Source: Cellulophaga sp. L1A9 (GTDB lineage: Bacteria > Bacteroidota > Bacteroidia > Flavobacteriales > Flavobacteriaceae). From it: a DNA stretch of 64,000 nt. The notes beneath the pieces were generated by a model that made no database searches, had not been told where the DNA came from, and worked only from the letters and a program-made list of their open reading frames with translations. The stretch spans positions 4,836,001 to 4,900,000 of the forward strand of contig NZ_CP047027.1 in NCBI RefSeq assembly GCF_009797025.1. Reading direction: 5' to 3'. This document shows positions 1-64,000 of this stretch, piece by piece. Position 1 is the first letter of the stretch. Every line of letters starts with the position of its first letter. The position numbers and the translations under genes are program-made.

Positions 1-1826
1 TGCTAAAGCTTCTTTTTCAAAAGCATTGGCATCTGCTATTTTAGTATCTGCAGCAATTACATGCCATTGCATGTCTAAATTAGATGCGGCTAAGTTTTCT
101 GTTAAGCTATATCCTTGATTAAAGGTTCCTGATTTTTTAATCTTATCTAATAATGCTTGCGGAATTTGTTCTCCCGTTTTGTAGTGTAAGGCGTAGTTCT
201 TTAAAATTTCAGGATATAAAGCCCAATTTTCATTGAACTGCGATGGGAATTCTACAAAGTCTCTTGCTACTGCTGTTCCTGATAAAGAAGGATATTGCTG
301 ATCTGCAAAGAAGCCGTGTAAAGCATGGCCAAATTCGTGGAACATAGTTTCTACTTCATCATAAGTAAGCAATGCAGGTTCTCCTTCAGCAGGTTTTGGA
401 TAATTACATACATTGTAAATTACCGGTTTTTTATCATACAATTTAGACTGGGTTACAAAGTTGCTCATCCAAGCACCTCCTCGTTTGCTAGGTCTTGCAA
501 AGTAATCTGCATAGAATAAGCCTAATGCTTCACCGTTTTCTTCAAAAAGCTCATACACCAATACATCTTCATGATAGGTAGGAATATCAATACGCTCTTT
601 AAACGTAATCCCATATAATTTACGGGCAGCATAAAAAACACCTTTTTCTAAAACTGTTTTTGTTTCGAAATAAGGTTTGATTTGATTTTCATCTAAATCA
701 TATTTCGCAATGCGCACCATTTCTGCATAATGGTTCCAATCCCAAGCTTCTAAAGTAAAATCTTCGCCTTTTGTTTTTACCATTTGCTGTATTTCTGCAG
801 CTTCATTGGCTGCTTTTGCAGTCGCCGCAGGAATTAAACCTTCAAACATTTTAAAAACATTCTCAGGAATTTCGGCCATGGTTCCCTGAAGACTCCATGC
901 TGCATAATTAGGAAAGCCTAAAAGCGCTCCCTTTTTAGCCCGTAGCTCTGCTAGTTCTGTAATAATACCCTTAGTATCATTGGCAGAACCATCTGTTCTA
1001 TAGAACGCTGCTTTAAATAATTTTTCTCTCGTAGCTCTATTTTCAAGGCTTTGCAGTAATGGCTGTTGTGTGGTATTCAACAACGGAATTTTCCACCCTT
1101 CGCCTTCTGTATTTTCTAAGGATTTTAATTGTGCTTCCGAGAGTCCGGCTAATGCGGCTTTATCGGTAAAAACTAAAGCTCCGCTATTATTTGCTTCTAA
1201 TAAGATTTTATTAAATTGATTTTCTAACGCTGCTAATTTAGCATTGTACCCTTTTAAGATCTCTTTATCTTCTGAAGAAAGATTTGCTCCTGCTTTTTCA
1301 AACTGCTCAAAATAGTTTTCTATTAATTTTACAGCTTCAGCTTCTAATCCTAAGCTATCTTTTGTTTCCTGTAAGCGCTTTACGCGCTGAAATAATTTAT
1401 CATTTAAAAAAATAGCATCCTGCAACGCTGCAAATTTAGGGGCCATTTCTTCTTGGATGGCCTGAAGCGTATCATTGGTATTCGCTCCTGTTAATCCGTA
1501 AAAAACATTTGATACGCGCTCTAACACTTCGCCACTTTTCTCTAAAGGTAAAATGGTATTGTCAAAAGTAGCTGCCGCTGTAGCATTTGCAATTTCTTGC
1601 ACAGCTTTCTCTTGCAAGGCAATACCTTGGTCTAGTGCCGGCTTAAAATGATCATTGGTAATTTTACTAAAATCTGGTGCAAAGTACGGCAATGTGCTTT
1701 CTACCAGTAATGGATTTTCAGTAGTATTCATAGGCTGTTCTGAAGTGGTTTCGTTTTTACTTTTTGAGTCATTACAGCTTGTAAATAACACCGTAAGCAA
1801 AAACATAGTGTATACATTTTTCATGT
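1..1826 (-). CDS. dcp: M3 family peptidyl-dipeptidase (Dcp-like), lipoprotein, 3' end cut by window
   Basis: At least 608 codons read leftward from an ATG at 1826 to the window edge with no stop, so the C-terminus is missing. The zinc motif of the M3 (thimet oligopeptidase/Dcp) family, HEFGHALH, is encoded at about 316-345, with the catalytic Glu inside it. The N-terminus has a short hydrophobic stretch ending in FTSC, a lipobox, so the enzyme is probably anchored in the cell envelope. M3 dipeptidyl carboxypeptidases are known to remove C-terminal dipeptides from short peptides. The Ser/Thr/Asn-rich linker after the Cys is usual for flavobacterial lipoproteins. The family is certain; the exact substrate is not. 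Confidence 0.92.
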
Positions 1827-1923
1827 AATTATTTTAAAATTAGTCCCTGTAAATATAGGAAATTACCACCATTTAACTCGTGAAAAATAAAAGAGAAATA
1901 ACTACGAAAAGAAGCATTTACAG

Positions 1924-2907
1924 TTACTTTTTAACTACAACATAATCAGCAAAATAGTTATGGCTATCCGTAAATTTAGTCTGGATTTCCATAGCTGTAT
2001 TCGCTAAAATAGATTTTAGAATCTTAGCGTCATATTTTCTAGAGATCTCGGTGTGTATCTTTTCTCCTTCAGAAAATGAAATATGCTGGTCTAGCGCTGC
2101 TATCCAAACTTTTTGTTTTTTCTTACTTACCAAAAAGCTTTTTGCAATCCCAGTTATTTCGTCATATTCCGGAGCATGTATAAAGTTCCAAATATCAAAT
2201 TCTGCACCAAATTCTTTATTTATCCTTGTTAATAAATTTAGATTAAATGCAGCAGTAACGCCTTGTGCATCATTATATGCAGGCAAAACTACAGCCGATG
2301 GTTTGATACAATCTAGCCCCAGAAAAAGTTTATCATCAGTGTTAAGGTTCTCAGAAAGTTGCTCCATAAAACTAGCCGCTTCATCATCTTCCATATTCCC
2401 TAAATTTGAACCTAAGAAAAGTACCACTTTAGGATGTTCACTATCCTTAAAACTCTCTAAGACCCCAAAATAGTCTCCCTGTTGTGTTTTTGCGGAAAGA
2501 TTAGGGATTTCATTTTTTAAATTTTCTTCTAAATCGTCTAGCGCATGTTGCGAAATGTCTATGGGTAGATAATCAAACTTAAAACCCTGTGCTACTAAAG
2601 GTTTTAGTAGTTCCTTGGTTTTTGTTCCGTCTCCCGCACCCAATTCTATCAGCTCAAAATACGTGTCTTTAGCAACACCTAAAGCATTAATAATGTCATT
2701 AGGTTGCTCTTTAAAAATTTCATGCTCTGCCCTCGTCAAATAATACTCTGGAAGATTCATTATTTTAACAAAAAGCTTATCCCCTATTTCATCATAAAAA
2801 TAGCGCGATGACAAAAATTTAGGACTACTATTAAGTCCTAAGTCTACATGCGTTAAAAATGCTGTGTCTATAATTATTTCACTAGTCTGATTCCTGTGTA
2901 CTGCCAT
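1924..2907 (-). CDS. egtD: L-histidine N-alpha-methyltransferase EgtD
   Basis: The 327-residue product is a SAM-dependent methyltransferase of the EgtD family, which trimethylates histidine to hercynine. The SAM loop ELGAGDGTKT is at residues 88-97 and a second conserved motif, GSNLGN, at 166-171. The substrate segment YNDAQGVTAAFN (211-222) is present. HTEIS at 285-289 keeps the Glu and Ser that hold the imidazole in characterised EgtD. Its start codon lies 34 bp inside the end of egtB, so the two are translationally coupled. No egtA, egtC or egtE is adjacent. The alternative, a hypothetical DUF2260-type methyltransferase, is the same family. Confidence 0.93.
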   Translation of the reverse strand: MAVHRNQTSEIIIDTAFLTHVDLGLNSSPKFLSSRYFYDEIGDKLFVKIMNLPEYYLTRAEHEIFKEQPNDIINALGVAKDTYFELIELGAGDGTKTKELLKPLVAQGFKFDYLPIDISQHALDDLEENLKNEIPNLSAKTQQGDYFGVLESFKDSEHPKVVLFLGSNLGNMEDDEAASFMEQLSENLNTDDKLFLGLDCIKPSAVVLPAYNDAQGVTAAFNLNLLTRINKEFGAEFDIWNFIHAPEYDEITGIAKSFLVSKKKQKVWIAALDQHISFSEGEKIHTEISRKYDAKILKSILANTAMEIQTKFTDSHNYFADYVVVKK

Positions 2908-4031
2908 CTATATTTTGGATGAAAAAAGTTTCTATATGTATTTCTTTCATGACCCTCACTTGTAGCTACAGAGCTACCGCGAAGTACCATGGTATTGATC
3001 ATAAATTTGCCATTGTACTCTCCTACAGCTCCATCGGCGATCTTAAAATTAGGATAAGGCAAGTAAGCAGAGTAGGTCCACTCCCATCGTTTTCCCCAAT
3101 TAAATTTTTCTGATGCTGCTTCCCACTCAAATTCTGTTGGGAGTCTCATTTTTTTAAACGTTGCAAAAGCTTGTGCTTCATAGAACGAAACATGAGAGAG
3201 TATAGCATCTACAGCTACAGGCTTTAAACCCGCTAAAGTGTAGTAATGCCAAGTTCCGTTTATCTTTTTCCAATAAAGTGGTGCGGTACTATTTTCTTCT
3301 TGCACCCAAGACCAACCTTCATCTAACCAATATTTAAACTCTTGGTATCCGCCAGCTTCTATAAATGCTATAAAATCGCCATTGGTTACTAAATTTTTAG
3401 ATAATTGGTATTCGTGTAAAAATACCTTGTGTCTGCCTAATTCATTATCAAAGCAGAAACCGTTTCCGTCATGACCAATTTCATAGATCCCTTCTGGCAT
3501 TTGCAACCAACCATGATCTTCATTCTGATCCTGTACCAGATTAAAATTTTCATGATATACGGGATGAAGCGGATTGAAAGAAAACGTATGCTTTAAATCT
3601 GTAATTAATAATTCCTGATGTTGTTGCTCATGCTGAATGCCTAAGGTTACCAGGGTTTCTATTTCTAAGGATAACTTAGATTTTAAAAGCGCAACAATAT
3701 GTTCATCTACATAGGTTCTATAACTATAGATTTCTTCTATAAGTGGTCTGGTCATTGCTCCCCTTAAAGAACGGGTAGCCCTTTCACCTACTGTTTGATA
3801 ATAGCTATTAAAAAGGTATGAAAAGTCTTTGTTGAAAATAACGTAGCTATCATCGTATTTTTTAAGAATCATTTCCTCAAAAAACCATGTAATATGTGCT
3901 AAATGCCATTTTGGTGGACTCGCAAAAGCAACGGGCTGTGCATTATAATCTTCAGGCGCAAGAGGCGCGCATAAAGCTACGGAATGCGCTCGTGTTTTTT
4001 TAAATTGATGTATTAACTCGTGGTTAGTCAT
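2874..4031 (-). CDS. egtB: EgtB-type sulfoxide synthase (non-haem iron)
   Basis: The 385-residue protein has an N-terminal DinB-like four-helix domain and a C-terminal formylglycine-generating-enzyme fold (about 170-385), the EgtB layout. The iron ligands are visible: H46 in WHLAHITWFFE, and H134/H138 in HEQQHQE. EgtB joins a thiol donor (gamma-glutamylcysteine or cysteine, depending on subtype) to hercynine with oxygen. With no EgtC amidohydrolase or EgtA ligase nearby, direct use of cysteine is plausible but inferred. Unlike OvoA there is no fused C-terminal methyltransferase; the separate EgtD points to ergothioneine rather than ovothiol. Confidence 0.92.
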   Translation of the reverse strand: MTNHELIHQFKKTRAHSVALCAPLAPEDYNAQPVAFASPPKWHLAHITWFFEEMILKKYDDSYVIFNKDFSYLFNSYYQTVGERATRSLRGAMTRPLIEEIYSYRTYVDEHIVALLKSKLSLEIETLVTLGIQHEQQHQELLITDLKHTFSFNPLHPVYHENFNLVQDQNEDHGWLQMPEGIYEIGHDGNGFCFDNELGRHKVFLHEYQLSKNLVTNGDFIAFIEAGGYQEFKYWLDEGWSWVQEENSTAPLYWKKINGTWHYYTLAGLKPVAVDAILSHVSFYEAQAFATFKKMRLPTEFEWEAASEKFNWGKRWEWTYSAYLPYPNFKIADGAVGEYNGKFMINTMVLRGSSVATSEGHERNTYRNFFHPKYRWQYTGIRLVK

Positions 4032-4226
4032 TTAAATAGGTCCTATAAATCAAATGTAATTGCTTGTAAAAATTACGTTTTGCTCTATTGATTTTATTTT
4101 TAGTCGAGAAGAATTCAATTCCTTAACGAAAAAGATGAATTCCTAAAGTTAAAACTATTTTTTAAACCTAAATACTGCAGCTGTACTAACAAATTATTAA
4201 TTTTCTTATCCAAAATAAAATTTTCT
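4032..4226. other. non-coding stretch upstream of egtB
   Basis: About 195 bp of AT-rich sequence between the egtB start and the receptor remnant. It presumably holds the leftward egtBD promoter, but I could not place a convincing TANNTTTG box, and I see no ORF or repeat. Confidence 0.4.
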
Positions 4227-4514
4227 CTAAAACTCCTTTTCTCCGAACTTACTTTTTAGAACCTTCGTTTTGTTTTTAGTACCATTAAAAGTATACGATA
4301 GATTTAACGAAATCATAACTACTTCATATCTGTTATTAGTGGTGGTATAAACCTCTTCTGGCTTAAACCTAGTAATCCGCTGATCGTTTGTTTTTAATAG
4401 CCTCACATTTATATTTTGCCATTGTACTACAGCGCTGCGTTTCCTTTTTAAGAAAGCTTTTTTAAAGGCTAGATTAGGCGAGTAAAATTCAAAGCCGCTT
4501 ATTGGATAGCCAAT
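4227..4514 (-). pseudogene. C-terminal remnant of an outer-membrane beta-barrel receptor
   Basis: A 95-codon open stretch without a start codon runs leftward to a TAG at 4227-4229 and is closed upstream by TAA at 4515-4517 and TAG eight codons further up. Its translation has the alternating pattern of beta-barrel strands and ends like flavobacterial outer-membrane beta-barrel (OMP_b-brl/TonB-receptor-like) proteins: a YEVVMISLNLSYTFNG segment followed by a Lys-rich tail. No barrel-like continuation was recognised in any frame between 4518 and 4790. I read it as the decayed end of a deleted receptor gene. A chance open frame is the main alternative. Confidence 0.55.
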
Positions 4515-4792
4515 TTATACAAGTTTATCATCCTATTGGAGGCTGTTCTTCCTCTTCTGAGGATAAAGATGGAACCTTTTTATCCTTTAGGTATTAGAAA
4601 TAGTACTGCATTTCCTAAGTATCTTTTCGTTCTTTTTGTATATCGATATCAAACTAAAAACACTTGTATTTTACAACAAGCACCCTACTTGCACGAAACA
4701 TCACACAATATATCTTGATACTAAATACAGCTTTGATTCTTTCAATAAAATATTTTTTACACTTAAATATTTGTTAAAGATTCTTAAAAAAG

Positions 4793-4806
4793 AATGAACG
4801 TTCATT
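4793..4806. promoter_or_regulatory. perfect palindromic TetR-type operator
   Basis: AATGAACGTTCATT is a 14-bp perfect palindrome, the form often seen for TetR/AcrR operators (TGAACGTTCA core). It sits directly 5' of the -7 box at 4815-4822 and upstream of the tetR gene that follows, so bound repressor would block its own operon. Confidence 0.75.
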
Positions 4807-4814
4807 TTTTATAA

Positions 4815-4822
4815 TACCTTTG
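4815..4822 (+). promoter_or_regulatory. -7 promoter box of the tetR operon
   Basis: TACCTTTG matches the Bacteroidota -7 consensus TANNTTTG exactly and lies 18 bp before the preferred ATG at 4841. The -33 region would fall inside or next to the palindromic operator. Confidence 0.7.
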
Positions 4823-4840
4823 TATCAGAATTTAAGGAAC

Positions 4841-5419
4841 ATGGCAAAACTTCAAAAAAGTAAAGACAAAAGAGAAGCTTTAGTAAAGGCTACGATCTGT
4901 TTAGTAAATAACGATGGTTTTCACGCTGCTCCAATGTCTAAGATTGCTAAAATGGCTAATATATCTCCTGCCACTATCTATTTGTTTTTTGAAAACAAAC
5001 AAGATTTGGTAAACAAAGTATATATAGAAGTAAAAGCGTCTTTTTCAACCTATGCTTTTGAAACGTTTACAGGTGATATGGAGGTTGAGCCTGGATTTGA
5101 ATTGATTTGGAACCGTATAGCCGACTTTAAATTAAAAGATCCTGAAGAGGCTTTGTTTTTAGCACAATGCGATAACACTCCTATGATAGACGAAGCAAGT
5201 AGACAAGAGGGAATTAAACATTTGCAACCACTCTTAGATCTTTGGCACCGTGGAAAAGAAGAAGGAGTGATAAAACCTATTTCTGATTACCTATTGTATG
5301 CGTACAGTATAAACCCGCTTTCCTTTTTAATGTTAGCGCAACACCGTGGAGAATGTTCCATAAATAAACAAACAATTACAGAAGCATACCAAGCCGCTTG
5401 GGATAGCATCAAATTATAA
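4841..5419 (+). CDS. TetR/AcrR family transcriptional repressor
   Basis: The 192-residue protein has an N-terminal TetR helix-turn-helix at about residues 20-50 (MSKIAKMANISPATIYLFF then ENKQDLV) and an all-helical ligand domain. I chose the ATG at 4841, preceded by AAGGA, over the in-frame ATG at 4820, because the latter lies inside the -7 box and would precede the likely transcription start. It is first in a five-gene same-strand operon of oxidoreductases, with a palindromic operator in its promoter, so it is probably an autorepressor released by an electrophile or xenobiotic. The ligand is not predictable. Confidence 0.9.
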   Translation: MAKLQKSKDKREALVKATICLVNNDGFHAAPMSKIAKMANISPATIYLFFENKQDLVNKVYIEVKASFSTYAFETFTGDMEVEPGFELIWNRIADFKLKDPEEALFLAQCDNTPMIDEASRQEGIKHLQPLLDLWHRGKEEGVIKPISDYLLYAYSINPLSFLMLAQHRGECSINKQTITEAYQAAWDSIKL

Positions 5420-5455
5420 AAAAGAAAACTTAAACCTAATTTTAAATATACACAA

Positions 5456-6088
5456 ATGGAATTATTAGACAAATTAAAGTGGAGATACGCAGCAAAAGCA
5501 ATGAACGGTAAAAAAGTGCCTCAAGAAAAAATAGACAATATTATTGAAGCTGCACGCCTTGCTCCCACTTCTAGTGGTTTACAACCTTTTGAAATTTATG
5601 TCATTACAAATCAGGAAATAAAAGAAAAAATTAGACCCGTAGCTTGGAACCAATCCGTTATTACAGATTGTTCTCACCTTTTGGTATTTGCTGCTTGGGA
5701 TACCTATACGGCTGACCGCATTAATTACATGTTCGATTTAACCAATGATATCCGAGGTTTTAAAAATGAAGGATGGGAAAGTTACCGTCAGATGTTGTTG
5801 GGTTCTTACCCTCAAAAAGATGCTGAAGAAAACTTTAACCATGCCGCGAAACAAGCATATATCGCTTTCTCAGAAGCAATAACTGCTGCGGCTTTTGAAA
5901 ATGTAGACACCACTCCTCTAGAAGGGTTTGATCCTGCTGCTGTAGATGAAATTTTAGGATTAAGAGAAAAAGGCTTACGTAGTGCTGTTCTATTACCAAT
6001 AGGGTATAGAGATGATAAAAATGATTGGTTAGTAAACTTACCAAAAGTGCGTAAAAGCACTGAAGATTTAGTAACCGTAATCGATTAA
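5456..6088 (+). CDS. NAD(P)H-dependent nitroreductase family oxidoreductase
   Basis: The 210 residues match the FMN-dependent nitroreductase fold (NfsB/YdgI-like): an N-terminal RYAAKAMNGKKVP segment, then ARLAPTSSGLQPFE, the FMN-phosphate region, and a C-terminal GLREKGLRSAVLLPIGYR motif. These enzymes reduce nitroaromatics, quinones or other electrophiles with NAD(P)H in the cytoplasm. It starts 36 bp after tetR and 11 bp before the next reductase, so it is co-transcribed. The context supports xenobiotic or electrophile reduction; the true substrate is unknown. Confidence 0.9.
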   Translation: MELLDKLKWRYAAKAMNGKKVPQEKIDNIIEAARLAPTSSGLQPFEIYVITNQEIKEKIRPVAWNQSVITDCSHLLVFAAWDTYTADRINYMFDLTNDIRGFKNEGWESYRQMLLGSYPQKDAEENFNHAAKQAYIAFSEAITAAAFENVDTTPLEGFDPAAVDEILGLREKGLRSAVLLPIGYRDDKNDWLVNLPKVRKSTEDLVTVID

Positions 6089-6099
6089 ATAAAAATAAC

Positions 6100-7098
6100 A
6101 TGATCAAAACAATAGTATTAAAACAAAGACCTGTTGGCAAACCAACAGTCTCAGATTTTGAATTCACACAGAGTGATAAAGAACTTGTCATTAATGATGG
6201 CGAATTACTCCTAGAAACTAGTTACGTTTCTGTAGATCCTTATTTAAGAGGACGCATGAGTGATGCTAAATCCTATGTACCACCATTTGAGGTTGGGAAG
6301 CCTATGAGCTCAGGGGTTGTAGCAAAAGTAATTGCTTCTAAAAATAAAAATTTTAACAATGGAGATTATGTTTCTGGATTGTTAGCATGGAAGACACAAC
6401 AGGTGTCTACAGGAGAAGGTCTTACCAAAGTAAATAAAGACTTAGCTCCTTTAAGTGCCTATTTAGGTATTTTAGGAATGACGGGTTTAACAGCATTTTT
6501 AGGCTTACAAGAAATTGGGAAACCTAAAGCAGGTGAAACGATTGTAATCTCTGGAGCAGCAGGTGCTGTAGGAAGTGTTGTGGGTCAGGTTGCCAAAATC
6601 TTAGGGCTACGCGTAATCGGAATTGCAGGTTCTGACGAGAAAATTGAGATGCTTACTTCTGATTTTGGTTTTGATGCCGGAATCAATTATAATGAAACGA
6701 AAGATATGAATGCCGCTATTAAAGCTGCTGCACCAAACGGAGTAGATATCTATTTTGATAATGTTGGAGGACCAATTTCAGACGCTGTTCTTTTTAACAT
6801 TAACAGATTTGCCCGTATGATTATTTGCGGTGCCATTTCTGTGTATAATAGCACAGAAATCCCAACAGGAGTTAGCGTTCAACCTTTTTTAGTTAAAAAT
6901 AGCGCACTAATGCAAGGCTTTATCGTTTCTAATTATCAGGATAAATTCCCAGAAGCAATGAAGCAATTGTCGCTTTGGTTGTCTGAAGGAAAATTGAAAT
7001 ATACCGAAACTGTAGTAGAAGGTTTTGACAATATCCCCAGTGCTTTCCTAGATTTATTCGAAGGAAAAAACAAAGGAAAAATGATTGTGAAGATTTAA
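6100..7098 (+). CDS. MDR-type NADP-dependent alkenal/2-enone reductase
   Basis: The 332-residue medium-chain dehydrogenase/reductase lacks the structural-zinc cysteines and belongs to the leukotriene-B4 dehydrogenase/CurA group. The N-terminal YVSVDPYLRGRMSD is characteristic, and the nucleotide fold SGAAGAVGSVVGQVAK lies in the middle. Members reduce the double bond of alpha,beta-unsaturated aldehydes and ketones with NADPH. It sits 11 bp downstream of the nitroreductase and 18 bp before the alcohol dehydrogenase. Removal of reactive enals fits the operon; curcumin-type substrates are known only for homologues. Confidence 0.9.
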   Translation: MIKTIVLKQRPVGKPTVSDFEFTQSDKELVINDGELLLETSYVSVDPYLRGRMSDAKSYVPPFEVGKPMSSGVVAKVIASKNKNFNNGDYVSGLLAWKTQQVSTGEGLTKVNKDLAPLSAYLGILGMTGLTAFLGLQEIGKPKAGETIVISGAAGAVGSVVGQVAKILGLRVIGIAGSDEKIEMLTSDFGFDAGINYNETKDMNAAIKAAAPNGVDIYFDNVGGPISDAVLFNINRFARMIICGAISVYNSTEIPTGVSVQPFLVKNSALMQGFIVSNYQDKFPEAMKQLSLWLSEGKLKYTETVVEGFDNIPSAFLDLFEGKNKGKMIVKI

Positions 7099-7116
7099 TA
7101 AAAGAAAAAAAAAGCT

Positions 7117-8277
7117 ATGAATAATTTTGAATATAAGAATCCTACTAAAATAATTTTTGGAAAGGATACTATTGGGAAATTAACAGCAGAAATTCCTGCT
7201 GACGCTAAGGTACTTATGCTTTATGGTGGCGGAAGTATTAAAAAGAATGGTATTTACGAGCAAGTGAAAACTGCATTAGCTAAGGTTGACCTTGTTGAAT
7301 TTGGCGGAATTCCTGCAAATCCGGAGTATGCCGTCTTAATGGATGCCTTAAAAGTAATAAAAGAGGAAAAAATCACCTACTTATTAGCCGTTGGTGGTGG
7401 TTCTGTAATTGACGGGACTAAATTTTTAGCTGCAGCGGCAGTATATGAAGGAGTAGAACCATGGGAAATGCTAAAGAATAAAGAGCGCCCAACAAAAGGG
7501 ATGCCTTTTGGAACTGTTCTTACCTTACCTGCAACGGGTTCTGAAATGAATTCTGGACTCGTGATAACAAGAGAAGAAACGAAAGAGAAATTAGCTATGG
7601 GCGGACCAGCACTATTCCCTACCTTCTCTATCTTAGATCCATTAGTAATTGCCTCTATACCTGAACGCCAATTGGCAAATGGAGTTACCGATGCTTTTAC
7701 TCATGTTTTAGAACAGTATATGACCTACCCTGCTGGTGGTTTGTTACAAGATAGATTCGCAGAAAGTATTTTACAAACCTTAATTGAAGTAGGACCTAAA
7801 GTAATTAAAGATCCAACAGATTACGAAGCTGGTGCCAACTTTATGTGGAGTTGTACCATGGCTTTAAACGGATTAATTCAACAAGGTGTTCCTGGAGATT
7901 GGGCTGTACACATGATGGGGCATGAATTAACTGCTTTATTTGGTATTGATCATGCAAGAACTTTAGCTGTAGTTGCTCCAAGCCATTACAAATACAATTT
8001 TGAAGCTAAGAAAGAAAAATTAGCGCAGTATGCAGAACGTGTTTGGAATATTACAGCGGGAAGTATGGATGATAAGGCTTATGCTGGAATTGAGAAGACG
8101 GAAGCTTTTTTCCACCAATTAGGAATCAAAACAAAACTATCTGAATACACAGATAAATTTGAAGGTACTGCCGAAGAAATTTCTAAACGTTTCACAGATC
8201 GTGGATGGTTAGGATTAGGAGAACGCCAAGCGTTAACTCCACAAGACGCAGAAAAAATTGTAAAAATGGCCTATTAA
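7117..8277 (+). CDS. iron-containing alcohol dehydrogenase (YqhD/BdhA-like)
   Basis: The 386-residue group III alcohol dehydrogenase has the nucleotide-binding GGGSVIDGTKFLAA segment and metal ligands in GVTDAFTHVLEQY (Asp, His) and MMGHELTALFGIDHAR (two His). YqhD-type enzymes reduce many aldehydes, including acrolein, malondialdehyde and glyoxal, with NADPH. Length is normal for YqhD (about 387). It follows the MDR reductase by 18 bp and precedes the DJ-1 protein by 9 bp. In E. coli yqhD is likewise under a regulator answering to aldehydes, which supports an electrophile defence role here. Confidence 0.92.
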   Translation: MNNFEYKNPTKIIFGKDTIGKLTAEIPADAKVLMLYGGGSIKKNGIYEQVKTALAKVDLVEFGGIPANPEYAVLMDALKVIKEEKITYLLAVGGGSVIDGTKFLAAAAVYEGVEPWEMLKNKERPTKGMPFGTVLTLPATGSEMNSGLVITREETKEKLAMGGPALFPTFSILDPLVIASIPERQLANGVTDAFTHVLEQYMTYPAGGLLQDRFAESILQTLIEVGPKVIKDPTDYEAGANFMWSCTMALNGLIQQGVPGDWAVHMMGHELTALFGIDHARTLAVVAPSHYKYNFEAKKEKLAQYAERVWNITAGSMDDKAYAGIEKTEAFFHQLGIKTKLSEYTDKFEGTAEEISKRFTDRGWLGLGERQALTPQDAEKIVKMAY

Positions 8278-8286
8278 TCGTTTTCA

Positions 8287-9093
8287 ATGAATTACATAAA
8301 ATCTGCAGTATTGGTACTGAGTATAATTACCAGTTCTGCCTGCAAAAATGAAAATAAACAAGCTTCTGAAAAAAGTTCAGAAGAAACAATAACAACTAAA
8401 AAAGAAGATAAAATGAAAGTACTATTTGTATTAACATCTCACGATAAATTAGGAGATACAGGAAAAAAAACAGGATTTTGGGTTGAAGAATTTGCAAACC
8501 CATATTATACTTTATTAGATAAAGGTGTAGCAATTACTATTGCTACCCCAAAAGGAGGAGCAGCACCCATTGACCCTAGTAGTGACTCACCAGATGCTGC
8601 TACGGAAGATACAGAACGTTATAATAAAGACGCAGAGGCTAAAGAAAGAATAGCGAATACTAAAAAATTATCGGATATGAATCCAGATGATTTTGATGCT
8701 GTTTTCTATCCAGGTGGTCACGGACCTTTATGGGATTTAGCAAATGACGAAACGTCTATTGCGCTTATTGAAACCTTCAATAAACAAAAGAAACCTATCG
8801 CCTTTGTATGTCATGCACCAGCAGCATTAAAAAGTGTTAAAGATGTTGACGGAAGAACGCCCCTTGTAAAAGGTAAAAAAGTAACTGGTTTTACTAATTC
8901 AGAAGAATCAGCAGTACAATTAACGGATGTAGTTCCTTTTTTAGTTGAAAATATGCTTATTGAAAACGGTGGTGTTTATTCTAGCGGAGCAGATTGGGGA
9001 GCTTATGCTATTCAAGACGGAAACTTAATCACAGGTCAAAATCCTGCTTCTTCAGAAAAAGTAGCTGAAAAATTATTAGAAGCCTTGAAATAA
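8287..9093 (+). CDS. DJ-1/PfpI (Hsp31-like) protein with lipoprotein leader
   Basis: The 268 residues hold a type-1 glutamine-amidotransferase-like DJ-1/PfpI domain. PGGHGPLWDL and the nucleophile elbow FVCHAPAALK (catalytic Cys) resemble Hsp31/glyoxalase III proteins, which convert methylglyoxal to lactate without cofactor. The first 19 residues form a signal ending in a Cys (ITSSAC), followed by a polar linker to residue 42. A second ATG at 8413 (MKVLFVLTSHDK) begins the domain exactly, so a cytosolic form is also possible. It is the last gene of the TetR operon and is followed by a terminator at 9113. Confidence 0.88.
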   Translation: MNYIKSAVLVLSIITSSACKNENKQASEKSSEETITTKKEDKMKVLFVLTSHDKLGDTGKKTGFWVEEFANPYYTLLDKGVAITIATPKGGAAPIDPSSDSPDAATEDTERYNKDAEAKERIANTKKLSDMNPDDFDAVFYPGGHGPLWDLANDETSIALIETFNKQKKPIAFVCHAPAALKSVKDVDGRTPLVKGKKVTGFTNSEESAVQLTDVVPFLVENMLIENGGVYSSGADWGAYAIQDGNLITGQNPASSEKVAEKLLEALK

Positions 9094-9112
9094 GAAAATA
9101 AATTCATTGTAT

Positions 9113-9150
9113 AAAAAGCCCTGTAAATTTAATGTTTGCAGGGCTTTTTA
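9113..9150 (+). terminator. rho-independent terminator of the tetR operon
   Basis: A stem AAAAAGCCCTGTAAA pairs with TTTGCAGGGCTTTTT around a short loop and is followed by T residues, 20 bp after the DJ-1 stop codon. Confidence 0.85.
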
Positions 9151-9288
9151 ATTTTACACCTTCAAACAAGATTTTCAACCTTTTTAGATGATTTTAGGAC
9201 CATCGCAGCTCGGTACTTTATAATTACTATTCCACCTAAAAAAAATTAAAATGTAGATAGCACAGCTACGCAAAATCTTCTTTTCAAC

Positions 9289-9323
9289 TATTTTGTCTAA
9301 AAATTACTTTCTGTTGTATCTTT
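9289..9323 (+). promoter_or_regulatory. promoter of the rluE-like gene
   Basis: A TTTG near 9291 and TATCTTTA near 9315 are about 21 bp apart, close to the Bacteroidota TTTG/TANNTTTG promoter. The box ends only about 12 bp before the ATG at 9334, implying a very short leader. Confidence 0.5.
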
Positions 9324-9333
9324 AATTCTTCAA

Positions 9334-9912
9334 ATGAAAAAGAACCTCTATTACAAGATTTACAAGCCTTTTGGTATGTTGAGTCAGTTTATCTCCAATG
9401 ATACCAAAGAAGCACGAACAAAGCGTTTCTTGGGAGCCTTGCACGCTTTTCCCGAAGGAATAATGCCCGTAGGACGTTTGGATGAAAAATCGGAAGGTTT
9501 ATTATTACTTACCACGGATGGAAAATTGAGTGATTTGATAAATCAATCTGGTATTGAAAAGGAATATCTTGCCCAATTGGATGGCGAAATAACAATGGAA
9601 GAAGTGCAACAATTGGAACGAGGAGTTATTATTGGCTTCTCAGGAAAAAAACACATTACAAAACCGTGTAAAGTAAAAATACTAGAAGAAGCTCCTGTTC
9701 TTTCTGAACCTGATAAAAAATTACGTATTGGAACGCATCGTCCCAACTCTTGGATTAGTATAACAATAACAGAAGGAAAGTTTAGGCAAGTGCGAAAAAT
9801 GACTGCAGCTGTGGGTTATCCCACCTTGCGATTAATCCGCATTAGAATAGGCTCACAATATCTTGAAAATATGCAACCCGGAGCGGTGCAAAAACTAGAC
9901 TCGCTTTTATAA
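9334..9912 (+). CDS. rluE: 23S rRNA pseudouridine synthase, RluE-like
   Basis: The 192-residue RsuA/RluB-E family synthase isomerises a uridine in rRNA. The catalytic motif GRLDEKSEGLLLLT has the essential Asp at residue 50, and the C-terminal KFRQVRKMTAAVGYPTLRLIRIRIG block is typical. No S4 domain precedes the catalytic domain, which matches RluE (stem around U2457 in E. coli 23S) better than RsuA or RluB. It is monocistronic, with its own promoter, and convergent with the DUF1080 gene. Confidence 0.9.
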   Translation: MKKNLYYKIYKPFGMLSQFISNDTKEARTKRFLGALHAFPEGIMPVGRLDEKSEGLLLLTTDGKLSDLINQSGIEKEYLAQLDGEITMEEVQQLERGVIIGFSGKKHITKPCKVKILEEAPVLSEPDKKLRIGTHRPNSWISITITEGKFRQVRKMTAAVGYPTLRLIRIRIGSQYLENMQPGAVQKLDSLL

Positions 9913-9914
9913 TG

Positions 9915-10607
9915 CTACTCCGTGAGTTTTGTAATTGGTGTTATGTCTAAGGTTCTGAATTCTACTTCTGCCCCTTCAGCTTGAATAGCAATCTGACCGC
10001 TAGTTTCGTCTGTATTGTAGCCATAATTTACAAAATCTCCATTCACCCAGACTTTAATTTTATCTTCAAAACATTCTATAGTCATGGTGTTCCATGCTCC
10101 TAAAGCGTGTTCTGATCCTTCGGTTAAATTTTTAATTCTACGCGCTTTACCTTCTACAATGCCCCATTCTTTTTTTGGACCTCGACGAAGTATCATATCT
10201 TCTGTAACGATATTCATTTGAATACACCAGAAATCTCCTGCGTTTTCATGTTCCATTTGTACTTCCATAGACTTTGGAAACATGCCATATAAAGCTCTCG
10301 GTGTAGAAGCATGAACAAGTATTCCGCAATTCCCTGGTTCATTGACAAATCGATACTTTATGTCTAATCTGTAATTGGCATACATTTTATCGGTAATCAA
10401 ATGCCCTCTGGGTTCTCCTAAACTCACTAGGTTCCCATCTCTTACTATAAAAGGACTTTGTGCATCCTTTACGCTATCTTTTACAGGTATATCTTCATGC
10501 CAACCTGATAAATCTTTTCCATTAAACAATGATTGTTTAGGCTGCGTACATGCGCTTAACATCATCATAAATATAGAAATGCTAAAAAGTTTAAGAGCTA
10601 AAGACAT
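9915..10607 (-). CDS. DUF1080 (3-keto-disaccharide hydrolase fold) lipoprotein
   Basis: The 230-residue protein has a lipoprotein signal (MMMLSAC at the start) and a concanavalin-like DUF1080 domain: SLFNGKDLSGWH near the N-terminus, then GNCGILVHAST and WNTMTIECFEDKIKVWVNG. Some family members act on 3-keto-glycosides; others are untested. It sits outside the cytoplasm, most likely on the outer membrane. It lies 22 bp from the EamA transporter start side, on the same strand, so the two may share a transcript. No polysaccharide-utilisation genes are adjacent. Confidence 0.85.
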   Translation of the reverse strand: MSLALKLFSISIFMMMLSACTQPKQSLFNGKDLSGWHEDIPVKDSVKDAQSPFIVRDGNLVSLGEPRGHLITDKMYANYRLDIKYRFVNEPGNCGILVHASTPRALYGMFPKSMEVQMEHENAGDFWCIQMNIVTEDMILRRGPKKEWGIVEGKARRIKNLTEGSEHALGAWNTMTIECFEDKIKVWVNGDFVNYGYNTDETSGQIAIQAEGAEVEFRTLDITPITKLTE

Positions 10608-10629
10608 CCTTTTTTGTTTTTTAAACGAG

Positions 10630-11577
10630 TTACTTAATAACTTCTGATCTATTCTTGAGTTTCCCTCTAAAACGAGAAAACATGACTAGTTTTTTCTTCG
10701 TATTAATAAAATAAACTCCCGTTAATAAAATAGCTGCTGCCATTATAGATTGACTCGTTATATTCTCATCTAAAACATACCACCCTAAGAGCAATGCAAT
10801 AACAGGGTTTACATAACTAGAGGTGGCTACTTTCTCAGGAGATACGGTTTTTAATAAAAAATTAAATGCTGAAAAGGCGACAATACTTCCTAAAATAATT
10901 AGAAGCCCCATGGATAATTGAACAGGTCCGCTCCAAGTGCTTGGCCACGACCAGTTTTCACCTAAAACCAAGCTTGTTATTCCCAAAGTAATACCTGCGG
11001 TAACCATTTGATATGCGGTATTCACTAAGTAACTCTGCGGAAGTTCTGCCTTAGAGACAAATAAACTTCCTGTAGACCAGCCTAATACACAAAAGAAGAT
11101 AATAATCATTCCTAATAAAGATTCTTCTTGCTGAACAATTTGTTTCTGACTGACCAATAAATAAATACCAATAACACCTAAGATGACTCCTACGACAGAC
11201 ATGGGTTGTATTTTTTTCCCATCTACAACACGCATTAAAATTAAAACAATTAGGGGCATTGCAGCTACTTCTAAGGCTGCAAAACTGCTGTCTACATATT
11301 TTAGTCCCCAAACAAAAACACCATTCCCGAAGGTTAGAAATAAAAACCCTGCGATAAAACTATTTCTGAATTGTTTTAAGGTCACCATTATAGTGATTCC
11401 TGATACTTTACATATCCCGAAAATTAAAAGTCCCGCAGTTGTAAAACGTATTCCGGCAAGCATATATGCAGGCAATTCTGTTACTGCTATTTTATTTAGT
11501 AAATAGGTAGATCCCCATATTACATAAATGGCAAAAAAAGCTAGAATTATTAATACCGTATTTGAAGACTTTGCCAT
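10630..11577 (-). CDS. EamA/DMT family transporter
   Basis: The 315 residues form about ten hydrophobic segments in two EamA repeats. The first begins LAFFAIYVIWGSTYLLNKIA and the second covers roughly residues 155-290 with SYVNPVIALLLGWYVLDENI, the signature end of each DMT repeat. These inner-membrane carriers export amino acids or metabolites by an antiport mechanism. The substrate cannot be read from sequence. A basic C-terminal tail follows the last segment. Confidence 0.88.
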   Translation of the reverse strand: MAKSSNTVLIILAFFAIYVIWGSTYLLNKIAVTELPAYMLAGIRFTTAGLLIFGICKVSGITIMVTLKQFRNSFIAGFLFLTFGNGVFVWGLKYVDSSFAALEVAAMPLIVLILMRVVDGKKIQPMSVVGVILGVIGIYLLVSQKQIVQQEESLLGMIIIFFCVLGWSTGSLFVSKAELPQSYLVNTAYQMVTAGITLGITSLVLGENWSWPSTWSGPVQLSMGLLIILGSIVAFSAFNFLLKTVSPEKVATSSYVNPVIALLLGWYVLDENITSQSIMAAAILLTGVYFINTKKKLVMFSRFRGKLKNRSEVIK

Positions 11578-11734
11578 ACGAACGCCATCATTTTAAAGTT
11601 GACTACAAGATTAAGAATAAGTTTCTAAAAATTCATGAATTAGCCTATTTAGTTCTATGCAACGTCTCATTTATTTTAGATTCATTATTTTAAAGCTTAC
11701 ATAATTTATAGATTAAAAACTGATGAAAATTAAG

Positions 11735-11771
11735 CAAAAAAATAACCTTGCAATTAAATTACAAGGTTATT
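11735..11771 (-). terminator. terminator of the KTSC/J-domain gene
   Basis: Inverted repeats AATAACCTTG and CAAGGTTATT flank an 11-nt loop. On the minus strand they are followed by a run of T, 25 bp past the stop at 11796. Confidence 0.8.
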
Positions 11772-11795
11772 CTGTACATATATTAAGCAAATAAT

Positions 11796-12245
11796 TTATG
11801 CCTCTTGTAATGTCTTTTTAGACTTACGGTAGATGTAGCTATTAAAAATACTCCTTTTTGCAAAACGATATTGTTTTGGAGAGTTAATTAATTTTACATA
11901 GATCGTTTTTGGAACACCAAAATACTCATACGTAGAACCATCTAAAAAAGTAATCTCTAACAACAAACCTTTATGTTGAAAATCTGATATACCAGATTCA
12001 TTTGTTAATCTAGTGTATTCCTCTAAATTAGCAGCTTTTGTTTCAGGTGCAATACTTACCAAAAAATGATAACCATCTATAATTTGTCTACTTTTTAGCT
12101 CTGCCTCTTCTTTTTGAGCATCACCTTCAAGAAATTTATCTGGGTGCCATTGTTTAACTAAACCACGGTATGTATTCTTCAAACCTTTTAAATCAATCTC
12201 ATTTTCAACAGAAAACAATTTTTTATACTCGTTGATGCGTTTCAT
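11796..12245 (-). CDS. J-domain protein with C-terminal KTSC domain
   Basis: The 149-residue protein starts with a compact J-like domain (residues about 5-70) containing the WHPDKF (HPD) motif that stimulates Hsp70 ATPase. It ends with a KTSC domain (about 90-135; FLDGSTYEYFGVPKTIYVKLINS then a SIFNSYIY segment). KTSC domains are associated with nucleic-acid-binding proteins. Both motifs are visible; the function is unknown. It is a likely cytosolic DnaK partner, alone in its transcript and followed by a strong terminator. Confidence 0.85.
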   Translation of the reverse strand: MKRINEYKKLFSVENEIDLKGLKNTYRGLVKQWHPDKFLEGDAQKEEAELKSRQIIDGYHFLVSIAPETKAANLEEYTRLTNESGISDFQHKGLLLEITFLDGSTYEYFGVPKTIYVKLINSPKQYRFAKRSIFNSYIYRKSKKTLQEA

Positions 12246-12466
12246 TCTCTTAACTTTTTCAAAATCAGGCGCGAAACTACATTAATTAATTGGTTTTACC
12301 CCTATTTATTATGCTGATAATTTTCGATTACGGGTATCAACGGTTAAAATAGTCTAATTATATAGTAATCTGCGGTTTGTCGAAAATTTTGACTTTGGAA
12401 CTAATTAAATTTCAAGTGCCCATATAAATGTCAATCTTGGTCGTATAAACCATTAAATATAAATCT

Positions 12467-12529
12467 ATGAGAAAATCTATACTCTTATTTCTAGTATTAT
12501 TAGCCGTAATTTCTATGGCATCATACTAA
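12467..12529 (+). CDS. possible 20-residue hydrophobic leader peptide
   Basis: An ATG followed by 19 codons and TAA encodes MRKSILLFLVLLAVISMASY, a signal-peptide-like hydrophobic helix with a basic N-end. It is followed 75 bp later by a perfect terminator hairpin (12604-12633), and no larger gene overlaps it. It could be a small membrane peptide, a truncated exported protein, or a chance ORF inside a small RNA. The AT-rich codon use gives little discrimination. Confidence 0.4.
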   Translation: MRKSILLFLVLLAVISMASY

Positions 12530-12603
12530 AATGATAACGCAATAATTATATATTATTTTTTAAAAATTGTAATTCACAACTCAAAGAATTCCAAACTAAA
12601 CCA

Positions 12604-12633
12604 AAAAAGACCAGTCAAATGACTGGTCTTTTT
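12604..12633. terminator. bidirectional terminator
   Basis: AAAAAGACCAGTCA, a two-base loop and its exact complement form a perfect 14-bp stem with A and T runs on both sides. It can end both the rightward small unit and the leftward slyD transcript. Confidence 0.88.
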
Positions 12634-12722
12634 ATTTTATGTAAACATTTCCGCAAGAACTTTCTGTTGTATATAGTCATATACGACCAAAGTTCTTTTA
12701 TGGATTTCTTGTTTAAAAAAAA

Positions 12723-13151
12723 TTATCCAATAGCAACAACTTCCAATTCAAAAGTAAGTTCTTGTCCTGCTAAAGGGTGGTTTGCATCAATGATAATAGC
12801 ATCCTCTTTAACTTCTACTACTCGTAATTGGCGCTCACTACCATCCGCATTTTTAGCCATAAGACCCATACCTACTTCAGGCTTGATATCTTCTGGTAAG
12901 TCTGCTCTAGGAACACTTTGAAATAATTCTTTATTAATTTCACCGTATGCTTCCGCTGAAGGGATAACTACCGTTTTCTTTTCATTAACTGCCATGTCTA
13001 TCAAACCATTTTCAAAACCAGGGATCAAACTTTTTTGACCTAGTGTTACTTTTATTGGTTCTCTTTCTAAAGAGCTATCAAATATTTCTCCGTTGTTTAG
13101 TTTTCCAGTATAATGTACTTGAACCGTATCATTCTCCTTTACTTTACTCAT
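12723..13151 (-). CDS. slyD: FKBP-type peptidyl-prolyl isomerase, SlyD-like
   Basis: The 142-residue product starts MSKVKENDTVQVHYTGKL; the longer frame to 13193 has no support. The FKBP core (GEIFDSSLEREPIKVTLGQKSLIPGFE) is split by an insert-in-flap region after about residue 65, and closes with ANHPLAGQELTFELEVV, exactly the SlyD arrangement. SlyD proteins are prolyl isomerases and chaperones. The His/Cys-rich nickel-binding tail of E. coli SlyD is absent, so hydrogenase maturation is unlikely; general folding is more likely. Confidence 0.9.
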   Translation of the reverse strand: MSKVKENDTVQVHYTGKLNNGEIFDSSLEREPIKVTLGQKSLIPGFENGLIDMAVNEKKTVVIPSAEAYGEINKELFQSVPRADLPEDIKPEVGMGLMAKNADGSERQLRVVEVKEDAIIIDANHPLAGQELTFELEVVAIG

Positions 13152-13271
13152 AATTTTGTGATATTTGTAAATTTCAACTTTAATTTGATGCAAACTTATG
13201 GGTTGTAAAATGGTTCAAAGAAAATATTGCGATTTTTTTATAAAATCTTAACGTCTTAGGCACTTTTTAGA

Positions 13272-13310
13272 CAAAAAAATGGATGAAAAAATTAATTTCT
13301 CCATCCATTT
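13272..13310 (-). terminator. terminator of the EF-hand/YHYH/MORN/SCO operon
   Basis: AAATGGATG and CATCCATTT form a hairpin with a long AT loop. Read leftward it is followed by a T run, about 50 bp beyond the SCO stop. Confidence 0.65.
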
Positions 13311-13358
13311 GTAATTAAAACCTTGAATTTAAAGGCTAGAATTTTTTCCTTATGATAT

Positions 13359-14030
13359 TTACCCTTCATTTTCTAAGGCTTTTACATCTACTAATAACTG
13401 CGCCATAGATGCCCTATTCAAACCATTATAAATACCTCTGATATGTTTGTTTTTATCTATCAATAAAAAATTTTCTGAATGTAAAAAGTCATTAATATCT
13501 TTAGGAGTTCCTAAATCATTCTCTACAAAATATTCATTTCTTCCTAAATTATAAATCTCCGATTTATCACCTGTTACTAAATGCCATTTATTGGCTATAA
13601 CCCCAAACCTATCTGCATATATTTTAAGTTCTTTAACCGTGTCTATCGTTGGTGTCACCGAATGTGATAAGAACACTATTGCGTCATCATCTTTAAACTT
13701 TTCTTGAAGTCCCACCATACTATTGGTCATTTGCGGACAAATACCAGGGCAACTGGTAAAGAAAAAATCTGTGATATAAATCTTAGCATCAAAATTTTTC
13801 TGTGTAAGCGTATCTCCCAACTGATTCACCAGTTTAAAATCAGGAATTTTATGAAAGGCCTGTTCTTCTGGCGTGTTTGGCGTAATCCAATGTGGGGTAA
13901 AAGATTTTTCATTATAGTAAGGTAAACTTTCTACTCTACTGGTTTCTTCTACCTTAATATCTTCTTTTTTTATTTTTTCATTACAACTTATAAAAGCCAC
14001 AAAAAACAACAGAGCTATATACTTTTTCAT
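13359..14030 (-). CDS. SCO1/SenC family copper-binding lipoprotein
   Basis: The 223-residue thioredoxin-fold protein has a lipoprotein signal (FVAFISC) and the SCO metal motif SCPGICPQM with Cys94 and Cys98. The third copper ligand is probably the His in NDFLHSENFLLID. SCO proteins deliver copper to cytochrome oxidase or act as envelope thiol-disulfide proteins. It is the last gene of a four-gene leftward operon (EF-hand, YHYH, MORN, SCO), 4 bp from the MORN gene. That company suggests a metal or redox role outside the cytoplasm rather than only oxidase assembly. Confidence 0.9.
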   Translation of the reverse strand: MKKYIALLFFVAFISCNEKIKKEDIKVEETSRVESLPYYNEKSFTPHWITPNTPEEQAFHKIPDFKLVNQLGDTLTQKNFDAKIYITDFFFTSCPGICPQMTNSMVGLQEKFKDDDAIVFLSHSVTPTIDTVKELKIYADRFGVIANKWHLVTGDKSEIYNLGRNEYFVENDLGTPKDINDFLHSENFLLIDKNKHIRGIYNGLNRASMAQLLVDVKALENEG

Positions 14031-14034
14031 AAGC

Positions 14035-14673
14035 TTATTTTTTTATAGAATCAGTTTTGATAACAACTTCATCTTCTAATTGATAACATAAATTTGCACG
14101 TTTTAATCCAAATACACGACCATTTTTAGCTTCATAATTAACATATAAGGTACCATTTTTTAACCAAGCCTGTTGCATGCCATTTTCTTTCCCTTGTTCT
14201 AACCTGCGTAATTTAGACAATTGTCCGTTTTCATGCCATTGCTTTTGAACACCTTGCAAAAATCCATTTTCATAGATAGATTCTTCTGCCAAGACACCAT
14301 TCTCCCACCATGTTTTGTAGGAGCCTACTAACTTATTATGCTCATAATGAGACTGCCACCGCAATATGGCATTTTCAGACCATCTTTTCGCTACTCCTTC
14401 TCTTTTGCCGTTAATAAATCCAAGTTTTTCTCGTATGGTTCCATTGGAATAATATTTAACTGCATACCCATTAAATGGTTTTTGATCATAAGACCAAACC
14501 CCTTTTAATGGATCTAGAATCAATTCGGTTTTTAACACCACCAAACTATCAACCACCTTGGGCGGTTCAACTTCATTCATACTGCTATCTACAGTACTTG
14601 CTATATTCTTCGAAGGTCTTTCCGAACATTGAACTAGAAATAAAAGAAGGAGTAGTAAAAAAAATGATTTCAT
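14035..14673 (-). CDS. YwqK-type MORN-repeat lipoprotein
   Basis: From the ATG at 14673 the product is 212 residues, with a signal ending LFLVQC. It then has repeated units of the W-N-G-x-L/x-W-Y/x-N-G pattern (KWWENGVLAEESIYENG, QWHENGQLSK) spanning about residues 60-190. Databases often call such proteins YwqK antitoxins, but nothing here indicates a toxin-antitoxin pair, and the lipoprotein signal argues against it. Repeats of this kind usually form a surface beta-sheet. It is third of four genes between YHYH and SCO proteins; its role is unknown. Confidence 0.85.
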   Translation of the reverse strand: MKSFFLLLLLLFLVQCSERPSKNIASTVDSSMNEVEPPKVVDSLVVLKTELILDPLKGVWSYDQKPFNGYAVKYYSNGTIREKLGFINGKREGVAKRWSENAILRWQSHYEHNKLVGSYKTWWENGVLAEESIYENGFLQGVQKQWHENGQLSKLRRLEQGKENGMQQAWLKNGTLYVNYEAKNGRVFGLKRANLCYQLEDEVVIKTDSIKK

Positions 14674-14692
14674 AATACTTAAATTATTTAAT

Positions 14693-15499
14693 TTAATACC
14701 CTTGATAAGGACCTGCAAAAGCTAAATAAGAACCTGTAGTAGAATATACTTCATTAATAATATGATAATGGTATTCTTCTGCTCCATCTGTATATTGCGT
14801 TGTAGCAGTATGCCCTCCAGAACTATCTAAATCCGAAGGATAGTCACCTGTAGCATCACATTTTCTGCCATAAAGAAAAACCCCATCTAAAAGTATACCA
14901 GCTAATTCAGAATCATCATTTGTAAACGCTTTTGGTTCTAAATGATAATGATATACTCCTGGTCCTATGTGTGCCCCCGTCCAATCTAAACTGCGTGCTG
15001 CTTGATCTAAATCTCCAGCACCTTCTTGATCGTTAAAAATTGAAGCACCACTTACTGCAATACCTATTGTATTTAATTGTGTTTCTACAGTACTACCTGT
15101 TAAATCAGGAGTAGCGTCTACGGTTATTGTTGTTGCATTGTTATTAGAATAAATCGTAGTACCCTCGCCTCCATTTTCTGTTCCCGTTACAGATACATCT
15201 GGCTCATCTCTATAAAGTTCATCACCTTCTCCCCAATACACAGTTTCGTGATCTGGCAACCCTGTAGTTTCTATAACCACATTTGCCCCATCTAAATAAA
15301 TGGTAGTTGCATCGGTATTAAATGCAGCATATGCCGCATGCAATTCTGTCACCGTTTCATCTTCTATATCTTCTACATCTTCAGAAACAGTATCATCTGA
15401 ACTTTCACTATCACTACTACAAGCTGTAAAAGCAAATAATAAGCTTAAGACTCCTGCTGCTACAGGTACATATTTAAATCCTAATTTCTTTTTCCTCAT
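14693..15499 (-). CDS. YHYH-domain lipoprotein
   Basis: The 268-residue protein has a lipoprotein signal (LLFAFTAC), a long acidic Ser/Glu/Asp linker, and a YHYH domain. That domain includes GVYHYHLEP and EEYHYHI, the repeated Tyr-His-Tyr-His motifs naming the family, and a conserved Cys in YGRKCDATGDYPSDLD. The paired His clusters look like metal ligands, but no biochemical function is established. It sits between an EF-hand protein and MORN/SCO lipoproteins in one operon, opposite a LytTR two-component pair that likely controls it. Confidence 0.88.
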   Translation of the reverse strand: MRKKKLGFKYVPVAAGVLSLLFAFTACSSDSESSDDTVSEDVEDIEDETVTELHAAYAAFNTDATTIYLDGANVVIETTGLPDHETVYWGEGDELYRDEPDVSVTGTENGGEGTTIYSNNNATTITVDATPDLTGSTVETQLNTIGIAVSGASIFNDQEGAGDLDQAARSLDWTGAHIGPGVYHYHLEPKAFTNDDSELAGILLDGVFLYGRKCDATGDYPSDLDSSGGHTATTQYTDGAEEYHYHIINEVYSTTGSYLAFAGPYQGY

Positions 15500-15530
15500 G
15501 GTATTGTTTTAAAAATAGTACTATTTGGGT

Positions 15531-15806
15531 TTAGTTGCGTTTAGGGCGTTCTGGTTTAGGAGCATTTTTCATTTCTTCCTCTGTTATGAAACCATCTTCA
15601 TCGGTATCTACGGCATCAAAATTGTCTTTAAGAGGTCCTTCTATTTCATCTTTAGAAAGTTTACCATCTTCATTCTTATCCATTTTTTCAAGAAGTTCTG
15701 AAAAAGTTGGTGGCTTTTTTCCTTTTTCTTTCTCTTGTGCGTTGCCACAAGAAAACATTAATAAGAAAACTCCCAATACACCTAATTGAATTACTTTATT
15801 TTTCAT
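15531..15806 (-). CDS. small EF-hand calcium-binding lipoprotein
   Basis: The 91-residue product has a lipobox at Cys20 (LLMFSC), a Lys/Glu-rich linker, and two canonical EF-hand loops: DKNEDGKLSKDE (43-54) and DTDEDGFITEEE (67-78). All acidic positions are kept, so calcium binding in the envelope is likely. It is the first gene of the leftward operon, 31 bp before the YHYH gene. The divergent intergenic region with 21-bp direct repeats lies immediately upstream. Confidence 0.88.
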   Translation of the reverse strand: MKNKVIQLGVLGVFLLMFSCGNAQEKEKGKKPPTFSELLEKMDKNEDGKLSKDEIEGPLKDNFDAVDTDEDGFITEEEMKNAPKPERPKRN

Positions 15807-15872
15807 GTTTTAATTTTTTTTTGTATTAATTCTATTTCAAATTTCAGAAAAAGAAGTGAACGATATTTTACG

Positions 15873-15924
15873 AATCAATAAACAACGCATATTAATCAGT
15901 TAATTGCTTCTCCTAATCAGTAAA
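15873..15924 (-). promoter_or_regulatory. three phased direct repeats, candidate LytTR operator
   Basis: AATCA cores occur at 15873, 15894 and 15915, exactly 21 bp apart, inside longer matches (AATCAATAAA, AATCAGTTAA, AATCAGTAAA). Two helical turns between direct repeats is the usual LytTR-domain site geometry. The array lies between the divergent EF-hand operon and the LytS/LytTR genes, about 70 bp upstream of the EF-hand ATG. Confidence 0.65.
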
Positions 15925-15995
15925 TGAATATTTATAGAAAGTATACGCCCCCAAAATGCGTAATGGTCTAATTTTATTTTACTTTTATTTGCGGT

Positions 15996-17027
15996 ATGAA
16001 AGCAACAAAAAGATTTATATTTCAATCCTTATTATGGATTATTATCTGGTTAGTACTATGGATTACCCAAAGTTTTGACTTTGGTTTTTTAAGGGAAAAC
16101 TTACTTTCTCTTCTCTTTCAGATACTACTATTAGCGGGCCTTATATTTTTTGCAGCTCCTAAATTATTATTCCAAAAGAAATATTTATTATTCTTAATTA
16201 TCGGACTTACAGCAATAGTTTTAGGGAGCTATATAAGTGCTAATATTTTTTCAATGCCACCACCGCGAATGCCACCAAGGATGCCTGGCGTAGAAAATAT
16301 AATAGATCGAGCACCTGGAGGTGGCGTCCCTTCAAAATTTTTAATCCACTTTTTACTTTTAGCTGTTTCTGCAGTCTTAGGCACCTTTTTAGAAACGCTT
16401 TTTTATGCCCAAAAGAAAGAAGAAGAAACTATAAAAAATAATAACGAGCGATTGGCAACAGAGCTTAAATTATTAAAATCTCAGATTAATCCACATTTTT
16501 TATTTAATACCTTGAATAATATTTACGCGTTATCTGCGATTAGTGCTACAAAAACTCAAGAATCTATTAGTTATTTGGCCAATATGTTGCGCTATGTTCT
16601 TTATGATTGCGAACAAGCTTTTGTACCTTTAACCAAAGAAATCTCTTATATAGAAAATTACATTAAGCTATTTACAACCAAAAGCAGTAAAAAATATCCA
16701 ATTACGACTACATATGAAATAGAAGCTAAAGGAGTTTTAATTGCCCCAATGCTCGTGATTCCATTTGTAGAAAATGCATTCAAACACAGTAATATTGAAA
16801 AAGTTGAAGGTACTTTTCTGCATATAAAAGTGATCAGTAAAGCCGATGAAATTTATTTTGAAGTTGAAAATAGCAAATCTGAATTTGTAGAAAACAAAGA
16901 TAAAGTCGGAGGAATTGGCTTAGATAATGTCAAGAAAAGATTAGCTATTTTGTACCCTAATAAGCATGAATTAATAATTGAAAATCTTCCTGAGAGTTTC
17001 AAAGTAAGTTTAAAACTAAATTTATAA
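15996..17027 (+). CDS. LytS-type sensor histidine kinase
   Basis: The 343-residue membrane kinase has four transmembrane segments (about 8-28, 36-54, 63-85, 116-138) and a His_kinase domain of the LytS/YpdA type. The phospho-acceptor is His167 in SQINPHFLFNTLNNIY, with an ATPase domain containing PMLVIPFVENAFKHS and GGIGLDNVKKRL. The loop between segments 3 and 4 (residues 86-115) should be outside and begins MPPPRMPPRMPG, a Met/Pro-rich run that could bind a soft metal. It overlaps the regulator start by 1 bp (TAATG). Confidence 0.92.
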   Translation: MKATKRFIFQSLLWIIIWLVLWITQSFDFGFLRENLLSLLFQILLLAGLIFFAAPKLLFQKKYLLFLIIGLTAIVLGSYISANIFSMPPPRMPPRMPGVENIIDRAPGGGVPSKFLIHFLLLAVSAVLGTFLETLFYAQKKEEETIKNNNERLATELKLLKSQINPHFLFNTLNNIYALSAISATKTQESISYLANMLRYVLYDCEQAFVPLTKEISYIENYIKLFTTKSSKKYPITTTYEIEAKGVLIAPMLVIPFVENAFKHSNIEKVEGTFLHIKVISKADEIYFEVENSKSEFVENKDKVGGIGLDNVKKRLAILYPNKHELIIENLPESFKVSLKLNL

Positions 17028-17710
17028 TGAGTAAAATTAAATGTCTAGTCATAGATGATGAAGAATTAGCAAGAGCTTTAATTATAAAGTACATTTCAGA
17101 TACGCCCAATTTAGAACTGATGGGAGAGTATGAAAATGCTCTAGAAGCCTTGCCTTTAATTAAGAATTCTGCTATAGATCTAATTTTTTTAGACATTCAA
17201 ATGCCTGCTATAAATGGGACCGATTTTGCTAAAATTATTGGTGCTGACACCAATATTATTTTTACAACAGCTTATACCGAATACGCTTTAGAAGGCTATG
17301 AACTAAACGTGGTCGATTATTTATTAAAGCCCATTACATTTAATCGTTTTTTAACTGCCGTTAACAAAGTTAAAAGTAAAGCTGAACCCGCTGAAAGCAT
17401 TGAGGATAGTATTACCGTGAAATCTGGCTATGATCTTCATAAAATTAAATATGCAGATATACTATACATAAAAAGCGATAGTGAGTATGTAACTTTTTAC
17501 ACTGCGCATAAAAAAATAATGAGTTTACAGTCCTTAAAATCACTGCTAAAACAAATTCCAGCTTCACTATTTATGCGTGTTCACCGATCTTATATCGTGA
17601 ATAAAACAAAAGTAACTTCTTTAAAAGGGAGAGACCTCTATATTACCGATACTTTAATCCCTATCAGTGATAGTTATTATGATCAGGTAAAATTAGAATT
17701 ATTCCAATAA
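17027..17710 (+). CDS. LytTR family response regulator
   Basis: The 227 residues comprise a receiver domain with acidic residues at 10-11, phospho-acceptor Asp56 (LIFLDIQMP) and Lys in LLKPI. A LytTR DNA-binding domain follows (about 135-227; ILYIKSDSEYVTFYT and FMRVHRSYIVN). LytTR regulators bind direct repeats about 21 bp apart. It is translationally coupled to the LytS kinase. The obvious target is the divergent EF-hand/YHYH/MORN/SCO operon, whose upstream region holds repeats with that spacing. Confidence 0.93.
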   Translation: MSKIKCLVIDDEELARALIIKYISDTPNLELMGEYENALEALPLIKNSAIDLIFLDIQMPAINGTDFAKIIGADTNIIFTTAYTEYALEGYELNVVDYLLKPITFNRFLTAVNKVKSKAEPAESIEDSITVKSGYDLHKIKYADILYIKSDSEYVTFYTAHKKIMSLQSLKSLLKQIPASLFMRVHRSYIVNKTKVTSLKGRDLYITDTLIPISDSYYDQVKLELFQ

Positions 17711-17748
17711 GGAGCACATTAAGAATTTGACAGATATGATGCTAAAAC

Positions 17749-17786
17749 AAAAAAGCAGTAGTTATTAATATAACTACTGCTTTTTT
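17749..17786. terminator. bidirectional terminator between LytTR gene and helicase
   Basis: AAAAAAGCAGTAGTTAT, a TAAT loop and the complementary ATAACTACTGCTTTTTT form a 17-bp perfect stem between convergent genes. Confidence 0.9.
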
Positions 17787-17802
17787 AATGTTTAAGTATT
17801 TT

Positions 17803-19356
17803 TTATTCTTCTGGCGGAAATCCATTTATCTCTTCAAAAACTTCATCAAAATTCTGACGTAAATAAGAGTTTAATTTTAATTTATAATCATCTTTCAACC
17901 ATTTTAAAAAGTTGAAAGTACTTCTACTGATACATTTTGCATAACTCTGTATTCTGTAATCAATGTCTTCATCTAGCAATTTCGCTAAACCTAAGGCATC
18001 ATAAACATCTTCGCTATTTTCTATACAAATTCTACCGTGTTGTTCTATAGAACGCTCTAGAACTACTTTAGAAGATTCTCCTTTGTAGGTTGCATCCGTG
18101 TAGACTTCTTTAATATCAAAATAAACCTCTTCAGACTTGGCAAATTGCACACGAATTTCTTCGGGCATTTCATGTCTAAAGTTACTTTCTATATCCTCAT
18201 CATTCTGAAGACGCTCCATGTAAAAGTTAGGAGACTTAAAAATCATTTGCCAATCTAAATCTGCTCCCCAAGGACCAAATCTATGGTAGTTATTTCCTAA
18301 ATCAATCACTTTAAAAGCCGATTTATTATTTAGGATACGTGAACCACGACCAATCATTTGATAGTAAAGCGTCAAAGACTTAGTTGCTCTGTTAAGAATA
18401 ATAGTGTCTATCGTAGGTTCATCAAAACCTGTGGTTAAAATACTTACAGATGATAGAATAGCATCTGGTGTTTCTTTAAACCATTTTAATATTTGCTTAC
18501 GCTGTTTTTTTGTTGCGGTATTGTCTAAATGCATTACCGGTAAACCAGCTGCTTTAAACGTATAATAAATTTGAATAGAGGTATTAATACCGTTATTAAA
18601 TATTAATGCTTTTTTACCTTTAGAATGTTTTAAATAAGCTTGCAATGTTTTATCCAACATTGCAGGACTCGTATACAGATCTTCAGATGATTTAACGGTA
18701 TAATCACCGTTTGATCCTACCTCAAGAGAGGTTAACCCCATATCATACTGAAAAACTTCAGCACGTGCTAAAAATTCATTTTCAATTAAAGAATGAATAG
18801 ACTCCCCTGTAATCAGTTCATCATAATTATCTTTCATTGGGAGTTCCTTACTAGAACTCAACGGTGTTGCCGTTACCCCAAGAACAAAAGCGTTCTCAAA
18901 AAACTTAAATAGTTTAGTAAAAGAATTGTAATGCGCTTCATCAATAATAACCAAACCGATATCAGATATATCTAGTTTCCCATCATTTAAACGATTGTTC
19001 AAGGTCTCCACCATTGCAACGAAGCAAATATATTGCTCTTGATCGTCTAAATTAGCCTTACTGTTTACCACTTTATTTGGCACCCCAAAATTAGTAAGCA
19101 TCGTTGATGTTTGGTTACACAGCTCTACACGGTGTGTCATCACTAAAACTTTCTTCTTATGGTTTTTCAAATATTGCCGTACCATTTCGGAGAAAATAAC
19201 GGTTTTTCCCCCTCCTGTTGGCAGTTGATACAGTAGGTGATAATTATCTGCTGCAGTATCGAACTTTTCAAAAATTTTATTAATCGCTCCTTGTTGGTAG
19301 CTATAAAGTTCTTTATCTGATTTTTTTTCTTGCAAGCCTGTTGCTATCTCCGTCAT
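17803..19356 (-). CDS. DEAD/DEAH-box SF2 helicase, paralogue 1
   Basis: The 517-residue superfamily-2 protein carries Walker A LLYQLPTGGGKTVIFSE (about 41-57), DEAH in LVIIDEAHYNSFTKLF, GVTATPLS (motif III-like) and the C-terminal helicase half with SILTTGFDEPTIDTIILNRAT and QMIGRGSR (motif VI). About 150 residues of unassigned C-terminal domain follow. The layout resembles the ResIII/UvrB-like branch (YqhH, RapA-distant) rather than DEAD RNA helicases. A second copy at 40468-41979 is clearly paralogous. No methylase or specificity subunit is adjacent, so a restriction role is unsupported. Confidence 0.88.
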   Translation of the reverse strand: MTEIATGLQEKKSDKELYSYQQGAINKIFEKFDTAADNYHLLYQLPTGGGKTVIFSEMVRQYLKNHKKKVLVMTHRVELCNQTSTMLTNFGVPNKVVNSKANLDDQEQYICFVAMVETLNNRLNDGKLDISDIGLVIIDEAHYNSFTKLFKFFENAFVLGVTATPLSSSKELPMKDNYDELITGESIHSLIENEFLARAEVFQYDMGLTSLEVGSNGDYTVKSSEDLYTSPAMLDKTLQAYLKHSKGKKALIFNNGINTSIQIYYTFKAAGLPVMHLDNTATKKQRKQILKWFKETPDAILSSVSILTTGFDEPTIDTIILNRATKSLTLYYQMIGRGSRILNNKSAFKVIDLGNNYHRFGPWGADLDWQMIFKSPNFYMERLQNDEDIESNFRHEMPEEIRVQFAKSEEVYFDIKEVYTDATYKGESSKVVLERSIEQHGRICIENSEDVYDALGLAKLLDEDIDYRIQSYAKCISRSTFNFLKWLKDDYKLKLNSYLRQNFDEVFEEINGFPPEE

Positions 19357-19479
19357 AAATATCCTTTTCTAGGGGGAGTACAAAATTAAAGCCTTTAAGA
19401 GGGCTATACAAATTATTGCTAAAAAACAATTGAGTTTTTTGTTTAAAAGTGAACTTAAGTAGATGAATGATTTATAAAC

Positions 19480-20475
19480 CTATGCGCCTTTACCTAATTT
19501 ACGCAAAGCCACCCACTGTTTAAGCATATCTCTAGAATCACATGCAGGATATCCTAAAACCGTTTTTCCTGCTGCTACATCGCCCATAACGCCAGAACCA
19601 GCTCCTACTGTTACACCAGAATGTAAAGTAGTATGATCTTTAATTGATGCACTACCTCCTATAATAACACCATCTCCTAAAGTTACAGAGCCTGCCAATC
19701 CACTATGGCCTGCCATAATACAAGAACGTCCTAATACAGAATTATGTCCTATTTGTACGAGATTGTCTATTTTGGTACCGTCTCCAATTATTGTAGAACT
19801 AAATTTACCTCGGTCTACACAAGAGTTTGCACCTATTTCAACGCCATTACCTATCACCACATTTCCTATTTGAGGAATTTTCACCAAACCTCTACCGTCC
19901 GGACTTGGTCTAAATCCAAAACCGTCAGATCCTATACTCACATTGCTATGAAAGATACATTGATGGCCAATTACTGTTCGTTCCCTAATAACCGTTCCTG
20001 ACCAGATGGTACACCCCGTCCCTATCGTGCTATCATCCATCACCGTAACGTTGGGATATATTGTGGTACCATCACCAATGGTCACATTTTTTCCAATATA
20101 ACAATTGGCGCCTAGATGTACATTTGCACCTAAGGTTGCAGAAATATGTACTACGGCATTCGGATGAATTTCTTCATCCAATTGAGGCATTCCTGGGTTA
20201 AAAAATTCTAGAATTTGAGCCATTGCCAAATCGGCACACTTCACTTTAATTAGCGCCCTATTGTCTCCAGGTTCTAGCGCTATTTTCTCATCGATAACCG
20301 CTACAGATGCTTTGGAAGAAGACCAAAGCTTTGCATATTTACGATTTCCAATAAAACTAATATTATGAATTGTTGCTTTTTCTAATTGCTCTGGAGCATT
20401 AATTTCGTTAGAGGTATTTCCTAAAACAACTCCGTTTATAACAGCATTAATTTCTGCTATTGTGTATGATATCAT
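19480..20475 (-). CDS. lpxD: LpxD-type UDP-3-O-acylglucosamine N-acyltransferase
   Basis: The 331 residues have an N-terminal LpxD uridine-binding domain (about 1-95) and a left-handed beta-helix of hexapeptide repeats, with QIGHNSVLGRSCIMAGHSGLAG holding the catalytic-type His. LpxD adds the second hydroxyacyl chain to UDP-glucosamine in lipid A synthesis. It is not next to lpxC/fabZ/lpxA here, whereas flavobacteria usually carry an lpxD in that cluster. This may therefore be a second copy with a different acyl donor or sugar. The family is sure; the role is less sure. Confidence 0.82.
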   Translation of the reverse strand: MISYTIAEINAVINGVVLGNTSNEINAPEQLEKATIHNISFIGNRKYAKLWSSSKASVAVIDEKIALEPGDNRALIKVKCADLAMAQILEFFNPGMPQLDEEIHPNAVVHISATLGANVHLGANCYIGKNVTIGDGTTIYPNVTVMDDSTIGTGCTIWSGTVIRERTVIGHQCIFHSNVSIGSDGFGFRPSPDGRGLVKIPQIGNVVIGNGVEIGANSCVDRGKFSSTIIGDGTKIDNLVQIGHNSVLGRSCIMAGHSGLAGSVTLGDGVIIGGSASIKDHTTLHSGVTVGAGSGVMGDVAAGKTVLGYPACDSRDMLKQWVALRKLGKGA

Positions 20476-20520
20476 TAAGTAGAATAAGATTCGTTGGGAC
20501 TAAATATAGGCATTATTCCC

Positions 20521-21870
20521 CTATTTCTTCTTATTTCTCTTATTATAATTCTTATCCCCTCTCGTTTGAGGCTTCTTATATTTTTGCGCTATAATCCTTT
20601 GGTAAGATCCTCCTTGATTTTCTTTCTTATTCTTTTCTTTCTTTTCGTGAAAACTTCCTTGAGAATCTAAGGTATTTTGATTTGGGTTATCTGCTTCAAT
20701 AATTCTTGGGCGTTCTTCTGCAATCAGTTCTTCTGAGATCTCAACGTTTTCAGGAATTGCCAACAATGGAATCTCATAATCCATAAGGGCTTCAATAGCC
20801 TCCTTTAAAGGCGCTTCCTTTTCTGTATAAAACAAAACGGAATTTCCTTGGTGTTCCGCCCTACCCGATCTACCAATTCTATGCATGTAGTTTTCAGGAT
20901 AGTTCGGTGTATCAAAATTAATGACATGGGTTATTTTATCTAAATCTAAACCACGAGCCATTACATCTGTGGTTACAAGAATACGGTTTTTACCTTCGTC
21001 AAACTGACGAATAGAACGCATTCTGTAATTCTGAGTCTTATTGGAATGAATGACACAGGATTCATTACCAAAAGCAACTTCCATCTGTTCAAAGACTTTA
21101 TCTGCAAAACGTTTATTACTCACAAAAACCAATACTTTCTGATAGGTATCCTTATCTTTTAGTAAGCGAATAAGTAAATTAATTTTCGTATAAAAATTAG
21201 GCACAGCATAACAAACTTGCTTAATGTTATCTAGCGGAGTACCACTTACTGCAATAGAAACTTTTTCTGGAGCTGTAAAAAAATCATCAATTAGAGCATC
21301 TACATCATCAGTCATAGTTGCAGAAAACATAATATTCTGCCTTCTTGCTGGCAATAAATCAAAAAGGTTAATCAGCTGAAAACGGAAGCCTAAATCAAGC
21401 ATCACATCAACTTCATCAATAACCAATTTTTTCACTTCTTTTAATTTAACCGCTTTAGAGAGTGCTAAATCATACAACCTACCTGGTGTTGCTACCAAAA
21501 TATCTGTTCCTTGAGCGCACTGTTGTTTTTGGGTATTAATATTGGTGCCGCCGTAAACTCCTAAAACACGAATATTTATATATTTAGCAAAACTTTCTAT
21601 ATTCTCTACAACTTGCAGTACTAATTCTCGCGTAGGCACCAAAATTAATACTCTTGGATGTACCTGCTTAGAAAATGTTATTTCTTGCAATATTGGCAAC
21701 ATATACGCCATGGTTTTCCCCGTACCTGTTTGTGCAATTCCAACAATATCTTTGCCTGACATAACTACAGAAAAAGCCGCTTCTTGAATAGGCGTTGGAG
21801 CTGAAAATTTTAAATCTTCAATCGCGTAATTTAGTTGTTTTTTTAAGTTGAAATCTTCAAAAGAACTCAT
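20521..21870 (-). CDS. DEAD-box RNA helicase (RhlE-like) with DEVD motif
   Basis: The 449-residue helicase has the Q motif (PTPIQEAAF), Walker A AQTGTGKT, PTRELVLQ, TPGRL, SAT, RGLD and HRIGRSGR, all in order, then a basic low-complexity tail rich in Lys/Asn/Arg from about residue 395. Motif II reads VIDEVDVMLDLGF, that is DEVD rather than DEAD; the two acidic residues that bind Mg-ATP are kept. Such proteins remodel rRNA or mRNA structure. It is divergently transcribed from rlmF over 95 bp, and both genes have their own promoters. Confidence 0.92.
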   Translation of the reverse strand: MSSFEDFNLKKQLNYAIEDLKFSAPTPIQEAAFSVVMSGKDIVGIAQTGTGKTMAYMLPILQEITFSKQVHPRVLILVPTRELVLQVVENIESFAKYINIRVLGVYGGTNINTQKQQCAQGTDILVATPGRLYDLALSKAVKLKEVKKLVIDEVDVMLDLGFRFQLINLFDLLPARRQNIMFSATMTDDVDALIDDFFTAPEKVSIAVSGTPLDNIKQVCYAVPNFYTKINLLIRLLKDKDTYQKVLVFVSNKRFADKVFEQMEVAFGNESCVIHSNKTQNYRMRSIRQFDEGKNRILVTTDVMARGLDLDKITHVINFDTPNYPENYMHRIGRSGRAEHQGNSVLFYTEKEAPLKEAIEALMDYEIPLLAIPENVEISEELIAEERPRIIEADNPNQNTLDSQGSFHEKKEKNKKENQGGSYQRIIAQKYKKPQTRGDKNYNKRNKKK

Positions 21871-21892
21871 GGTAAAAAGTAGTTTATTTTTG

Positions 21893-21900
21893 CAAAGGTA
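21893..21900 (-). promoter_or_regulatory. -7 box of the DEAD-box helicase
   Basis: On the minus strand the sequence is TACCTTTG, a full TANNTTTG match, 23 bp upstream of the helicase ATG. Confidence 0.65.
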
Positions 21901-21920
21901 TGGTATTCTTCTTTGCCATT

Positions 21921-21948
21921 GTATAGCAACTTAACATACCTATCTTTG
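21921..21948 (+). promoter_or_regulatory. promoter of rlmF
   Basis: TTG at about 21919-21921, a 19-bp spacer and TATCTTTG at 21941-21948 match the Bacteroidota promoter very well. The start codon is 17 bp beyond the box. Confidence 0.72.
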
Positions 21949-21965
21949 CAAGATAAAAATATAAT

Positions 21966-22817
21966 TTGCATCCAAAAAATTTACACCGCGCTCCTTACGA
22001 TTTTCAAGCATTAAAAAACAGCCATAACCCACTTGGCGAATTTGTTATTTTAAATAAGTACAACACAGAAAGTATTGATTTTTCCAACCCAAAAGCGGTA
22101 ATAGAACTTAACAAAGCGTTATTAAAACATCATTATAGCATAGACTCATGGACACTTCCAGAAGGTTATTTATGCCCGCCAATACCAGGAAGAGCAGATT
22201 ATATTCACCATATTTCTGATCTAATTGCTTCCAAAAAAAACAAAGCTCCTATAAAAGGTTTAGATGTTGGCACAGGTGCCAATTGTATTTACCCAATACT
22301 CGGTACACAAATTTATGGATGGAAAATGGTGGGTAGCGATATTGACTCCGTTGCTGTTGCATCTGCTTTAAAAAATTCTGAACAACTCAAAGACAGTATC
22401 GAAATTAGAAAACAAGCGGCTAATGCTGATATTTTTAACGGAATTATTAAAGAGGGAGAATATTTTGATTTTGTCCTTTGCAATCCGCCCTTTCATGCTT
22501 CAGAGAAAGAAGCCATTTCTGGTACCCGTAGAAAATTAAAAAACTTAAAATCCGATTCTGCTTTTAAACAAAATTTTGGAGGACAAGCCAATGAACTTTG
22601 GTGCAATGGCGGAGAAGCTCTTTTTATTAAAAGAATGATTAAGCAAAGTGTATCCTTTAAAAATCAAGTAGGTTGGTTTACATGCTTAGTTTCTAAAAGT
22701 GAAAATCTACCAAAAATATACAAGCAATTAAGTAAAGCCAAAGCCAGTTACCAAACCATTGAAATGGAACAAGGAAACAAGAAAAGTAGGTTTATCGCTT
22801 GGCAATTTATAGTCTAA
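21966..22817 (+). CDS. rlmF: 23S rRNA (adenine-1618-N6)-methyltransferase RlmF, TTG start
   Basis: The 283 residues align with RlmF: HPKNLHRAPYDF near the start, then GYLCPPIPGRADYIHH, the SAM loop GLDVGTGANCIYP, and the N6-adenine methylase motif NPPF in FVLCNPPFHASEKEA. The enzyme methylates A1618 of 23S rRNA. The only start that keeps the conserved N-terminus is TTG at 21966; an in-frame TAA at 21954-21956 excludes anything longer. The promoter box ends 17 bp upstream. It is followed by recQ on the same strand. Confidence 0.92.
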   Translation: MHPKNLHRAPYDFQALKNSHNPLGEFVILNKYNTESIDFSNPKAVIELNKALLKHHYSIDSWTLPEGYLCPPIPGRADYIHHISDLIASKKNKAPIKGLDVGTGANCIYPILGTQIYGWKMVGSDIDSVAVASALKNSEQLKDSIEIRKQAANADIFNGIIKEGEYFDFVLCNPPFHASEKEAISGTRRKLKNLKSDSAFKQNFGGQANELWCNGGEALFIKRMIKQSVSFKNQVGWFTCLVSKSENLPKIYKQLSKAKASYQTIEMEQGNKKSRFIAWQFIV

Positions 22818-22880
22818 ATTTCAATTCTTTATTTTATCAATCTTATAAATCACGTAGTTTTACAAAATAGATTTTATTTT

Positions 22881-24989
22881 ATGTCACTCACCCAATACAA
22901 AGAACAACTACACCCTACCTTAAAAAAATATTTCGGTTACGATAGTTTCCGACCGCAACAAGAAACTATAATTTCTGCAGTTTTAGAACAAAAAGATGCC
23001 TTGGTAATTATGCCTACAGGGGGCGGAAAATCAATTTGTTTTCAATTACCGTCTTTAATTTTCCCTAAAACTACTTTGGTGGTCTCTCCTTTAATCGCAT
23101 TGATGAAAGACCAAGTAGATGGTTGTAACGCCAATGGTATTGCCGCTGCTTACTTTAATAGCAGCCAGTCAAGCGAGGAACAACAGGCGATTATTACAAA
23201 GATTACAAAATCTGAATTACGTCTAATTTATGTAGCTCCTGAAAGCATGCCTGCCTTAGACAATATATTGAATGAGACCTATATTAGCTGTATTGCGATT
23301 GATGAAGCGCATTGTATCTCCTCATGGGGTCATGATTTTAGGCCTTCTTATCAGCAATTAGGTTTTCTAAAGAAAAAGATGCCGAACACGCCAATTATAG
23401 CATTAACTGCAACGGCCGACAAAGCAACGCGACAAGATATTGTAACACAATTAAACATCACAAAAGCAGAACAATTTATTACTTCTTTTGATAGAAAAAA
23501 TATAAGTCTTACCGTAAGACCTGCCGATGGAAGGGTAGAACAGATTCTAAATTTTATTGATAAAAGACCTAAGTCTTCAGGAATTATTTACTGTTTGAGT
23601 AGAAAAACTACAGAACAGTTGGTCAGTAAATTAAAAGCAAAAGGATTAAAAGCAGATGCTTACCATGCCGGACTTAGTTTTGATGAGCGTACAAAAGTGC
23701 AAGAAAACTTTATTTTCGACAAGACTAAAATTGTATGTGCTACTGTTGCTTTTGGTATGGGGATAGACAAGTCTAATGTGCGCTGGGTGATTCACTATAA
23801 CATGCCAAAGAATATTGAAGGATATTACCAAGAAATTGGTCGTGGCGGACGTGATGGGCTAGCCGCTAGTGCTCTTCTTTTCCATAGTTATGCTGATGTA
23901 ATACAATTGAGACGTTTCACAGAAGGTGCCTCTAACCAAGAAGTACAGATTGCCAAGCTTGAACGCATGAAGCAATTTTCGGAGGCCACTACCTGCCGCC
24001 GAAAAATACTATTGAGTTATTTTGGAGAACTACTGGCTGAAAATTGTGGCAATTGTGATGTTTGTAAAAGTCCACCACAAGTTTTTGATGGAACTGTTAT
24101 TGCCCAAAAAATACTATCTACAATTGCCAGAGTAAAGGAATCCGAAGCTACAGGTGTCATCATAGATGTCTTGCGCGGTGCTAAAAATGCTGCCATTATC
24201 GAAAAAGGACTAGAAAGCATAAAAACCTTCGGAATTGGACATGATATTTCATGGAAAGATTGGCAACACTATATCATCCAATTAATTAATCAAGGGTATG
24301 CTGAAATTGCATTTCAAAATCACAATGCCTTACAACTAACCGCTTTTTCTAAAAATGTACTTTTTAAAGCTGCTAAGGTTTCATTAACCAAGCCTATAGA
24401 AGCCATTGAGAAAATTGGAAATCCGAAAGAAAAATCTACTAAAAAGAAGAAAACAGGAGATTTATTTGAACGTTTACGTGTATTGCGACATAAGATTGCT
24501 TTAGACGAAGACATTCCTGCATATCTAATTTTTAGCGATGCTACATTACAAGCCATAGAACAATCTAGACCGCTGACTGATGATGAATTCTTAGAAATAA
24601 GTGGTGTCGGTCAACGTAAATTAGAGGTTTATGGAGATTTGTTCATCAATGAAATCATCGCTTTTAACAAAGAGAAGAAAGATAAAAAAACAGATACCCA
24701 TAAAGTAACATACGAACTGTACCAACAAGGCCTAAGCATTGATGAAATTTCTGAGAAACGAAATTTAAAATCGACTACCGTTTATTCACATATTGCCAAA
24801 TTATATGGAGATGGTAAACCTATTAACATATATGACTTTGTAACAAAGAGTGAAGTTGAAGCTGTAAAAAAAGCTAAAATAGTCCTAGAGAAACCTGCAG
24901 CGTTAAAACCTTATTTTGATCATTTTGAAGAACAACTAGACTATTTCAAAATCCGATTGGCGCTGGCTGTACTTGACAAAGAGAAATAA
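22881..24989 (+). CDS. recQ: ATP-dependent DNA helicase RecQ
   Basis: The 702-residue protein has all RecQ parts: [14 protein letters not shown], Walker [19 protein letters not shown] ([15 protein letters not shown]), and motif [14 protein letters not shown] zinc-binding region with four Cys ([13 protein letters not shown] then NCGNCDVCK) precedes the winged-helix RQC, an HRDC domain (about 515-590), and a C-terminal helix-turn-helix ([24 protein letters not shown]). It unwinds DNA 3'-5' in recombination and fork repair. It begins 63 bp after rlmF and ends at a strong terminator. Confidence 0.95.
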
Positions 24990-25020
24990 AAAAAGGGTGT
25001 TCAAATGAACACCCTTTTTA
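24988..25020. terminator. bidirectional terminator, recQ and cold-shock gene
   Basis: AAAAAGGGTGTTCA, AA, TGAACACCCTTTTT: a perfect 14-bp stem placed between two converging genes. Confidence 0.9.
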
Positions 25021-25040
25021 CTATAAAATTCGTATTCGAA

Positions 25041-25484
25041 TTAAACTTTCTTAACTCTTACAGCATTCATTCCTTTCATGCCTCTTTCTAGTTCAAATTG
25101 AACCATGTTATTTTCTTTGATCTCTTCAAGACAACCTTGAACATGTACAAAGAATTTTTCTTGAGTTTCTGTATCTTTTATAAATCCGTATCCTTTAGAG
25201 TCGTTAAAAAATTCTACACGACCTTTACGTACTGGATCTATTACTTCGTCACTTTCTTCCTTCTTAGGTATGCCTAGAACAATACTCTCAGCGTCTACTT
25301 TAACTTTTTTTGATGGATCCGGAGGCGTATCTACTAAATGTCCGTTCTCATCTACGTAAACAAACATACTATCTTGGTCACCGCTTGCTTTACGTTGTTC
25401 TTTTTTCTTAGCCTTTTCTTCTCGTTTTTTTAAACGCTTCTTCTCTCGTTCTTTTTTACCAAAGGTTTCTTGTGCTCTCGCCAT
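25041..25484 (-). CDS. cold-shock-domain protein with basic N-terminal region
   Basis: The 147-residue protein starts with a highly charged Lys/Arg/Glu helix (about 8-35), then a Pro/Asp-rich linker. It ends in a cold-shock domain (about 85-147) with RNP1 SKGYGFIKD and RNP2 EKFFVHVQ. The CSD binds single-stranded RNA or DNA. The basic extension is common in Bacteroidota CSD proteins and probably adds RNA affinity. A 370-bp gene-free stretch lies upstream; a long cold-shock leader there is possible but not shown. Confidence 0.9.
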   Translation of the reverse strand: MARAQETFGKKEREKKRLKKREEKAKKKEQRKASGDQDSMFVYVDENGHLVDTPPDPSKKVKVDAESIVLGIPKKEESDEVIDPVRKGRVEFFNDSKGYGFIKDTETQEKFFVHVQGCLEEIKENNMVQFELERGMKGMNAVRVKKV

Positions 25485-25857
25485 TAAAATTATAAATTTA
25501 AATTAATATAAGACGTGCTTGTGATAAGCCGTCGTGAAGTTATTGAAATTCAAAATGAACGATTGGTAAATATGATTTGCCTAATAATCTATAAAGAAGT
25601 TGCAACAACGCGCAGATAATGAGCTCTATAATAACTCTCAATGCTTCTGCAAAGATAGGTAGTTTTTTTGATATAAAAAATGGAAAATGAAAAGTACATA
25701 AAATAATTTAAAATAGTACCCTTTTAACGCAACACAATGCGTATATCTTTTTTTGTATTGTTAAATTTAGGTGAAGAGATTCTTAAATAAATAACAATAC
25801 GTCGATTCAAAGTTATATTTTAACTAATTTTGCCATATCGAACGCAACAATTTAAGA
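25485..25857. other. 373-bp intergenic region
   Basis: This stretch separates the divergent cold-shock gene and the small ORF at 25858. I see no ORF, repeat or hairpin-plus-T-run. The only assignable signal is the rightward -7 box TAATTTTG at 25825-25832; part of it may be the cold-shock gene's leader. Confidence 0.5.
25825..25832 (+). promoter_or_regulatory. -7 box for the small ORF at 25858
   Basis: TAATTTTG is a full TANNTTTG match 25 bp before the ATG. No good -33 TTG was found at the expected distance. Confidence 0.5.
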
Positions 25858-26046
25858 ATGTGTCCGTTAGCAAAAAGTAATTTAAAAAATTTTCAGGTTA
25901 TGACGTACTTATCTCCAGAAATTGAAGCATTAGCAAAAAGAAAAGTAACACCTTCTTTAATAAAGAAAGAAAACTCTTGTGGAATTTTTCAAGATTATGG
26001 TAAGGAAATTTCCACCAGCGGTATAGAGAAGGATCCTAAGGAATAA
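25858..26046 (+). CDS. small hypothetical protein, 62 residues
   Basis: The ATG at 25858 follows a -7 box by 25 bp, and the frame ends 5 bp before the convergent mocA stop. The peptide is basic and soluble, with no signal or membrane segment. It includes MTYLSPEIEALAKRKVTPSL, and an internal ATG at 25900 could be the real start. It contains two cysteines. I do not recognise a family. Promoter placement and the full-length open frame in otherwise empty DNA favour a real gene, but chance cannot be excluded. Confidence 0.5.
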   Translation: MCPLAKSNLKNFQVMTYLSPEIEALAKRKVTPSLIKKENSCGIFQDYGKEISTSGIEKDPKE

Positions 26047-26051
26047 AAGGC

Positions 26052-26648
26052 TCAGTCCTTTTTATTTCGTAGGGCTTGATAATCTTCCCAGGTATCGATA
26101 TCAACACTTTTCGTTGAACCCTCTATACCCAGTGTTTTTTTATCATTTAAAATCTTTTGTGCGCCATAATCTTGGTCAAAGGTCATGAGTATTTCAAAAT
26201 ATTTTTTTGCAATTACCGCAGGCACTCCTTTTTTTGTGCCATACGCTGTAGCCACCAAATCATAATCCGTATGCTCAAAGCTGGTCATTAAGTGATTATA
26301 AAAATCGGCATCCATTAAGGGTTGATCTGCCAAACCAATTAGTACCGCTTCATAGTCCTGTGACAAACTATTTATATAGATCACTCCTTTGGCTATAGAA
26401 CTTCCTAAACCTAAATGCCATTCGTCATTCTTTATAACAGCTACCCCTTCTAAATTTGTAGTTGCAAGAATGGTGTCATAATTAGCTCCCAACACCACAA
26501 AAACTTCAGACGCATTACTCTCTTTAGCGTTCTTAACAGCATGTTCTAAAAATGTGGTATTCTTGAAAGGCAATAATTGTTTTATATGATCTTTCATCCT
26601 TGTAGATGCTCCTGCAGCTAATAGTAGTAGTGCTATTTTCTGCATCAA
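26052..26648 (-). CDS. mocA: MocA-like molybdopterin nucleotidyltransferase
   Basis: The 198-residue NTP transferase has the N-terminal signature LLLAAGASTRMKDHIKQLLPF and the metal-binding segment VLIGLADQPLMDADFYNHL. MocA-type enzymes join CTP (or GTP) to molybdopterin to form the dinucleotide cofactor of xanthine-oxidase-family proteins. It overlaps xdhC by 4 bp and lies downstream of the iorB-like Mo enzyme, so it most likely makes that enzyme's cofactor. Confidence 0.88.
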   Translation of the reverse strand: MMQKIALLLLAAGASTRMKDHIKQLLPFKNTTFLEHAVKNAKESNASEVFVVLGANYDTILATTNLEGVAVIKNDEWHLGLGSSIAKGVIYINSLSQDYEAVLIGLADQPLMDADFYNHLMTSFEHTDYDLVATAYGTKKGVPAVIAKKYFEILMTFDQDYGAQKILNDKKTLGIEGSTKSVDIDTWEDYQALRNKKD

Positions 26649-27655
26649 CTAAAATATTGATGTTCCTTATCTCTTAGAGCTATTGGATTTTCATTCCTAA
26701 CTACCGCCATAATTTCTGCTAAGATTGACAGCGCTATTTCTTGAGGTGTGATTGATCCTATGTTAAGGCCGGCTGGACCATGAATCACATTCATAAATGC
26801 TTCCGAAATGTTGCTATTTGCATCTATGACCGCATTTAAGAGCTTTTCCCGACGATCCATTGGACCCAAAATGCCAATATATATAGGAGAACTATATTGT
26901 AAGGCTTGTAAAAATAACAAATCCTTAGCATAGCTATGATTCATTAAAACAATTGCGGTTTGGGAGTCTATTCCCGTTACTTGAAAACTCTCAGGAGTAC
27001 TTACTCTAAAATCTGAAATACCAGGAAAGTCCGAAATTGATTTCCCTTCTGAAGGATGTGTTACGACAACAACCTCCCACCCCATTAAACTCCCCATAGT
27101 AGCTAAAACCACAGCATCATGTTCTGATCCAATGACAAGTAATTTAAAACAAGGCTTCATGCGCTCTTCCAAAGTTTCAATATCCGCATTTAAAGGATAC
27201 TTAGCATCAACAGGGTACGTATTCTTTTGAAATTGTACTGATGTTCCTAAACCCTTTTCTGCTATCAACTCTTTTTTATAAAAGGAAGTAATTCTAAAAC
27301 TAACTCTATCCCTGATCGCTTTATTAAAGGCTGCAATAAACAGATCCGATAAACTAAAGGGCTCTAACAAAATATATAGAACACCTTCACAACCTAATCG
27401 ATAGCGACCATCATACGTCATCACTTTAGGCGTTTCTGTTTTAAAAACGGACTGCGATTGCACCAAAATTTCTTTTTCTACGCAGCCGCCACTTACAGCA
27501 CCAATCATAGTACCATTATCCAAGAGTAGCATTCGAACACCTGGCTTTCTATAAGAAGAACCATCTAATGCCACAACAGTCGCTAAAACGGTTTTTTTAC
27601 CTTGTGTGTTCGCGGTTTGATAAGCAGCAACTATCGTTTTAAATTCATGCGTCAT
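26645..27655 (-). CDS. xdhC: XdhC family molybdenum-cofactor maturation factor
   Basis: The 336 residues carry the N-terminal XdhC/CoxI domain (ATVVALDGSSYRKPGVRMLL then GAVSGGCVEKE) and the C-terminal Rossmann-like XdhC_C domain (about 180-320; GILGPMDRREKL, IHGPAGLNIG, PQEIALSILAEI). XdhC binds and sulfurates the Mo cofactor before insertion into xanthine-dehydrogenase-type enzymes. It begins 4 bp after iorB and overlaps mocA, in the order iorA-iorB-xdhC-mocA. Confidence 0.92.
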   Translation of the reverse strand: MTHEFKTIVAAYQTANTQGKKTVLATVVALDGSSYRKPGVRMLLLDNGTMIGAVSGGCVEKEILVQSQSVFKTETPKVMTYDGRYRLGCEGVLYILLEPFSLSDLFIAAFNKAIRDRVSFRITSFYKKELIAEKGLGTSVQFQKNTYPVDAKYPLNADIETLEERMKPCFKLLVIGSEHDAVVLATMGSLMGWEVVVVTHPSEGKSISDFPGISDFRVSTPESFQVTGIDSQTAIVLMNHSYAKDLLFLQALQYSSPIYIGILGPMDRREKLLNAVIDANSNISEAFMNVIHGPAGLNIGSITPQEIALSILAEIMAVVRNENPIALRDKEHQYFS

Positions 27656-27659
27656 ACCA

Positions 27660-29819
27660 CTACCCTACTATTTCTTTTTCTGAAACTTGCAACAATTCAG
27701 GATAATTAGAAAATGGCTGTTTTAAGAATCTATTGCCTGTGGCTGCCTTTAACGCATTTGCTAATGCAGCACCCGCTGGTGGTAATGTTGGCTCTCCTAA
27801 ACCCGTTGGTGACAAATCATTCTCTATAAAATAAGCTTCTACTTTTGGTACTTCATTCATTCGTATCAATCTGTAGGTATCAAAATTTTGCGCACTAGGG
27901 GTACCGTTTTGAAAAGTAAAATCTCCGTACATAGCATGACCAATACCATCTATTACCCCGCCTTCTACCTGATTCATTGCTCCTAGCGGATTAACGACTA
28001 TACCGCAATCTACAATACACGTTACTTTTTTCACTACGGGCATCCCTTTTACAATGATAACATCTGCAACTTCCGCCACATGGGTGTTATGACAATAGTA
28101 AGCTGCGAAACCTTGGTATACCCCCTCTTTATTTTGCCCCCATCCTGACTTCTCTACAGCCATTTTTATAACCGCCTGCATACGTTCTGGAGCATATTGA
28201 ATACGTTTATCCGTAGTTCCCTTTACTTTTTCCAGTAAATCTAATCGGAATTGTATTTTATCTTTATTCATGACTTCCGCCAATTCATCGAAAAAACTTT
28301 GTTCAGCGAAAGCTAAAAAATTGGTATACGGAGCACGCCATGCACCTGTGGTGATATTGCTATAATACGTTGCAACATCTACTTGGTAATTTTCAATAGC
28401 ACCTGCAGGGAAGAAATTAGGAATTAATCCATACATATTAGAATTTACAGCAGCTTCTTTTAGCTGATACCCTGTAATCTCACCGTCTTTAATAGATGCT
28501 TTTATTCTGTATTTAATGGCTGGTCTGTAAATACCATCTGTCATATCATCTTCTCTAGAAAAGACGACTTTCACAGGTTTTTTAGTTAAATCAGCTATTT
28601 CTGCAGCTTCCATTGCAAAATCTCCGTACAACCTTCTACCAAAACCACCTCCCATTCTGGTCATTTCTAAATGCACATCTTCAAAAGGTCTTCCTAGTTT
28701 TTCTGCAATGCCCTTTGCTGTTCCTTCTGGAGTTTGTATTGGACCAACCAAATGAATTTTTTCTGGGGTTACATGTGCATAAAAATTCATGGGCTCCAAA
28801 CAATTATGTGGCAAAAAAGGAGATTCATAGGTGCGCTCTAAAACAGTATCTGCCTGAGCAAATGCTTTCTTTACATCCCCATCTTTTCGCAATGTTTCAA
28901 ATTCGGTACCATCTAAAAGATCCAGTAAAGCCTTATCGTGATCTTGCGTATTTTCTAAAGTTCCATCAATTTCCCATTCTGCCTCAATGGCATTTTTACC
29001 CTTCATCGCCACCCAAGTATTCTGCGCTAACACAGCTATTTTATTTCCAAATTGGTGGACACTTATAACACCATCTATTTTCTTTGTTTGCTCATCTGAG
29101 AATGCCTTTAACTTAAGTCCAAATGCAGGAGGTCTCATTACAGCGGCATAAACCATACCTTCTGCCTTGTAATCTAATCCAAATAAAGGTTTTCCTGTAA
29201 TAATTTTATCGATGTCAACATTCTTAGCATCGGTCCCAATTATCGTAAAGTTCTCTACGTCTTTTAAACTTACGTTTTCTGGAACTTCTAAGGCAGCAGC
29301 TTCTTTTACTACCGCTCCATACCCAAGAGTTTCTCCTTTGCTGTTACTAATTACTCCTTCTTTAGTGGTACATTCCTCTGGATCTACACCCCATTTTGCT
29401 GCCGCAGCATTAATCAACATTTGCCTAGCTGTAGCTCCTGTCTGACGCAAAGGTTCCCATCCAAAACGAATAGATTGACTCCCCCCTGCAACTTGCCTCG
29501 TATAATTATTGGTATCTAAAATACCTTGTGCTACGACTACATTTTTCCAAGCGACATCTAGCTCCTCTGCGATGAGCATTGGCATCGCTGTTTTTACCCC
29601 TTGTCCTATTTCTGGATTAGGAGAAAAAATAGTAACCATTCCATTATCTGCAATTTTTATAAAAGCATTGAAATCGTTAAAATTTAGGTTGGCAATATCT
29701 ATTGGAAGTTCTACAGCATCTTTACATGCTGTAAATAGGTTAAAACCTATTAATAAACCACCGCTGGCTAAAGATGAAGTTCGTATAAAAGCCCTTCTGT
29801 TGAATGATATAGATGACAT
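27660..29819 (-). CDS. IorB-like molybdopterin-binding oxidoreductase subunit, Tat lipoprotein
   Basis: The 719-residue protein belongs to the xanthine-oxidase family, isoquinoline-1-oxidoreductase beta type. NRRAFIRTSSLASGGLLIG is a twin-arginine signal, and LFTAC right after it is a lipobox, so the folded Mo enzyme is probably exported by Tat and lipid-anchored. Mo-cofactor motifs such as RMGGGFGRRLYGD and the C-terminal GLGEPTLPPAGAALANAL (with the catalytic Glu) are intact. It pairs with the iron-sulfur subunit gene 43 bp upstream. The substrate (aldehyde or N-heterocycle) is not predictable. Confidence 0.9.
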   Translation of the reverse strand: MSSISFNRRAFIRTSSLASGGLLIGFNLFTACKDAVELPIDIANLNFNDFNAFIKIADNGMVTIFSPNPEIGQGVKTAMPMLIAEELDVAWKNVVVAQGILDTNNYTRQVAGGSQSIRFGWEPLRQTGATARQMLINAAAAKWGVDPEECTTKEGVISNSKGETLGYGAVVKEAAALEVPENVSLKDVENFTIIGTDAKNVDIDKIITGKPLFGLDYKAEGMVYAAVMRPPAFGLKLKAFSDEQTKKIDGVISVHQFGNKIAVLAQNTWVAMKGKNAIEAEWEIDGTLENTQDHDKALLDLLDGTEFETLRKDGDVKKAFAQADTVLERTYESPFLPHNCLEPMNFYAHVTPEKIHLVGPIQTPEGTAKGIAEKLGRPFEDVHLEMTRMGGGFGRRLYGDFAMEAAEIADLTKKPVKVVFSREDDMTDGIYRPAIKYRIKASIKDGEITGYQLKEAAVNSNMYGLIPNFFPAGAIENYQVDVATYYSNITTGAWRAPYTNFLAFAEQSFFDELAEVMNKDKIQFRLDLLEKVKGTTDKRIQYAPERMQAVIKMAVEKSGWGQNKEGVYQGFAAYYCHNTHVAEVADVIIVKGMPVVKKVTCIVDCGIVVNPLGAMNQVEGGVIDGIGHAMYGDFTFQNGTPSAQNFDTYRLIRMNEVPKVEAYFIENDLSPTGLGEPTLPPAGAALANALKAATGNRFLKQPFSNYPELLQVSEKEIVG

Positions 29820-29862
29820 GGATATTGGTTTTAAGATAGATAATTATAGTACTAAAATTGAC

Positions 29863-30324
29863 TTACGCCATACCTTCCGCTGCTTTTTTAACAGCTTTTT
29901 GTATGCGTTGGTAAGATGCACATCTACAAATATTACCATGCATCGCATTTTTTATTTCTTCTTCAGATGGATTGGGATTGCTTTTTAAAAAAGCTGAGGC
30001 CGTCATTATTTGTCCAGCTTGGCAGTATCCACATTGCGGAACATCTATTTCTTTCCAAGCTACTTGAACTGGATGCGTACCTTCTTTTGACAAGCCTTCT
30101 ATAGTCGTAATTTCTTTTCCATTCACTTGCTCCATAGTAAGGCTACAACTTCTTACCGCATTTCCTTCTAAGTGAATAGTACACGCACCACATTGCGCAA
30201 TACCACACCCAAATTTGGTGCCCACTAAATTTAATTGATCTCGTAATACCCACAGTACTGGAGTATCTGCGCTAACCGCAACTGTTGTCGCAATTCCGTT
30301 TATTGTCACTGTATATGATGGCAT
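29863..30324 (-). CDS. IorA-like (2Fe-2S) subunit of the Mo hydroxylase
   Basis: Translation from the ATG at 30324 gives 153 residues starting MPSYTVTINGIATTV; the longer frame to 30396 adds an unlikely 24 residues. It has the plant-type ferredoxin ligands GTKFGCGIAQCGACTIH plus a later Cys, and the helical second cluster CGYCQAGQ and NICRCASYQRI. It passes electrons from the Mo site. It has no signal peptide, consistent with hitch-hiker export alongside the Tat subunit. First gene of the four-gene operon. Confidence 0.92.
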   Translation of the reverse strand: MPSYTVTINGIATTVAVSADTPVLWVLRDQLNLVGTKFGCGIAQCGACTIHLEGNAVRSCSLTMEQVNGKEITTIEGLSKEGTHPVQVAWKEIDVPQCGYCQAGQIMTASAFLKSNPNPSEEEIKNAMHGNICRCASYQRIQKAVKKAAEGMA

Positions 30325-30494
30325 ACTATTTGATTTAGTTGGTGGATATAGAACTACAAGATATTGAAAATATTTAGGGGATTTTGTAGTAATCACTAAA
30401 TAACAGCTCTTTTTAACATAGTTTTAATACGAAATACGAAACGATGACAGAATAAATCTTAACAATCTTTAACAGATTATAGAAAACATTACTA

Positions 30495-30502
30495 TAATTT
30501 TG
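30495..30502 (+). promoter_or_regulatory. -7 box of the vWA lipoprotein gene
   Basis: TAATTTTG matches TANNTTTG and lies 47 bp upstream of the ATG at 30542. The -33 region is not well defined. Confidence 0.55.
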
Positions 30503-30511
30503 TAGCACAAT

Positions 30512-30527
30512 AAGCGTTATAACGCTT
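30512..30527. promoter_or_regulatory. 16-bp perfect palindrome in the vWA gene leader
   Basis: AAGCGTTATAACGCTT starts about 10 bp after the -7 box, at or just after the predicted transcription start. It could be an operator for a dimeric repressor or a small leader hairpin; no T run follows, so it is not a terminator. Confidence 0.55.
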
Positions 30528-30541
30528 GAACATTAAAAAAA

Positions 30542-31639
30542 TTGAAAATGAAAATAATATTGAGATCATCAATTTACCTTATAGCATTGTTTACCTTGTT
30601 TTCTTGTGGAAACGCAGAAAACGATGTTTTTTTTAATCCGAGTTCGGGTACAGATTTAGGAGAAGGATCCACTGTAGACTCTTGTTTAGATCTAGGCGAC
30701 AGTCAACTTACCCTATCCATTCAAGATCAATTTACTACTTTGCCAGGAAAAGTTTCTATATTCTTTAAGGTATCAGACACAGAAGGAAACCCAGTATCTG
30801 GGTTAACGGCTAATCAATTTACCATTTACGAACAAGGTAGAAATGACGATTGCTTTAATAAGATATCTACTTCTGAAGCGCAAGCAAGAATTTCGCCTAA
30901 CGCACAGATTTTTAATAACAGTACTTTATTAGTACTAGACTTAAGTAATAGTGTTTTAAGCAGCAGCTTGCAAGAATTAAAAACCGCCTCTGTTAGCTTT
31001 GTAAATAATGTAATGCCTGAAGTTGAAACTGAATCTAATAAAATGGCCATCTATTGGTTTGATGGCGAAGATGAACTTCACTTATTAAATGATTTGACCG
31101 CTTCTAAGGAAGAATTGATTGCTTCTATAGATAGTATTACTGATGATATTAGTAATGACCCATCAACCGATTTATATGGTGCGGTAATTAAATCTACTGA
31201 AAAAGCCGAAAAATTAATTAATGAAACGAAAAATAACGATATCATTGGTGCTGCTTCAATTGTAATTTTTACTGATGGAACAGATCAAGCATCTCGATAT
31301 ACTGAAAAAGCTGCTTTAGATAAAGTAAAAAATGCTAGCTTAAATATATCATACTTTACCATTGGTTTAGGTAGTGAGATTGATACTGAGGTATTAACGA
31401 GCATAGGAAAAACATCTAGTGTCTTTGCTGGTAATAAAGCAGAGTTAGAAACAACCTTCAACAACATCTCCTATTTGGTATCGCAAAGAGCTAATAGTTT
31501 CTATCTTTTTGAATATTGTAGCCCAAAACGTGATGGTAGTGGTGACAATAATTTAGCGATACAAGTAACTTCTGGCAGTTTACAAGGTGCCGTGCAAACA
31601 AAATTTAGTGCAAATGGATTTACGGGTGGTTGCGAATAA
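30542..31639 (+). CDS. von Willebrand A-domain lipoprotein
   Basis: The 365-residue protein has a lipoprotein signal (LIALFTLFSC) and an acidic linker, then a vWA domain (about 125-320). The metal-ion site DLSNS is in STLLVLDLSNSVLSS, with a matching VIFTDGTDQ later. An Ig-like or carboxypeptidase-D-like segment (VSIFFKVSDTEGNPVSGLTAN) precedes it. Such proteins mediate adhesion or complex assembly at the cell surface. It is monocistronic, with its own promoter, leader palindrome and terminator. The ligand is unknown. Confidence 0.87.
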   Translation: MKMKIILRSSIYLIALFTLFSCGNAENDVFFNPSSGTDLGEGSTVDSCLDLGDSQLTLSIQDQFTTLPGKVSIFFKVSDTEGNPVSGLTANQFTIYEQGRNDDCFNKISTSEAQARISPNAQIFNNSTLLVLDLSNSVLSSSLQELKTASVSFVNNVMPEVETESNKMAIYWFDGEDELHLLNDLTASKEELIASIDSITDDISNDPSTDLYGAVIKSTEKAEKLINETKNNDIIGAASIVIFTDGTDQASRYTEKAALDKVKNASLNISYFTIGLGSEIDTEVLTSIGKTSSVFAGNKAELETTFNNISYLVSQRANSFYLFEYCSPKRDGSGDNNLAIQVTSGSLQGAVQTKFSANGFTGGCE

Positions 31640-31659
31640 CTATCAGATTAACAATATTT

Positions 31660-31696
31660 TACAAGGCTACCCTATTTGGGTGGCCTTTGTTTTTTT
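31660..31696 (+). terminator. terminator of the vWA gene
   Basis: ACAAGGCTACCC and GGGTGGCCTTTGT (with a G-U pair) form a hairpin followed by T residues, 21 bp after the stop. Confidence 0.8.
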
Positions 31697-31781
31697 AAAT
31701 CAAGACGTCTTTTTTTAAACTTTCTTCGTAGATAATAAGCAAGAATGACATTGTTTATTAGAAATAACTAAAAATTTTAAA

Positions 31782-32609
31782 ATGAAAAAATTATCTGTAA
31801 TCACCGTTTTATCGATTGTTGCTTTTAGCTCATGTGTATCGAAGAAAAAATATGTAGCATTAGAATCTGATCTAAATAATACAAAAAGCATTTTAACTAA
31901 GACTCAAGTTGAAAAAGAAGATCTTGAAGCTAAAATGACTAAAATTGAAGCTAGAGTTACTGAGTATAATGATAAAATAAATTCATTAAAAGAAGTAAAT
32001 GATTCTCAGTATAGTTCTGTAGATGATATTGCAGTAATGAGCAATAACACTAAAGAGAAAATGAAAGCGACTTTAAGTAAAGTAGATCCTGCTCTTTTAG
32101 CAAATGCTAAAACAATGGAAGATTCTATCAACTTAGCCATTTCTTATAACCTAAAGAAATCTATCGCTGATGATGAAGATGATGTAAATATCAACATTGA
32201 CAAAACTGTTGTTATGATTAACATTTCTGATAAATTACTTTTCAATAGTGGTAGTTATACTGTAAGTAATAAAGCAAATAATATCCTTAAAAAAATTGCT
32301 GATGTGATCAACTCTGAACCAAGTATGGAAGTTATGGTTGAAGGACATACAGATTCTAGAACTATTCAAACTCCAATGTTTCAAGACAACTGGGATTTAA
32401 GTGTAAAAAGAGCAACTTCTGTAGTTCGTATTTTACAGAAAAAATACAATGTAGCTCCTGAAAAATTAATTGCTTCAGGAAGAAGTAGCTATTTACCTTT
32501 AGTAGAAAATGACTCTAAAGAAAATAGATCTAAAAACAGAAGAACAAGAATCGTTATTATTCCTAACTTAGATAAATTCTTCGCTTTATTAGATTCTGAG
32601 AATCTTTAA
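31782..32609 (+). CDS. OmpA-like peptidoglycan-binding lipoprotein
   Basis: The 275-residue product has a lipobox (VAFSSC), a long coiled coil (about 25-80; heptads of Leu/Ile with Lys/Glu) and a C-terminal OmpA domain (about 150-265). The domain contains VMVEGHTDSRTIQ, NWDLSVKRATSVVRIL and the Arg-rich NRSKNRRTRIVI. OmpA domains bind meso-diaminopimelate in peptidoglycan, so it tethers the outer membrane to the wall. It has its own terminator. This is the common flavobacterial OmpA lipoprotein type. Confidence 0.93.
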   Translation: MKKLSVITVLSIVAFSSCVSKKKYVALESDLNNTKSILTKTQVEKEDLEAKMTKIEARVTEYNDKINSLKEVNDSQYSSVDDIAVMSNNTKEKMKATLSKVDPALLANAKTMEDSINLAISYNLKKSIADDEDDVNINIDKTVVMINISDKLLFNSGSYTVSNKANNILKKIADVINSEPSMEVMVEGHTDSRTIQTPMFQDNWDLSVKRATSVVRILQKKYNVAPEKLIASGRSSYLPLVENDSKENRSKNRRTRIVIIPNLDKFFALLDSENL

Positions 32610-32630
32610 TAAAGTTTAATAAAATTACAT

Positions 32631-32664
32631 AAAAAAGGGGATGCTACACAGCATCCCCTTTTTT
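32631..32664 (+). terminator. terminator of the OmpA lipoprotein gene
   Basis: AAAAAAGGGGATGCT, ACAC, AGCATCCCCTTTTTT: a perfect 15-bp stem. Confidence 0.92.
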
Positions 32665-32773
32665 ATGTTCTATAGTTGAGGTAGGGTATTTTACTTCTCA
32701 ATTGTTCTATAGGAAAGGTCCCCTACTTACCTACTTATCATTTTTGAGCTATGTAACACTAAAAATTAATAGT

Positions 32774-32950
32774 ATGAATGTTATGTATCAAATTATAGAA
32801 CAAAGTTCTTTACACGGAATGTCAAATTGGATAAAAGCACTAGCAATTTCCATCTTTACGGCCATTACTTTTTTGTTGATTACCATGCTGGTATTGCTTA
32901 TAATAAATTTTTCCTGTACTAGTGTTACCTTAGGGTACTTATACGAGTAA
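32774..32950 (+). CDS. small single-span membrane protein
   Basis: From the ATG at 32774 the frame gives 58 residues: a short amphipathic start, then a strong hydrophobic span (ALAISIFTAITFLLITMLVL) and a short polar end. An ATG at 32702 would lengthen it to 82, but that part has no coding character. No family was recognised. It ends 2 bp before the convergent M14 peptidase stop. Plausible as a membrane micro-protein; weakly supported. Confidence 0.45.
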   Translation: MNVMYQIIEQSSLHGMSNWIKALAISIFTAITFLLITMLVLLIINFSCTSVTLGYLYE

Positions 32951-32952
32951 TC

Positions 32953-34461
32953 TTACTTTAAAATTAAAGCATTCTTGAATACTCCTTGTTCTGCTTTCAA
33001 ATCAATTAAATACCCATTAACTACAGCGTATTCCAAACTGCCGTTTTTCTCTAAAAAGAACGAGGGATTTGCTCCTACAGCTAACCTTAACGTTTCTGGA
33101 GCTTTATAACTTCCTCGTGTTATATTTAAAGGCATAGGAGATTCCATTATTTTTTCAGGGATTCCATCTACGGAAACATACAAATAGCCTTGCTTTAATA
33201 AGGCGTAGGCATCTAATTTTAAAAATTCCGTCATAGAAGTGAGACGTTTAGGGTATACCTTACCCATTGTTGCTGTATACGCTGAAGCATCAAACACTTC
33301 ATACCCATAATAGGTAGATAAATCACCTTGATCCACAATAGTACTAGATACCCAAAAGTCCTTATGGTCTGGCTTATCAATTTCAAATCTTTGGATTCCC
33401 AAATCCAAGGTATAGGTCTTTTCTAAAAGGTTATACTGTATATTTTCAATTTTTAAATCGAAAAGCTTACGATCATTCTCTGGTATTTTTTCATAATCTG
33501 AAATAGCTATCTCATTATAACTTTTAGTTGATATTGTATAAATAGCCGATAAAATAGAGACATAATTAAGCTTTCTTATTTCTTGCTTTTCTGTATCGTT
33601 TTTATAGCCTCCCGATTCTATTAAAATAGCACTTGTTCCCCATTTCTGAATATTATCTCCAAACGCTCGTGGTTCAAAATCATCATTATACCTCCCCACT
33701 TGGCCCGGCGCATAATCCTGAATAATGCGATTCATAAAAACGATAATTTTCATGGCATTGCCACGAACCTCATTAATATCTTTTTCGTAATTGTAAGCGG
33801 GTGCTAAATATGAGATTGTAGCAGGTTTATCTGTACGTTCTGCATTATAATAGGTGCTCTGATCATGCAAATTAAATCCGAAATCAGCGTCTAAACTATC
33901 TCTGACTTTTTTTAGTGTCCTGCCTTCTGGCGATTGTAAAACGAGTGCATCTCTATTGATATCAATGCCTAGTCTATTTCTGCGGGTATACACTTCTGCC
34001 CCATCAGGATTTAACATGGGTAAAAAATGCAATGTTAAATTACTTAAAATTGATTCTTTCTCTGCTTGAAACTCACCACTATCTAGAAAATTAAGAATAT
34101 CAAAAATAGCCTGCGTGGCTGTTGGTTCATCTCCATGCATTTGTGACCATAGGAACACACTAGTATCTCCGCTCCCAACACTTATTAACGATAAAGGCCT
34201 GCCTTCTATAGATTCTCCTACTTTTTTAACGGTATACCCTTCTTTATTCCTGAATTTAGCTATTAAAGGCTGAATATCGTGGTGTTTAATTCTCCTTTTT
34301 GTTAAGGTTGCTTCTTTATACCTATCATAAGTATCATAAAGCGCCGATGTTAAATTAGATTTGATTTCGGAATTTTCTTTTACGTGCTCATTCGTTGTTA
34401 TTGACTGACAAGAAGCAGATAAACTCACAATAATCGTGATTAGAAGGAAGTAAATTTTCAT
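32953..34461 (-). CDS. M14 family zinc carboxypeptidase, exported
   Basis: The 502-residue protein has an export signal (ITIIVSLSASC, lipobox-like) and an M14 domain. Zinc ligands are in SQMHGDEPTATQAIF (His, Glu) and FNLHDQSTYYN (His), and the catalytic Glu is in SAILIESGGY. A C-terminal beta-rich region (about 340-500) follows. M14 enzymes trim C-terminal residues from peptides or peptidoglycan stems. It follows a peptidoglycan amidase gene by 4 bp, itself after a 3D-domain gene, which suggests murein processing or recycling in the periplasm. Confidence 0.9.
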   Translation of the reverse strand: MKIYFLLITIIVSLSASCQSITTNEHVKENSEIKSNLTSALYDTYDRYKEATLTKRRIKHHDIQPLIAKFRNKEGYTVKKVGESIEGRPLSLISVGSGDTSVFLWSQMHGDEPTATQAIFDILNFLDSGEFQAEKESILSNLTLHFLPMLNPDGAEVYTRRNRLGIDINRDALVLQSPEGRTLKKVRDSLDADFGFNLHDQSTYYNAERTDKPATISYLAPAYNYEKDINEVRGNAMKIIVFMNRIIQDYAPGQVGRYNDDFEPRAFGDNIQKWGTSAILIESGGYKNDTEKQEIRKLNYVSILSAIYTISTKSYNEIAISDYEKIPENDRKLFDLKIENIQYNLLEKTYTLDLGIQRFEIDKPDHKDFWVSSTIVDQGDLSTYYGYEVFDASAYTATMGKVYPKRLTSMTEFLKLDAYALLKQGYLYVSVDGIPEKIMESPMPLNITRGSYKAPETLRLAVGANPSFFLEKNGSLEYAVVNGYLIDLKAEQGVFKNALILK

Positions 34462-34465
34462 TATT

Positions 34466-35125
34466 TTATTTTTCAGGGACCAATTTAAATTCTAATTTTC
34501 TAGTTGCTTTACGCACTTTTTTCATGAAATGTTCTCCTGGATCGGTTTTTACAGTCCGGTAAGCTGAATCCTTTTCGAGCCACAATTCATGACCTTCAAA
34601 ATTAGTATATTCATAGTGACCTATAACATAGTCAATATCATATTTTTCTTTTAAATATTTTACCAACCACACATTAGATTTTAATTGTTTCCTTGTCAAA
34701 GGCAAACCTTCTCCTCCTCCAACATTTTCTACTCCAATAGCACAGTGATTTAAACCAATAACATGACGCGCCATTGTTGTTTCTGGCAATAATTGATAGA
34801 TGGTACCGTCCTGATCAATTAAAAATTGCGAAGAGACATTCAATCCGCTTACATTCTCTAAATCTGGTCGCCAATTTGGAAGCTTAGCCTCATAAAAGGC
34901 CTTGTATGACTCTTCCATAGTAGGAATGACAGTCCAATGTAATACAATCATTTTTGGGTCAATGGCCGAACTAGATGTTTCTAAACCATACCTATCTCTC
35001 ATATACTCAAGGGTAAGCTGCTCACGTTCTGCGTCAAAAAGTATGGGTTTTGCTACAACTGTTCGGTTTACCACACAGGATATCATTGTAAAAAATAGCA
35101 CGGTACACAACAGGTATCTTCTCAT
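34466..35125 (-). CDS. N-acetylmuramoyl-L-alanine amidase (Amidase_2)
   Basis: The 219-residue lipoprotein (signal ending FFTMISC) has an Amidase_2/PGRP-like zinc amidase domain: MIVLHWTVIP (first His ligand), NHCAIGVENVGG, VIGHYEYTNFEGHELW (second His) and KTDPGEHFM (Asp ligand). It cleaves the lactyl-L-Ala bond between glycan and peptide stem. It sits between the 3D-domain gene (35 bp upstream) and the M14 peptidase (4 bp downstream), so the products could act in sequence on muropeptides. Confidence 0.9.
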   Translation of the reverse strand: MRRYLLCTVLFFTMISCVVNRTVVAKPILFDAEREQLTLEYMRDRYGLETSSSAIDPKMIVLHWTVIPTMEESYKAFYEAKLPNWRPDLENVSGLNVSSQFLIDQDGTIYQLLPETTMARHVIGLNHCAIGVENVGGGEGLPLTRKQLKSNVWLVKYLKEKYDIDYVIGHYEYTNFEGHELWLEKDSAYRTVKTDPGEHFMKKVRKATRKLEFKLVPEK

Positions 35126-35160
35126 TATTTAACTTACTTTGTAATTAGTACTTATTTAGA

Positions 35161-35604
35161 TCATTTTACTGAAGCAGATAACAAACTGCTATCCTTTTCT
35201 TCTAAGTAAAAAATGGTTAATTTTTTTCTTCCCCATTCTTTAGCTTTCTTTTTATTTGTTCCCATATAAACATCTATTTTATTTCGGTGTCTAAAATGCA
35301 TTTTATCTTTTACTAAAAATGTATCTGGAAACGTATCTATTCGGACCATGGTATTATAGGTTAGGCCTTTCCGCATTAAATCTCTTGAAACTGCAATTGT
35401 TTTCATTCCTGGTTTTAACGTATCACCCCAAGCAGCAATATTAGCATTTAGCGCTGTAGTCTGCGAGGGTAATGAATTATAAGCAGTCACGGTTACCTTT
35501 AAAGGTTGCCAATCCTTTAAATCTAATTTTTTCTTTTCTTCGTGATTGCATCCTACTAGTAAAACCAGCGCAAATAACACGTAATAACATCGTTTTAAAA
35601 CCAT
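35161..35604 (-). CDS. 3D-domain (MltA-C/RlpA-like fold) lipoprotein
   Basis: The 147-residue protein has a lipoprotein signal (FALVLLVGC) and a 3D domain, named for three conserved Asp: VTVTAYNSLPSQT, then AWGDTLKPGMKTIAVSRDLM, FLVKDKMHFRHRNKIDVYMG and the closing WGRKKLTIFY. This double-psi barrel is found in lytic transglycosylases and resuscitation-type wall enzymes. It is first in the trio with an amidase and M14 peptidase. Enzymatic activity of the domain on its own is unproven. Confidence 0.85.
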   Translation of the reverse strand: MVLKRCYYVLFALVLLVGCNHEEKKKLDLKDWQPLKVTVTAYNSLPSQTTALNANIAAWGDTLKPGMKTIAVSRDLMRKGLTYNTMVRIDTFPDTFLVKDKMHFRHRNKIDVYMGTNKKKAKEWGRKKLTIFYLEEKDSSLLSASVK

Positions 35605-35835
35605 TATCAGTATTTTTTTTATTACACCGTTAAAACCTTAATGTACTCCCTAGATTATATATTCTTTTCAATCTTAATATTTTTTTAGTTCGCACTATCT
35701 AAAAGCTAGCTCCACTTAAAAGACACGCCACTAGTCTTGATTCTTTATGAAATATTTAAACTAGCAATAGCCCTATTATATTAGTTATATTTATGCTTAA
35801 TTTAAAGATACAATAAATCTACAAATCCGTTTTAA

Positions 35836-37164
35836 ATGAAAATTTTCAAAAGAATCCTACTCGTTCTTGTACTTGCATTATTTGTTATTGGTTATTTAAA
35901 TTATCCCAAATTAAATCTAATCGCCGGGTTCGCATCAAAAAACATGGCGTCTAGTATTTTTATTGGCGAAAGAACAGCAGCATCCGTAGCTGAAAATGAC
36001 AACAATGTTCCTCTCGTAAAACTAGCAGACGTGAAAATAGCTAAAAATAGTACAACGGGGACTGTATTTGGATTAATGCCAAGGAAAGCGGTTTATAGAG
36101 AAGGTTTAGGATGTGTATTGGTTAATGATTCTTATGATGAAAACAAACCTTATTTACAACCAAATAGAACAAAGGCAATTGATTCATCTTTTCCTTTTGA
36201 GACCTCACAACCACCAGATAGTTTATTTGATCATGTAAATTTCCCTAAATTAAATGCAGCAATAGCACATAGTTTTTCAGATGCTGAACTAAAGAAAACC
36301 CGTACGGTTTTAGTCTACCATAAAGGAAAAATTATTGCAGAAAGATATGCTGACGGATTTAATAAAGAATCACGTATTTTAGGATGGTCCATGACTAAGA
36401 GTATCATAGCTACCTTGTATGGAATGTTAGCATATGAAGGTAAAATAGATTTAGATATGCGGGCACCTATTGCTTCATGGCAAAAGGATGACCGAAAAAA
36501 CATAACGTTAAACCATTTACTACGTATGCAAAGCGGACTTGCTTGGGATGAAAATTACACGACTATTTCTGATGTAACAAAAATGCTTTTCCTAGCTAGT
36601 GATATGACTAAAGTACAGGCAGAAAAAGAAGCGGTAGCCAAACCAACGGAAATTTGGAATTATTCTTCGGGAACTTCTAATCTGCTTTCAGGTATTTTAA
36701 GAGATCGATTTGCAAATCGTCAGGATTATTTAGATTTCCCGTATAAAACTTTAATTGATAAAATAGGAATGCACTCTATGCTCCTAGAAGCTGATATGGA
36801 TGGAAATTACATCGCATCTTCTTATTCTTGGGCAACCACACGTGATTGGGCTAAATTTGGTATTTTATACCTCAATAAAGGAAATTGGAACGGTACGCAG
36901 TTATTTGACGAGAACTGGGTGAATTATATCACCACACCCACAAAACACTCGGATGGTGTATATGGTGCACATTTCTGGTTAAACGCCGGAGGTAAGTTTC
37001 CTGATGTACCCCGAGATATGTTTTCTGCAAACGGATTTCAAGGACAATATGTATTCGTAATCCCTTCTAAAGATTTAGTGGTTGTAAGAACGGGACTTTC
37101 TGAGAACCCTAATTTTAATGTGAATGAATTTCTAAGTGAGATAATAAGTGCTTTAAAAGAGTAA
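35836..37164 (+). CDS. serine hydrolase, class C beta-lactamase family
   Basis: The 442-residue protein has an N-terminal membrane anchor (residues about 5-22) and a beta-lactamase-fold domain. SMTKSIIATLYGMLAYEGKI holds the SxxK nucleophile and base, and IWNYSSGTSNLLSGIL holds the YSS equivalent of YxN. It resembles 6-aminohexanoate-dimer hydrolase and EstB-type esterases more than true AmpC, and the KTG box is degenerate, so antibiotic resistance should not be inferred. It probably hydrolyses an amide or ester in the periplasm. Divergent from the 3D gene. Confidence 0.88.
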   Translation: MKIFKRILLVLVLALFVIGYLNYPKLNLIAGFASKNMASSIFIGERTAASVAENDNNVPLVKLADVKIAKNSTTGTVFGLMPRKAVYREGLGCVLVNDSYDENKPYLQPNRTKAIDSSFPFETSQPPDSLFDHVNFPKLNAAIAHSFSDAELKKTRTVLVYHKGKIIAERYADGFNKESRILGWSMTKSIIATLYGMLAYEGKIDLDMRAPIASWQKDDRKNITLNHLLRMQSGLAWDENYTTISDVTKMLFLASDMTKVQAEKEAVAKPTEIWNYSSGTSNLLSGILRDRFANRQDYLDFPYKTLIDKIGMHSMLLEADMDGNYIASSYSWATTRDWAKFGILYLNKGNWNGTQLFDENWVNYITTPTKHSDGVYGAHFWLNAGGKFPDVPRDMFSANGFQGQYVFVIPSKDLVVVRTGLSENPNFNVNEFLSEIISALKE

Positions 37165-37206
37165 CCCTTTGGTCTTTGAATCTCGTAAAAAACAAATTTT
37201 AAGAAA

Positions 37207-37239
37207 CTCACCACAACTATTCCTTAGTTGACAACAATA
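37207..37239 (+). promoter_or_regulatory. 21-bp-phased direct-repeat element, copy 1
   Basis: CTCACCACAACT (37207-37218) and TTGACAACAATA (37228-37239) are direct repeats starting exactly 21 bp apart. The second overlaps a TTG that could be a -33 element for a weak -7 box (TGTATTTG, 37252-37259). The same 33-bp layout recurs at 38064 and 43970. Confidence 0.65.
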
Positions 37240-37261
37240 TTTTCGAGAACATGTATTTGCA

Positions 37262-37366
37262 TCTTAAATTTACACTGTAGTTAAGATATTAGATTAGTTT
37301 TTCATTTTTCATATAGTGTTCTCGTAAAAAGAGCTTTAACCAATGGTTAAAGCTCTTTTTCAATTT
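37262..37366 (+). ncRNA. candidate small RNA, copy 1
   Basis: A transcript of about 100 nt would start after the box at 37252-37259 and end at the perfect hairpin 37326-37360. Positions 37298-37329 hold a block ending CATATAGTGTTCTCGTAAAA that recurs with one missing T at 38154-38184. There is no ORF longer than nine codons. Spacing from the direct repeats to this block is 70 bp here and 69 bp in copy 2, which argues for a duplicated functional unit. Confidence 0.55.
37326..37360. terminator. bidirectional terminator
   Basis: AAAAAGAGCTTTAACC and its exact complement flank AAT. It ends the candidate small RNA on the plus strand and the DEAD-like gene on the minus strand. Confidence 0.88.
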
Positions 37367-37384
37367 ATTAAACCTGCTAAAAGA

Positions 37385-37999
37385 TTATTTGGTTTCTACA
37401 ATATGCGCATTCGCCATAAATGCGTCTTGCATACGAGTCATACGTTCATCAAACTCAGTTCCAAATACAATATATTGGCATTTTTCTAAACTCTCTGGTG
37501 TTCTAATTAAATCTGAATATGCACTTGCTTTAATTAAAAATTCCGCATCTTCAACCATAAACATTTTAAGAGCTCCTAGGTTAATTCCATTTAAATAGAA
37601 TATTTTATTCAACCGTTTAGGTGTTGCAATAACAACATCTACACCATCGTAAATATCGGCACGCTGGTCTTCCAAATTCTGCTCATCGTATGCACAATAG
37701 ACCCGTAAGTCCATTCTGCGTATGTACTTATCAAACTCTGCTGCCAACTCAAGCGCAGATTTTTTATCTTTTACAAAAATCAATGCTCGGGGCGCATCTT
37801 CAAAAGGCTTACATTCTAATTTCTGAAGTACCGCGATAACAATGGCTGTCGTTTTACCTGCTCCCTGAGGTGCAATCCCAAAAACACTTGCACCTCCCTT
37901 TATTTTAGGGAGTATTGCTTTTTGGAATTCTGTATACTGTGTAATTCCATGATTACTTAGGACTTCTTTTAATTCTGGCTGTAACTTTTTAAACGACAT
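37385..37999 (-). CDS. single-domain DEAD-like helicase protein with degenerate motif II
   Basis: The 204-residue product covers only the N-terminal RecA-like domain of a DEAD-box helicase: a Q-motif-like FQKAILP, Walker A IAPQGAGKTT (43-51), and ATPKRL (motif Ib). Motif II reads VEDAEF (149-154), so the usual DEAD is lost, and the SAT motif is replaced by FGTE. No C-terminal helicase domain follows; the stop is followed by a terminator, and no second-half sequence was seen. It may bind RNA or ATP without unwinding, or regulate other helicases. Two small-RNA-like copies flank it. Confidence 0.8.
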   Translation of the reverse strand: MSFKKLQPELKEVLSNHGITQYTEFQKAILPKIKGGASVFGIAPQGAGKTTAIVIAVLQKLECKPFEDAPRALIFVKDKKSALELAAEFDKYIRRMDLRVYCAYDEQNLEDQRADIYDGVDVVIATPKRLNKIFYLNGINLGALKMFMVEDAEFLIKASAYSDLIRTPESLEKCQYIVFGTEFDERMTRMQDAFMANAHIVETK

Positions 38000-38063
38000 A
38001 ATTTGATGTATTCGAAATAGTTTTTTTGTATTCTTTTTAAGCTAAATAACAACTTTTAAAACG

Positions 38064-38096
38064 TTCACCACAATTATGGAGGTGTTCACAACAATA
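38064..38096 (+). promoter_or_regulatory. 21-bp-phased direct-repeat element, copy 2
   Basis: TTCACCACAATT (38064-38075) and TTCACAACAATA (38085-38096) start 21 bp apart and align without gaps to copy 1. It lies upstream of the second candidate small RNA and divergently upstream of the DEAD-like gene at 37999, so it might affect both. Confidence 0.65.
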
Positions 38097-38117
38097 GTTT
38101 TAAAAAGGTATATGTCT

Positions 38118-38216
38118 TGTATACTTTAGCAGTGTAATCAAAACGAAATAAAATTTTTCATTTTCATATAGTGTTCTCGTAAAAGGCCTTTTCTTAATTG
38201 AATAGGTCTTTTTTAA
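38118..38216 (+). ncRNA. candidate small RNA, copy 2
   Basis: The conserved block at 38154-38184 (ending CATATAGTGTTCTCGTAAAA) is followed at once by a hairpin (AAAAGGCCT with AGGTCTTTT, one G-U pair, 38181-38210) and a T run. Upstream sequence aligns with copy 1 in length and partly in sequence. No coding potential was seen. The transcription start is inferred by analogy and is uncertain. Confidence 0.55.
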
Positions 38217-38264
38217 TTCCCTAAAGTGAAACTATACGTATACAGTATTCATATTCCACCCGGT

Positions 38265-39119
38265 TTAAGGAATCCATTTATTTTTACCAAAGTCGGGCTT
38301 ACGCTTTTCTAAAAAGGCATTCCTACCCTCTTTAGCTTCCTCTGTCATATAAGCCAAACGTGTAGCTTCACCCGCAAATACTTGCTGCCCCACCATACCA
38401 TCATCAGTTAGATTCATAGCAAATTTAAGCATCTTTATAGAGGTTGGCGATTTTTCTAAAATCTCTTGCGCCCACTGAAAAGCAGTATCCTCTAATTCAT
38501 CATGAGGAATAACAGCATTTACCATACCCATTTCAAAAGCTTCTTGAGCAGAATAATTTCGTCCTAGAAAGAAAATTTCTCTCGCTTTTTTCTGACCTAC
38601 CATTTTTGCTAAATATGCAGAACCATACCCGCCATCAAAACTAGTAACATCGGCATCCGTTTGCTTAAATATGGCGTGTTCTTTACTCGCTAATGTTAAA
38701 TCACAAACCACATGTAAAGAATGTCCGCCACCTACTGCCCAACCAGGAACTACCGCTATAACTGCTTTTGGCATAAACCGAATTAAGCGCTGGACTTCTA
38801 ATATATTTAAGCGATGCATTCCATCCTCACCAACATACCCTTGATCTCCCCTAGCTCTTTGATCGCCACCGCTGCAAAAAGAATACACCCCATCTTTCGT
38901 TGATGGCCCTTCTGCTGCTAACAAAACAACTCCTATAGAAGTGTCTTCTTGTGCATCATAAAATGCTTGGTATAATTCACTTGTAGTTTTTGGTCTAAAT
39001 GCATTACGCACATTTGGTCTATTAAATGCTATACGCGCAACTCCATCACACTTTTTATAGGTAATATCTTCAAACTCTTTTACCGTTTTCCAGTCGATTT
39101 TTTTCATTTTCAATTTCAC
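38265..39119 (-). CDS. menB: 1,4-dihydroxy-2-naphthoyl-CoA synthase
   Basis: The 284-residue crotonase-fold enzyme matches MenB: WKTVKEFEDITYKK at the start, FNRPNVRNAFRPKT, the oxyanion segment GVYSFCSGGDQRARG, VPGWAVGGGHSLHVVCDLTLAS, TDADVTSFDGGYGSAYLA and the C-terminal NAFLEKRKPDFGKNKWIP. MenB closes the naphthoquinone ring in menaquinone synthesis, the respiratory quinone of this phylum. Other men genes are not adjacent. An in-frame ATG at 39107 (MKKIDW) is an equally good start. Confidence 0.95.
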   Translation of the reverse strand: MKLKMKKIDWKTVKEFEDITYKKCDGVARIAFNRPNVRNAFRPKTTSELYQAFYDAQEDTSIGVVLLAAEGPSTKDGVYSFCSGGDQRARGDQGYVGEDGMHRLNILEVQRLIRFMPKAVIAVVPGWAVGGGHSLHVVCDLTLASKEHAIFKQTDADVTSFDGGYGSAYLAKMVGQKKAREIFFLGRNYSAQEAFEMGMVNAVIPHDELEDTAFQWAQEILEKSPTSIKMLKFAMNLTDDGMVGQQVFAGEATRLAYMTEEAKEGRNAFLEKRKPDFGKNKWIP

Positions 39120-39129
39120 TTTAATGCTT

Positions 39130-39137
39130 CAAAGATA
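39130..39137 (-). promoter_or_regulatory. -7 box of menB
   Basis: On the minus strand TATCTTTG, a full consensus match, lies 11 bp upstream of the first menB ATG and 23 bp upstream of the second, which slightly favours the second start. Confidence 0.6.
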
Positions 39138-39229
39138 AGAGAAAATATATGGATAGTTTAGTGAAACACCAATGGTCTTCTTAGACTTTCAAACCGTTTT
39201 TAGAATGATGGAAAAGAGCTCTTCTGTTC

Positions 39230-40465
39230 CTAAGAATTTTTAGCTTCTATCCATTTAGCCATATACTTGGTACTTTGCATACTTTGATGTTGCAATAACC
39301 CCCCTACTATATTGTTTTGTCTATGGAGTATTATGTTTTTTTGGAGTTTTTCTAAAATCATTACAAACTGATTTTCTAAACGGACAGCATCATAGTTAGA
39401 TTTTAGAATTTTATATCCGTTAGCCTGAGCTTCTATCCATTGCTCTTCCTTAGTATATAATGCAACGGCTTTCCTAACAAAGTCTACCTCATCTGTAGCA
39501 ATTGCACCATTCCATGGCAAATTATCTGCCATGCCCTCTGCTCCAATAGCTGTAGTTATACTTGGCGTACCAAAACGCATACTATCTAGAAGTTTTCCTT
39601 TAATTCCTGCTCCAAAACGCAAAGGTGCTAAATTCAACTTTGCACTTGTAAAAGTATCTTTTAAATTTTTCGTAAATCCCTGAATATAGAAACCTTCAAT
39701 AGGTTTATGCATTTGCAAAACTTGTTGGGAGAGGTATGAACCATAAATATGCAAATTAGCGCCTGGTAATTCTTTTTTTATTTGAGGCCAAATTTTAGTT
39801 TTCAACCACAATACCGCGTCTACATTAGGAGCATGCTTACCATTACCAATGCATATGAAATCTTTTCGATTTAAAAAATTTGGATACTGCGCTATTTGCT
39901 CCTCTGAAACTGCATGTACCATAAAAGGCAAGTGGAGTAATAATGCTGGATCTATTTTAGCCTCTTCTTGTAAAATTTGCATTTCAAAACTTGAAATAAT
40001 CAATGAGAGATCACAGCGGTATATACTAGCCAATTCTCTTTTAGCCACATCACTTTGGAGCCATAAAGAAGCAGAGAATGGACTATTTTTTTTGAATAAT
40101 TCTTGACGGATAATTCGTAAACTATGCACATCTTCTGTGTCTAAAATACGTATGGCATCAGGGACGTGTTCTGCAACTCTCCATCCAAACTGTTCTTCAA
40201 TGATAAAACGATCAAAAACAACAACATCAGGCTGTAACTCTGAGATAAAAACATCAAAAGACGGGTTATTTAATTCAATTTTCGCCTTGACAATATTTAA
40301 TTCCTGTAAATCTATGGTAAATTGAGATTCGGCCGCCGTACTTGCAAAAGTAACCTGAACGTTGTTTTGAAGAAAAACCTGAAGCAATTGCATGATTCGG
40401 GTTCCCGCAGCAGTGGTAAGCTCAGGCCAATTAACACCTATAAATAGCACTTTTTGCATTCGCAT
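39230..40465 (-). CDS. glycosyltransferase, GT4-like
   Basis: The 411-residue protein has a two-Rossmann GT-B layout: an N-terminal GVNWPELTTAAGTRIMQLLQ, and the nucleotide-sugar half with FICIGNGKHAPNVDAVLWL, HIYGSYLS and the acceptor-type NLAPLRFGAGIKGKLLDSMRFGTPSITTAIGAEGM. The sugar and acceptor are not predictable. It starts 2 bp after the second helicase gene on the same strand, so they are co-transcribed, an odd pairing with no obvious shared function. No other polysaccharide gene is next to it. Confidence 0.85.
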   Translation of the reverse strand: MRMQKVLFIGVNWPELTTAAGTRIMQLLQVFLQNNVQVTFASTAAESQFTIDLQELNIVKAKIELNNPSFDVFISELQPDVVVFDRFIIEEQFGWRVAEHVPDAIRILDTEDVHSLRIIRQELFKKNSPFSASLWLQSDVAKRELASIYRCDLSLIISSFEMQILQEEAKIDPALLLHLPFMVHAVSEEQIAQYPNFLNRKDFICIGNGKHAPNVDAVLWLKTKIWPQIKKELPGANLHIYGSYLSQQVLQMHKPIEGFYIQGFTKNLKDTFTSAKLNLAPLRFGAGIKGKLLDSMRFGTPSITTAIGAEGMADNLPWNGAIATDEVDFVRKAVALYTKEEQWIEAQANGYKILKSNYDAVRLENQFVMILEKLQKNIILHRQNNIVGGLLQHQSMQSTKYMAKWIEAKNS

Positions 40466-40467
40466 GT

Positions 40468-41979
40468 CTATAGTTTCTCAGAAAATTTTTGAGAGATTTT
40501 TAAACGTAATTTACGCTCATAATCTTCCGCCAGCCATTCTTTGTAGTTTTTAGTATTGTTCATAATACAATACGAATATAAACGAACACGATATTCAATA
40601 TCATCTTTGAGTTGTTTGGCAAGAATTCGTGCATCAAAAACATCCTCGCTATTTTCAATACAGATTCTAGCATGCTGTTCAATACTATGTTCCAGAACCA
40701 ATTTGGATTTTTTTCCTGCTGCAAAAACTTTTTTATACTCTTCTTTTACATCAAAACTTAAGTTATCAGATTTAGAGAATTGCGCACGTAAATCATCCGG
40801 CATTTCATACACAAAATCACGTTCAATTTCTTCATCATTTCTAATGTTTTCCAGATAAAACTCTGGGAAAAGAAAAATTTCTTTCCAATCAATTGGAGCA
40901 TCCCACATACCAAAACGTGCAACATTATTCCCCATATCAATTACGGTAAATTTATCTTTATTTGGCAAAATACGGGAACCTCTACCAATCATTTGAAAAT
41001 ATAGGGTGAGTGATTTTGTTGCTCTGTTTAATATAATAGTTTCTACTGTGGGCTCATCAAAACCAGTGGTAAGAATACTCACCGAGGAAAGGATTGCTCC
41101 AGGGGTTTCAGAAAACCACTTTAAGATTTCTTTTCGTTCTGTAGCCGTATTTTTATTATCTAAGTGGCGTATAGTATAACCCGCTTTTTTAAAAGATTCA
41201 TATACATACCTAGACGTATTGATCCCATTATTAAAAATTAACGTTTTTGTGCCTTTTGCAATATCCTCATAGGTTGATATTAACTTGGTAACCATACCAT
41301 AATTACCATAAAGTTCATCAGAAGATTTTACAGTATAATCGCCGCCAACACCTAATTTAAGTGTTTTTAAACTTACATCTTTATGGTACACCTCGGCTTT
41401 CGCTAGAAAATTCTTATCAATTAAAGATTGTATCGATTCACCGATGATTAGCTTCTTATAGTTATCCTTCATCGGAAGCTTAATATTGGAGCTCAGCGGA
41501 GTAGCCGTAACCCCAAGAATAACTGCTTTTTCGAAATATTTAAAAAGTTTACGAAAAGAGTTATAGTGAGCTTCATCAATAATAACAAGACCTATATCAT
41601 TAAGCTCTACTTTATCTTCCTGAAGTCTATTGTTCAGTGTTTCTACCATAGCCACGAAACACATATATTCATCTTGATCTACAAGCTCTTTAACACTACT
41701 GTTAATAACCTTATTTTTAACGCCAAAAGTTTTTAGCATTCTAGAGGTCTGAGCCCCTAGTTCTATTCGATGCGTTAGCACAATTACTTTTTTCTTACGT
41801 TCGGTAATAAAACGACGCGCAATTTCTGAAAAAACTACTGTTTTTCCTCCCCCTGTGGGTAGTTGATATAAGAGATTAACATCGTCGTTAGATTCATTTA
41901 AAAACGTAAAAATAGTATTCAAATCTTCTAACTGATAATCGTAAAGTGTCTTTTCTGTTGTATGGTTTTGTACCTTCAA
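40468..41979 (-). CDS. DEAD/DEAH-box SF2 helicase, paralogue 2
   Basis: The 503-residue protein matches the 17803-19356 helicase along its whole length. Walker A LLYQLPTGGGKTVVFSE, LVIIDEAHYNSFRKLF, GVTATPLSS, SILTTGFDEPTVETIILNRATKSL and QMIGRGSRIL are nearly the same, and so is the C-terminal EHSIEQHARICIENSEDVFDA block. Clear paralogy implies duplication before or within the family. The substrate (RNA or DNA) is unknown. It is coupled to a glycosyltransferase gene. Confidence 0.88.
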   Translation of the reverse strand: MKVQNHTTEKTLYDYQLEDLNTIFTFLNESNDDVNLLYQLPTGGGKTVVFSEIARRFITERKKKVIVLTHRIELGAQTSRMLKTFGVKNKVINSSVKELVDQDEYMCFVAMVETLNNRLQEDKVELNDIGLVIIDEAHYNSFRKLFKYFEKAVILGVTATPLSSNIKLPMKDNYKKLIIGESIQSLIDKNFLAKAEVYHKDVSLKTLKLGVGGDYTVKSSDELYGNYGMVTKLISTYEDIAKGTKTLIFNNGINTSRYVYESFKKAGYTIRHLDNKNTATERKEILKWFSETPGAILSSVSILTTGFDEPTVETIILNRATKSLTLYFQMIGRGSRILPNKDKFTVIDMGNNVARFGMWDAPIDWKEIFLFPEFYLENIRNDEEIERDFVYEMPDDLRAQFSKSDNLSFDVKEEYKKVFAAGKKSKLVLEHSIEQHARICIENSEDVFDARILAKQLKDDIEYRVRLYSYCIMNNTKNYKEWLAEDYERKLRLKISQKFSEKL

Positions 41980-42098
41980 AAGCTGCCCAAGATTTAAATT
42001 TTAGCTGGTATTTCTGTTATTTATGTACAAAAATGCCAATTTTACAAAACTAGCAGATTTTTGTGCTTAAATAAAATATTAGTTCTTAAATAAATTTT

Positions 42099-42611
42099 TT
42101 AAGTATCAATTTTATCTAAAACTCTAGAAAAGTCTTCAAGGTTTGGCCAACGCTGTTCCTCTACAGAAGTATAAATAACAGCAATACGTTTATTAAAATT
42201 TGGCAACAGGTTTTCCTGAGAAATATAGGTAATCGCTTGATCAAATGAGTTGAGCATACTTTTGTAAAACGTATCTGCGACATTCTTTTCTGAGGAAAAA
42301 GATTGTGCTATTTCTAGATTATACAACATCAAATCTGCCAAAAGATAAGACTCTACCCCAAGTTTGAGGTAATGCTTTATAAATTTTTGAGCGATAGATC
42401 TTCGTGCCCGTGCTCTTTTACGCCGAATAGGAAAATATTCATTTGAAATTTTAATTTTTGCCGCTTGAATTAGCTTATCCTCTTTTGGGTTGAAGATAAA
42501 ATCATAATATTCTTTGACCACAGGAAATCTTACATACAAATCTACAAGTTGTGCTTCCAATTCTTTTTTTGGTGCTTCTGATACGAATTTTTTCAAGGCT
42601 GTCTTACTCAT
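42099..42611 (-). CDS. conserved hypothetical helical protein (DUF6155-like)
   Basis: The 170 residues are mostly helical and basic in the middle (IRRKRARARRSIAQKFIKHY), with no signal or membrane segment. The N-terminal pattern (TALKKFVSEAPKKELEAQLVDLYVRF) and a following EYYDFIFNP segment remind me of DUF6155 proteins of Bacteroidota, but I am not certain. It has an excellent promoter whose -7 box ends six bases before the ATG, implying a leaderless mRNA. Divergent from rpoD. Confidence 0.75.
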   Translation of the reverse strand: MSKTALKKFVSEAPKKELEAQLVDLYVRFPVVKEYYDFIFNPKEDKLIQAAKIKISNEYFPIRRKRARARRSIAQKFIKHYLKLGVESYLLADLMLYNLEIAQSFSSEKNVADTFYKSMLNSFDQAITYISQENLLPNFNKRIAVIYTSVEEQRWPNLEDFSRVLDKIDT

Positions 42612-42617
42612 AGACTA

Positions 42618-42649
42618 CAAAGATAAGCTGCTCAAAAGTTGGAGGCAAA
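42618..42649 (-). promoter_or_regulatory. promoter of the DUF6155-like gene (leaderless)
   Basis: On the minus strand TTTG, a 20-bp spacer and TATCTTTG (42618-42625) match both promoter elements. Only TAGTCT separates the box from the ATG, so transcription should begin at or beside the start codon. Confidence 0.72.
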
Positions 42650-42755
42650 TTTTCCGATTCCTTAAATTTTTCATAAATATGAGGCTTATTTACCCATATA
42701 TTAGGAAATGTCTTTTTTAAAACGTATAATGTAAGTTCGAACAATAGATAGATAT

Positions 42756-43619
42756 ATGAGGCAACTTAAGATAATTAAGCAAGTAACTAATAGAGAGTCA
42801 AAATCATTAGATAAATACTTGCAAGATATCAGTAAAATAGATTTAATAACCGCAAATGAGGAGGTTGATTTAGCGCAACGAATTAGAGAAGGTGATCAAT
42901 TAGCCTTAGAAAAATTAACTACGGCAAATTTACGTTTTGTAGTATCTGTTGCTAAACAATACCAGAATCAAGGCTTAACATTGCCCGATTTAATTAATGA
43001 AGGAAACGTTGGTTTAGTAAAAGCAGCCAAACGTTTTGATGAAACAAGAGGGTTTAAATTTATTTCATATGCAGTTTGGTGGATTAGACAAGCGATTTTA
43101 CAAGCATTAGCAGAGCAATCTCGTATTGTACGGTTACCGCTGAATAAGATTGGTTCTATAAACAAGATTAAAAAAGCTTTTTCTTATTTAGAGCAAGCAC
43201 ATGAAAGACCTCCTTCTGCAGAAGAAATTGCAAAAGAGTTAGAAATGACCGTGAGTGAAGTACAGCAGTCTCTTAAGAATACGGGAAGACACGTATCTAT
43301 GGATGCTCCCTTAAAAGAAGGGGAAGATTCTAACTTGTACAATGTAATAGGATCAGGAGAATCTCCTAACCCTGATAAACAATTATTACAACAGTCTTTA
43401 AATATTGAAATCAATAGAGCGTTAGAGACTTTGTCGCAACGTGAAGCAGATGTAGTAAAACTTTATTATGGTATTGGTGATCAACATTCTATGACCTTAG
43501 AAGAAATAGGTCAGACTTTTGATTTAACACGTGAACGTGTACGTCAAATTAGAGAAAAGGCAATTCGTAAATTGAAACACAATTCTCGAAGTAAAATACT
43601 TAAAACCTATTTAGGTTAA
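42756..43619 (+). CDS. rpoD: primary sigma factor RpoD (Bacteroidota type)
   Basis: The 287-residue sigma-70 protein starts [25 protein letters not shown]. It lacks region 1.1 and the long non-conserved insert, as in the Bacteroidota primary sigma. Region 2 ([58 protein letters not shown]), region 3 and region 4 ([27 protein letters not shown]) are complete. It recognises the TTTG/TANNTTTG promoters seen in this window. Monocistronic, with a strong terminator. Confidence 0.96.
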
Positions 43620-43622
43620 AAT

Positions 43623-43654
43623 AAAAAAAGGCTCGCAATTTGCGAGCCTTTTTT
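43623..43654. terminator. bidirectional terminator, rpoD and small peptides
   Basis: AAAAAAAGGCTCGCAA and TTGCGAGCCTTTTTT form a perfect stem. It ends rpoD rightward and the small-peptide transcript leftward. Confidence 0.92.
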
Positions 43655-43674
43655 ATGGATATAATTCTCTTTTT

Positions 43675-43776
43675 CTAAGAACGATTTAATTCGTTGATAT
43701 TATAATTACCTAATATTTCATTCAAATTATTGATGAAATTTACATAAGCTGAGTTTTCTTGATTCTTGTTTGACAT
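43675..43776 (-). CDS. 33-residue peptide, downstream member of a tandem pair
   Basis: An ATG at 43776 starts 33 codons ending in TAG. The middle reads YVNFINNLNEILGNYNINEL. It aligns without gaps to the peptide encoded at 43810-43908 through the pattern Y-x-x-F-h-x-x-L-N-E-I-L and a later E-L. There is no signal peptide; an amphipathic helix is likely. The start is 33 bp after the upstream ORF and the stop is 21 bp before the terminator, so the gene fits the transcript exactly. Confidence 0.6.
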   Translation of the reverse strand: MSNKNQENSAYVNFINNLNEILGNYNINELNRS

Positions 43777-43809
43777 AGGTTTATTTTGTTTATACGTTAA
43801 TGCCTCTTT

Positions 43810-43908
43810 TTAAAAAAAATCTAATTCTACTAATTCATTTAAACTTAAAATCTCATTGAGATCTTGTAAGAATGATAAATATTCTTCTCCGTAGGTATCG
43901 TAAAGCAT
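43810..43908 (-). CDS. 32-residue peptide, upstream member of a tandem pair
   Basis: An ATG at 43908 starts 32 codons ending in TAA. The core is EEYLSFLQDLNEILSLNELV, sharing YxxF and LNEIL with the neighbour at 43675-43776. It is acidic and helical, with no signal. The phased direct repeats at 43970-44002 lie 62 bp upstream. Conservation between the two tandem frames is the main evidence that both are translated. Confidence 0.6.
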   Translation of the reverse strand: MLYDTYGEEYLSFLQDLNEILSLNELVELDFF

Positions 43909-43969
43909 AATTAAAGGATTTGGGTTAATTACACCATAAATGTATATGAATAGTTGAAGTGTTACAATT

Positions 43970-44002
43970 TAATGTGGTGAAACTCTTGAAAATTGTGGTC
44001 AA
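43970..44002 (-). promoter_or_regulatory. 21-bp-phased direct-repeat element, copy 3
   Basis: On the minus strand TTGACCACAATT (44002-43991) and TTCACCACATTA (43981-43970) start 21 bp apart and align without gaps to the elements at 37207 and 38064. It sits between the yaiO stop and the small peptides and points toward the peptides. Confidence 0.62.
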
Positions 44003-44029
44003 ATTAAATTGAAGGAAAAAATGCTCCGT

Positions 44030-45262
44030 TTAAAACTTAATTTGATAGATAAAACCTACTGTACCCGCTATGAAGAAGTTTCCTGGATCAAAACTTAATT
44101 CTTGCCTAGTAACTCCCACCATTGTTTTTAAGGCATTAGGATTGTTTTTAAATGTAAATTGATACTCTAGATTAAGCTGCTGAGTTTCTAAGTACAGTAA
44201 GGTTTCTGCCAATAAGGTAGTTCCGTTTTTAAACTGCTTTAGATCTGAAATGTACCCATAACTAAAATTGGCTCCCCAATAATTATAGTTGTCTTTTAAA
44301 TATTTACGTACTAAAATATTCCCTGAAACACTAAGGCTATTGCCTGCTGATGGTGTGATATAAGGGCGGAGCGAAAAAAAGTAATTACCACGATATACGC
44401 CAAAGGAAGCCGTATAAATATAAACATCACTGGTTACAAAGTTGAGATAACGCGCTCCTAACGAAACTTCCATAGCCTTTGGTAAGTTTACATAGAGCTC
44501 TGCTCCTGCCCTATGCTTAGGAAAAATACTAGCGTCTGAAAAACCATAATTTGTATACATATATACTTTTTTAGAAAATTGAGGATAAGCATCAACCTCA
44601 TACTGAACACCACTTGTATTAAATCTATTGGCATAGTTTATTCTAGGAATGATACTCCCATATTTTGTTTTTCTAGTATAACTTATACTTGTCAAATACA
44701 TGGGGTCGTAGACCTTATTAAAAACATCTATACTCCCAGAGACATCAACACTATTTTTAAATTCTTTTATACCTGGTAGTATACTATCTGATTCTTGAAT
44801 AGATAATTCTTTTTCACGAGAAGTAGCAATAGCTTGGATGGCCTCTTCCTTTAAAACCATAATATCCATATCCTCCCGTAAATAAAGTAAGGCCTTATTA
44901 GACAACCCTATAGCTGTACTATAGTTCTTACCATAGATTTCATTTTTAATAGCGGCAACCCATACTTCTTTATTGTTTTTATTGGAAGACGTTATTTTAT
45001 TAAATTCTATTCTAGCTTCATCATAAGCAGCATCCCAGCTATAAGTCTTTGCCAATAAGGTACGTACTTCTGTGTAGTTAGGATATTTAGAGAGAATTAA
45101 CCGCAGCGTATCTCTCGCCTCTCCTCTACGTCCAGCAAAAGCTATTTCTCGCGCATTTAAAAAAGAAGCATCAGCATCGCCAGTAAACACAGACTCCTGT
45201 GCTTTTACGCCGCATACTATCGCACATAACACTAGTAATAGGTATATTCTTCTCTTATCCAT
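44030..45262 (-). CDS. YaiO-family outer-membrane beta-barrel with TPR domain
   Basis: The 410-residue protein has a signal peptide (LLLVLCAIVCGVKAQ), TPR-like helices (about 30-150; AREIAFAGRRGEARDTLRLILSKYPNYTEV) and a C-terminal YaiO-type barrel (about 175-410) of alternating strands ending in an aromatic-x-F-type C-terminus (FIYQIKF). A TPR-barrel combination is what PgaA, BcsC and NfrA use to pass polysaccharide through the outer membrane. It is the last gene of the six-gene operon, 1 bp after the phosphotransferase stop. Confidence 0.87.
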   Translation of the reverse strand: MDKRRIYLLLVLCAIVCGVKAQESVFTGDADASFLNAREIAFAGRRGEARDTLRLILSKYPNYTEVRTLLAKTYSWDAAYDEARIEFNKITSSNKNNKEVWVAAIKNEIYGKNYSTAIGLSNKALLYLREDMDIMVLKEEAIQAIATSREKELSIQESDSILPGIKEFKNSVDVSGSIDVFNKVYDPMYLTSISYTRKTKYGSIIPRINYANRFNTSGVQYEVDAYPQFSKKVYMYTNYGFSDASIFPKHRAGAELYVNLPKAMEVSLGARYLNFVTSDVYIYTASFGVYRGNYFFSLRPYITPSAGNSLSVSGNILVRKYLKDNYNYWGANFSYGYISDLKQFKNGTTLLAETLLYLETQQLNLEYQFTFKNNPNALKTMVGVTRQELSFDPGNFFIAGTVGFIYQIKF

Positions 45263-45263
45263 A

Positions 45264-47654
45264 TTATATTTCCGAAGCCATATAAGCTTCTATATTAGCG
45301 TTAACAATTAAGGTGTTAGATTCTTTCCTTGTTTTTTGAAGTATTTGATAGGAGCGCTTTAGCTTTTTACTAATTTCTGATCCTAGGATATTATTATCCT
45401 GAATTTTTTCAAACAAAAACAATACTTTTTCATTTTTGCCAGACCAGAAATAAACATCTAACATGGCCAGATAAATATCCTCATAATTGGGATTTGTTTT
45501 TAGACATTCCTCTAAAATCAAAATAGCTTCATCATAATCTCCATTCCAAGCTTTCACGCGCCCTTTTAAAATAGAAGCATCAATGTGACTTGGTACTTGT
45601 GATCGTATAAACTTTATAAGCAACAAAGCCTTATCATAATCGCCATTAAAAGCTAATTGCTTCGCGGTTTCATAGGCATTGTCAAAATCTTTACCATTAA
45701 ACTGACTATTTATCCAAACCGTCTCTTTACTAGTAAACTTCTTTTGCTCCATTTTATGAAATACATACGCTTCTGGTAGAATCTTGTTATTTTTTGTTAC
45801 ATAAGCATTTAATCCTTTAAAATCATCTAATAGCACCTCGTAATCCGTCACATCTTCACTTAGTTCCTCTAATTCCATATACTTACTAATTTTAAATAGA
45901 TTGCCCTTACTATAAAAATGCTCATTAGAAATAATATCGTTGAGTTCGTTTTTATTTCGCATTAAAGGAATGTTTTTAGCTATTCTAAATTCAGCATGCA
46001 TATCAAGACCTTCCCCTAGCCAGGATGACTTCTCAGCCAAGTTAATTTTATACTTTTCAGAAAGCATAGCCAGAATACTAGGTACCACATCTATATGAGA
46101 AGAAACTGCACTAATCTTCTGGGGTTCTTTTAATAAAGGACTAAAAAACAGCATGGGAACATGAAAGCGACGCAATGTATTTTTCTGCGGAATAGGCACC
46201 AAACGATGATCGCCTGTAATCACAAAAATTGTATTGCTATAGGAAGGTTTTTTTTCATAAGCAATCATAAAGTCTCGGAGGGCCTCATCTCCATAAAGTA
46301 AGCAACTGAATATAGCCTTGTTTCTAGTAATTAACTTTCGGGTACGCTTTTCATAGCGATTAGAGTGTTCTAAAATGGTCTCGACTTTAGCATCGTAAAA
46401 ATCCTGATTGGGCAATATAAACGGTTCGTGTGTGGTCAAGGTCATAAAAACATCTAAGCTCGGTGCATCATCAGCCATAAAATTTGCCAATGCTTTTTTG
46501 TACAACTCTTTATCAGGGTATCCCCAAGAGGCTCCTGCAGCATCAGCCGGTTGTAGTTTGTAACTTCTTTCGTATTTACTTCGATCTATTAGAACATCAA
46601 TATTTTCACTTCGCAGAAATTGATCTAAATGATCAAAAGAACTATTCGCTCCCATATAAAAGTTAGTATGGTATCCATTATTTTTTAAGATGCTAAATAA
46701 CGTCACTTTATTAGGCATTTCTTCTAGGTTCATAAATCCTTTATTACCAAAAGGCAAGGAACCCAATAATGATGGAATGACTCCAAAAGTTCTTCCCGTA
46801 TTGCTTAAAAAATGATCAAAATAGAGCGATTTATGAGTTAACTCATCAATAAATGGTGTAAAACCACCAAATTCTGCATCATCGCCAACAAAGTCGCCCC
46901 CTAAACCCTCAACCACAATAAAAACAAAATTTGGAACCTCCTCTTTAAGGTTAAAATACGCCCCTAATACATCCTTACTATTACTATCCCTGAGTAGTGG
47001 GAATTCCGTTTTCACAATATAATCTGTCTTCTCTAAAGAAGCGGAAATTAAATTATAAACTAAATATTGAGTTTTATTATCATTTATAGGTTTTCGTTCC
47101 GTAAATAAGGTCATTAAAAACAAACTCATTAAAAATATAGTGAACGGAAACATTTTACTGATATAATGATAAAATGAACCTGTAAATTTAAAAAAGGTAT
47201 AAAAAACAAAGATTATGACCGCAAAAAGTCCTGTAGCATACCTGCCGAAATTACCTGATTTAAAAATAATATTCAGAATATTTTGAATTGAGTACCCTAA
47301 AAGATCTGAACCTAAAGGAACATAGGCAGCTGTATAATAGCCTATTAATAGCGCTTCTAAACACAAAAGGAAAACTATGATTGCAAAAACAAATTTGATT
47401 CCAAGTCGAGGTTTTAAGCGCTCCAACAAACGATAAGGAATTACCAAAGATAAGGCCACTAATGCGCTGAAACCTATATGATGAATTGTCGCAAGAAAAA
47501 AACTCATACCAAAAATACGATCGGTAACCCCTTTAAAATAAAGCGCCACATACTGATAAACAGAAAGTAGAATAAGACAAAACAAATATGCTAGAATTAA
47601 CCTAGTATATCCTCTTAAGGTCGCTTTGCGAAGTATGTTTATCTTAACTTCCAT
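45264..47654 (-). CDS. LtaS-like phosphotransferase (sulfatase fold) with TPR tail
   Basis: From the ATG at 47654 (2 bp after the GT2 stop) the product is 796 residues. Five membrane segments (about 17-40, 50-74, 86-113, 139-157, 168-185) lead to an outside alkaline-phosphatase-fold domain: FIVVEGLGGDF (metal Glu249), NTGRTFGVIPS (nucleophile Thr289 likely), TLTTHEPFILP and FVITGDHRLVP (Asp-His ligands). That is the LtaS/OpgB arrangement, which transfers phosphoglycerol or phosphoethanolamine. TPR-like helices follow (about 640-780). Probable role: decorating a polymer made by the neighbouring synthase. Confidence 0.85.
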   Translation of the reverse strand: MEVKINILRKATLRGYTRLILAYLFCLILLSVYQYVALYFKGVTDRIFGMSFFLATIHHIGFSALVALSLVIPYRLLERLKPRLGIKFVFAIIVFLLCLEALLIGYYTAAYVPLGSDLLGYSIQNILNIIFKSGNFGRYATGLFAVIIFVFYTFFKFTGSFYHYISKMFPFTIFLMSLFLMTLFTERKPINDNKTQYLVYNLISASLEKTDYIVKTEFPLLRDSNSKDVLGAYFNLKEEVPNFVFIVVEGLGGDFVGDDAEFGGFTPFIDELTHKSLYFDHFLSNTGRTFGVIPSLLGSLPFGNKGFMNLEEMPNKVTLFSILKNNGYHTNFYMGANSSFDHLDQFLRSENIDVLIDRSKYERSYKLQPADAAGASWGYPDKELYKKALANFMADDAPSLDVFMTLTTHEPFILPNQDFYDAKVETILEHSNRYEKRTRKLITRNKAIFSCLLYGDEALRDFMIAYEKKPSYSNTIFVITGDHRLVPIPQKNTLRRFHVPMLFFSPLLKEPQKISAVSSHIDVVPSILAMLSEKYKINLAEKSSWLGEGLDMHAEFRIAKNIPLMRNKNELNDIISNEHFYSKGNLFKISKYMELEELSEDVTDYEVLLDDFKGLNAYVTKNNKILPEAYVFHKMEQKKFTSKETVWINSQFNGKDFDNAYETAKQLAFNGDYDKALLLIKFIRSQVPSHIDASILKGRVKAWNGDYDEAILILEECLKTNPNYEDIYLAMLDVYFWSGKNEKVLFLFEKIQDNNILGSEISKKLKRSYQILQKTRKESNTLIVNANIEAYMASEI

Positions 47655-47656
47655 GC

Positions 47657-49087
47657 CTATACCGTTTTTGCAAACCCTTTTCGCGTTATGGTACCCCAAC
47701 CCGACTTAATTTTAAATAGCTTCTTATAATTTCCTCGTACCGCCGCAAACACGACAATTGGATGAAAAATAAATGGTTCTACCAGAGCACAACCCCTTAA
47801 ATTTAAAATGTCTTTCACTTTTTTATATTCATTATACGAGTAAACCTCCCAAAGAATAGCATAAAAACTAAACATGATGGAATAGGTATAAATCATAGTG
47901 GTAATCGCTATAAAAAAAGGGAAATTTAAAATACCTAAATAATAAAACAAGATGATAGAGAAAAATCCGAAAAACTCTAATAAGGGCGCTAACCATTCAT
48001 AAAAGAACCAATAAGGATAACTTATCATTCCTAATCTACCATACTTAGGGTTAAAGAACATATCTCTATGTTTATATAGGGTTTCAAAATTACCCCTCGA
48101 CCAACGGTCTCGCTGGTTTACTAATATTTTTTTACTTTCAGGAACTTCGGTCCAACAAAGTGCATCTGGAATATATTCAATGGTATGTGGCAATTTATTT
48201 TCAACCATATACCTTCGCATCCGGAAAACAATTTCCATGTCTTCCCCTACTGTATGGGTATCATAACCACCACAAGCCAATGCAATTTCACGATCAAAAA
48301 AACCAAAAGCACCTGAAATAATTAAAAGACTATCCATGCGGCCAAATGCCATTCTCCCTAATAAGAATGATCTAGTATATTCTAATAGCTGAAACCTTGC
48401 TAGCCAATTTTTAGGCAATCGAATCTCCTCCAATGCTCCTCCATTAATAACGCAAGAATTGGCAACACGAATAACTCCTCCTACCGCAATTACTCTTTTT
48501 TCTGAGCGTTGATAAAAAGATTTTACCACATGAAGTAACGCATCTGGGAGTAACAAACAATCTACATCTATACACCCTATGTATTGATTTTCTGAAAGCT
48601 GCATGCCAGTATTTAATGCATCCGATTTCCCCCCATTCTCCTTATCAATTACCGTAAGTTTAGAAAAAGATTGTTGCGTAGATTTATATATGCCTCGAAT
48701 AGGTTTAGATTTCCAATTGGGGTCTATTGGTCTATCAATCTTTACCAAATCATACGCATCTATCATTTTTTGTAGCGTATCATCTTTACTGCCATCATTA
48801 ACCACCATTACCTCGTAGTTCACGTATTTTAAAGACATAAGTGATCTAATATTCTCTACAATAGTCATTCCTTCATTAAATGCAGGTGCTACTATAGTAA
48901 GGCTTGGGGCTAACGGAGATGCCATAACCTTTGACAAATCTCCAAAACTATTCTTATTTCTATAATGTAGCGAGCCTTTAGTAGACAAGTACCCCATAAC
49001 TGTAAAAAGGGTAAATAGCACTGCTGTAAACACAAAGAATACGATGTTTATATAATCTAAAATGATATTAAAAAGACCGCTATCCAT
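47657..49087 (-). CDS. processive family-2 glycosyltransferase (PgaC/NfrB-like)
   Basis: The 476-residue membrane GT2 has an N-terminal span and a catalytic GT-A domain with TIVAPAFNEGMTIVENIRSL, VNDGSKDDT, the Asp motif GCIDVDCLLLP, GEDMEIVFRMR and NQRDRWSRGN (QxxRW of processive synthases). Three or four C-terminal spans (about 350-430) follow. Such enzymes polymerise a sugar and push it across the inner membrane. It overlaps the HEAT-repeat gene by 8 bp and precedes the LtaS-like gene by 2 bp. The sugar is unknown. Confidence 0.9.
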   Translation of the reverse strand: MDSGLFNIILDYINIVFFVFTAVLFTLFTVMGYLSTKGSLHYRNKNSFGDLSKVMASPLAPSLTIVAPAFNEGMTIVENIRSLMSLKYVNYEVMVVNDGSKDDTLQKMIDAYDLVKIDRPIDPNWKSKPIRGIYKSTQQSFSKLTVIDKENGGKSDALNTGMQLSENQYIGCIDVDCLLLPDALLHVVKSFYQRSEKRVIAVGGVIRVANSCVINGGALEEIRLPKNWLARFQLLEYTRSFLLGRMAFGRMDSLLIISGAFGFFDREIALACGGYDTHTVGEDMEIVFRMRRYMVENKLPHTIEYIPDALCWTEVPESKKILVNQRDRWSRGNFETLYKHRDMFFNPKYGRLGMISYPYWFFYEWLAPLLEFFGFFSIILFYYLGILNFPFFIAITTMIYTYSIMFSFYAILWEVYSYNEYKKVKDILNLRGCALVEPFIFHPIVVFAAVRGNYKKLFKIKSGWGTITRKGFAKTV

Positions 49088-51164
49088 GGAGTTTGTCTAT
49101 TACCGTAACGGGGAAATCTAAAAATTGCTGAAAAAAGCCATGTTCTTCTTGCGTTAAGGCGTGCTCATGTTTTATAGGACGAACAACATTATCGTTTGCC
49201 ATATCTGCAAGGCGTTTTTCTGGTGCTAAATCTATCTGAAAATTAATATCAAAAAGATCTAAATATTCTGATTCTTGATGTTCTTTCTCCTCTTCCAAAA
49301 AACAATATTCTAAAGATTTTAATTTCTCTATAATGGGAGACATGCTTAGCGGGACTTCTTCTTCAAGGTTTATCGGTATTTCCTGATTCACTTCTGGATG
49401 AATAGCAACCGTGGTATCTTTTGAAATTTCATTCAACATACTTATCATTGAATCTACCACTCCTTTCTCTGGTGTCTCTATTTTTATCCTTTCTTTTAAA
49501 ACATGTATTACAAAAGAAGCTTTTGATTTAATTTTAGGATTGGGATAATTCTCTAAACTATTTAAAAAAGCAAGATCTTTATCATCAGCTAATGAAACCA
49601 TTTCCTCTAATAATATTAATTTACAGGCATCATCAGATTTTTCGAATAAAGACTTAAAGATACTTTCATAAGTAGGTGCTAAATCTTCCGCTACATTATC
49701 AAAGCTATCTTCTTGTTTGATTAACACTTTAGACTCCGTTTGAATTTCTATGGACTCATAATCGACCTCCTCTTTATCCGCGTCTATTTCAGCCTCAAAC
49801 GGAATCTCCTCTCCAGAAATAGAAACTGTTTCATGTTTTAGAAATTGCTTGGCTTCTTCGGTAGAAAAATCTTGATCTACGAGAAGTTGATTAACCTTTA
49901 CATCCTTAGGAATAAACTCCACCATTGCTGCATACATGGTATCTATAATATCTGTTTGTGGTAGTACTTCTGACAAGACTTCCTCATGACTATCTACAGA
50001 AAGTGCTATATTTTCATCAGGTACAGTATCCTCTTCGGCAGCCACAGTTGGGGTATTAATTTTTAGAGGTGGTTCCTCTTCCTCTTCATCAAATAACTCA
50101 ATATCTTCTGTAGGAATTATATATTCTGGTTGTATAGAATTCATAGCACTCAAAGCTTTACTTTTTACCGTAAAATTGCGTTCTTTATGAGCAACATCTA
50201 ATAGAAAAGAAAGCTCAGCTTTATCACCAATTTCAGCCAAAGTATCTAAAATAGCTAGTTTAACATTTGTTCTATTCTTCCAAAAAACAGTTTTCAAGGC
50301 CGGTTTTGCTTCTACAAAATAAAATTGCTTGATACAGTTGATAGCTTCCAATTTGATGCTACTATTTTTATGACGCATTAAAGCAATTATAGAGGCTCTT
50401 GAATCATCTTGATCGTAATGTTTTATAAGCCTTAGTGCAAATAAAATAACATGCTTATTTTTAGATGTTAGCCATTTATAAAAACGCGGCGGATCAAAAT
50501 CCTCATGATTAGAAAGCACTTCTAAAATCTTGAGCTGCTGCCATTCTGAAATCTGATATACCGTGGTATCTAGGAAATATGAAATACCATTATGATCTAG
50601 TGTAACTGAGGAAATCTCTGCTTGTTTACGAATCACTGATCGCTTATCGTTTATAAACCCACTAATAAAGTCATAAGATTCTGCCACTTGCATTTGAGTT
50701 AACTCAAACATGGCTTGAGAAATTTTTTGCCATTTCCAACTCTTAAGCTTCTCGAAAGCTCGGATCTCTAAGTTCAAATCTTTATATAGCTTGAATAACT
50801 GTTTTCGTGTATCGCCAGAAACATCTTTTTTAAGATCTAGAAGTATTTCTGTTAAGACCTTTTCATTTTCAACATCCTTAATAAGCTCTCGTATCTCTAT
50901 TTTTTTCTGTATATAACTCTTCTTTTCGTCTTTAGACCCTTCTTGCTCTTGATAAAACAAGAACTCACTTACCAAGGGTGCCAAGGTATTTTTACGTCTA
51001 CTAGTATCTGCAGATTTTTTCAGAAATTTATTTCTATAAAAAAAGATAGCGACAAAATATACTGCAGAAAGTATTACAAATAAGACAGATAAATCCCACA
51101 AAATATCCGTATGGATCTTCGGAGCACTTATCAAATGAAAAATTTTGAGTTGGGGGAACTTCAA
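49080..51164 (-). CDS. HEAT-repeat membrane protein
   Basis: The 694-residue protein has one N-terminal membrane segment (about 20-45; ILWDLSVLFVILSAVYFVAIFF), HEAT-like helical repeats (about 140-345; e.g. ASIIALMRHKNSSIKLEAINCIKQF and VKLAILDTLAEIGDKAELSFLL), a long acidic disordered stretch (about 360-500), and a second short repeat block (about 515-570). The repeats should face the cytoplasm and bind partners. It lies between the response regulator (13 bp) and the GT2 (8-bp overlap), so it may link signalling to the synthase. Confidence 0.82.
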   Translation of the reverse strand: MKFPQLKIFHLISAPKIHTDILWDLSVLFVILSAVYFVAIFFYRNKFLKKSADTSRRKNTLAPLVSEFLFYQEQEGSKDEKKSYIQKKIEIRELIKDVENEKVLTEILLDLKKDVSGDTRKQLFKLYKDLNLEIRAFEKLKSWKWQKISQAMFELTQMQVAESYDFISGFINDKRSVIRKQAEISSVTLDHNGISYFLDTTVYQISEWQQLKILEVLSNHEDFDPPRFYKWLTSKNKHVILFALRLIKHYDQDDSRASIIALMRHKNSSIKLEAINCIKQFYFVEAKPALKTVFWKNRTNVKLAILDTLAEIGDKAELSFLLDVAHKERNFTVKSKALSAMNSIQPEYIIPTEDIELFDEEEEEPPLKINTPTVAAEEDTVPDENIALSVDSHEEVLSEVLPQTDIIDTMYAAMVEFIPKDVKVNQLLVDQDFSTEEAKQFLKHETVSISGEEIPFEAEIDADKEEVDYESIEIQTESKVLIKQEDSFDNVAEDLAPTYESIFKSLFEKSDDACKLILLEEMVSLADDKDLAFLNSLENYPNPKIKSKASFVIHVLKERIKIETPEKGVVDSMISMLNEISKDTTVAIHPEVNQEIPINLEEEVPLSMSPIIEKLKSLEYCFLEEEKEHQESEYLDLFDINFQIDLAPEKRLADMANDNVVRPIKHEHALTQEEHGFFQQFLDFPVTVIDKLHG

Positions 51165-51177
51165 ATATTTTATTTAA

Positions 51178-51549
51178 TTAAATTCTTGCGAGCTCTTTTT
51201 TAAGCCTTAAAAGCAATTCGGCTGGACTTACTGGTTTTGCTAAAAAATCATTAGCACCTAGTTTAAATGCACTCAAGATATTCTCTTCATTCCCTGCGGA
51301 TGATAGAATAATTATAGGCACATCTAATTTTAATTCGTTACGTACGTAATCTGTGATTTCTAAACCAGAAAAATAGGGCATCATAATATCAGACACTATA
51401 ATATCTGGCTTTTCTGTTTCCAAATAGGCTTTTACGCTTTTACCATCTGTACAGATTTTAACTTCATAACCCGCCTTTTTTAGACGAAAGTCTAAAAGGG
51501 AAGCCAGAAGTTGATCATCATCTGCCAAAAGTAATTTTATAGCACCCAT
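51178..51549 (-). CDS. single-domain response regulator
   Basis: The 123 residues form only a receiver domain: the acidic triad at LLADDDQLL, phospho-acceptor Asp in IIVSDIMMPYFSG, Thr/Ser at IILSSA, and Lys in DFLAKPVSP. There is no output domain, so it acts by protein contact like CheY or Spo0F. It starts 1 bp after the hybrid kinase gene and precedes the HEAT-repeat gene, which is a possible target. Confidence 0.92.
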   Translation of the reverse strand: MGAIKLLLADDDQLLASLLDFRLKKAGYEVKICTDGKSVKAYLETEKPDIIVSDIMMPYFSGLEITDYVRNELKLDVPIIILSSAGNEENILSAFKLGANDFLAKPVSPAELLLRLKKELARI

Positions 51550-51550
51550 A

Positions 51551-53338
51551 TTAATTGCTATTCTTATAGGCTGAAATAGCTATTTCTATTTCATTTTCAA
51601 TGATTGGGTATTCTTTTACAAAACAATCAAAAAGAAAATTTAAATATTTAAAATCCTGGTCTTCTAAACACACTTTATGCATTTGCTCTACAATACGGAG
51701 CAATCCATCAGTTTGCATGATACGCAATCCTGCTTTTATCTTATGTGTATTAAACTGTACACCCTCACTATTGGAATATTTTAAGTCTAATTTTGTTTTG
51801 CCAATAAATTCTACAATATTTTGTTTAAATAACTGTACTAATTCTTCTAAAATTTCTACATCACCTAAACAATCTTCTATTACGCCAGATAGATTGACAT
51901 TAAAAGGTTCTGTAAAATTGATTTTTGAAATTACTTGGGGGGATTTCATAGGTTCAATTTGGTTTAAGGTATTCCTATTTATATTCGCATTTGTTGTAAT
52001 CTTTTGCAACAACACCTTAGCGTCAAAAGGTTTTAATAAATAATCATTGATTCCATTGGCTGCACATAAATTTTTATCTTTAATAGAAAAATCTGCTGTA
52101 AGCGCTATAATGGGTAAACTTTTAATTCGTTCGTTTTTATGTTCACGAATCACTTTTGCAACAAGGTAACCACTAGTTACAGGCATCCGTAAGTCCATTA
52201 AAATAACATCTATTTTATAGTGTTCTAAAATAGCGACGCCATCATTTAAATCATCCGTAATATAATTGCAACAACCCCAATTATCTAGGCGATTCTGAAT
52301 TAGTTTCTGATTCATCGTATTGTCCTCAAACACAAGAATGTTAAGCTTTTTTATTTGCAGCTCTTGCGCGAGAATCTCTTCATCTATAAGTATATTAGAA
52401 ACAAGATCTTTTGCTTGCCCAATTTGATATGGAAGTGAAAAATTAAACGTAGTACCCACACCCAATTCACTTTTAACAGATATTTTACCGTTTAGAGATT
52501 CAATAATATGTTTTACAATACTCAGCCCTAAGCCTGTACCTCCGTAATGCTTCTGAGTATCTTCTGATGCTTGTTTGTAATAATCAAAAATAGTAGTTAA
52601 CTTTTCTTCCGCTATTCCAATGCCCGTATCGGTTACCGAAAAATTGAGGACCACTTTATTTTTACTTTTATGAGCTACATCAATCGCTAGGTTGATACTA
52701 CCCTCTTCCACAAATTTTATAGCATTACCAATAAGGTTTAAAAGCACTTGAGATAACTTAGAAGGATCGCCTATTAAATTTTCAGGTACTGCATCTGAAT
52801 AAGAAACATTAAAGCTAACCTTAGGATTCACTATAAGCGTCTGGCATAAATAGCAAACGTCATTAACAATATTATTAAAATTGAAATCTACAGATTCAAA
52901 ATAGGCAGTTCCAGAAGTCAATTTTGAATATTCTAACAGTTCATTTATTAGCGTTAACAATGTGTTAGAAGCTCCTTTTATGGCCTGCACATGTGTTGCC
53001 TGGTTTTCTGTTAGTGTACTTTCTGACAATAACTCTGTAAAACCAACAATACCATTGAGCGGCGTTCTTATCTCATGACTCACTCGGGCAATAAGCTGCT
53101 CATCATTTGATGCCGGAATTGTTTTATTGCGACTTTTTAAGTTTTCGTTTAAAGCTTTTACCTTTCTAGGCGCTTCTGAAGCTACCGCACTTACCGTTTT
53201 CTCCTCAATCTTTTCTTTAAAAGCTTGGAAAGAATCTTTTAACCTAACCGCCTCATCAGAGGTCAGTTCTTCAAAGGAAAAACTACTTAGTTTTAATTCT
53301 AAGTCCGATATATAGGAAAGTAATTCGTTAGATTTCAA
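51551..53338 (-). CDS. cytosolic hybrid histidine kinase with receiver and Hpt, TTG start
   Basis: The 595 residues contain, in order: a helical N-terminus without membrane segments, HisKA with VSHEIRTPLNGIVGF, HATPase_c with VLLNLIGNAIKF, DTGIGIAEEKL and GGTGLGLSIVK, a receiver (VILMDLRMPVTSGYL; LLKPF) and a C-terminal Hpt domain (THKIKAGLRIMQ). This is a complete phosphorelay in one chain. The start is TTG at 53336-53338; no ATG precedes the H-box in frame, and the frame stays open upstream to about 53470 without ATG. First gene of the polysaccharide operon. Confidence 0.88.
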   Translation of the reverse strand: MKSNELLSYISDLELKLSSFSFEELTSDEAVRLKDSFQAFKEKIEEKTVSAVASEAPRKVKALNENLKSRNKTIPASNDEQLIARVSHEIRTPLNGIVGFTELLSESTLTENQATHVQAIKGASNTLLTLINELLEYSKLTSGTAYFESVDFNFNNIVNDVCYLCQTLIVNPKVSFNVSYSDAVPENLIGDPSKLSQVLLNLIGNAIKFVEEGSINLAIDVAHKSKNKVVLNFSVTDTGIGIAEEKLTTIFDYYKQASEDTQKHYGGTGLGLSIVKHIIESLNGKISVKSELGVGTTFNFSLPYQIGQAKDLVSNILIDEEILAQELQIKKLNILVFEDNTMNQKLIQNRLDNWGCCNYITDDLNDGVAILEHYKIDVILMDLRMPVTSGYLVAKVIREHKNERIKSLPIIALTADFSIKDKNLCAANGINDYLLKPFDAKVLLQKITTNANINRNTLNQIEPMKSPQVISKINFTEPFNVNLSGVIEDCLGDVEILEELVQLFKQNIVEFIGKTKLDLKYSNSEGVQFNTHKIKAGLRIMQTDGLLRIVEQMHKVCLEDQDFKYLNFLFDCFVKEYPIIENEIEIAISAYKNSN

Positions 53339-53762
53339 AGTAAATAAATTTGGGTTACTATTATTTTTTTGTCCTGATAAATGCTCCTTGATAGGATCGC
53401 AAGTAGCTGTGCTACGTTCTTTATAGTCTAAAATTGCTGAAATAGCGTAGGTTACACAACTAAATGTTATCTAGTGAACCAATAATGTTGTAAAAACCAG
53501 TAAAGATGAGGTTAGCGCAAAGAATATGGATGTAATTCATCGCTAAAAGAATACTTATTATCTATATTAACTAGACTTTGAAGAATAAAAAAATCAGATT
53601 GAAATTAATAACAATCTGATTTTTAGCTACTTAAATTAAGACAACTTAAGTAGTATACGAATAAATAAAGCTAAAGCACTTTGGAAGAAACTGTTTTACC
53701 TAATACTTTGGACTTAAACTTTATATTAGAAAACAGTATATAATTAATTAAAAATGAACAAC
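53339..53762. other. 424-bp intergenic region
   Basis: The right part (53586-53622) has a strong hairpin, AAAAATCAGATTG with CAATCTGATTTTT, that can end the leftward thioesterase transcript. Next to it CTACTTAA and TTAAGTAG form another inverted repeat. The left part, upstream of the kinase, contains the small hairpin GTAGCTGTGCTAC and an open frame with no ATG that continues the kinase frame. No separate gene was recognised. Confidence 0.5.
53586..53622. terminator. terminator hairpin
   Basis: A 13-bp perfect stem (AAAAATCAGATTG / CAATCTGATTTTT) with an AT loop, about 140 bp beyond the thioesterase stop on the minus strand. Confidence 0.8.
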
Positions 53763-54158
53763 TTACTCCTGAGCTGCTAATCTATCCTTAACATATTCTA
53801 TCTTCGTTTTATTATGCGATAATGATTTTCCATTCTCTCCTAAATTAACCATAATAATATTGTCTACTGTTACAATCGTTTCATGAGTCATTTTGTTACG
53901 TACCTCGCAATTTAAGGTTAAAGAAGATTTTCCAAACTTTACTACTTCTATTCCAATTTCTATAATATCACCTTTCTCTGCAGTGCTCATAAAATTGATT
54001 TCAGACATGTATTTTGTAACTACCTTCTTGTTCTCTAATTGAATGATACTATACAATGCACACTCCTCATCAATCCAAGCCAAGACTCTACCTCCAAACA
54101 ATGTGTTGTTCGCATTTAAGTCTTCTGGCTTAACCCATTTTCTTGTATGAAATCTCAT
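53763..54158 (-). CDS. acyl-CoA thioesterase, hotdog fold (YciA-like)
   Basis: The 131-residue protein has the YciA/BACH signature NANNTLFGGRVLAWIDEECALYS near the N-terminus, with the catalytic Asn and Asp region, followed by VVTKYMSEINFMSTAEKGDIIEIGIEVV. These enzymes hydrolyse acyl-CoA to free acid and CoA in the cytoplasm. Length matches the single-hotdog form. It stands alone between two gene-free stretches. Confidence 0.9.
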   Translation of the reverse strand: MRFHTRKWVKPEDLNANNTLFGGRVLAWIDEECALYSIIQLENKKVVTKYMSEINFMSTAEKGDIIEIGIEVVKFGKSSLTLNCEVRNKMTHETIVTVDNIIMVNLGENGKSLSHNKTKIEYVKDRLAAQE

Positions 54159-54408
54159 AATTATATCTTTTTGACTGCAAAATTAATAAAGTAAATTAGG
54201 GTAGAATAATCTTAAATCGCAAAGTTTTGTTATTTTCCGAATCCTGAATTCTCCCTAGATAATTTTATACAATTTAATAATTTTTATAGAAGAAAATACT
54301 TATATTCTTATTCTTGAAAATATTAATTGTTCATAAAACCGTTAAAAAGTAAATGTTTGAGAAACAGATGCAAATATTCTAATACCTATCTTTAAGAAAA
54401 AAGAACTG

Positions 54409-54816
54409 ATGAACGAAAGATCACACAGTCTGACAAAGATTAGGCCTGAAATAGCCACAGCAAGAATTTCCGATACCATGAGTGTCGAAGAGTATTTCCA
54501 GAACAAGACCTTAAGGCCTGTTCTAAAACTCCAAAACCCATTACTACTTGATGTTTTTAAAAATTATATTAAAAAACACAAGAACACTTATTATTCGCTT
54601 TCTCTAGAAAAACGAATCATTTATATTGAAAATGCTATTCAAAAAGATATCAAGTTTCGGAACGCTTTAAAAGGGATGATTATTGGCCAATTTACCGTTG
54701 AGGAGTACCAAACCTATATTCAAAATTCTTCTGCTTTAAATAAAAGAATGATGAATATGGTGGTAGAACGCCTAAAAAATCAAATTCAATTTTTTGAGAA
54801 CGAAGCTTTAGTCTAA
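54409..54816 (+). CDS. conserved flavobacterial protein of unknown function
   Basis: The 135 residues are soluble and helical, with the well-formed segment KRIIYIENAIQKDIKFRNAL then KGMIIGQFTVEEYQTYI. I recall similar sequences annotated as glyoxalase in flavobacterial genomes, but no metal ligands or glyoxalase folds are evident, so I do not adopt that name. It is convergent with the DUF2461 gene, with a 9-bp overlap of the 3' ends. It is real by length and composition; the function is unknown. Confidence 0.8.
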   Translation: MNERSHSLTKIRPEIATARISDTMSVEEYFQNKTLRPVLKLQNPLLLDVFKNYIKKHKNTYYSLSLEKRIIYIENAIQKDIKFRNALKGMIIGQFTVEEYQTYIQNSSALNKRMMNMVVERLKNQIQFFENEALV

Positions 54817-55488
54817 AAGAGAGGTACCGTTTAAATCTGTAGTAAGAATATCGCTCATTAAGTCAAAAAATGGGCGAACAGCTACAAATGAATCTGTAAC
54901 TTTTTTAACAAAATCAGGAGCTAAAATCTCTTGGTCTGACAAATTACGCACAAAAATAAATTGCTTTTTACGTATAAGATCAATGTCTTTATGCTCTTTA
55001 TCAAATCCTTTTGGGGCTGTTTTTAGTTCATCACCCGTTATAGCTCCCCATACTTTTTTAAATGAGGGCGCGCCGATTACAGCTCTAAACTCTTCTGCGT
55101 CAAGTTCTAATTCTTTTCTAATTCTTAACAAATCTTCTTTATTAGGTGCCCAGAACCCGGCTGCAATAAAACTTTCTCCTGGTTTTAAACGAATATAGTA
55201 TCCCCCACGTAATTTTGCTCCTGTCCTAGAGAACGACCCTGCAAAATGTGATTTATAAGGGGTTTTATCTTTAGAAAAACGTACATCTCTGTAAATTCTA
55301 AACATTTTTAATTTCTCTATTTCATCAGTACCTCTAAGCCCTTCTAAAACACTACTATACAACTCCTTAACACTTTTTTCATGCGCTTTAAAAACAGCTT
55401 TTTTTTCATCAAACCACGCTCTATTGTTGTTTTTTTCTAGTTGTTTTAAAAATTTTAAGACATCATTTGTTAGTACTTGGTGCTCCAT
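54808..55488 (-). CDS. DUF2461 family protein
   Basis: From the ATG at 55488 the product is 226 residues; the longer frame adds an unlikely basic start that would overlap the cysE leader. Motifs of the DUF2461 (TIGR02453) family are visible: FLKQLEKNNNRAWFDEKK, MFRIYRDVRFSKDKTPYKSHF, GGYYIRLKPGESFIAAGFW. The biochemical role is unknown. Divergent from cysE. Confidence 0.88.
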   Translation of the reverse strand: MEHQVLTNDVLKFLKQLEKNNNRAWFDEKKAVFKAHEKSVKELYSSVLEGLRGTDEIEKLKMFRIYRDVRFSKDKTPYKSHFAGSFSRTGAKLRGGYYIRLKPGESFIAAGFWAPNKEDLLRIRKELELDAEEFRAVIGAPSFKKVWGAITGDELKTAPKGFDKEHKDIDLIRKKQFIFVRNLSDQEILAPDFVKKVTDSFVAVRPFFDLMSDILTTDLNGTSLLD

Positions 55489-55559
55489 CCGACTTATTTT
55501 TACAACGAATTTAACAAGAAAGTTAACCAAATTAAGCAAGCGTCTTTTAAAATATTGGT

Positions 55560-55567
55560 TAATTTTG
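55560..55567 (+). promoter_or_regulatory. -7 box of cysE-cysM
   Basis: TAATTTTG, a full TANNTTTG match, lies 17 bp before the preferred cysE ATG. The -33 element is unclear. Confidence 0.55.
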
Positions 55568-55584
55568 ATATTCATTTTAGTATT

Positions 55585-56379
55585 ATGGATTCAGAGTCAA
55601 TTATCGACAAGATAAATAAGCATAAAACACAACCTAATCTAAGGTTCAAGTTAAAAGAAAAAGTACAGCAGTTTACAGACAAACTGTTTTATACACTTTT
55701 TGACATTGACACCCCTGTAGAAGAAAATTTAGAGGTCCTAGAACATCTTTTTGATGAATTGGTGGATTTAGGGTGTTGGGAAATAGACCAGCCGTGTAAG
55801 AAGGTCTGGGAGCGTTACGTGATAAAATTGCCTGAAGTTCTAGAAAAACTTAATCTAGATGCCAAAGCTTTTGTTAATTGTGATCCTGCTTCCTCTTCTA
55901 TTGAAGAGGTATATATGGCGTATCCAGGTTTTTATGCTATTGCCATTTACAGGTTAGCACATGAATTGTATGCAGAAGGGTTTCCTTTAGTACCGAGATT
56001 AATGACGGAGTATGCCCACAGACAAACTGGTGTAGACATAAATCCTGGCGCACAAATTGGAAAATCATTCTTTATAGATCATGGAACCGGAGTTGTTATT
56101 GGAGAAGCTGCTGTAATCATGGATCATGTTAGAATCTACCAAGGAGTTACCTTAGGCGGATTGTATGTTGCTAAAAATTTACGAAAAACTAAAAGACATC
56201 CTACCATAGAAGATAATGTTACTATCTATGCTAATGCAACTATTCTTGGAGGCAAAACGGTCATTGGTGCCAATAGCATCATCGGCGGAAATGCGTTTAT
56301 AACTTCGTCTGTACCCGCAAACTCAACCGTGTATCACTCTTCTGAAATTAAAATAAAAACAGCACCAAATGTCTCATAG
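55585..56379 (+). CDS. cysE: serine O-acetyltransferase
   Basis: The 264-residue protein begins MDSESIIDKINKHKTQ; an earlier ATG at 55477 would precede the -7 box. A helical N-terminal domain is followed by hexapeptide repeats with AYRQTG-like AHRQTGVDINPGAQIGKSFFIDHGTGVVIGE (catalytic Asp-His) and GVTLGGLYVAKN. It makes O-acetylserine from serine and acetyl-CoA. It overlaps cysM by 11 bp, forming a two-gene cysteine operon; the cysteine could also feed EgtB. Confidence 0.92.
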   Translation: MDSESIIDKINKHKTQPNLRFKLKEKVQQFTDKLFYTLFDIDTPVEENLEVLEHLFDELVDLGCWEIDQPCKKVWERYVIKLPEVLEKLNLDAKAFVNCDPASSSIEEVYMAYPGFYAIAIYRLAHELYAEGFPLVPRLMTEYAHRQTGVDINPGAQIGKSFFIDHGTGVVIGEAAVIMDHVRIYQGVTLGGLYVAKNLRKTKRHPTIEDNVTIYANATILGGKTVIGANSIIGGNAFITSSVPANSTVYHSSEIKIKTAPNVS

Positions 56380-57256
56380 TATTATTGATTTAATAGGAAA
56401 TACGCCTCTTGTTTTATCTCGCGTATTAAACACCAACCCTAATGTAAAATTATATTTTAAATTAGAAGGACAAAACCCTGGTGGTAGCGTTAAAGATAGA
56501 GCTGCTTTAAATATGATAAAAAGTGCGCTTGATCGTGGAACTATTTCTAAAGACACTAAATTAATAGAAGCTACAAGCGGAAATACGGGTATTGCTTTAG
56601 CTATGATTGCTAATATTTACGGATTAAACATTGAATTAGTCATGCCCGAAAATGCTACTGTAGAACGTGTACAAACTATGCGAGCATATGGAGCAACGGT
56701 TACCTTAACCCCTTCCAGTGTTGGTATTGAAGGTGCCAGAGATTACGCAGAGGATAAAGTAAAGAATCAAAGCTTTGTCATGTTAAATCAGTTTGGAAAT
56801 GATGATAACTGGAAAGCACACTATAAATCTACAGGTCCTGAAATATGGAAAGATACCGATCAGAAAGTAACACATTTTGTCTCTTCAATGGGCACTACTG
56901 GTACTATTATGGGAACATCGACCTATTTAAAAGAACAAAATAAAGACGTACAAATCGTAGGCGTACAACCTACAGATAACTCTAGTATCCCTGGTATTAG
57001 AAAATGGCCCCAAGAATATTTACCTAAAATATTTAATGCTTCAAAGGTTGATTCTGTTCTAGAAGTGAGCCAAGAAGAAGCTACACAAATGACTTTAAGA
57101 TTAGCTAAGGAAGAAGGTATTTTTGCAGGGATGAGCAGTGGCGGAGCGGCAGCTGCAGCCATCAGATTAGCCAATACTTTAGAAAGTGGTGTCATTGTGA
57201 GTATTATCTGCGATAGAGGCGATCGTTATTTATCTTCTGGTTTGTTTGATAACTAA
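56369..57256 (+). CDS. cysM: cysteine synthase B
   Basis: The 295-residue PLP fold-type II enzyme has the Lys in NPGGSVKDRAALNM, the substrate loop EATSGNTGIALAM, the PLP-phosphate loop SSMGTTGTIMGTS and GIFAGMSSGGAAAAA. It converts O-acetylserine and sulfide (or thiosulfate) to cysteine. CysM rather than CysK is suggested by the length and the EATSGNTG/MGTTGTI pattern. It is translationally coupled to cysE. Convergent with corA. Confidence 0.92.
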   Translation: MSHSIIDLIGNTPLVLSRVLNTNPNVKLYFKLEGQNPGGSVKDRAALNMIKSALDRGTISKDTKLIEATSGNTGIALAMIANIYGLNIELVMPENATVERVQTMRAYGATVTLTPSSVGIEGARDYAEDKVKNQSFVMLNQFGNDDNWKAHYKSTGPEIWKDTDQKVTHFVSSMGTTGTIMGTSTYLKEQNKDVQIVGVQPTDNSSIPGIRKWPQEYLPKIFNASKVDSVLEVSQEEATQMTLRLAKEEGIFAGMSSGGAAAAAIRLANTLESGVIVSIICDRGDRYLSSGLFDN

Positions 57257-57265
57257 CCGAAAAGA

Positions 57266-58357
57266 TTATAACCACTTTTTACGTTTAAAGTAAATTAACA
57301 TTCCAATAAACATCATTATCATGATGCCCCAAACTACAGCATAACCATATTTAGAATGTAACTCGGGCATGTTGTCAAAATTCATCCCATAGACCCCTGC
57401 TATAAAAGTTAGAGGAATAAATATTGAAGCCATGATGGTTAGTACTTTCATAACTTCATTCATCTTATTACTCATATTACTCATGTACATCTCCATTAAA
57501 CTCATAGACATCTCTCTATAAATTTGAAGGCTTTCATTTATTTCTATACAATGATCTTGAACGTCTCTTAAAAATAGTTTAGTATCTTTTTTTATCAACG
57601 CACTTTCCGAATCTAACAACCTACCTACTAATTCTTTAACTGGCGCTATCTGTCTTCTTACTTTGAGTACTTCTTTTTTTAATTCTTGTATTCTATGTAC
57701 AACATCATTGGTAGGATTATCATATACTTCATCTTCTAACACTTCAATCCTATGATTAATATGTTCTAAGATTACAAAGTAATTATCTACTACAGCATCT
57801 AATAATGCAAAGAATAAATAATCTGCCCCACGGGTACGTATTCTCCCCGATTTTGTTTTTATTCGATCTCGCAGTCCATCAAAAACATCATCCTTCATTT
57901 CCTGAAAAACAATTACTGAAGACTCCATTAAAATAAGCGCTAAGTGCTCACTAACTATTTCTTGATTCTCATTTAAATACAACATTTTAAAAACCCCAAA
58001 AATATAATTTTCATATTCATCTATCTTGGGTCGCTGTTGTGTATTTGCAATATCTTCTAAAACCAAAGGGTTTATCTGAAACAATTTTCCCAATTGATCT
58101 ATAAACAACTCGTCACTGATTCCAACAACATCTATCCAAGAAGTAAATGATGATTTCTGATGGACATCTATTTGATCTAACCCTATTTCCTCATGAATAT
58201 TTAAGGTATTCTCGTCATAGTTAATTGCAGACAAAATAGATTTGACTCCTTCTCTCTGCCCTGTATACGTAACAGTACCAGGAGCTTTCCCTGTGATTTT
58301 ATGAAGTTTTGAAGGCTTTTTAATTCTTAATTTAAATTTCGGCTTCTTTTTTGTCAT
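57266..58357 (-). CDS. corA: magnesium/cobalt transporter CorA
   Basis: The 363-residue protein has a large cytoplasmic domain and two C-terminal membrane segments (about 300-322 and 335-353), with the CorA signature YGMNFDNMPEL between them. The Gly-Met-Asn loop is the pore selectivity motif of pentameric CorA. It is last in a pair with truA, 28 bp apart. Confidence 0.95.
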   Translation of the reverse strand: MTKKKPKFKLRIKKPSKLHKITGKAPGTVTYTGQREGVKSILSAINYDENTLNIHEEIGLDQIDVHQKSSFTSWIDVVGISDELFIDQLGKLFQINPLVLEDIANTQQRPKIDEYENYIFGVFKMLYLNENQEIVSEHLALILMESSVIVFQEMKDDVFDGLRDRIKTKSGRIRTRGADYLFFALLDAVVDNYFVILEHINHRIEVLEDEVYDNPTNDVVHRIQELKKEVLKVRRQIAPVKELVGRLLDSESALIKKDTKLFLRDVQDHCIEINESLQIYREMSMSLMEMYMSNMSNKMNEVMKVLTIMASIFIPLTFIAGVYGMNFDNMPELHSKYGYAVVWGIMIMMFIGMLIYFKRKKWL

Positions 58358-58385
58358 ACATTAATTTTAATATAAATTTAGAGGA

Positions 58386-59180
58386 TTACCCTAAATTATG
58401 AAAATCCACTTGATTCAAAATTAAGCCCGAACCCGGTGCTACGAAGGGTAATTGCATGTTACTCTCCTCTTTTAAAGAATTTAAAACTTCTTCTTCTGAT
58501 AACTCTCCTTTACCTACCTGGACCAAAACCCCCATCATCATCCGAATCTGATACCGCATAAAACCTTCTCCCTTAACATGAAAACCATACGTTTTTTCTG
58601 GAAAAAAATTGGCTTTCAGAATATTATTCTCTACTATTTCACATGAATTAACAGTTCTAATAACGGTTGTATTCTCTTGTAATCTAGCGGTATACGATTT
58701 AAAATTATGTGTACCCTCAAAATACTTAGCTACGGTCTTCATTTTATCAAGATCTAAATCATCTAAAAACGTAACCAAGTAAGGCGCACAAAACGGGTGG
58801 CTTTTTTTACCGTATGAAAATAAGTAAATGTATTCTTTTTCTTTGCTATTTTGAATAATATTAAAAGACTCGTCGACCTCTGTAATACTTAGTATGCGAA
58901 TATCTGGAGGAAGGTTTTTATTAAACAATTCTAAAAAATCTTCCAGCGAAGCTATAGGTGACTCCTCTAGGTAGAGCTCAAAAGCAGCATCTAAGGCAGA
59001 AACTTTAGCATCTGTTCTCCCTGCTCCTAGAATCTTAAACTTCTGATTTGGCAAAATAAATTTTAGCGTTTTTACCAACATGCTTTCTATCGTTTTTTGT
59101 CCTGGCTGTTTCTGCCAACCACTATATCTAAAACCCAAGAATTGAAGCTTAACAAGGTAATAATAACGGATTCTTTGCAT
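58386..59180 (-). CDS. truA: tRNA pseudouridine synthase A family protein
   Basis: The 264-residue TruA-family synthase has the catalytic Asp57 in GAGRTDAKVSALDAAFEL and the later GFMRYQIRMMMGVLVQVG. TruA modifies U38-40 in the anticodon arm. The usual GRTDAGVHA reads GRTDAKVSA here, a divergent form; many Bacteroidota have a second, more typical TruA, so this may be a paralogue with altered target. It shares a transcript with corA. Confidence 0.85.
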   Translation of the reverse strand: MQRIRYYYLVKLQFLGFRYSGWQKQPGQKTIESMLVKTLKFILPNQKFKILGAGRTDAKVSALDAAFELYLEESPIASLEDFLELFNKNLPPDIRILSITEVDESFNIIQNSKEKEYIYLFSYGKKSHPFCAPYLVTFLDDLDLDKMKTVAKYFEGTHNFKSYTARLQENTTVIRTVNSCEIVENNILKANFFPEKTYGFHVKGEGFMRYQIRMMMGVLVQVGKGELSEEEVLNSLKEESNMQLPFVAPGSGLILNQVDFHNLG

Positions 59181-59319
59181 GTATTCATTAATCTAAAGCA
59201 AAAATACTCTTTATATAAAACATATGAGCTACTTCTTTTTCTCCGCACCTAACTGCCTCCTAATTATTTCCTGATTAAAGTTTTAGTATCCTCAAGAAAA
59301 CACAGTGAATAATAAACAA

Positions 59320-59357
59320 CAAAAACCCCATCACAGGTAACAATGATGGGGTTTTTA
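59320..59357 (-). terminator. terminator of the M16 protease pair
   Basis: AAAAACCCCATC and GATGGGGTTTTT flank a 12-nt loop, 19 bp beyond the stop of the second M16 gene on the minus strand. Confidence 0.85.
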
Positions 59358-59375
59358 CAACAATTATAATAGGTT

Positions 59376-60767
59376 CTAAAATCCGTCTGCTGTGATTTCT
59401 ACCTGTTTAACTGTGCCATATTTTTTAGCCATCTCTACTATTTCGGATGCTTTTCCAATAAGGACAAATTGTAAGTTATCTTTCGGAAAATAGGTTTCAA
59501 TTAATTGGCCTGCTTTCTCAACCGTTAATGCATCTACTTGATCACTAAATGTATTGATGTATGCTTCATCAAAATTATAAGTAAACATATCTGTCAATAA
59601 ACCCGCCAAAGCCCTATTTGTTTCATAATTTGGAGGAAATTGCCCTTTTACATAGTTTTTAGCAGATAGTAATATTTCTTGATCCAAGCCTTTTTCATGA
59701 AGCTTTTTATAGGTAGTCAAAGCTAAATCTATTGTTTGCTCTGTGGTTTCATTTGCCGTAAATGTGGCCATAATAAATGAACCTCCTAATTTATAATGAG
59801 AAAACCAACTTGAAGCACCATAGGTAAGCCCTGAATTTACTCGTAACTCATCATTTAACCAAGAGGTGAATCTACCTCCTAGAATAGTATTTATAACCTC
59901 TAACCCTACATAATCTGGATTATTCCTAGAAATACCTGGTCCTCCAATATAAAATGTAGTCTCCGTTGCATCTTCTTTATTTACAACCAAAACGCGGGGC
60001 TCATTAGGTACAGGAGCGACGGGCAAACTTAACGCTATCACATCCTCTGATTTCCATTTACCGAAAAGTGATTCTATTTCTCTTTTCATGCTTTTTGTAT
60101 CAAAATCGCCAACTACCGCAATGGCCGATGTACTTGGAACATACATGTCTTTATAAAAACTGGTAATATCTTCTTTGGTGATTGTCTCTAAAGTAGATTT
60201 AATCCCTTCTTCAGGATTCCCATAAGGGTGATTTCCAAAAACAAATTTATTGTAATAACTCCCTAAAACAGCTCTTGGACTTTCCTTACTTTGATCCATT
60301 TCCACTAGCCTCCTACTCAACAGTTTATCTAACTCTTCTTTAGGAAAAGTTGGGTTTAATAAGACGTCTTTAAGTATAGTAAGAATTTCTTTTTGGTCTT
60401 TCTTCATAAAAGAAGAGGACAAATAGGCATATTCTAAGGAAGCCCCTGTGCTCATTGTGGCTCCTAAAAATTCCACATTTTCTTCTATTTGAGCTTTTGT
60501 GTAGTTTTTACTTCCTAAAGCTAATGCTTCAGCTGTGATATTAGCAAGTCCGCTTTTACTTTCTTCATCAAAGATAGCGCCTCCAGGAAAGACACCCGTC
60601 AGTTGAATTAAGGGAACTTCATGCTGCTCCATCAGATACACGGTTAAACCATTTTTTAATTTGAATTGGGTATATTCTGGAAGCTTAAATTTTTCTTGAG
60701 CCGTTATAGTACTTGTAAAAAGAAAAGCAAAGGCTGCAAAAACAACTGTTTTAATAATATGTTTCAT
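59376..60767 (-). CDS. M16 family peptidase-like protein, zinc motif missing
   Basis: From the ATG at 60767 the product is 463 residues with a signal peptide (VVFAAFAFLFTSTITAQ). It has the paired M16 folds, but the HxxEH metal motif is replaced (GLANITAEALALGSKNYTKAQIEENVEFLG), so it is probably the non-catalytic partner. The later SGLTYGASSWFSHYKLGG region, typical of M16 C-terminal domains, is intact. It lies 34 bp after the active M16 gene, and two-gene M16 pairs form heterodimeric periplasmic peptidases. Confidence 0.88.
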   Translation of the reverse strand: MKHIIKTVVFAAFAFLFTSTITAQEKFKLPEYTQFKLKNGLTVYLMEQHEVPLIQLTGVFPGGAIFDEESKSGLANITAEALALGSKNYTKAQIEENVEFLGATMSTGASLEYAYLSSSFMKKDQKEILTILKDVLLNPTFPKEELDKLLSRRLVEMDQSKESPRAVLGSYYNKFVFGNHPYGNPEEGIKSTLETITKEDITSFYKDMYVPSTSAIAVVGDFDTKSMKREIESLFGKWKSEDVIALSLPVAPVPNEPRVLVVNKEDATETTFYIGGPGISRNNPDYVGLEVINTILGGRFTSWLNDELRVNSGLTYGASSWFSHYKLGGSFIMATFTANETTEQTIDLALTTYKKLHEKGLDQEILLSAKNYVKGQFPPNYETNRALAGLLTDMFTYNFDEAYINTFSDQVDALTVEKAGQLIETYFPKDNLQFVLIGKASEIVEMAKKYGTVKQVEITADGF

Positions 60768-60801
60768 AATACGTAATTTCTTAAGTGTTAAAGGTGCTGG
60801 T

Positions 60802-62136
60802 CTATTTAGAAGAATCACTACTAACTGGTTCGTTATTTTGCAACACTCCTACCGTTCTATTGCTTTTTATAAAATATTTTTTAGCTACTCTTTGAATATC
60901 TTCCACACTTACCTTTTCATAGGCGGATGGAGCGGTATACATTTTTTTATAATCCCCAAAATATACCTCATAGCTTCCTAGCGTATTACTTTTACCATTA
61001 ATGGTTTCTAAGGTTTTATAAAACTCCATTAATTTCTGATTCTTTACTTTTTGCAATTCTTTTTCTGTAACTCCATTCGCTATTACATCCTCTAAAACAC
61101 TTAAAATTCCTTTTTCCAAAGTGTCTGCGGATACATCTTGATTTGCGATCCCGTAAAAATAAAACAGGTTTGGATCAAAACTCTCTGGTACATATGTAAA
61201 AACACGTGTTGCAATTTGAGCTTCATCAACCAAGGCACTATACAACTTACTACTCTTACCACTACTTAATACAGAACTTAAAACATCTAAAGCATAATAA
61301 TCTTCATGTTGGGTTTCTGGCACATGGTATGCAATAAGTACATTTGGTGTACTTACCTGTTTATGTACCATTACTCGCTTTTCTCCACGCTGCACAGGCT
61401 CCACGGTATGCACTTTTCTAGGTGCTGGTTGTGCAGGAATAGGTTCTAAATATTGTTTTGCCATTTTTTTCACCCCTTCTAAAGTAACATCGCCCGATAT
61501 AACAACAACAGCATTATTAGGCGCATAATACGTATCAAAATACGTTTGCAAATCCTCAATAGTCCAGTTTTTTATATCAGATTCATACCCAATTACAGAC
61601 CATCGGTATGGATGCGCAGAAAAAGCAGAAGCTTTAACCTCTTCACTTATATTTCTAAAATTAGAATTTTCTAAGCCTGTACTTCTTTCACTCAAAACAA
61701 CACCACGCTCACTTTCTACCATTTTAGGATCCAAAGCTAAATCTGCAATACGATCTGCTTCCAAATCAAAAATTGTTTCCATAGAACTAGATGGAAACCA
61801 ATCTGTATACACCGTAACATTTTCAGTGGTATATGCATTATTACTACCTCCTGAAGCCTCCATTGTTCTATCGAACATTTTAGGTCCATATTTTTTTGAG
61901 CCATTAAACATCATATGCTCAAAAAAATGGGAAAGACCGGTGATACCTGGGTATTCATTTCTAGAACCTACTTTCCAAAAAATATACATGTTAGCATTGG
62001 GAATGCTATGATCCTCCAAGACCATAATTTTCATTCCATTAGTAAGAGTAAAGCTTTTTACGTCTTCTACTTTACGCTGCGATTGCAGTGTCATGACCAG
62101 TAGCAAGGCTACTAAGGTGAATAGTATTTTTTTCAT
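60802..62136 (-). CDS. M16 family zinc metallopeptidase, catalytic subunit
   Basis: Starting at the ATG at 62136 (MKKILFTLVALLLVMTLQSQ is the signal peptide) the product is 444 residues; the longer frame adds 37 uncharacteristic residues. The inverted zinc motif HFFEHMMFNGS (HxxEH) with a downstream Glu (DLEADRIADLALD) is complete. It degrades short peptides in the periplasm, likely together with the zinc-less partner encoded next. Same-strand pair with a shared terminator. Confidence 0.92.
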   Translation of the reverse strand: MKKILFTLVALLLVMTLQSQRKVEDVKSFTLTNGMKIMVLEDHSIPNANMYIFWKVGSRNEYPGITGLSHFFEHMMFNGSKKYGPKMFDRTMEASGGSNNAYTTENVTVYTDWFPSSSMETIFDLEADRIADLALDPKMVESERGVVLSERSTGLENSNFRNISEEVKASAFSAHPYRWSVIGYESDIKNWTIEDLQTYFDTYYAPNNAVVVISGDVTLEGVKKMAKQYLEPIPAQPAPRKVHTVEPVQRGEKRVMVHKQVSTPNVLIAYHVPETQHEDYYALDVLSSVLSSGKSSKLYSALVDEAQIATRVFTYVPESFDPNLFYFYGIANQDVSADTLEKGILSVLEDVIANGVTEKELQKVKNQKLMEFYKTLETINGKSNTLGSYEVYFGDYKKMYTAPSAYEKVSVEDIQRVAKKYFIKSNRTVGVLQNNEPVSSDSSK

Positions 62137-62343
62137 TTTATAGTTATTTAGTTCTCTCAAATATAACAATACGAATTCTGTAAAACTAAAATCAAAAAGT
62201 AAATTTCTAAATGCTAATTTCTCAAATCGAACAAATAGGTATTTCATGGATATTCCTACAACAGGTTTTTACTACTTCTCAACATTTACTGTAGTTCAAC
62301 GATTAGTTTCAAATAAATAAAATCAAGTATCGTTTTAAATTAA

Positions 62344-62847
62344 ATGGTCTCCCAAGACCAAACAAACCTACTTATGCGCCTTATAATACGCCTTTTCCCC
62401 CCAAGGGTACTTGTGTTATTATCCACAATATTATTGTTGATACTTAATGTATTCAGCTTTTATGGATTATATACTAACAAGTTCTATTTTTTAAAGTTTG
62501 ATAATTATATCTTTCCAATATTATCGTTCGTACATTTTACTTACCTATACCAAATTCTTGTAAAATTAATTACTAAGAAAAATGCAGATCCTGAATTAAG
62601 GAATGTAGAGTATGTTTTATATTTTATATTTTCCGTGTATGTTTTTAAATTTTTTGAAGCTATCTACCGCCTGAGTACTATCAATAATTTTGGCCATCTA
62701 GAAATGCCCAAAACCTTTTTACCTATTGGGCTTCTAATTATTGTCCTACACTTTTTTCTACTGGTCCTTACTCTATTAACTTTTCACTATAGAAAAATAT
62801 TCATAGGCTCTTTTAAGTTTGAAGAATTAGACAAAAACTCTAAGTAA
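62344..62847 (+). CDS. hypothetical four-span membrane protein
   Basis: The 167 residues contain four hydrophobic segments (about 20-45, 52-72, 88-110, 124-150) and no recognisable family motif. A shorter start at 62374 (MRLIIRLFPPRVL) is possible. It has a basic N-terminus, an acidic tail and no signal cleavage site. It stands alone, 228 bp before an OmpR-type regulator on the same strand; no operon link is evident. Confidence 0.65.
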   Translation: MVSQDQTNLLMRLIIRLFPPRVLVLLSTILLLILNVFSFYGLYTNKFYFLKFDNYIFPILSFVHFTYLYQILVKLITKKNADPELRNVEYVLYFIFSVYVFKFFEAIYRLSTINNFGHLEMPKTFLPIGLLIIVLHFFLLVLTLLTFHYRKIFIGSFKFEELDKNSK

Positions 62848-63075
62848 GACATCCCTCTTTAAGCGCCCTATTTCTGCTTTAAGACTAAACTATTGACAGA
62901 AAAACAATATTTTTTGTAAGGATTTTTATAAAAATTCGGCTATTTGCTATAAAATCATTAAAATAACCACATCCGAATATGTTTTAAATGCTGCATTTTC
63001 AGCTTTATAGAAACTTTTAGTGCGTTGTGATATTTGTGTGATACATTTTAACGTGTTTAGCATCTGAAAATAGTT

Positions 63076-63774
63076 ATGAAACAAATATTAATCATAGAAG
63101 ACGATCCAGAAATAATCAAATTGTTAGAAATACACCTAACTGATTTGATATATACCACAGCAAAAGCTATGGATGGAAAAGTTGGTTTAGAAATGGCTTT
63201 AGACAATTCTTATGATTTAATACTTCTAGATCTAACGCTACCAACTATGGATGGTATTGAAATTTGCAAAAAAATAAGAAGCCAAAAAAATACGCCTATT
63301 ATTATGCTAACCGCTAAATCTGAAGAAATAGATCGTGTTTTAGGATTGGAGATTGGAGCAGATGATTATATCACCAAACCCTTTAGCATTCGTGAGCTTT
63401 TAGCTAGAGTCAAAGCAGTTTTACGCAGAACAGATATAAAACCTATTCCTCAAAAAGATTCTTCCTCTATTTATGCGGAAGGACTCAGTATCGATATAGA
63501 TAAACGAAAAGTGATCTTAAATGATAAAAAAATTGAGCTTTCCCCGAAAGAATTTGAACTTCTAGTGTTAATGGCTTCTAATCCTGGCAGAAATTACACA
63601 AGAACAGATTTACTAAACATGATTTGGGGATACAATTTTGAGGGGTACGAGCATACTGTAAACTCTCACATTAATAGATTAAGAGCCAAAATTGAATCTG
63701 ATATGGCAAACCCCTCTTTTATTCTTACTACTTGGGGAGTTGGTTACAAATTCAATGAAGATATACTTGCATGA
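63076..63774 (+). CDS. OmpR-family response regulator
   Basis: The 232-residue regulator has a receiver (acidic residues in IIEDDPE, phospho-acceptor in LILLDLTLPTMDG, Lys in YITKPFSI) and a winged-helix Trans_reg_C domain (about 130-228; ELSPKEFELLVLMASNPGRNYTRTDLL and GVGYKF). It overlaps the next gene, a sensor kinase, by 4 bp (ATGA), forming a two-component pair. Confidence 0.94.
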   Translation: MKQILIIEDDPEIIKLLEIHLTDLIYTTAKAMDGKVGLEMALDNSYDLILLDLTLPTMDGIEICKKIRSQKNTPIIMLTAKSEEIDRVLGLEIGADDYITKPFSIRELLARVKAVLRRTDIKPIPQKDSSSIYAEGLSIDIDKRKVILNDKKIELSPKEFELLVLMASNPGRNYTRTDLLNMIWGYNFEGYEHTVNSHINRLRAKIESDMANPSFILTTWGVGYKFNEDILA

Positions 63775-64000
63775 AAAAAAACGAAAAAACGCTTACTCCT
63801 AAATTGATAAAAAAACTATGGCTAGCCTTTGTTTTAATTATTGTTTTAATGGGCGCTTCTTACATTATTATTACAGCTTATTTAGCGAATAAATATAATG
63901 AAGAAACTACCCAACGCATAAATGCCAATACGGCAAATCATGTAATCAATGAAAAATTCCAGAAGGAATCTCCCTTTTTAGAAGACGGTAGTGTTAACAA
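63771..64000 (+). CDS. sensor histidine kinase, 5' part only
   Basis: The frame starts at the ATG overlapping the regulator stop and runs off the window after about 76 codons. It encodes a basic N-terminus and a transmembrane segment (residues about 16-39; KLWLAFVLIIVLMGASYIII), then the start of an extracytoplasmic domain. The position after an OmpR-type regulator makes a HAMP-type sensor kinase the natural reading, but the kinase domain is outside the window. Confidence 0.8.
   Translation, partial: MKKNEKTLTPKLIKKLWLAFVLIIVLMGASYIIITAYLANKYNEETTQRINANTANHVINEKFQKESPFLEDGSVN

Follow-up and report, generated by a model that had tools for sequence, protein, structure and literature searches.

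A fixed LytTR-type promoter precedes a predicted multicopy small RNA and micro-peptide genes in Cellulophaga sp. L1A9 and related flavobacteria

LytTR control of a regulatory RNA is already known in kind, as the LytTR response regulator AgrA of Staphylococcus aureus drives RNAIII through repeats, in a system with one long RNA and a peptide-sensing kinase. LhrC, Qrr, and the Cia-dependent sRNAs belong to other phyla and to other regulator families, and to our knowledge flavobacteria have been little studied for post-transcriptional control. The control of several sRNA copies by one two-component system is likewise a known kind: in the available part of the Listeria study, all five LhrC copies depend on the LisRK two-component system (PMC4132741). 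The accessible portion of the report on FopS from Bacteroides thetaiotaomicron describes multicopy sRNAs with canonical sigma-ABfr promoters whose inducing regulator is called unknown; these RNAs repress SusC-type mRNAs and bind RbpB, their copies are spread across the Bacteroidaceae, and Qrr and the Cia-dependent sRNAs are named as multicopy parallels (PMC11697453). Rfp18 of Flavobacterium psychrophilum, according to an excerpt of its description, is an sRNA with effects on mRNAs that pairs via its third stem-loop and is conserved in the genus (PMC9723704).

The stretch of DNA analyzed here, hereafter the window, comprises 64,000 nucleotides of the genome of Cellulophaga sp. L1A9. It contains three 33-bp elements that are probably activator sites of one dedicated TPR-HisKA_2/REC-LytTR two-component system, which would drive sRNAs and micro-peptides, as judged from sequence comparison. 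The sRNA predicted behind two of the elements, designated type A, resembles FopS, so far as the excerpted report describes it, in its occurrence in Bacteroidota, its multicopy paralogues, and its single-stranded 5′ region with a conserved seed followed by an intrinsic terminator; it differs in that a fixed operator of the LytTR type precedes it and that it is linked to two-component genes, whereas FopS has canonical promoters. As with LhrC, several sRNA copies would fall under one two-component system, a likeness between the partial published description and a predicted dependence. Rfp18, set beside it on the same descriptive basis and from the excerpt cited, is also a Flavobacteriaceae sRNA. 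In contrast to the AgrA–RNAIII system, the type-A system has several short sRNAs and a TPR-HisKA_2 kinase. The features in the window are as follows.

37207..37239, + strand: LytTR-type operator of sRNA copy 1, half-sites ACCACA at 37210 and ACAACA at 37231
37265..37272, + strand: −7 box TAAATTTA, 34 bp after the start of the second half-site; predicted RNA start at about 37277
37277..37366, + strand: predicted sRNA copy 1, core at 37310-37329, terminator hairpin at about 37326-37361, both ends predicted
38064..38096, + strand: LytTR-type operator of sRNA copy 2, half-sites ACCACA at 38067 and ACAACA at 38088
38122..38129, + strand: −7 box TACTTTAG; predicted RNA start at about 38134
38134..38217, + strand: predicted sRNA copy 2, core at 38165-38184, terminator hairpin at about 38181-38213, both ends predicted
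43970..44002, − strand: LytTR-type operator of the micro-peptide unit, half-sites ACCACA at 43999-43994 and 43978-43973, strict geometry, promoter profile E 4e-4
43937..43944, − strand: −7 box TACATTTA; predicted RNA start at about 43932
43924-43917, − strand: CCCAAATC in the leader of the micro-peptide unit
43810..43908, − strand: micro-peptide ORF 1, 32 aa, 84% identical over 31 aa in locus L102 and in locus L159
43675..43776, − strand: micro-peptide ORF 2, 33 aa, 61% identical in L102 and 42% in L159

The sequence-only reading had placed the three elements at these coordinates and on these strands, and both held, with 2, 0, and 1 mismatches to TTSACMACAATW-N9-TTSACMACAATW. Chance would yield 0.01 matches in the window, and three matches were reached by 0 of 100 shuffles of it. 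The genome-wide scan that had been proposed, allowing up to three mismatches, returned eight matches, with none for the reversed-pattern control. Five of the eight lie outside the window, and two of these are promoters of further copies of the type-A sRNA. The others are located at 485084 (promoter profile E 4e-4, −7 box at +33), at 1948374 (weak in the profile, E 0.3, −7 box at +35), and at 2863483, which precedes a PAS kinase gene, has its −7 box at +35, and is absent from the profile's 57 matches in that genome. As for the repeat unit, the 21-bp phase stood. Complete 12-mers are dispensable, because the conserved half-site is ACMWCA, a strict pair of which is carried by 143 of 164 distinct sRNA copies.

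These 164 exact copies of the sRNA core, each with at least 170 nt of upstream sequence, were drawn from the genus itself, the family, and public loci, and related strains are included. They revealed a fixed promoter, consisting of two ACMWCA half-sites 21 bp apart and then a TAnnTTTG-like Bacteroidota −7 box at +34. LytTR operators are usually direct or inverse repeats of 9–11 nt with a spacer of 11–13 nt, according to the part of the source consulted (PMC4847170), and the 21-bp phase of the 143 copies is the repeat geometry of a LytTR-type operator. Of these 143, 133 have a TAnnTTW box placed exactly 34 bp downstream of where the second half-site starts; the strict pair is missing from the other 21 of the 164 copies. 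The next commonest half-site spacings were 42 bp (26 pairs) and 18 bp (10); 42 bp is what three half-sites in a row give. The flavobacterial sigma-A box is TAnnTTTG at −12 to −5, in the excerpt available (PMC9723704), and on this numbering the half-sites would lie at about −67 and −46. Column counts over 102 sites, selected for having both the half-site pair and the box, showed a conserved block of roughly 8–12 bp at each half-site and a TTT-Y motif around −36 to −33, near the expected −33 element. The operator thus appears to abut the promoter, as would be expected for an activator site.

The units behind the 37.2-kb and 38.1-kb sites probably encode an sRNA of about 85–90 nt that is apparently undescribed. 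Alignment of 39 units gave a common plan in which an AU-rich leader of variable sequence is followed by a nearly invariant stretch of 30 nt, UUUUCAUUUUCAUAUAGUGUUCUCGUAAAA, and then by a terminator; in both window units, CATATAGTGTTCTCGTAAAA runs into the hairpin and T-run. The 5.07-Mb genome holds exactly five perfect copies of the 20-nt core, a pair in the window and a cluster of three some 2.5 Mb from it; the reversed-pattern control of this search gave one match, at three mismatches. Two of the three distant copies adjoin short histidine kinase ORFs, one with HisKA (just below the cut-off) and HATPase_c and the other with HATPase_c only. Two-sided covariation was found in 9 of 14 terminator pairs of the 39-unit alignment, and the invariant stretch is unpaired in the consensus fold except for its last four A residues, which pair with the T-run. 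Single-sequence folding gave z-scores of −5.0 and −2.2 for window copies 1 and 2, respectively; in the fold of copy 1, the leader pairs with part of the core. None of 128 exact core copies lies inside an ORF of at least 150 aa, compared with 1688 of 2200 random positions (public loci of at least 7 kb). In having several paralogous intergenic units that share a conserved core and end in a terminator, the family shows the layout of Qrr- and LhrC-like multicopy sRNAs. A peptide reading of the core was set aside, as copy 1 has an extra base just 5′ of the core and direct reading showed no conserved start codon. An Rfam scan of window positions 36900-44200 at E ≤ 1 returned seven matches, every one under its gathering score; no match to FopS, so far as that copy of Rfam carries its model, was among them. 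Among the matches listed from titles and abstracts of the open-licence literature, none concerned this sRNA or, for Bacteroidota, any sRNA driven by a LytTR regulator.

With up to two mismatches, the core was present in 22 of 60 relatives, namely all 18 genomes of the genus (that of L1A9 included) and four other genera of the family; the reversed-pattern control gave one match in the 60. The genomes of the genus hold one to seven matches each. One of them, G007, has a single 2-mismatch match without repeats, and the match in G025, among the other family genera, is chance-like. The core was found in 0 of 23 genomes from other families at this threshold. Among at least 80 core matches listed from public sequences were Allomuricauda, Flagellimonas, Maribacter, Eudoraea, Muriicola, Cellulophaga, Arenibacter, Croceitalea, Euzebyella, Saonia, Robiginitalea, and Pseudozobellia. 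Variant units were also observed: G007 carries five tandem units, 225–229 bp apart, in which the ends of the core are altered. Among the genomes with a diverged form of the regulator described below, G093 retains type-A cores in altered form, CCCAAAT-like motifs mark the units of G110 and G123, and in G095 and G069 the promoter is followed by other sequences. The RNA sequence thus appears to change between clades under a constant promoter, as judged by comparing these units.

On the model of FopS, the likeliest action of the sRNA would be base-pairing in trans via its invariant stretch. When pairing was scored at 787 start regions, the core beat 60 of 60 dinucleotide shuffles, but 10 of the 60 equaled the core's surplus at starts relative to gene interiors. 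The start of a lipoprotein gene at window position 30548 is a candidate target lead; no Pfam match was obtained in the 217 residues tested. It is possible, if rather unlikely, that the RNAs instead titrate an RNA-binding protein through the invariant motif in the manner of CsrB, without pairing to mRNA, copies and arrays raising the dose. The near-invariance of the core among copies and genera, its mostly unpaired state, the tandem arrays (five units in G007), and the lack of a clear target in the search of the 787 start regions would all suit such titration. However, each RNA carries one motif, and the alteration of that motif from clade to clade behind a constant promoter would fit a change of mRNA targets too.

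The third site differs in its product. One RNA common to all three sites was rejected, as the 43970 site is followed by ORFs and lacks the type-A core. The micro-peptide pair listed above recurs in two other loci, L102 (a Maribacter metagenome-assembled genome) and L159, and in L159 it is preceded by the 21-bp/34-bp promoter. A 35-aa peptide at the weak operator at 1948374 recurs, at 69% identity, behind a strict promoter in locus L276. The small non-annotated transcripts that the sequence-only reading had expected downstream of the elements are matched by two predicted sRNA units and one micro-peptide pair, and its proposal of one regulon of small RNAs and peptides gains support from the sRNAs behind two sites and the conserved micro-peptide ORFs behind the other. 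Its further suggestion, that the elements are LytTR operators, is supported by the linkage and co-distribution of one REC-LytTR regulator.

In ORF clusters from 128 loci, the commonest neighbors of the core were an enoyl-CoA hydratase family gene (44) and a serine-hydrolase gene (42), which are also the neighbors in the window, followed by a TPR-HisKA_2 kinase (33) and a receiver-LytTR response regulator (32). The regulator protein of locus L121 matched both PF00072 and PF04397 above the cut-off, as a LytTR response regulator does; a search of solved structures matched 127 sequences, the best 60 of the 127 in the receiver part. Linkage was examined in 120 public loci fetched by the sRNA core and holding 138 core copies. 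The regulator was present in 31 of the 120 and the kinase in 31, and in loci with both genes the order regulator, sRNA, kinase, all on one strand, was found for 28 of 28 core copies. The distance from the regulator stop codon to the core was 133–201 bp (median 180, 31 copies), and a strict half-site pair lies within 650 bp downstream of the regulator in 25 of 30 loci (none in 2; 3 not parsed). The orthologue in L1A9, 87% identical to the L121 protein, is encoded outside the window at 3,984,634-3,985,398, with the kinase gene behind it. The unit between these two genes (locus L185) has the same promoter followed by CCCAAATCTTATCATTTTC and a terminator, and is of the CCCAAAUC type. A second operator with a −7 box lies directly 5′ of the TPR-HisKA_2 kinase gene, and therefore the kinase appears to belong to the regulon; this operator was found with the strict pattern only and is not among the profile matches at E ≤ 10.

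We compared the distribution of regulator (E ≤ 1e-70) and core across 149 genomes, one per genus. The regulator was found in 30, in 25 of them at 85–94% identity to the query and in five at 57–78%; in addition, it is present in all 18 genomes of the genus. The core occurred in exactly the 25 genomes with a regulator of at least 85% identity, with at least one exact copy in each, and in none of the five with the diverged regulator. Core matches with two mismatches in four regulator-less genomes (G025, G127, G138, and G141) were rejected and left out of the count because no half-site lies within 150 nt upstream. The resulting comparison, with those four matches excluded, is 25 of 25 against 0 of 124 other genomes (Fisher p 6e-29, which ignores kinship); the reversed-pattern control gave two matches in the 149. 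As the genomes are related, the co-distribution is not independent evidence. The LytTR protein encoded at 17 kb in the window occurred in 27 of 149 genomes, including 13 of the 25 core genomes and 14 of the 124 others (p 2e-5), an association that is present but far looser than that of the linked regulator.

A promoter profile (R1) was trained on 50 of the 102 sites, 44 from contigs listed as non-Cellulophaga and 6 without a listed title; 0 of the 50 were identical to the L1A9 sites checked. In this genome, the four best matches were the promoters of four of the five type-A sRNAs. The fifth had E 3.7e-4, the sites at 485084 and at window position 43970 scored about 4e-4, and the L185 unit that separates the regulator and kinase genes scored 0.006. 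Twelve matches had E < 1e-3, the five remaining ones being at 2064055 (half-sites 21 bp apart and a box at +35, by direct reading), 3527119 (E 6e-6, a single clear half-site), 1892213, 4040791, and 424813. One candidate site lies before an IgGFc-binding/DUF11 gene, beside an SprB-repeat gene; others lie by two near-identical ECF sigma genes, and another is downstream of a PorP/SprF gene. The profile was then applied at E ≤ 0.05, with up to 150 candidates scored per genome, to 31 chosen genomes: 10 of the 24 other genomes with at least 85% regulator identity, all five with the diverged regulator, G007, and 15 of 119 negatives. It matched 13–21 sites in the ten, 17 in G007, 4–17 in the five, and 0–4 in the 15 without the regulator. 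The best match in the weakest positive (G069, E 2.5e-4) was barely better than that in the best negative (G063, 3.7e-4), and the test is not fully independent because the training and tested sites include one identical pair (L077 and L275).

It is improbable that the elements serve another LytTR paralogue or direct-repeat binder and that the linkage arose by accident through shared ancestry within one clade. The genome does encode 16 LytTR matches, 15 besides the linked regulator, from which its own type-A loci, about 0.89 and 1.6 Mb away, are unlinked, and the genomes examined are related. Against this stand the invariant LytTR–sRNA–kinase order (28 of 28), the operator before the TPR-HisKA_2 kinase gene itself, the promoter sites in the five genomes with a diverged regulator, and the much weaker co-distribution of the window's 17-kb LytTR protein. 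That the units are a mobile or terminator-like dispersed repeat without a regulatory role is highly improbable, for although they are multicopy, intergenic, and end in terminator hairpins, they recur beside the same neighbors, combine a constant promoter and core with a variable leader and a variable, covarying terminator, and share their promoter with protein genes and different RNAs.

We therefore favor activation by the dedicated TPR-HisKA_2/REC-LytTR system, which could proceed as follows. Two regulator protomers would occupy the half-sites, which lie at about −67 and −46 with two helical turns between them, immediately before a sigma-A-type promoter formed by TTT-Y at about −36 to −33 and the −7 box. 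The phosphorylated LytTR protein would then activate, rather than repress, transcription, switching on the multicopy sRNA, other small RNAs (the CCCAAAUC type), the kinase gene, and the micro-peptide mRNAs. The sRNA would in turn base-pair in trans with mRNAs via its invariant stretch, with additional copies adding dose.

The analysis yields a candidate sRNA family, its promoter code, and a candidate sensor system. It ties the micro-peptides and the sensor kinase to one regulator, and surface-protein and ECF sigma genes more weakly. We tentatively suggest that the TPR-HisKA_2/LytTR pair may represent dedicated RNA-output signaling in flavobacteria, whose output would consist largely of RNA and micro-peptides expressed from one rigid promoter across at least 25 genera, with RNAs that multiply, form tandem arrays, and differ in sequence from clade to clade.

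The lipoprotein start region at window position 30548 is predicted to pair strongly with the core of the sRNA (-19 kcal/mol), and the sequence GAACAT lies upstream in several relatives. This region was taken as a candidate sRNA target, as a lead only. Within the second sRNA cluster of the L1A9 genome (locus L015, 2.36 Mb), short kinase ORFs are interspersed with the sRNA copies and may belong to the sRNA circuit:

L015 6949-7857, short kinase ORF
L015 8248-8841, second short kinase ORF, in which no HisKA part is recognised

A further motif, CCCAAATC, was found repeatedly downstream of the LytTR-type promoter, including in several other genera, and may represent a second conserved RNA element:

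L185 (L1A9 genome) 5597 (+), motif
window 43924-43917 (-), motif
L273 4327 (-), motif

Two similar helicase-like genes were identified from the ORF lists, one of which adjoins the window's own LytTR gene at 17 kb:

window 17803-19356 (-), helicase-like gene
window 40468-41979 (-), helicase-like gene

Promoter-like elements with the 21-bp spacing, a -7 box, and one half-site mismatch lie upstream of each of two near-identical ECF sigma factor genes:

L274 2969-3550, ECF sigma factor gene
L274 4329-4964, ECF sigma factor gene

At L246 (L1A9 genome position 3527119), an ORF immediately follows a promoter profile match having one clear half-site. In comparison genome G007, the sRNA units occur in tandem, with changed cores and a constant promoter:

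L286 about 1503-2568, five tandem sRNA units

This five-unit array constitutes a natural experiment in sRNA evolution.
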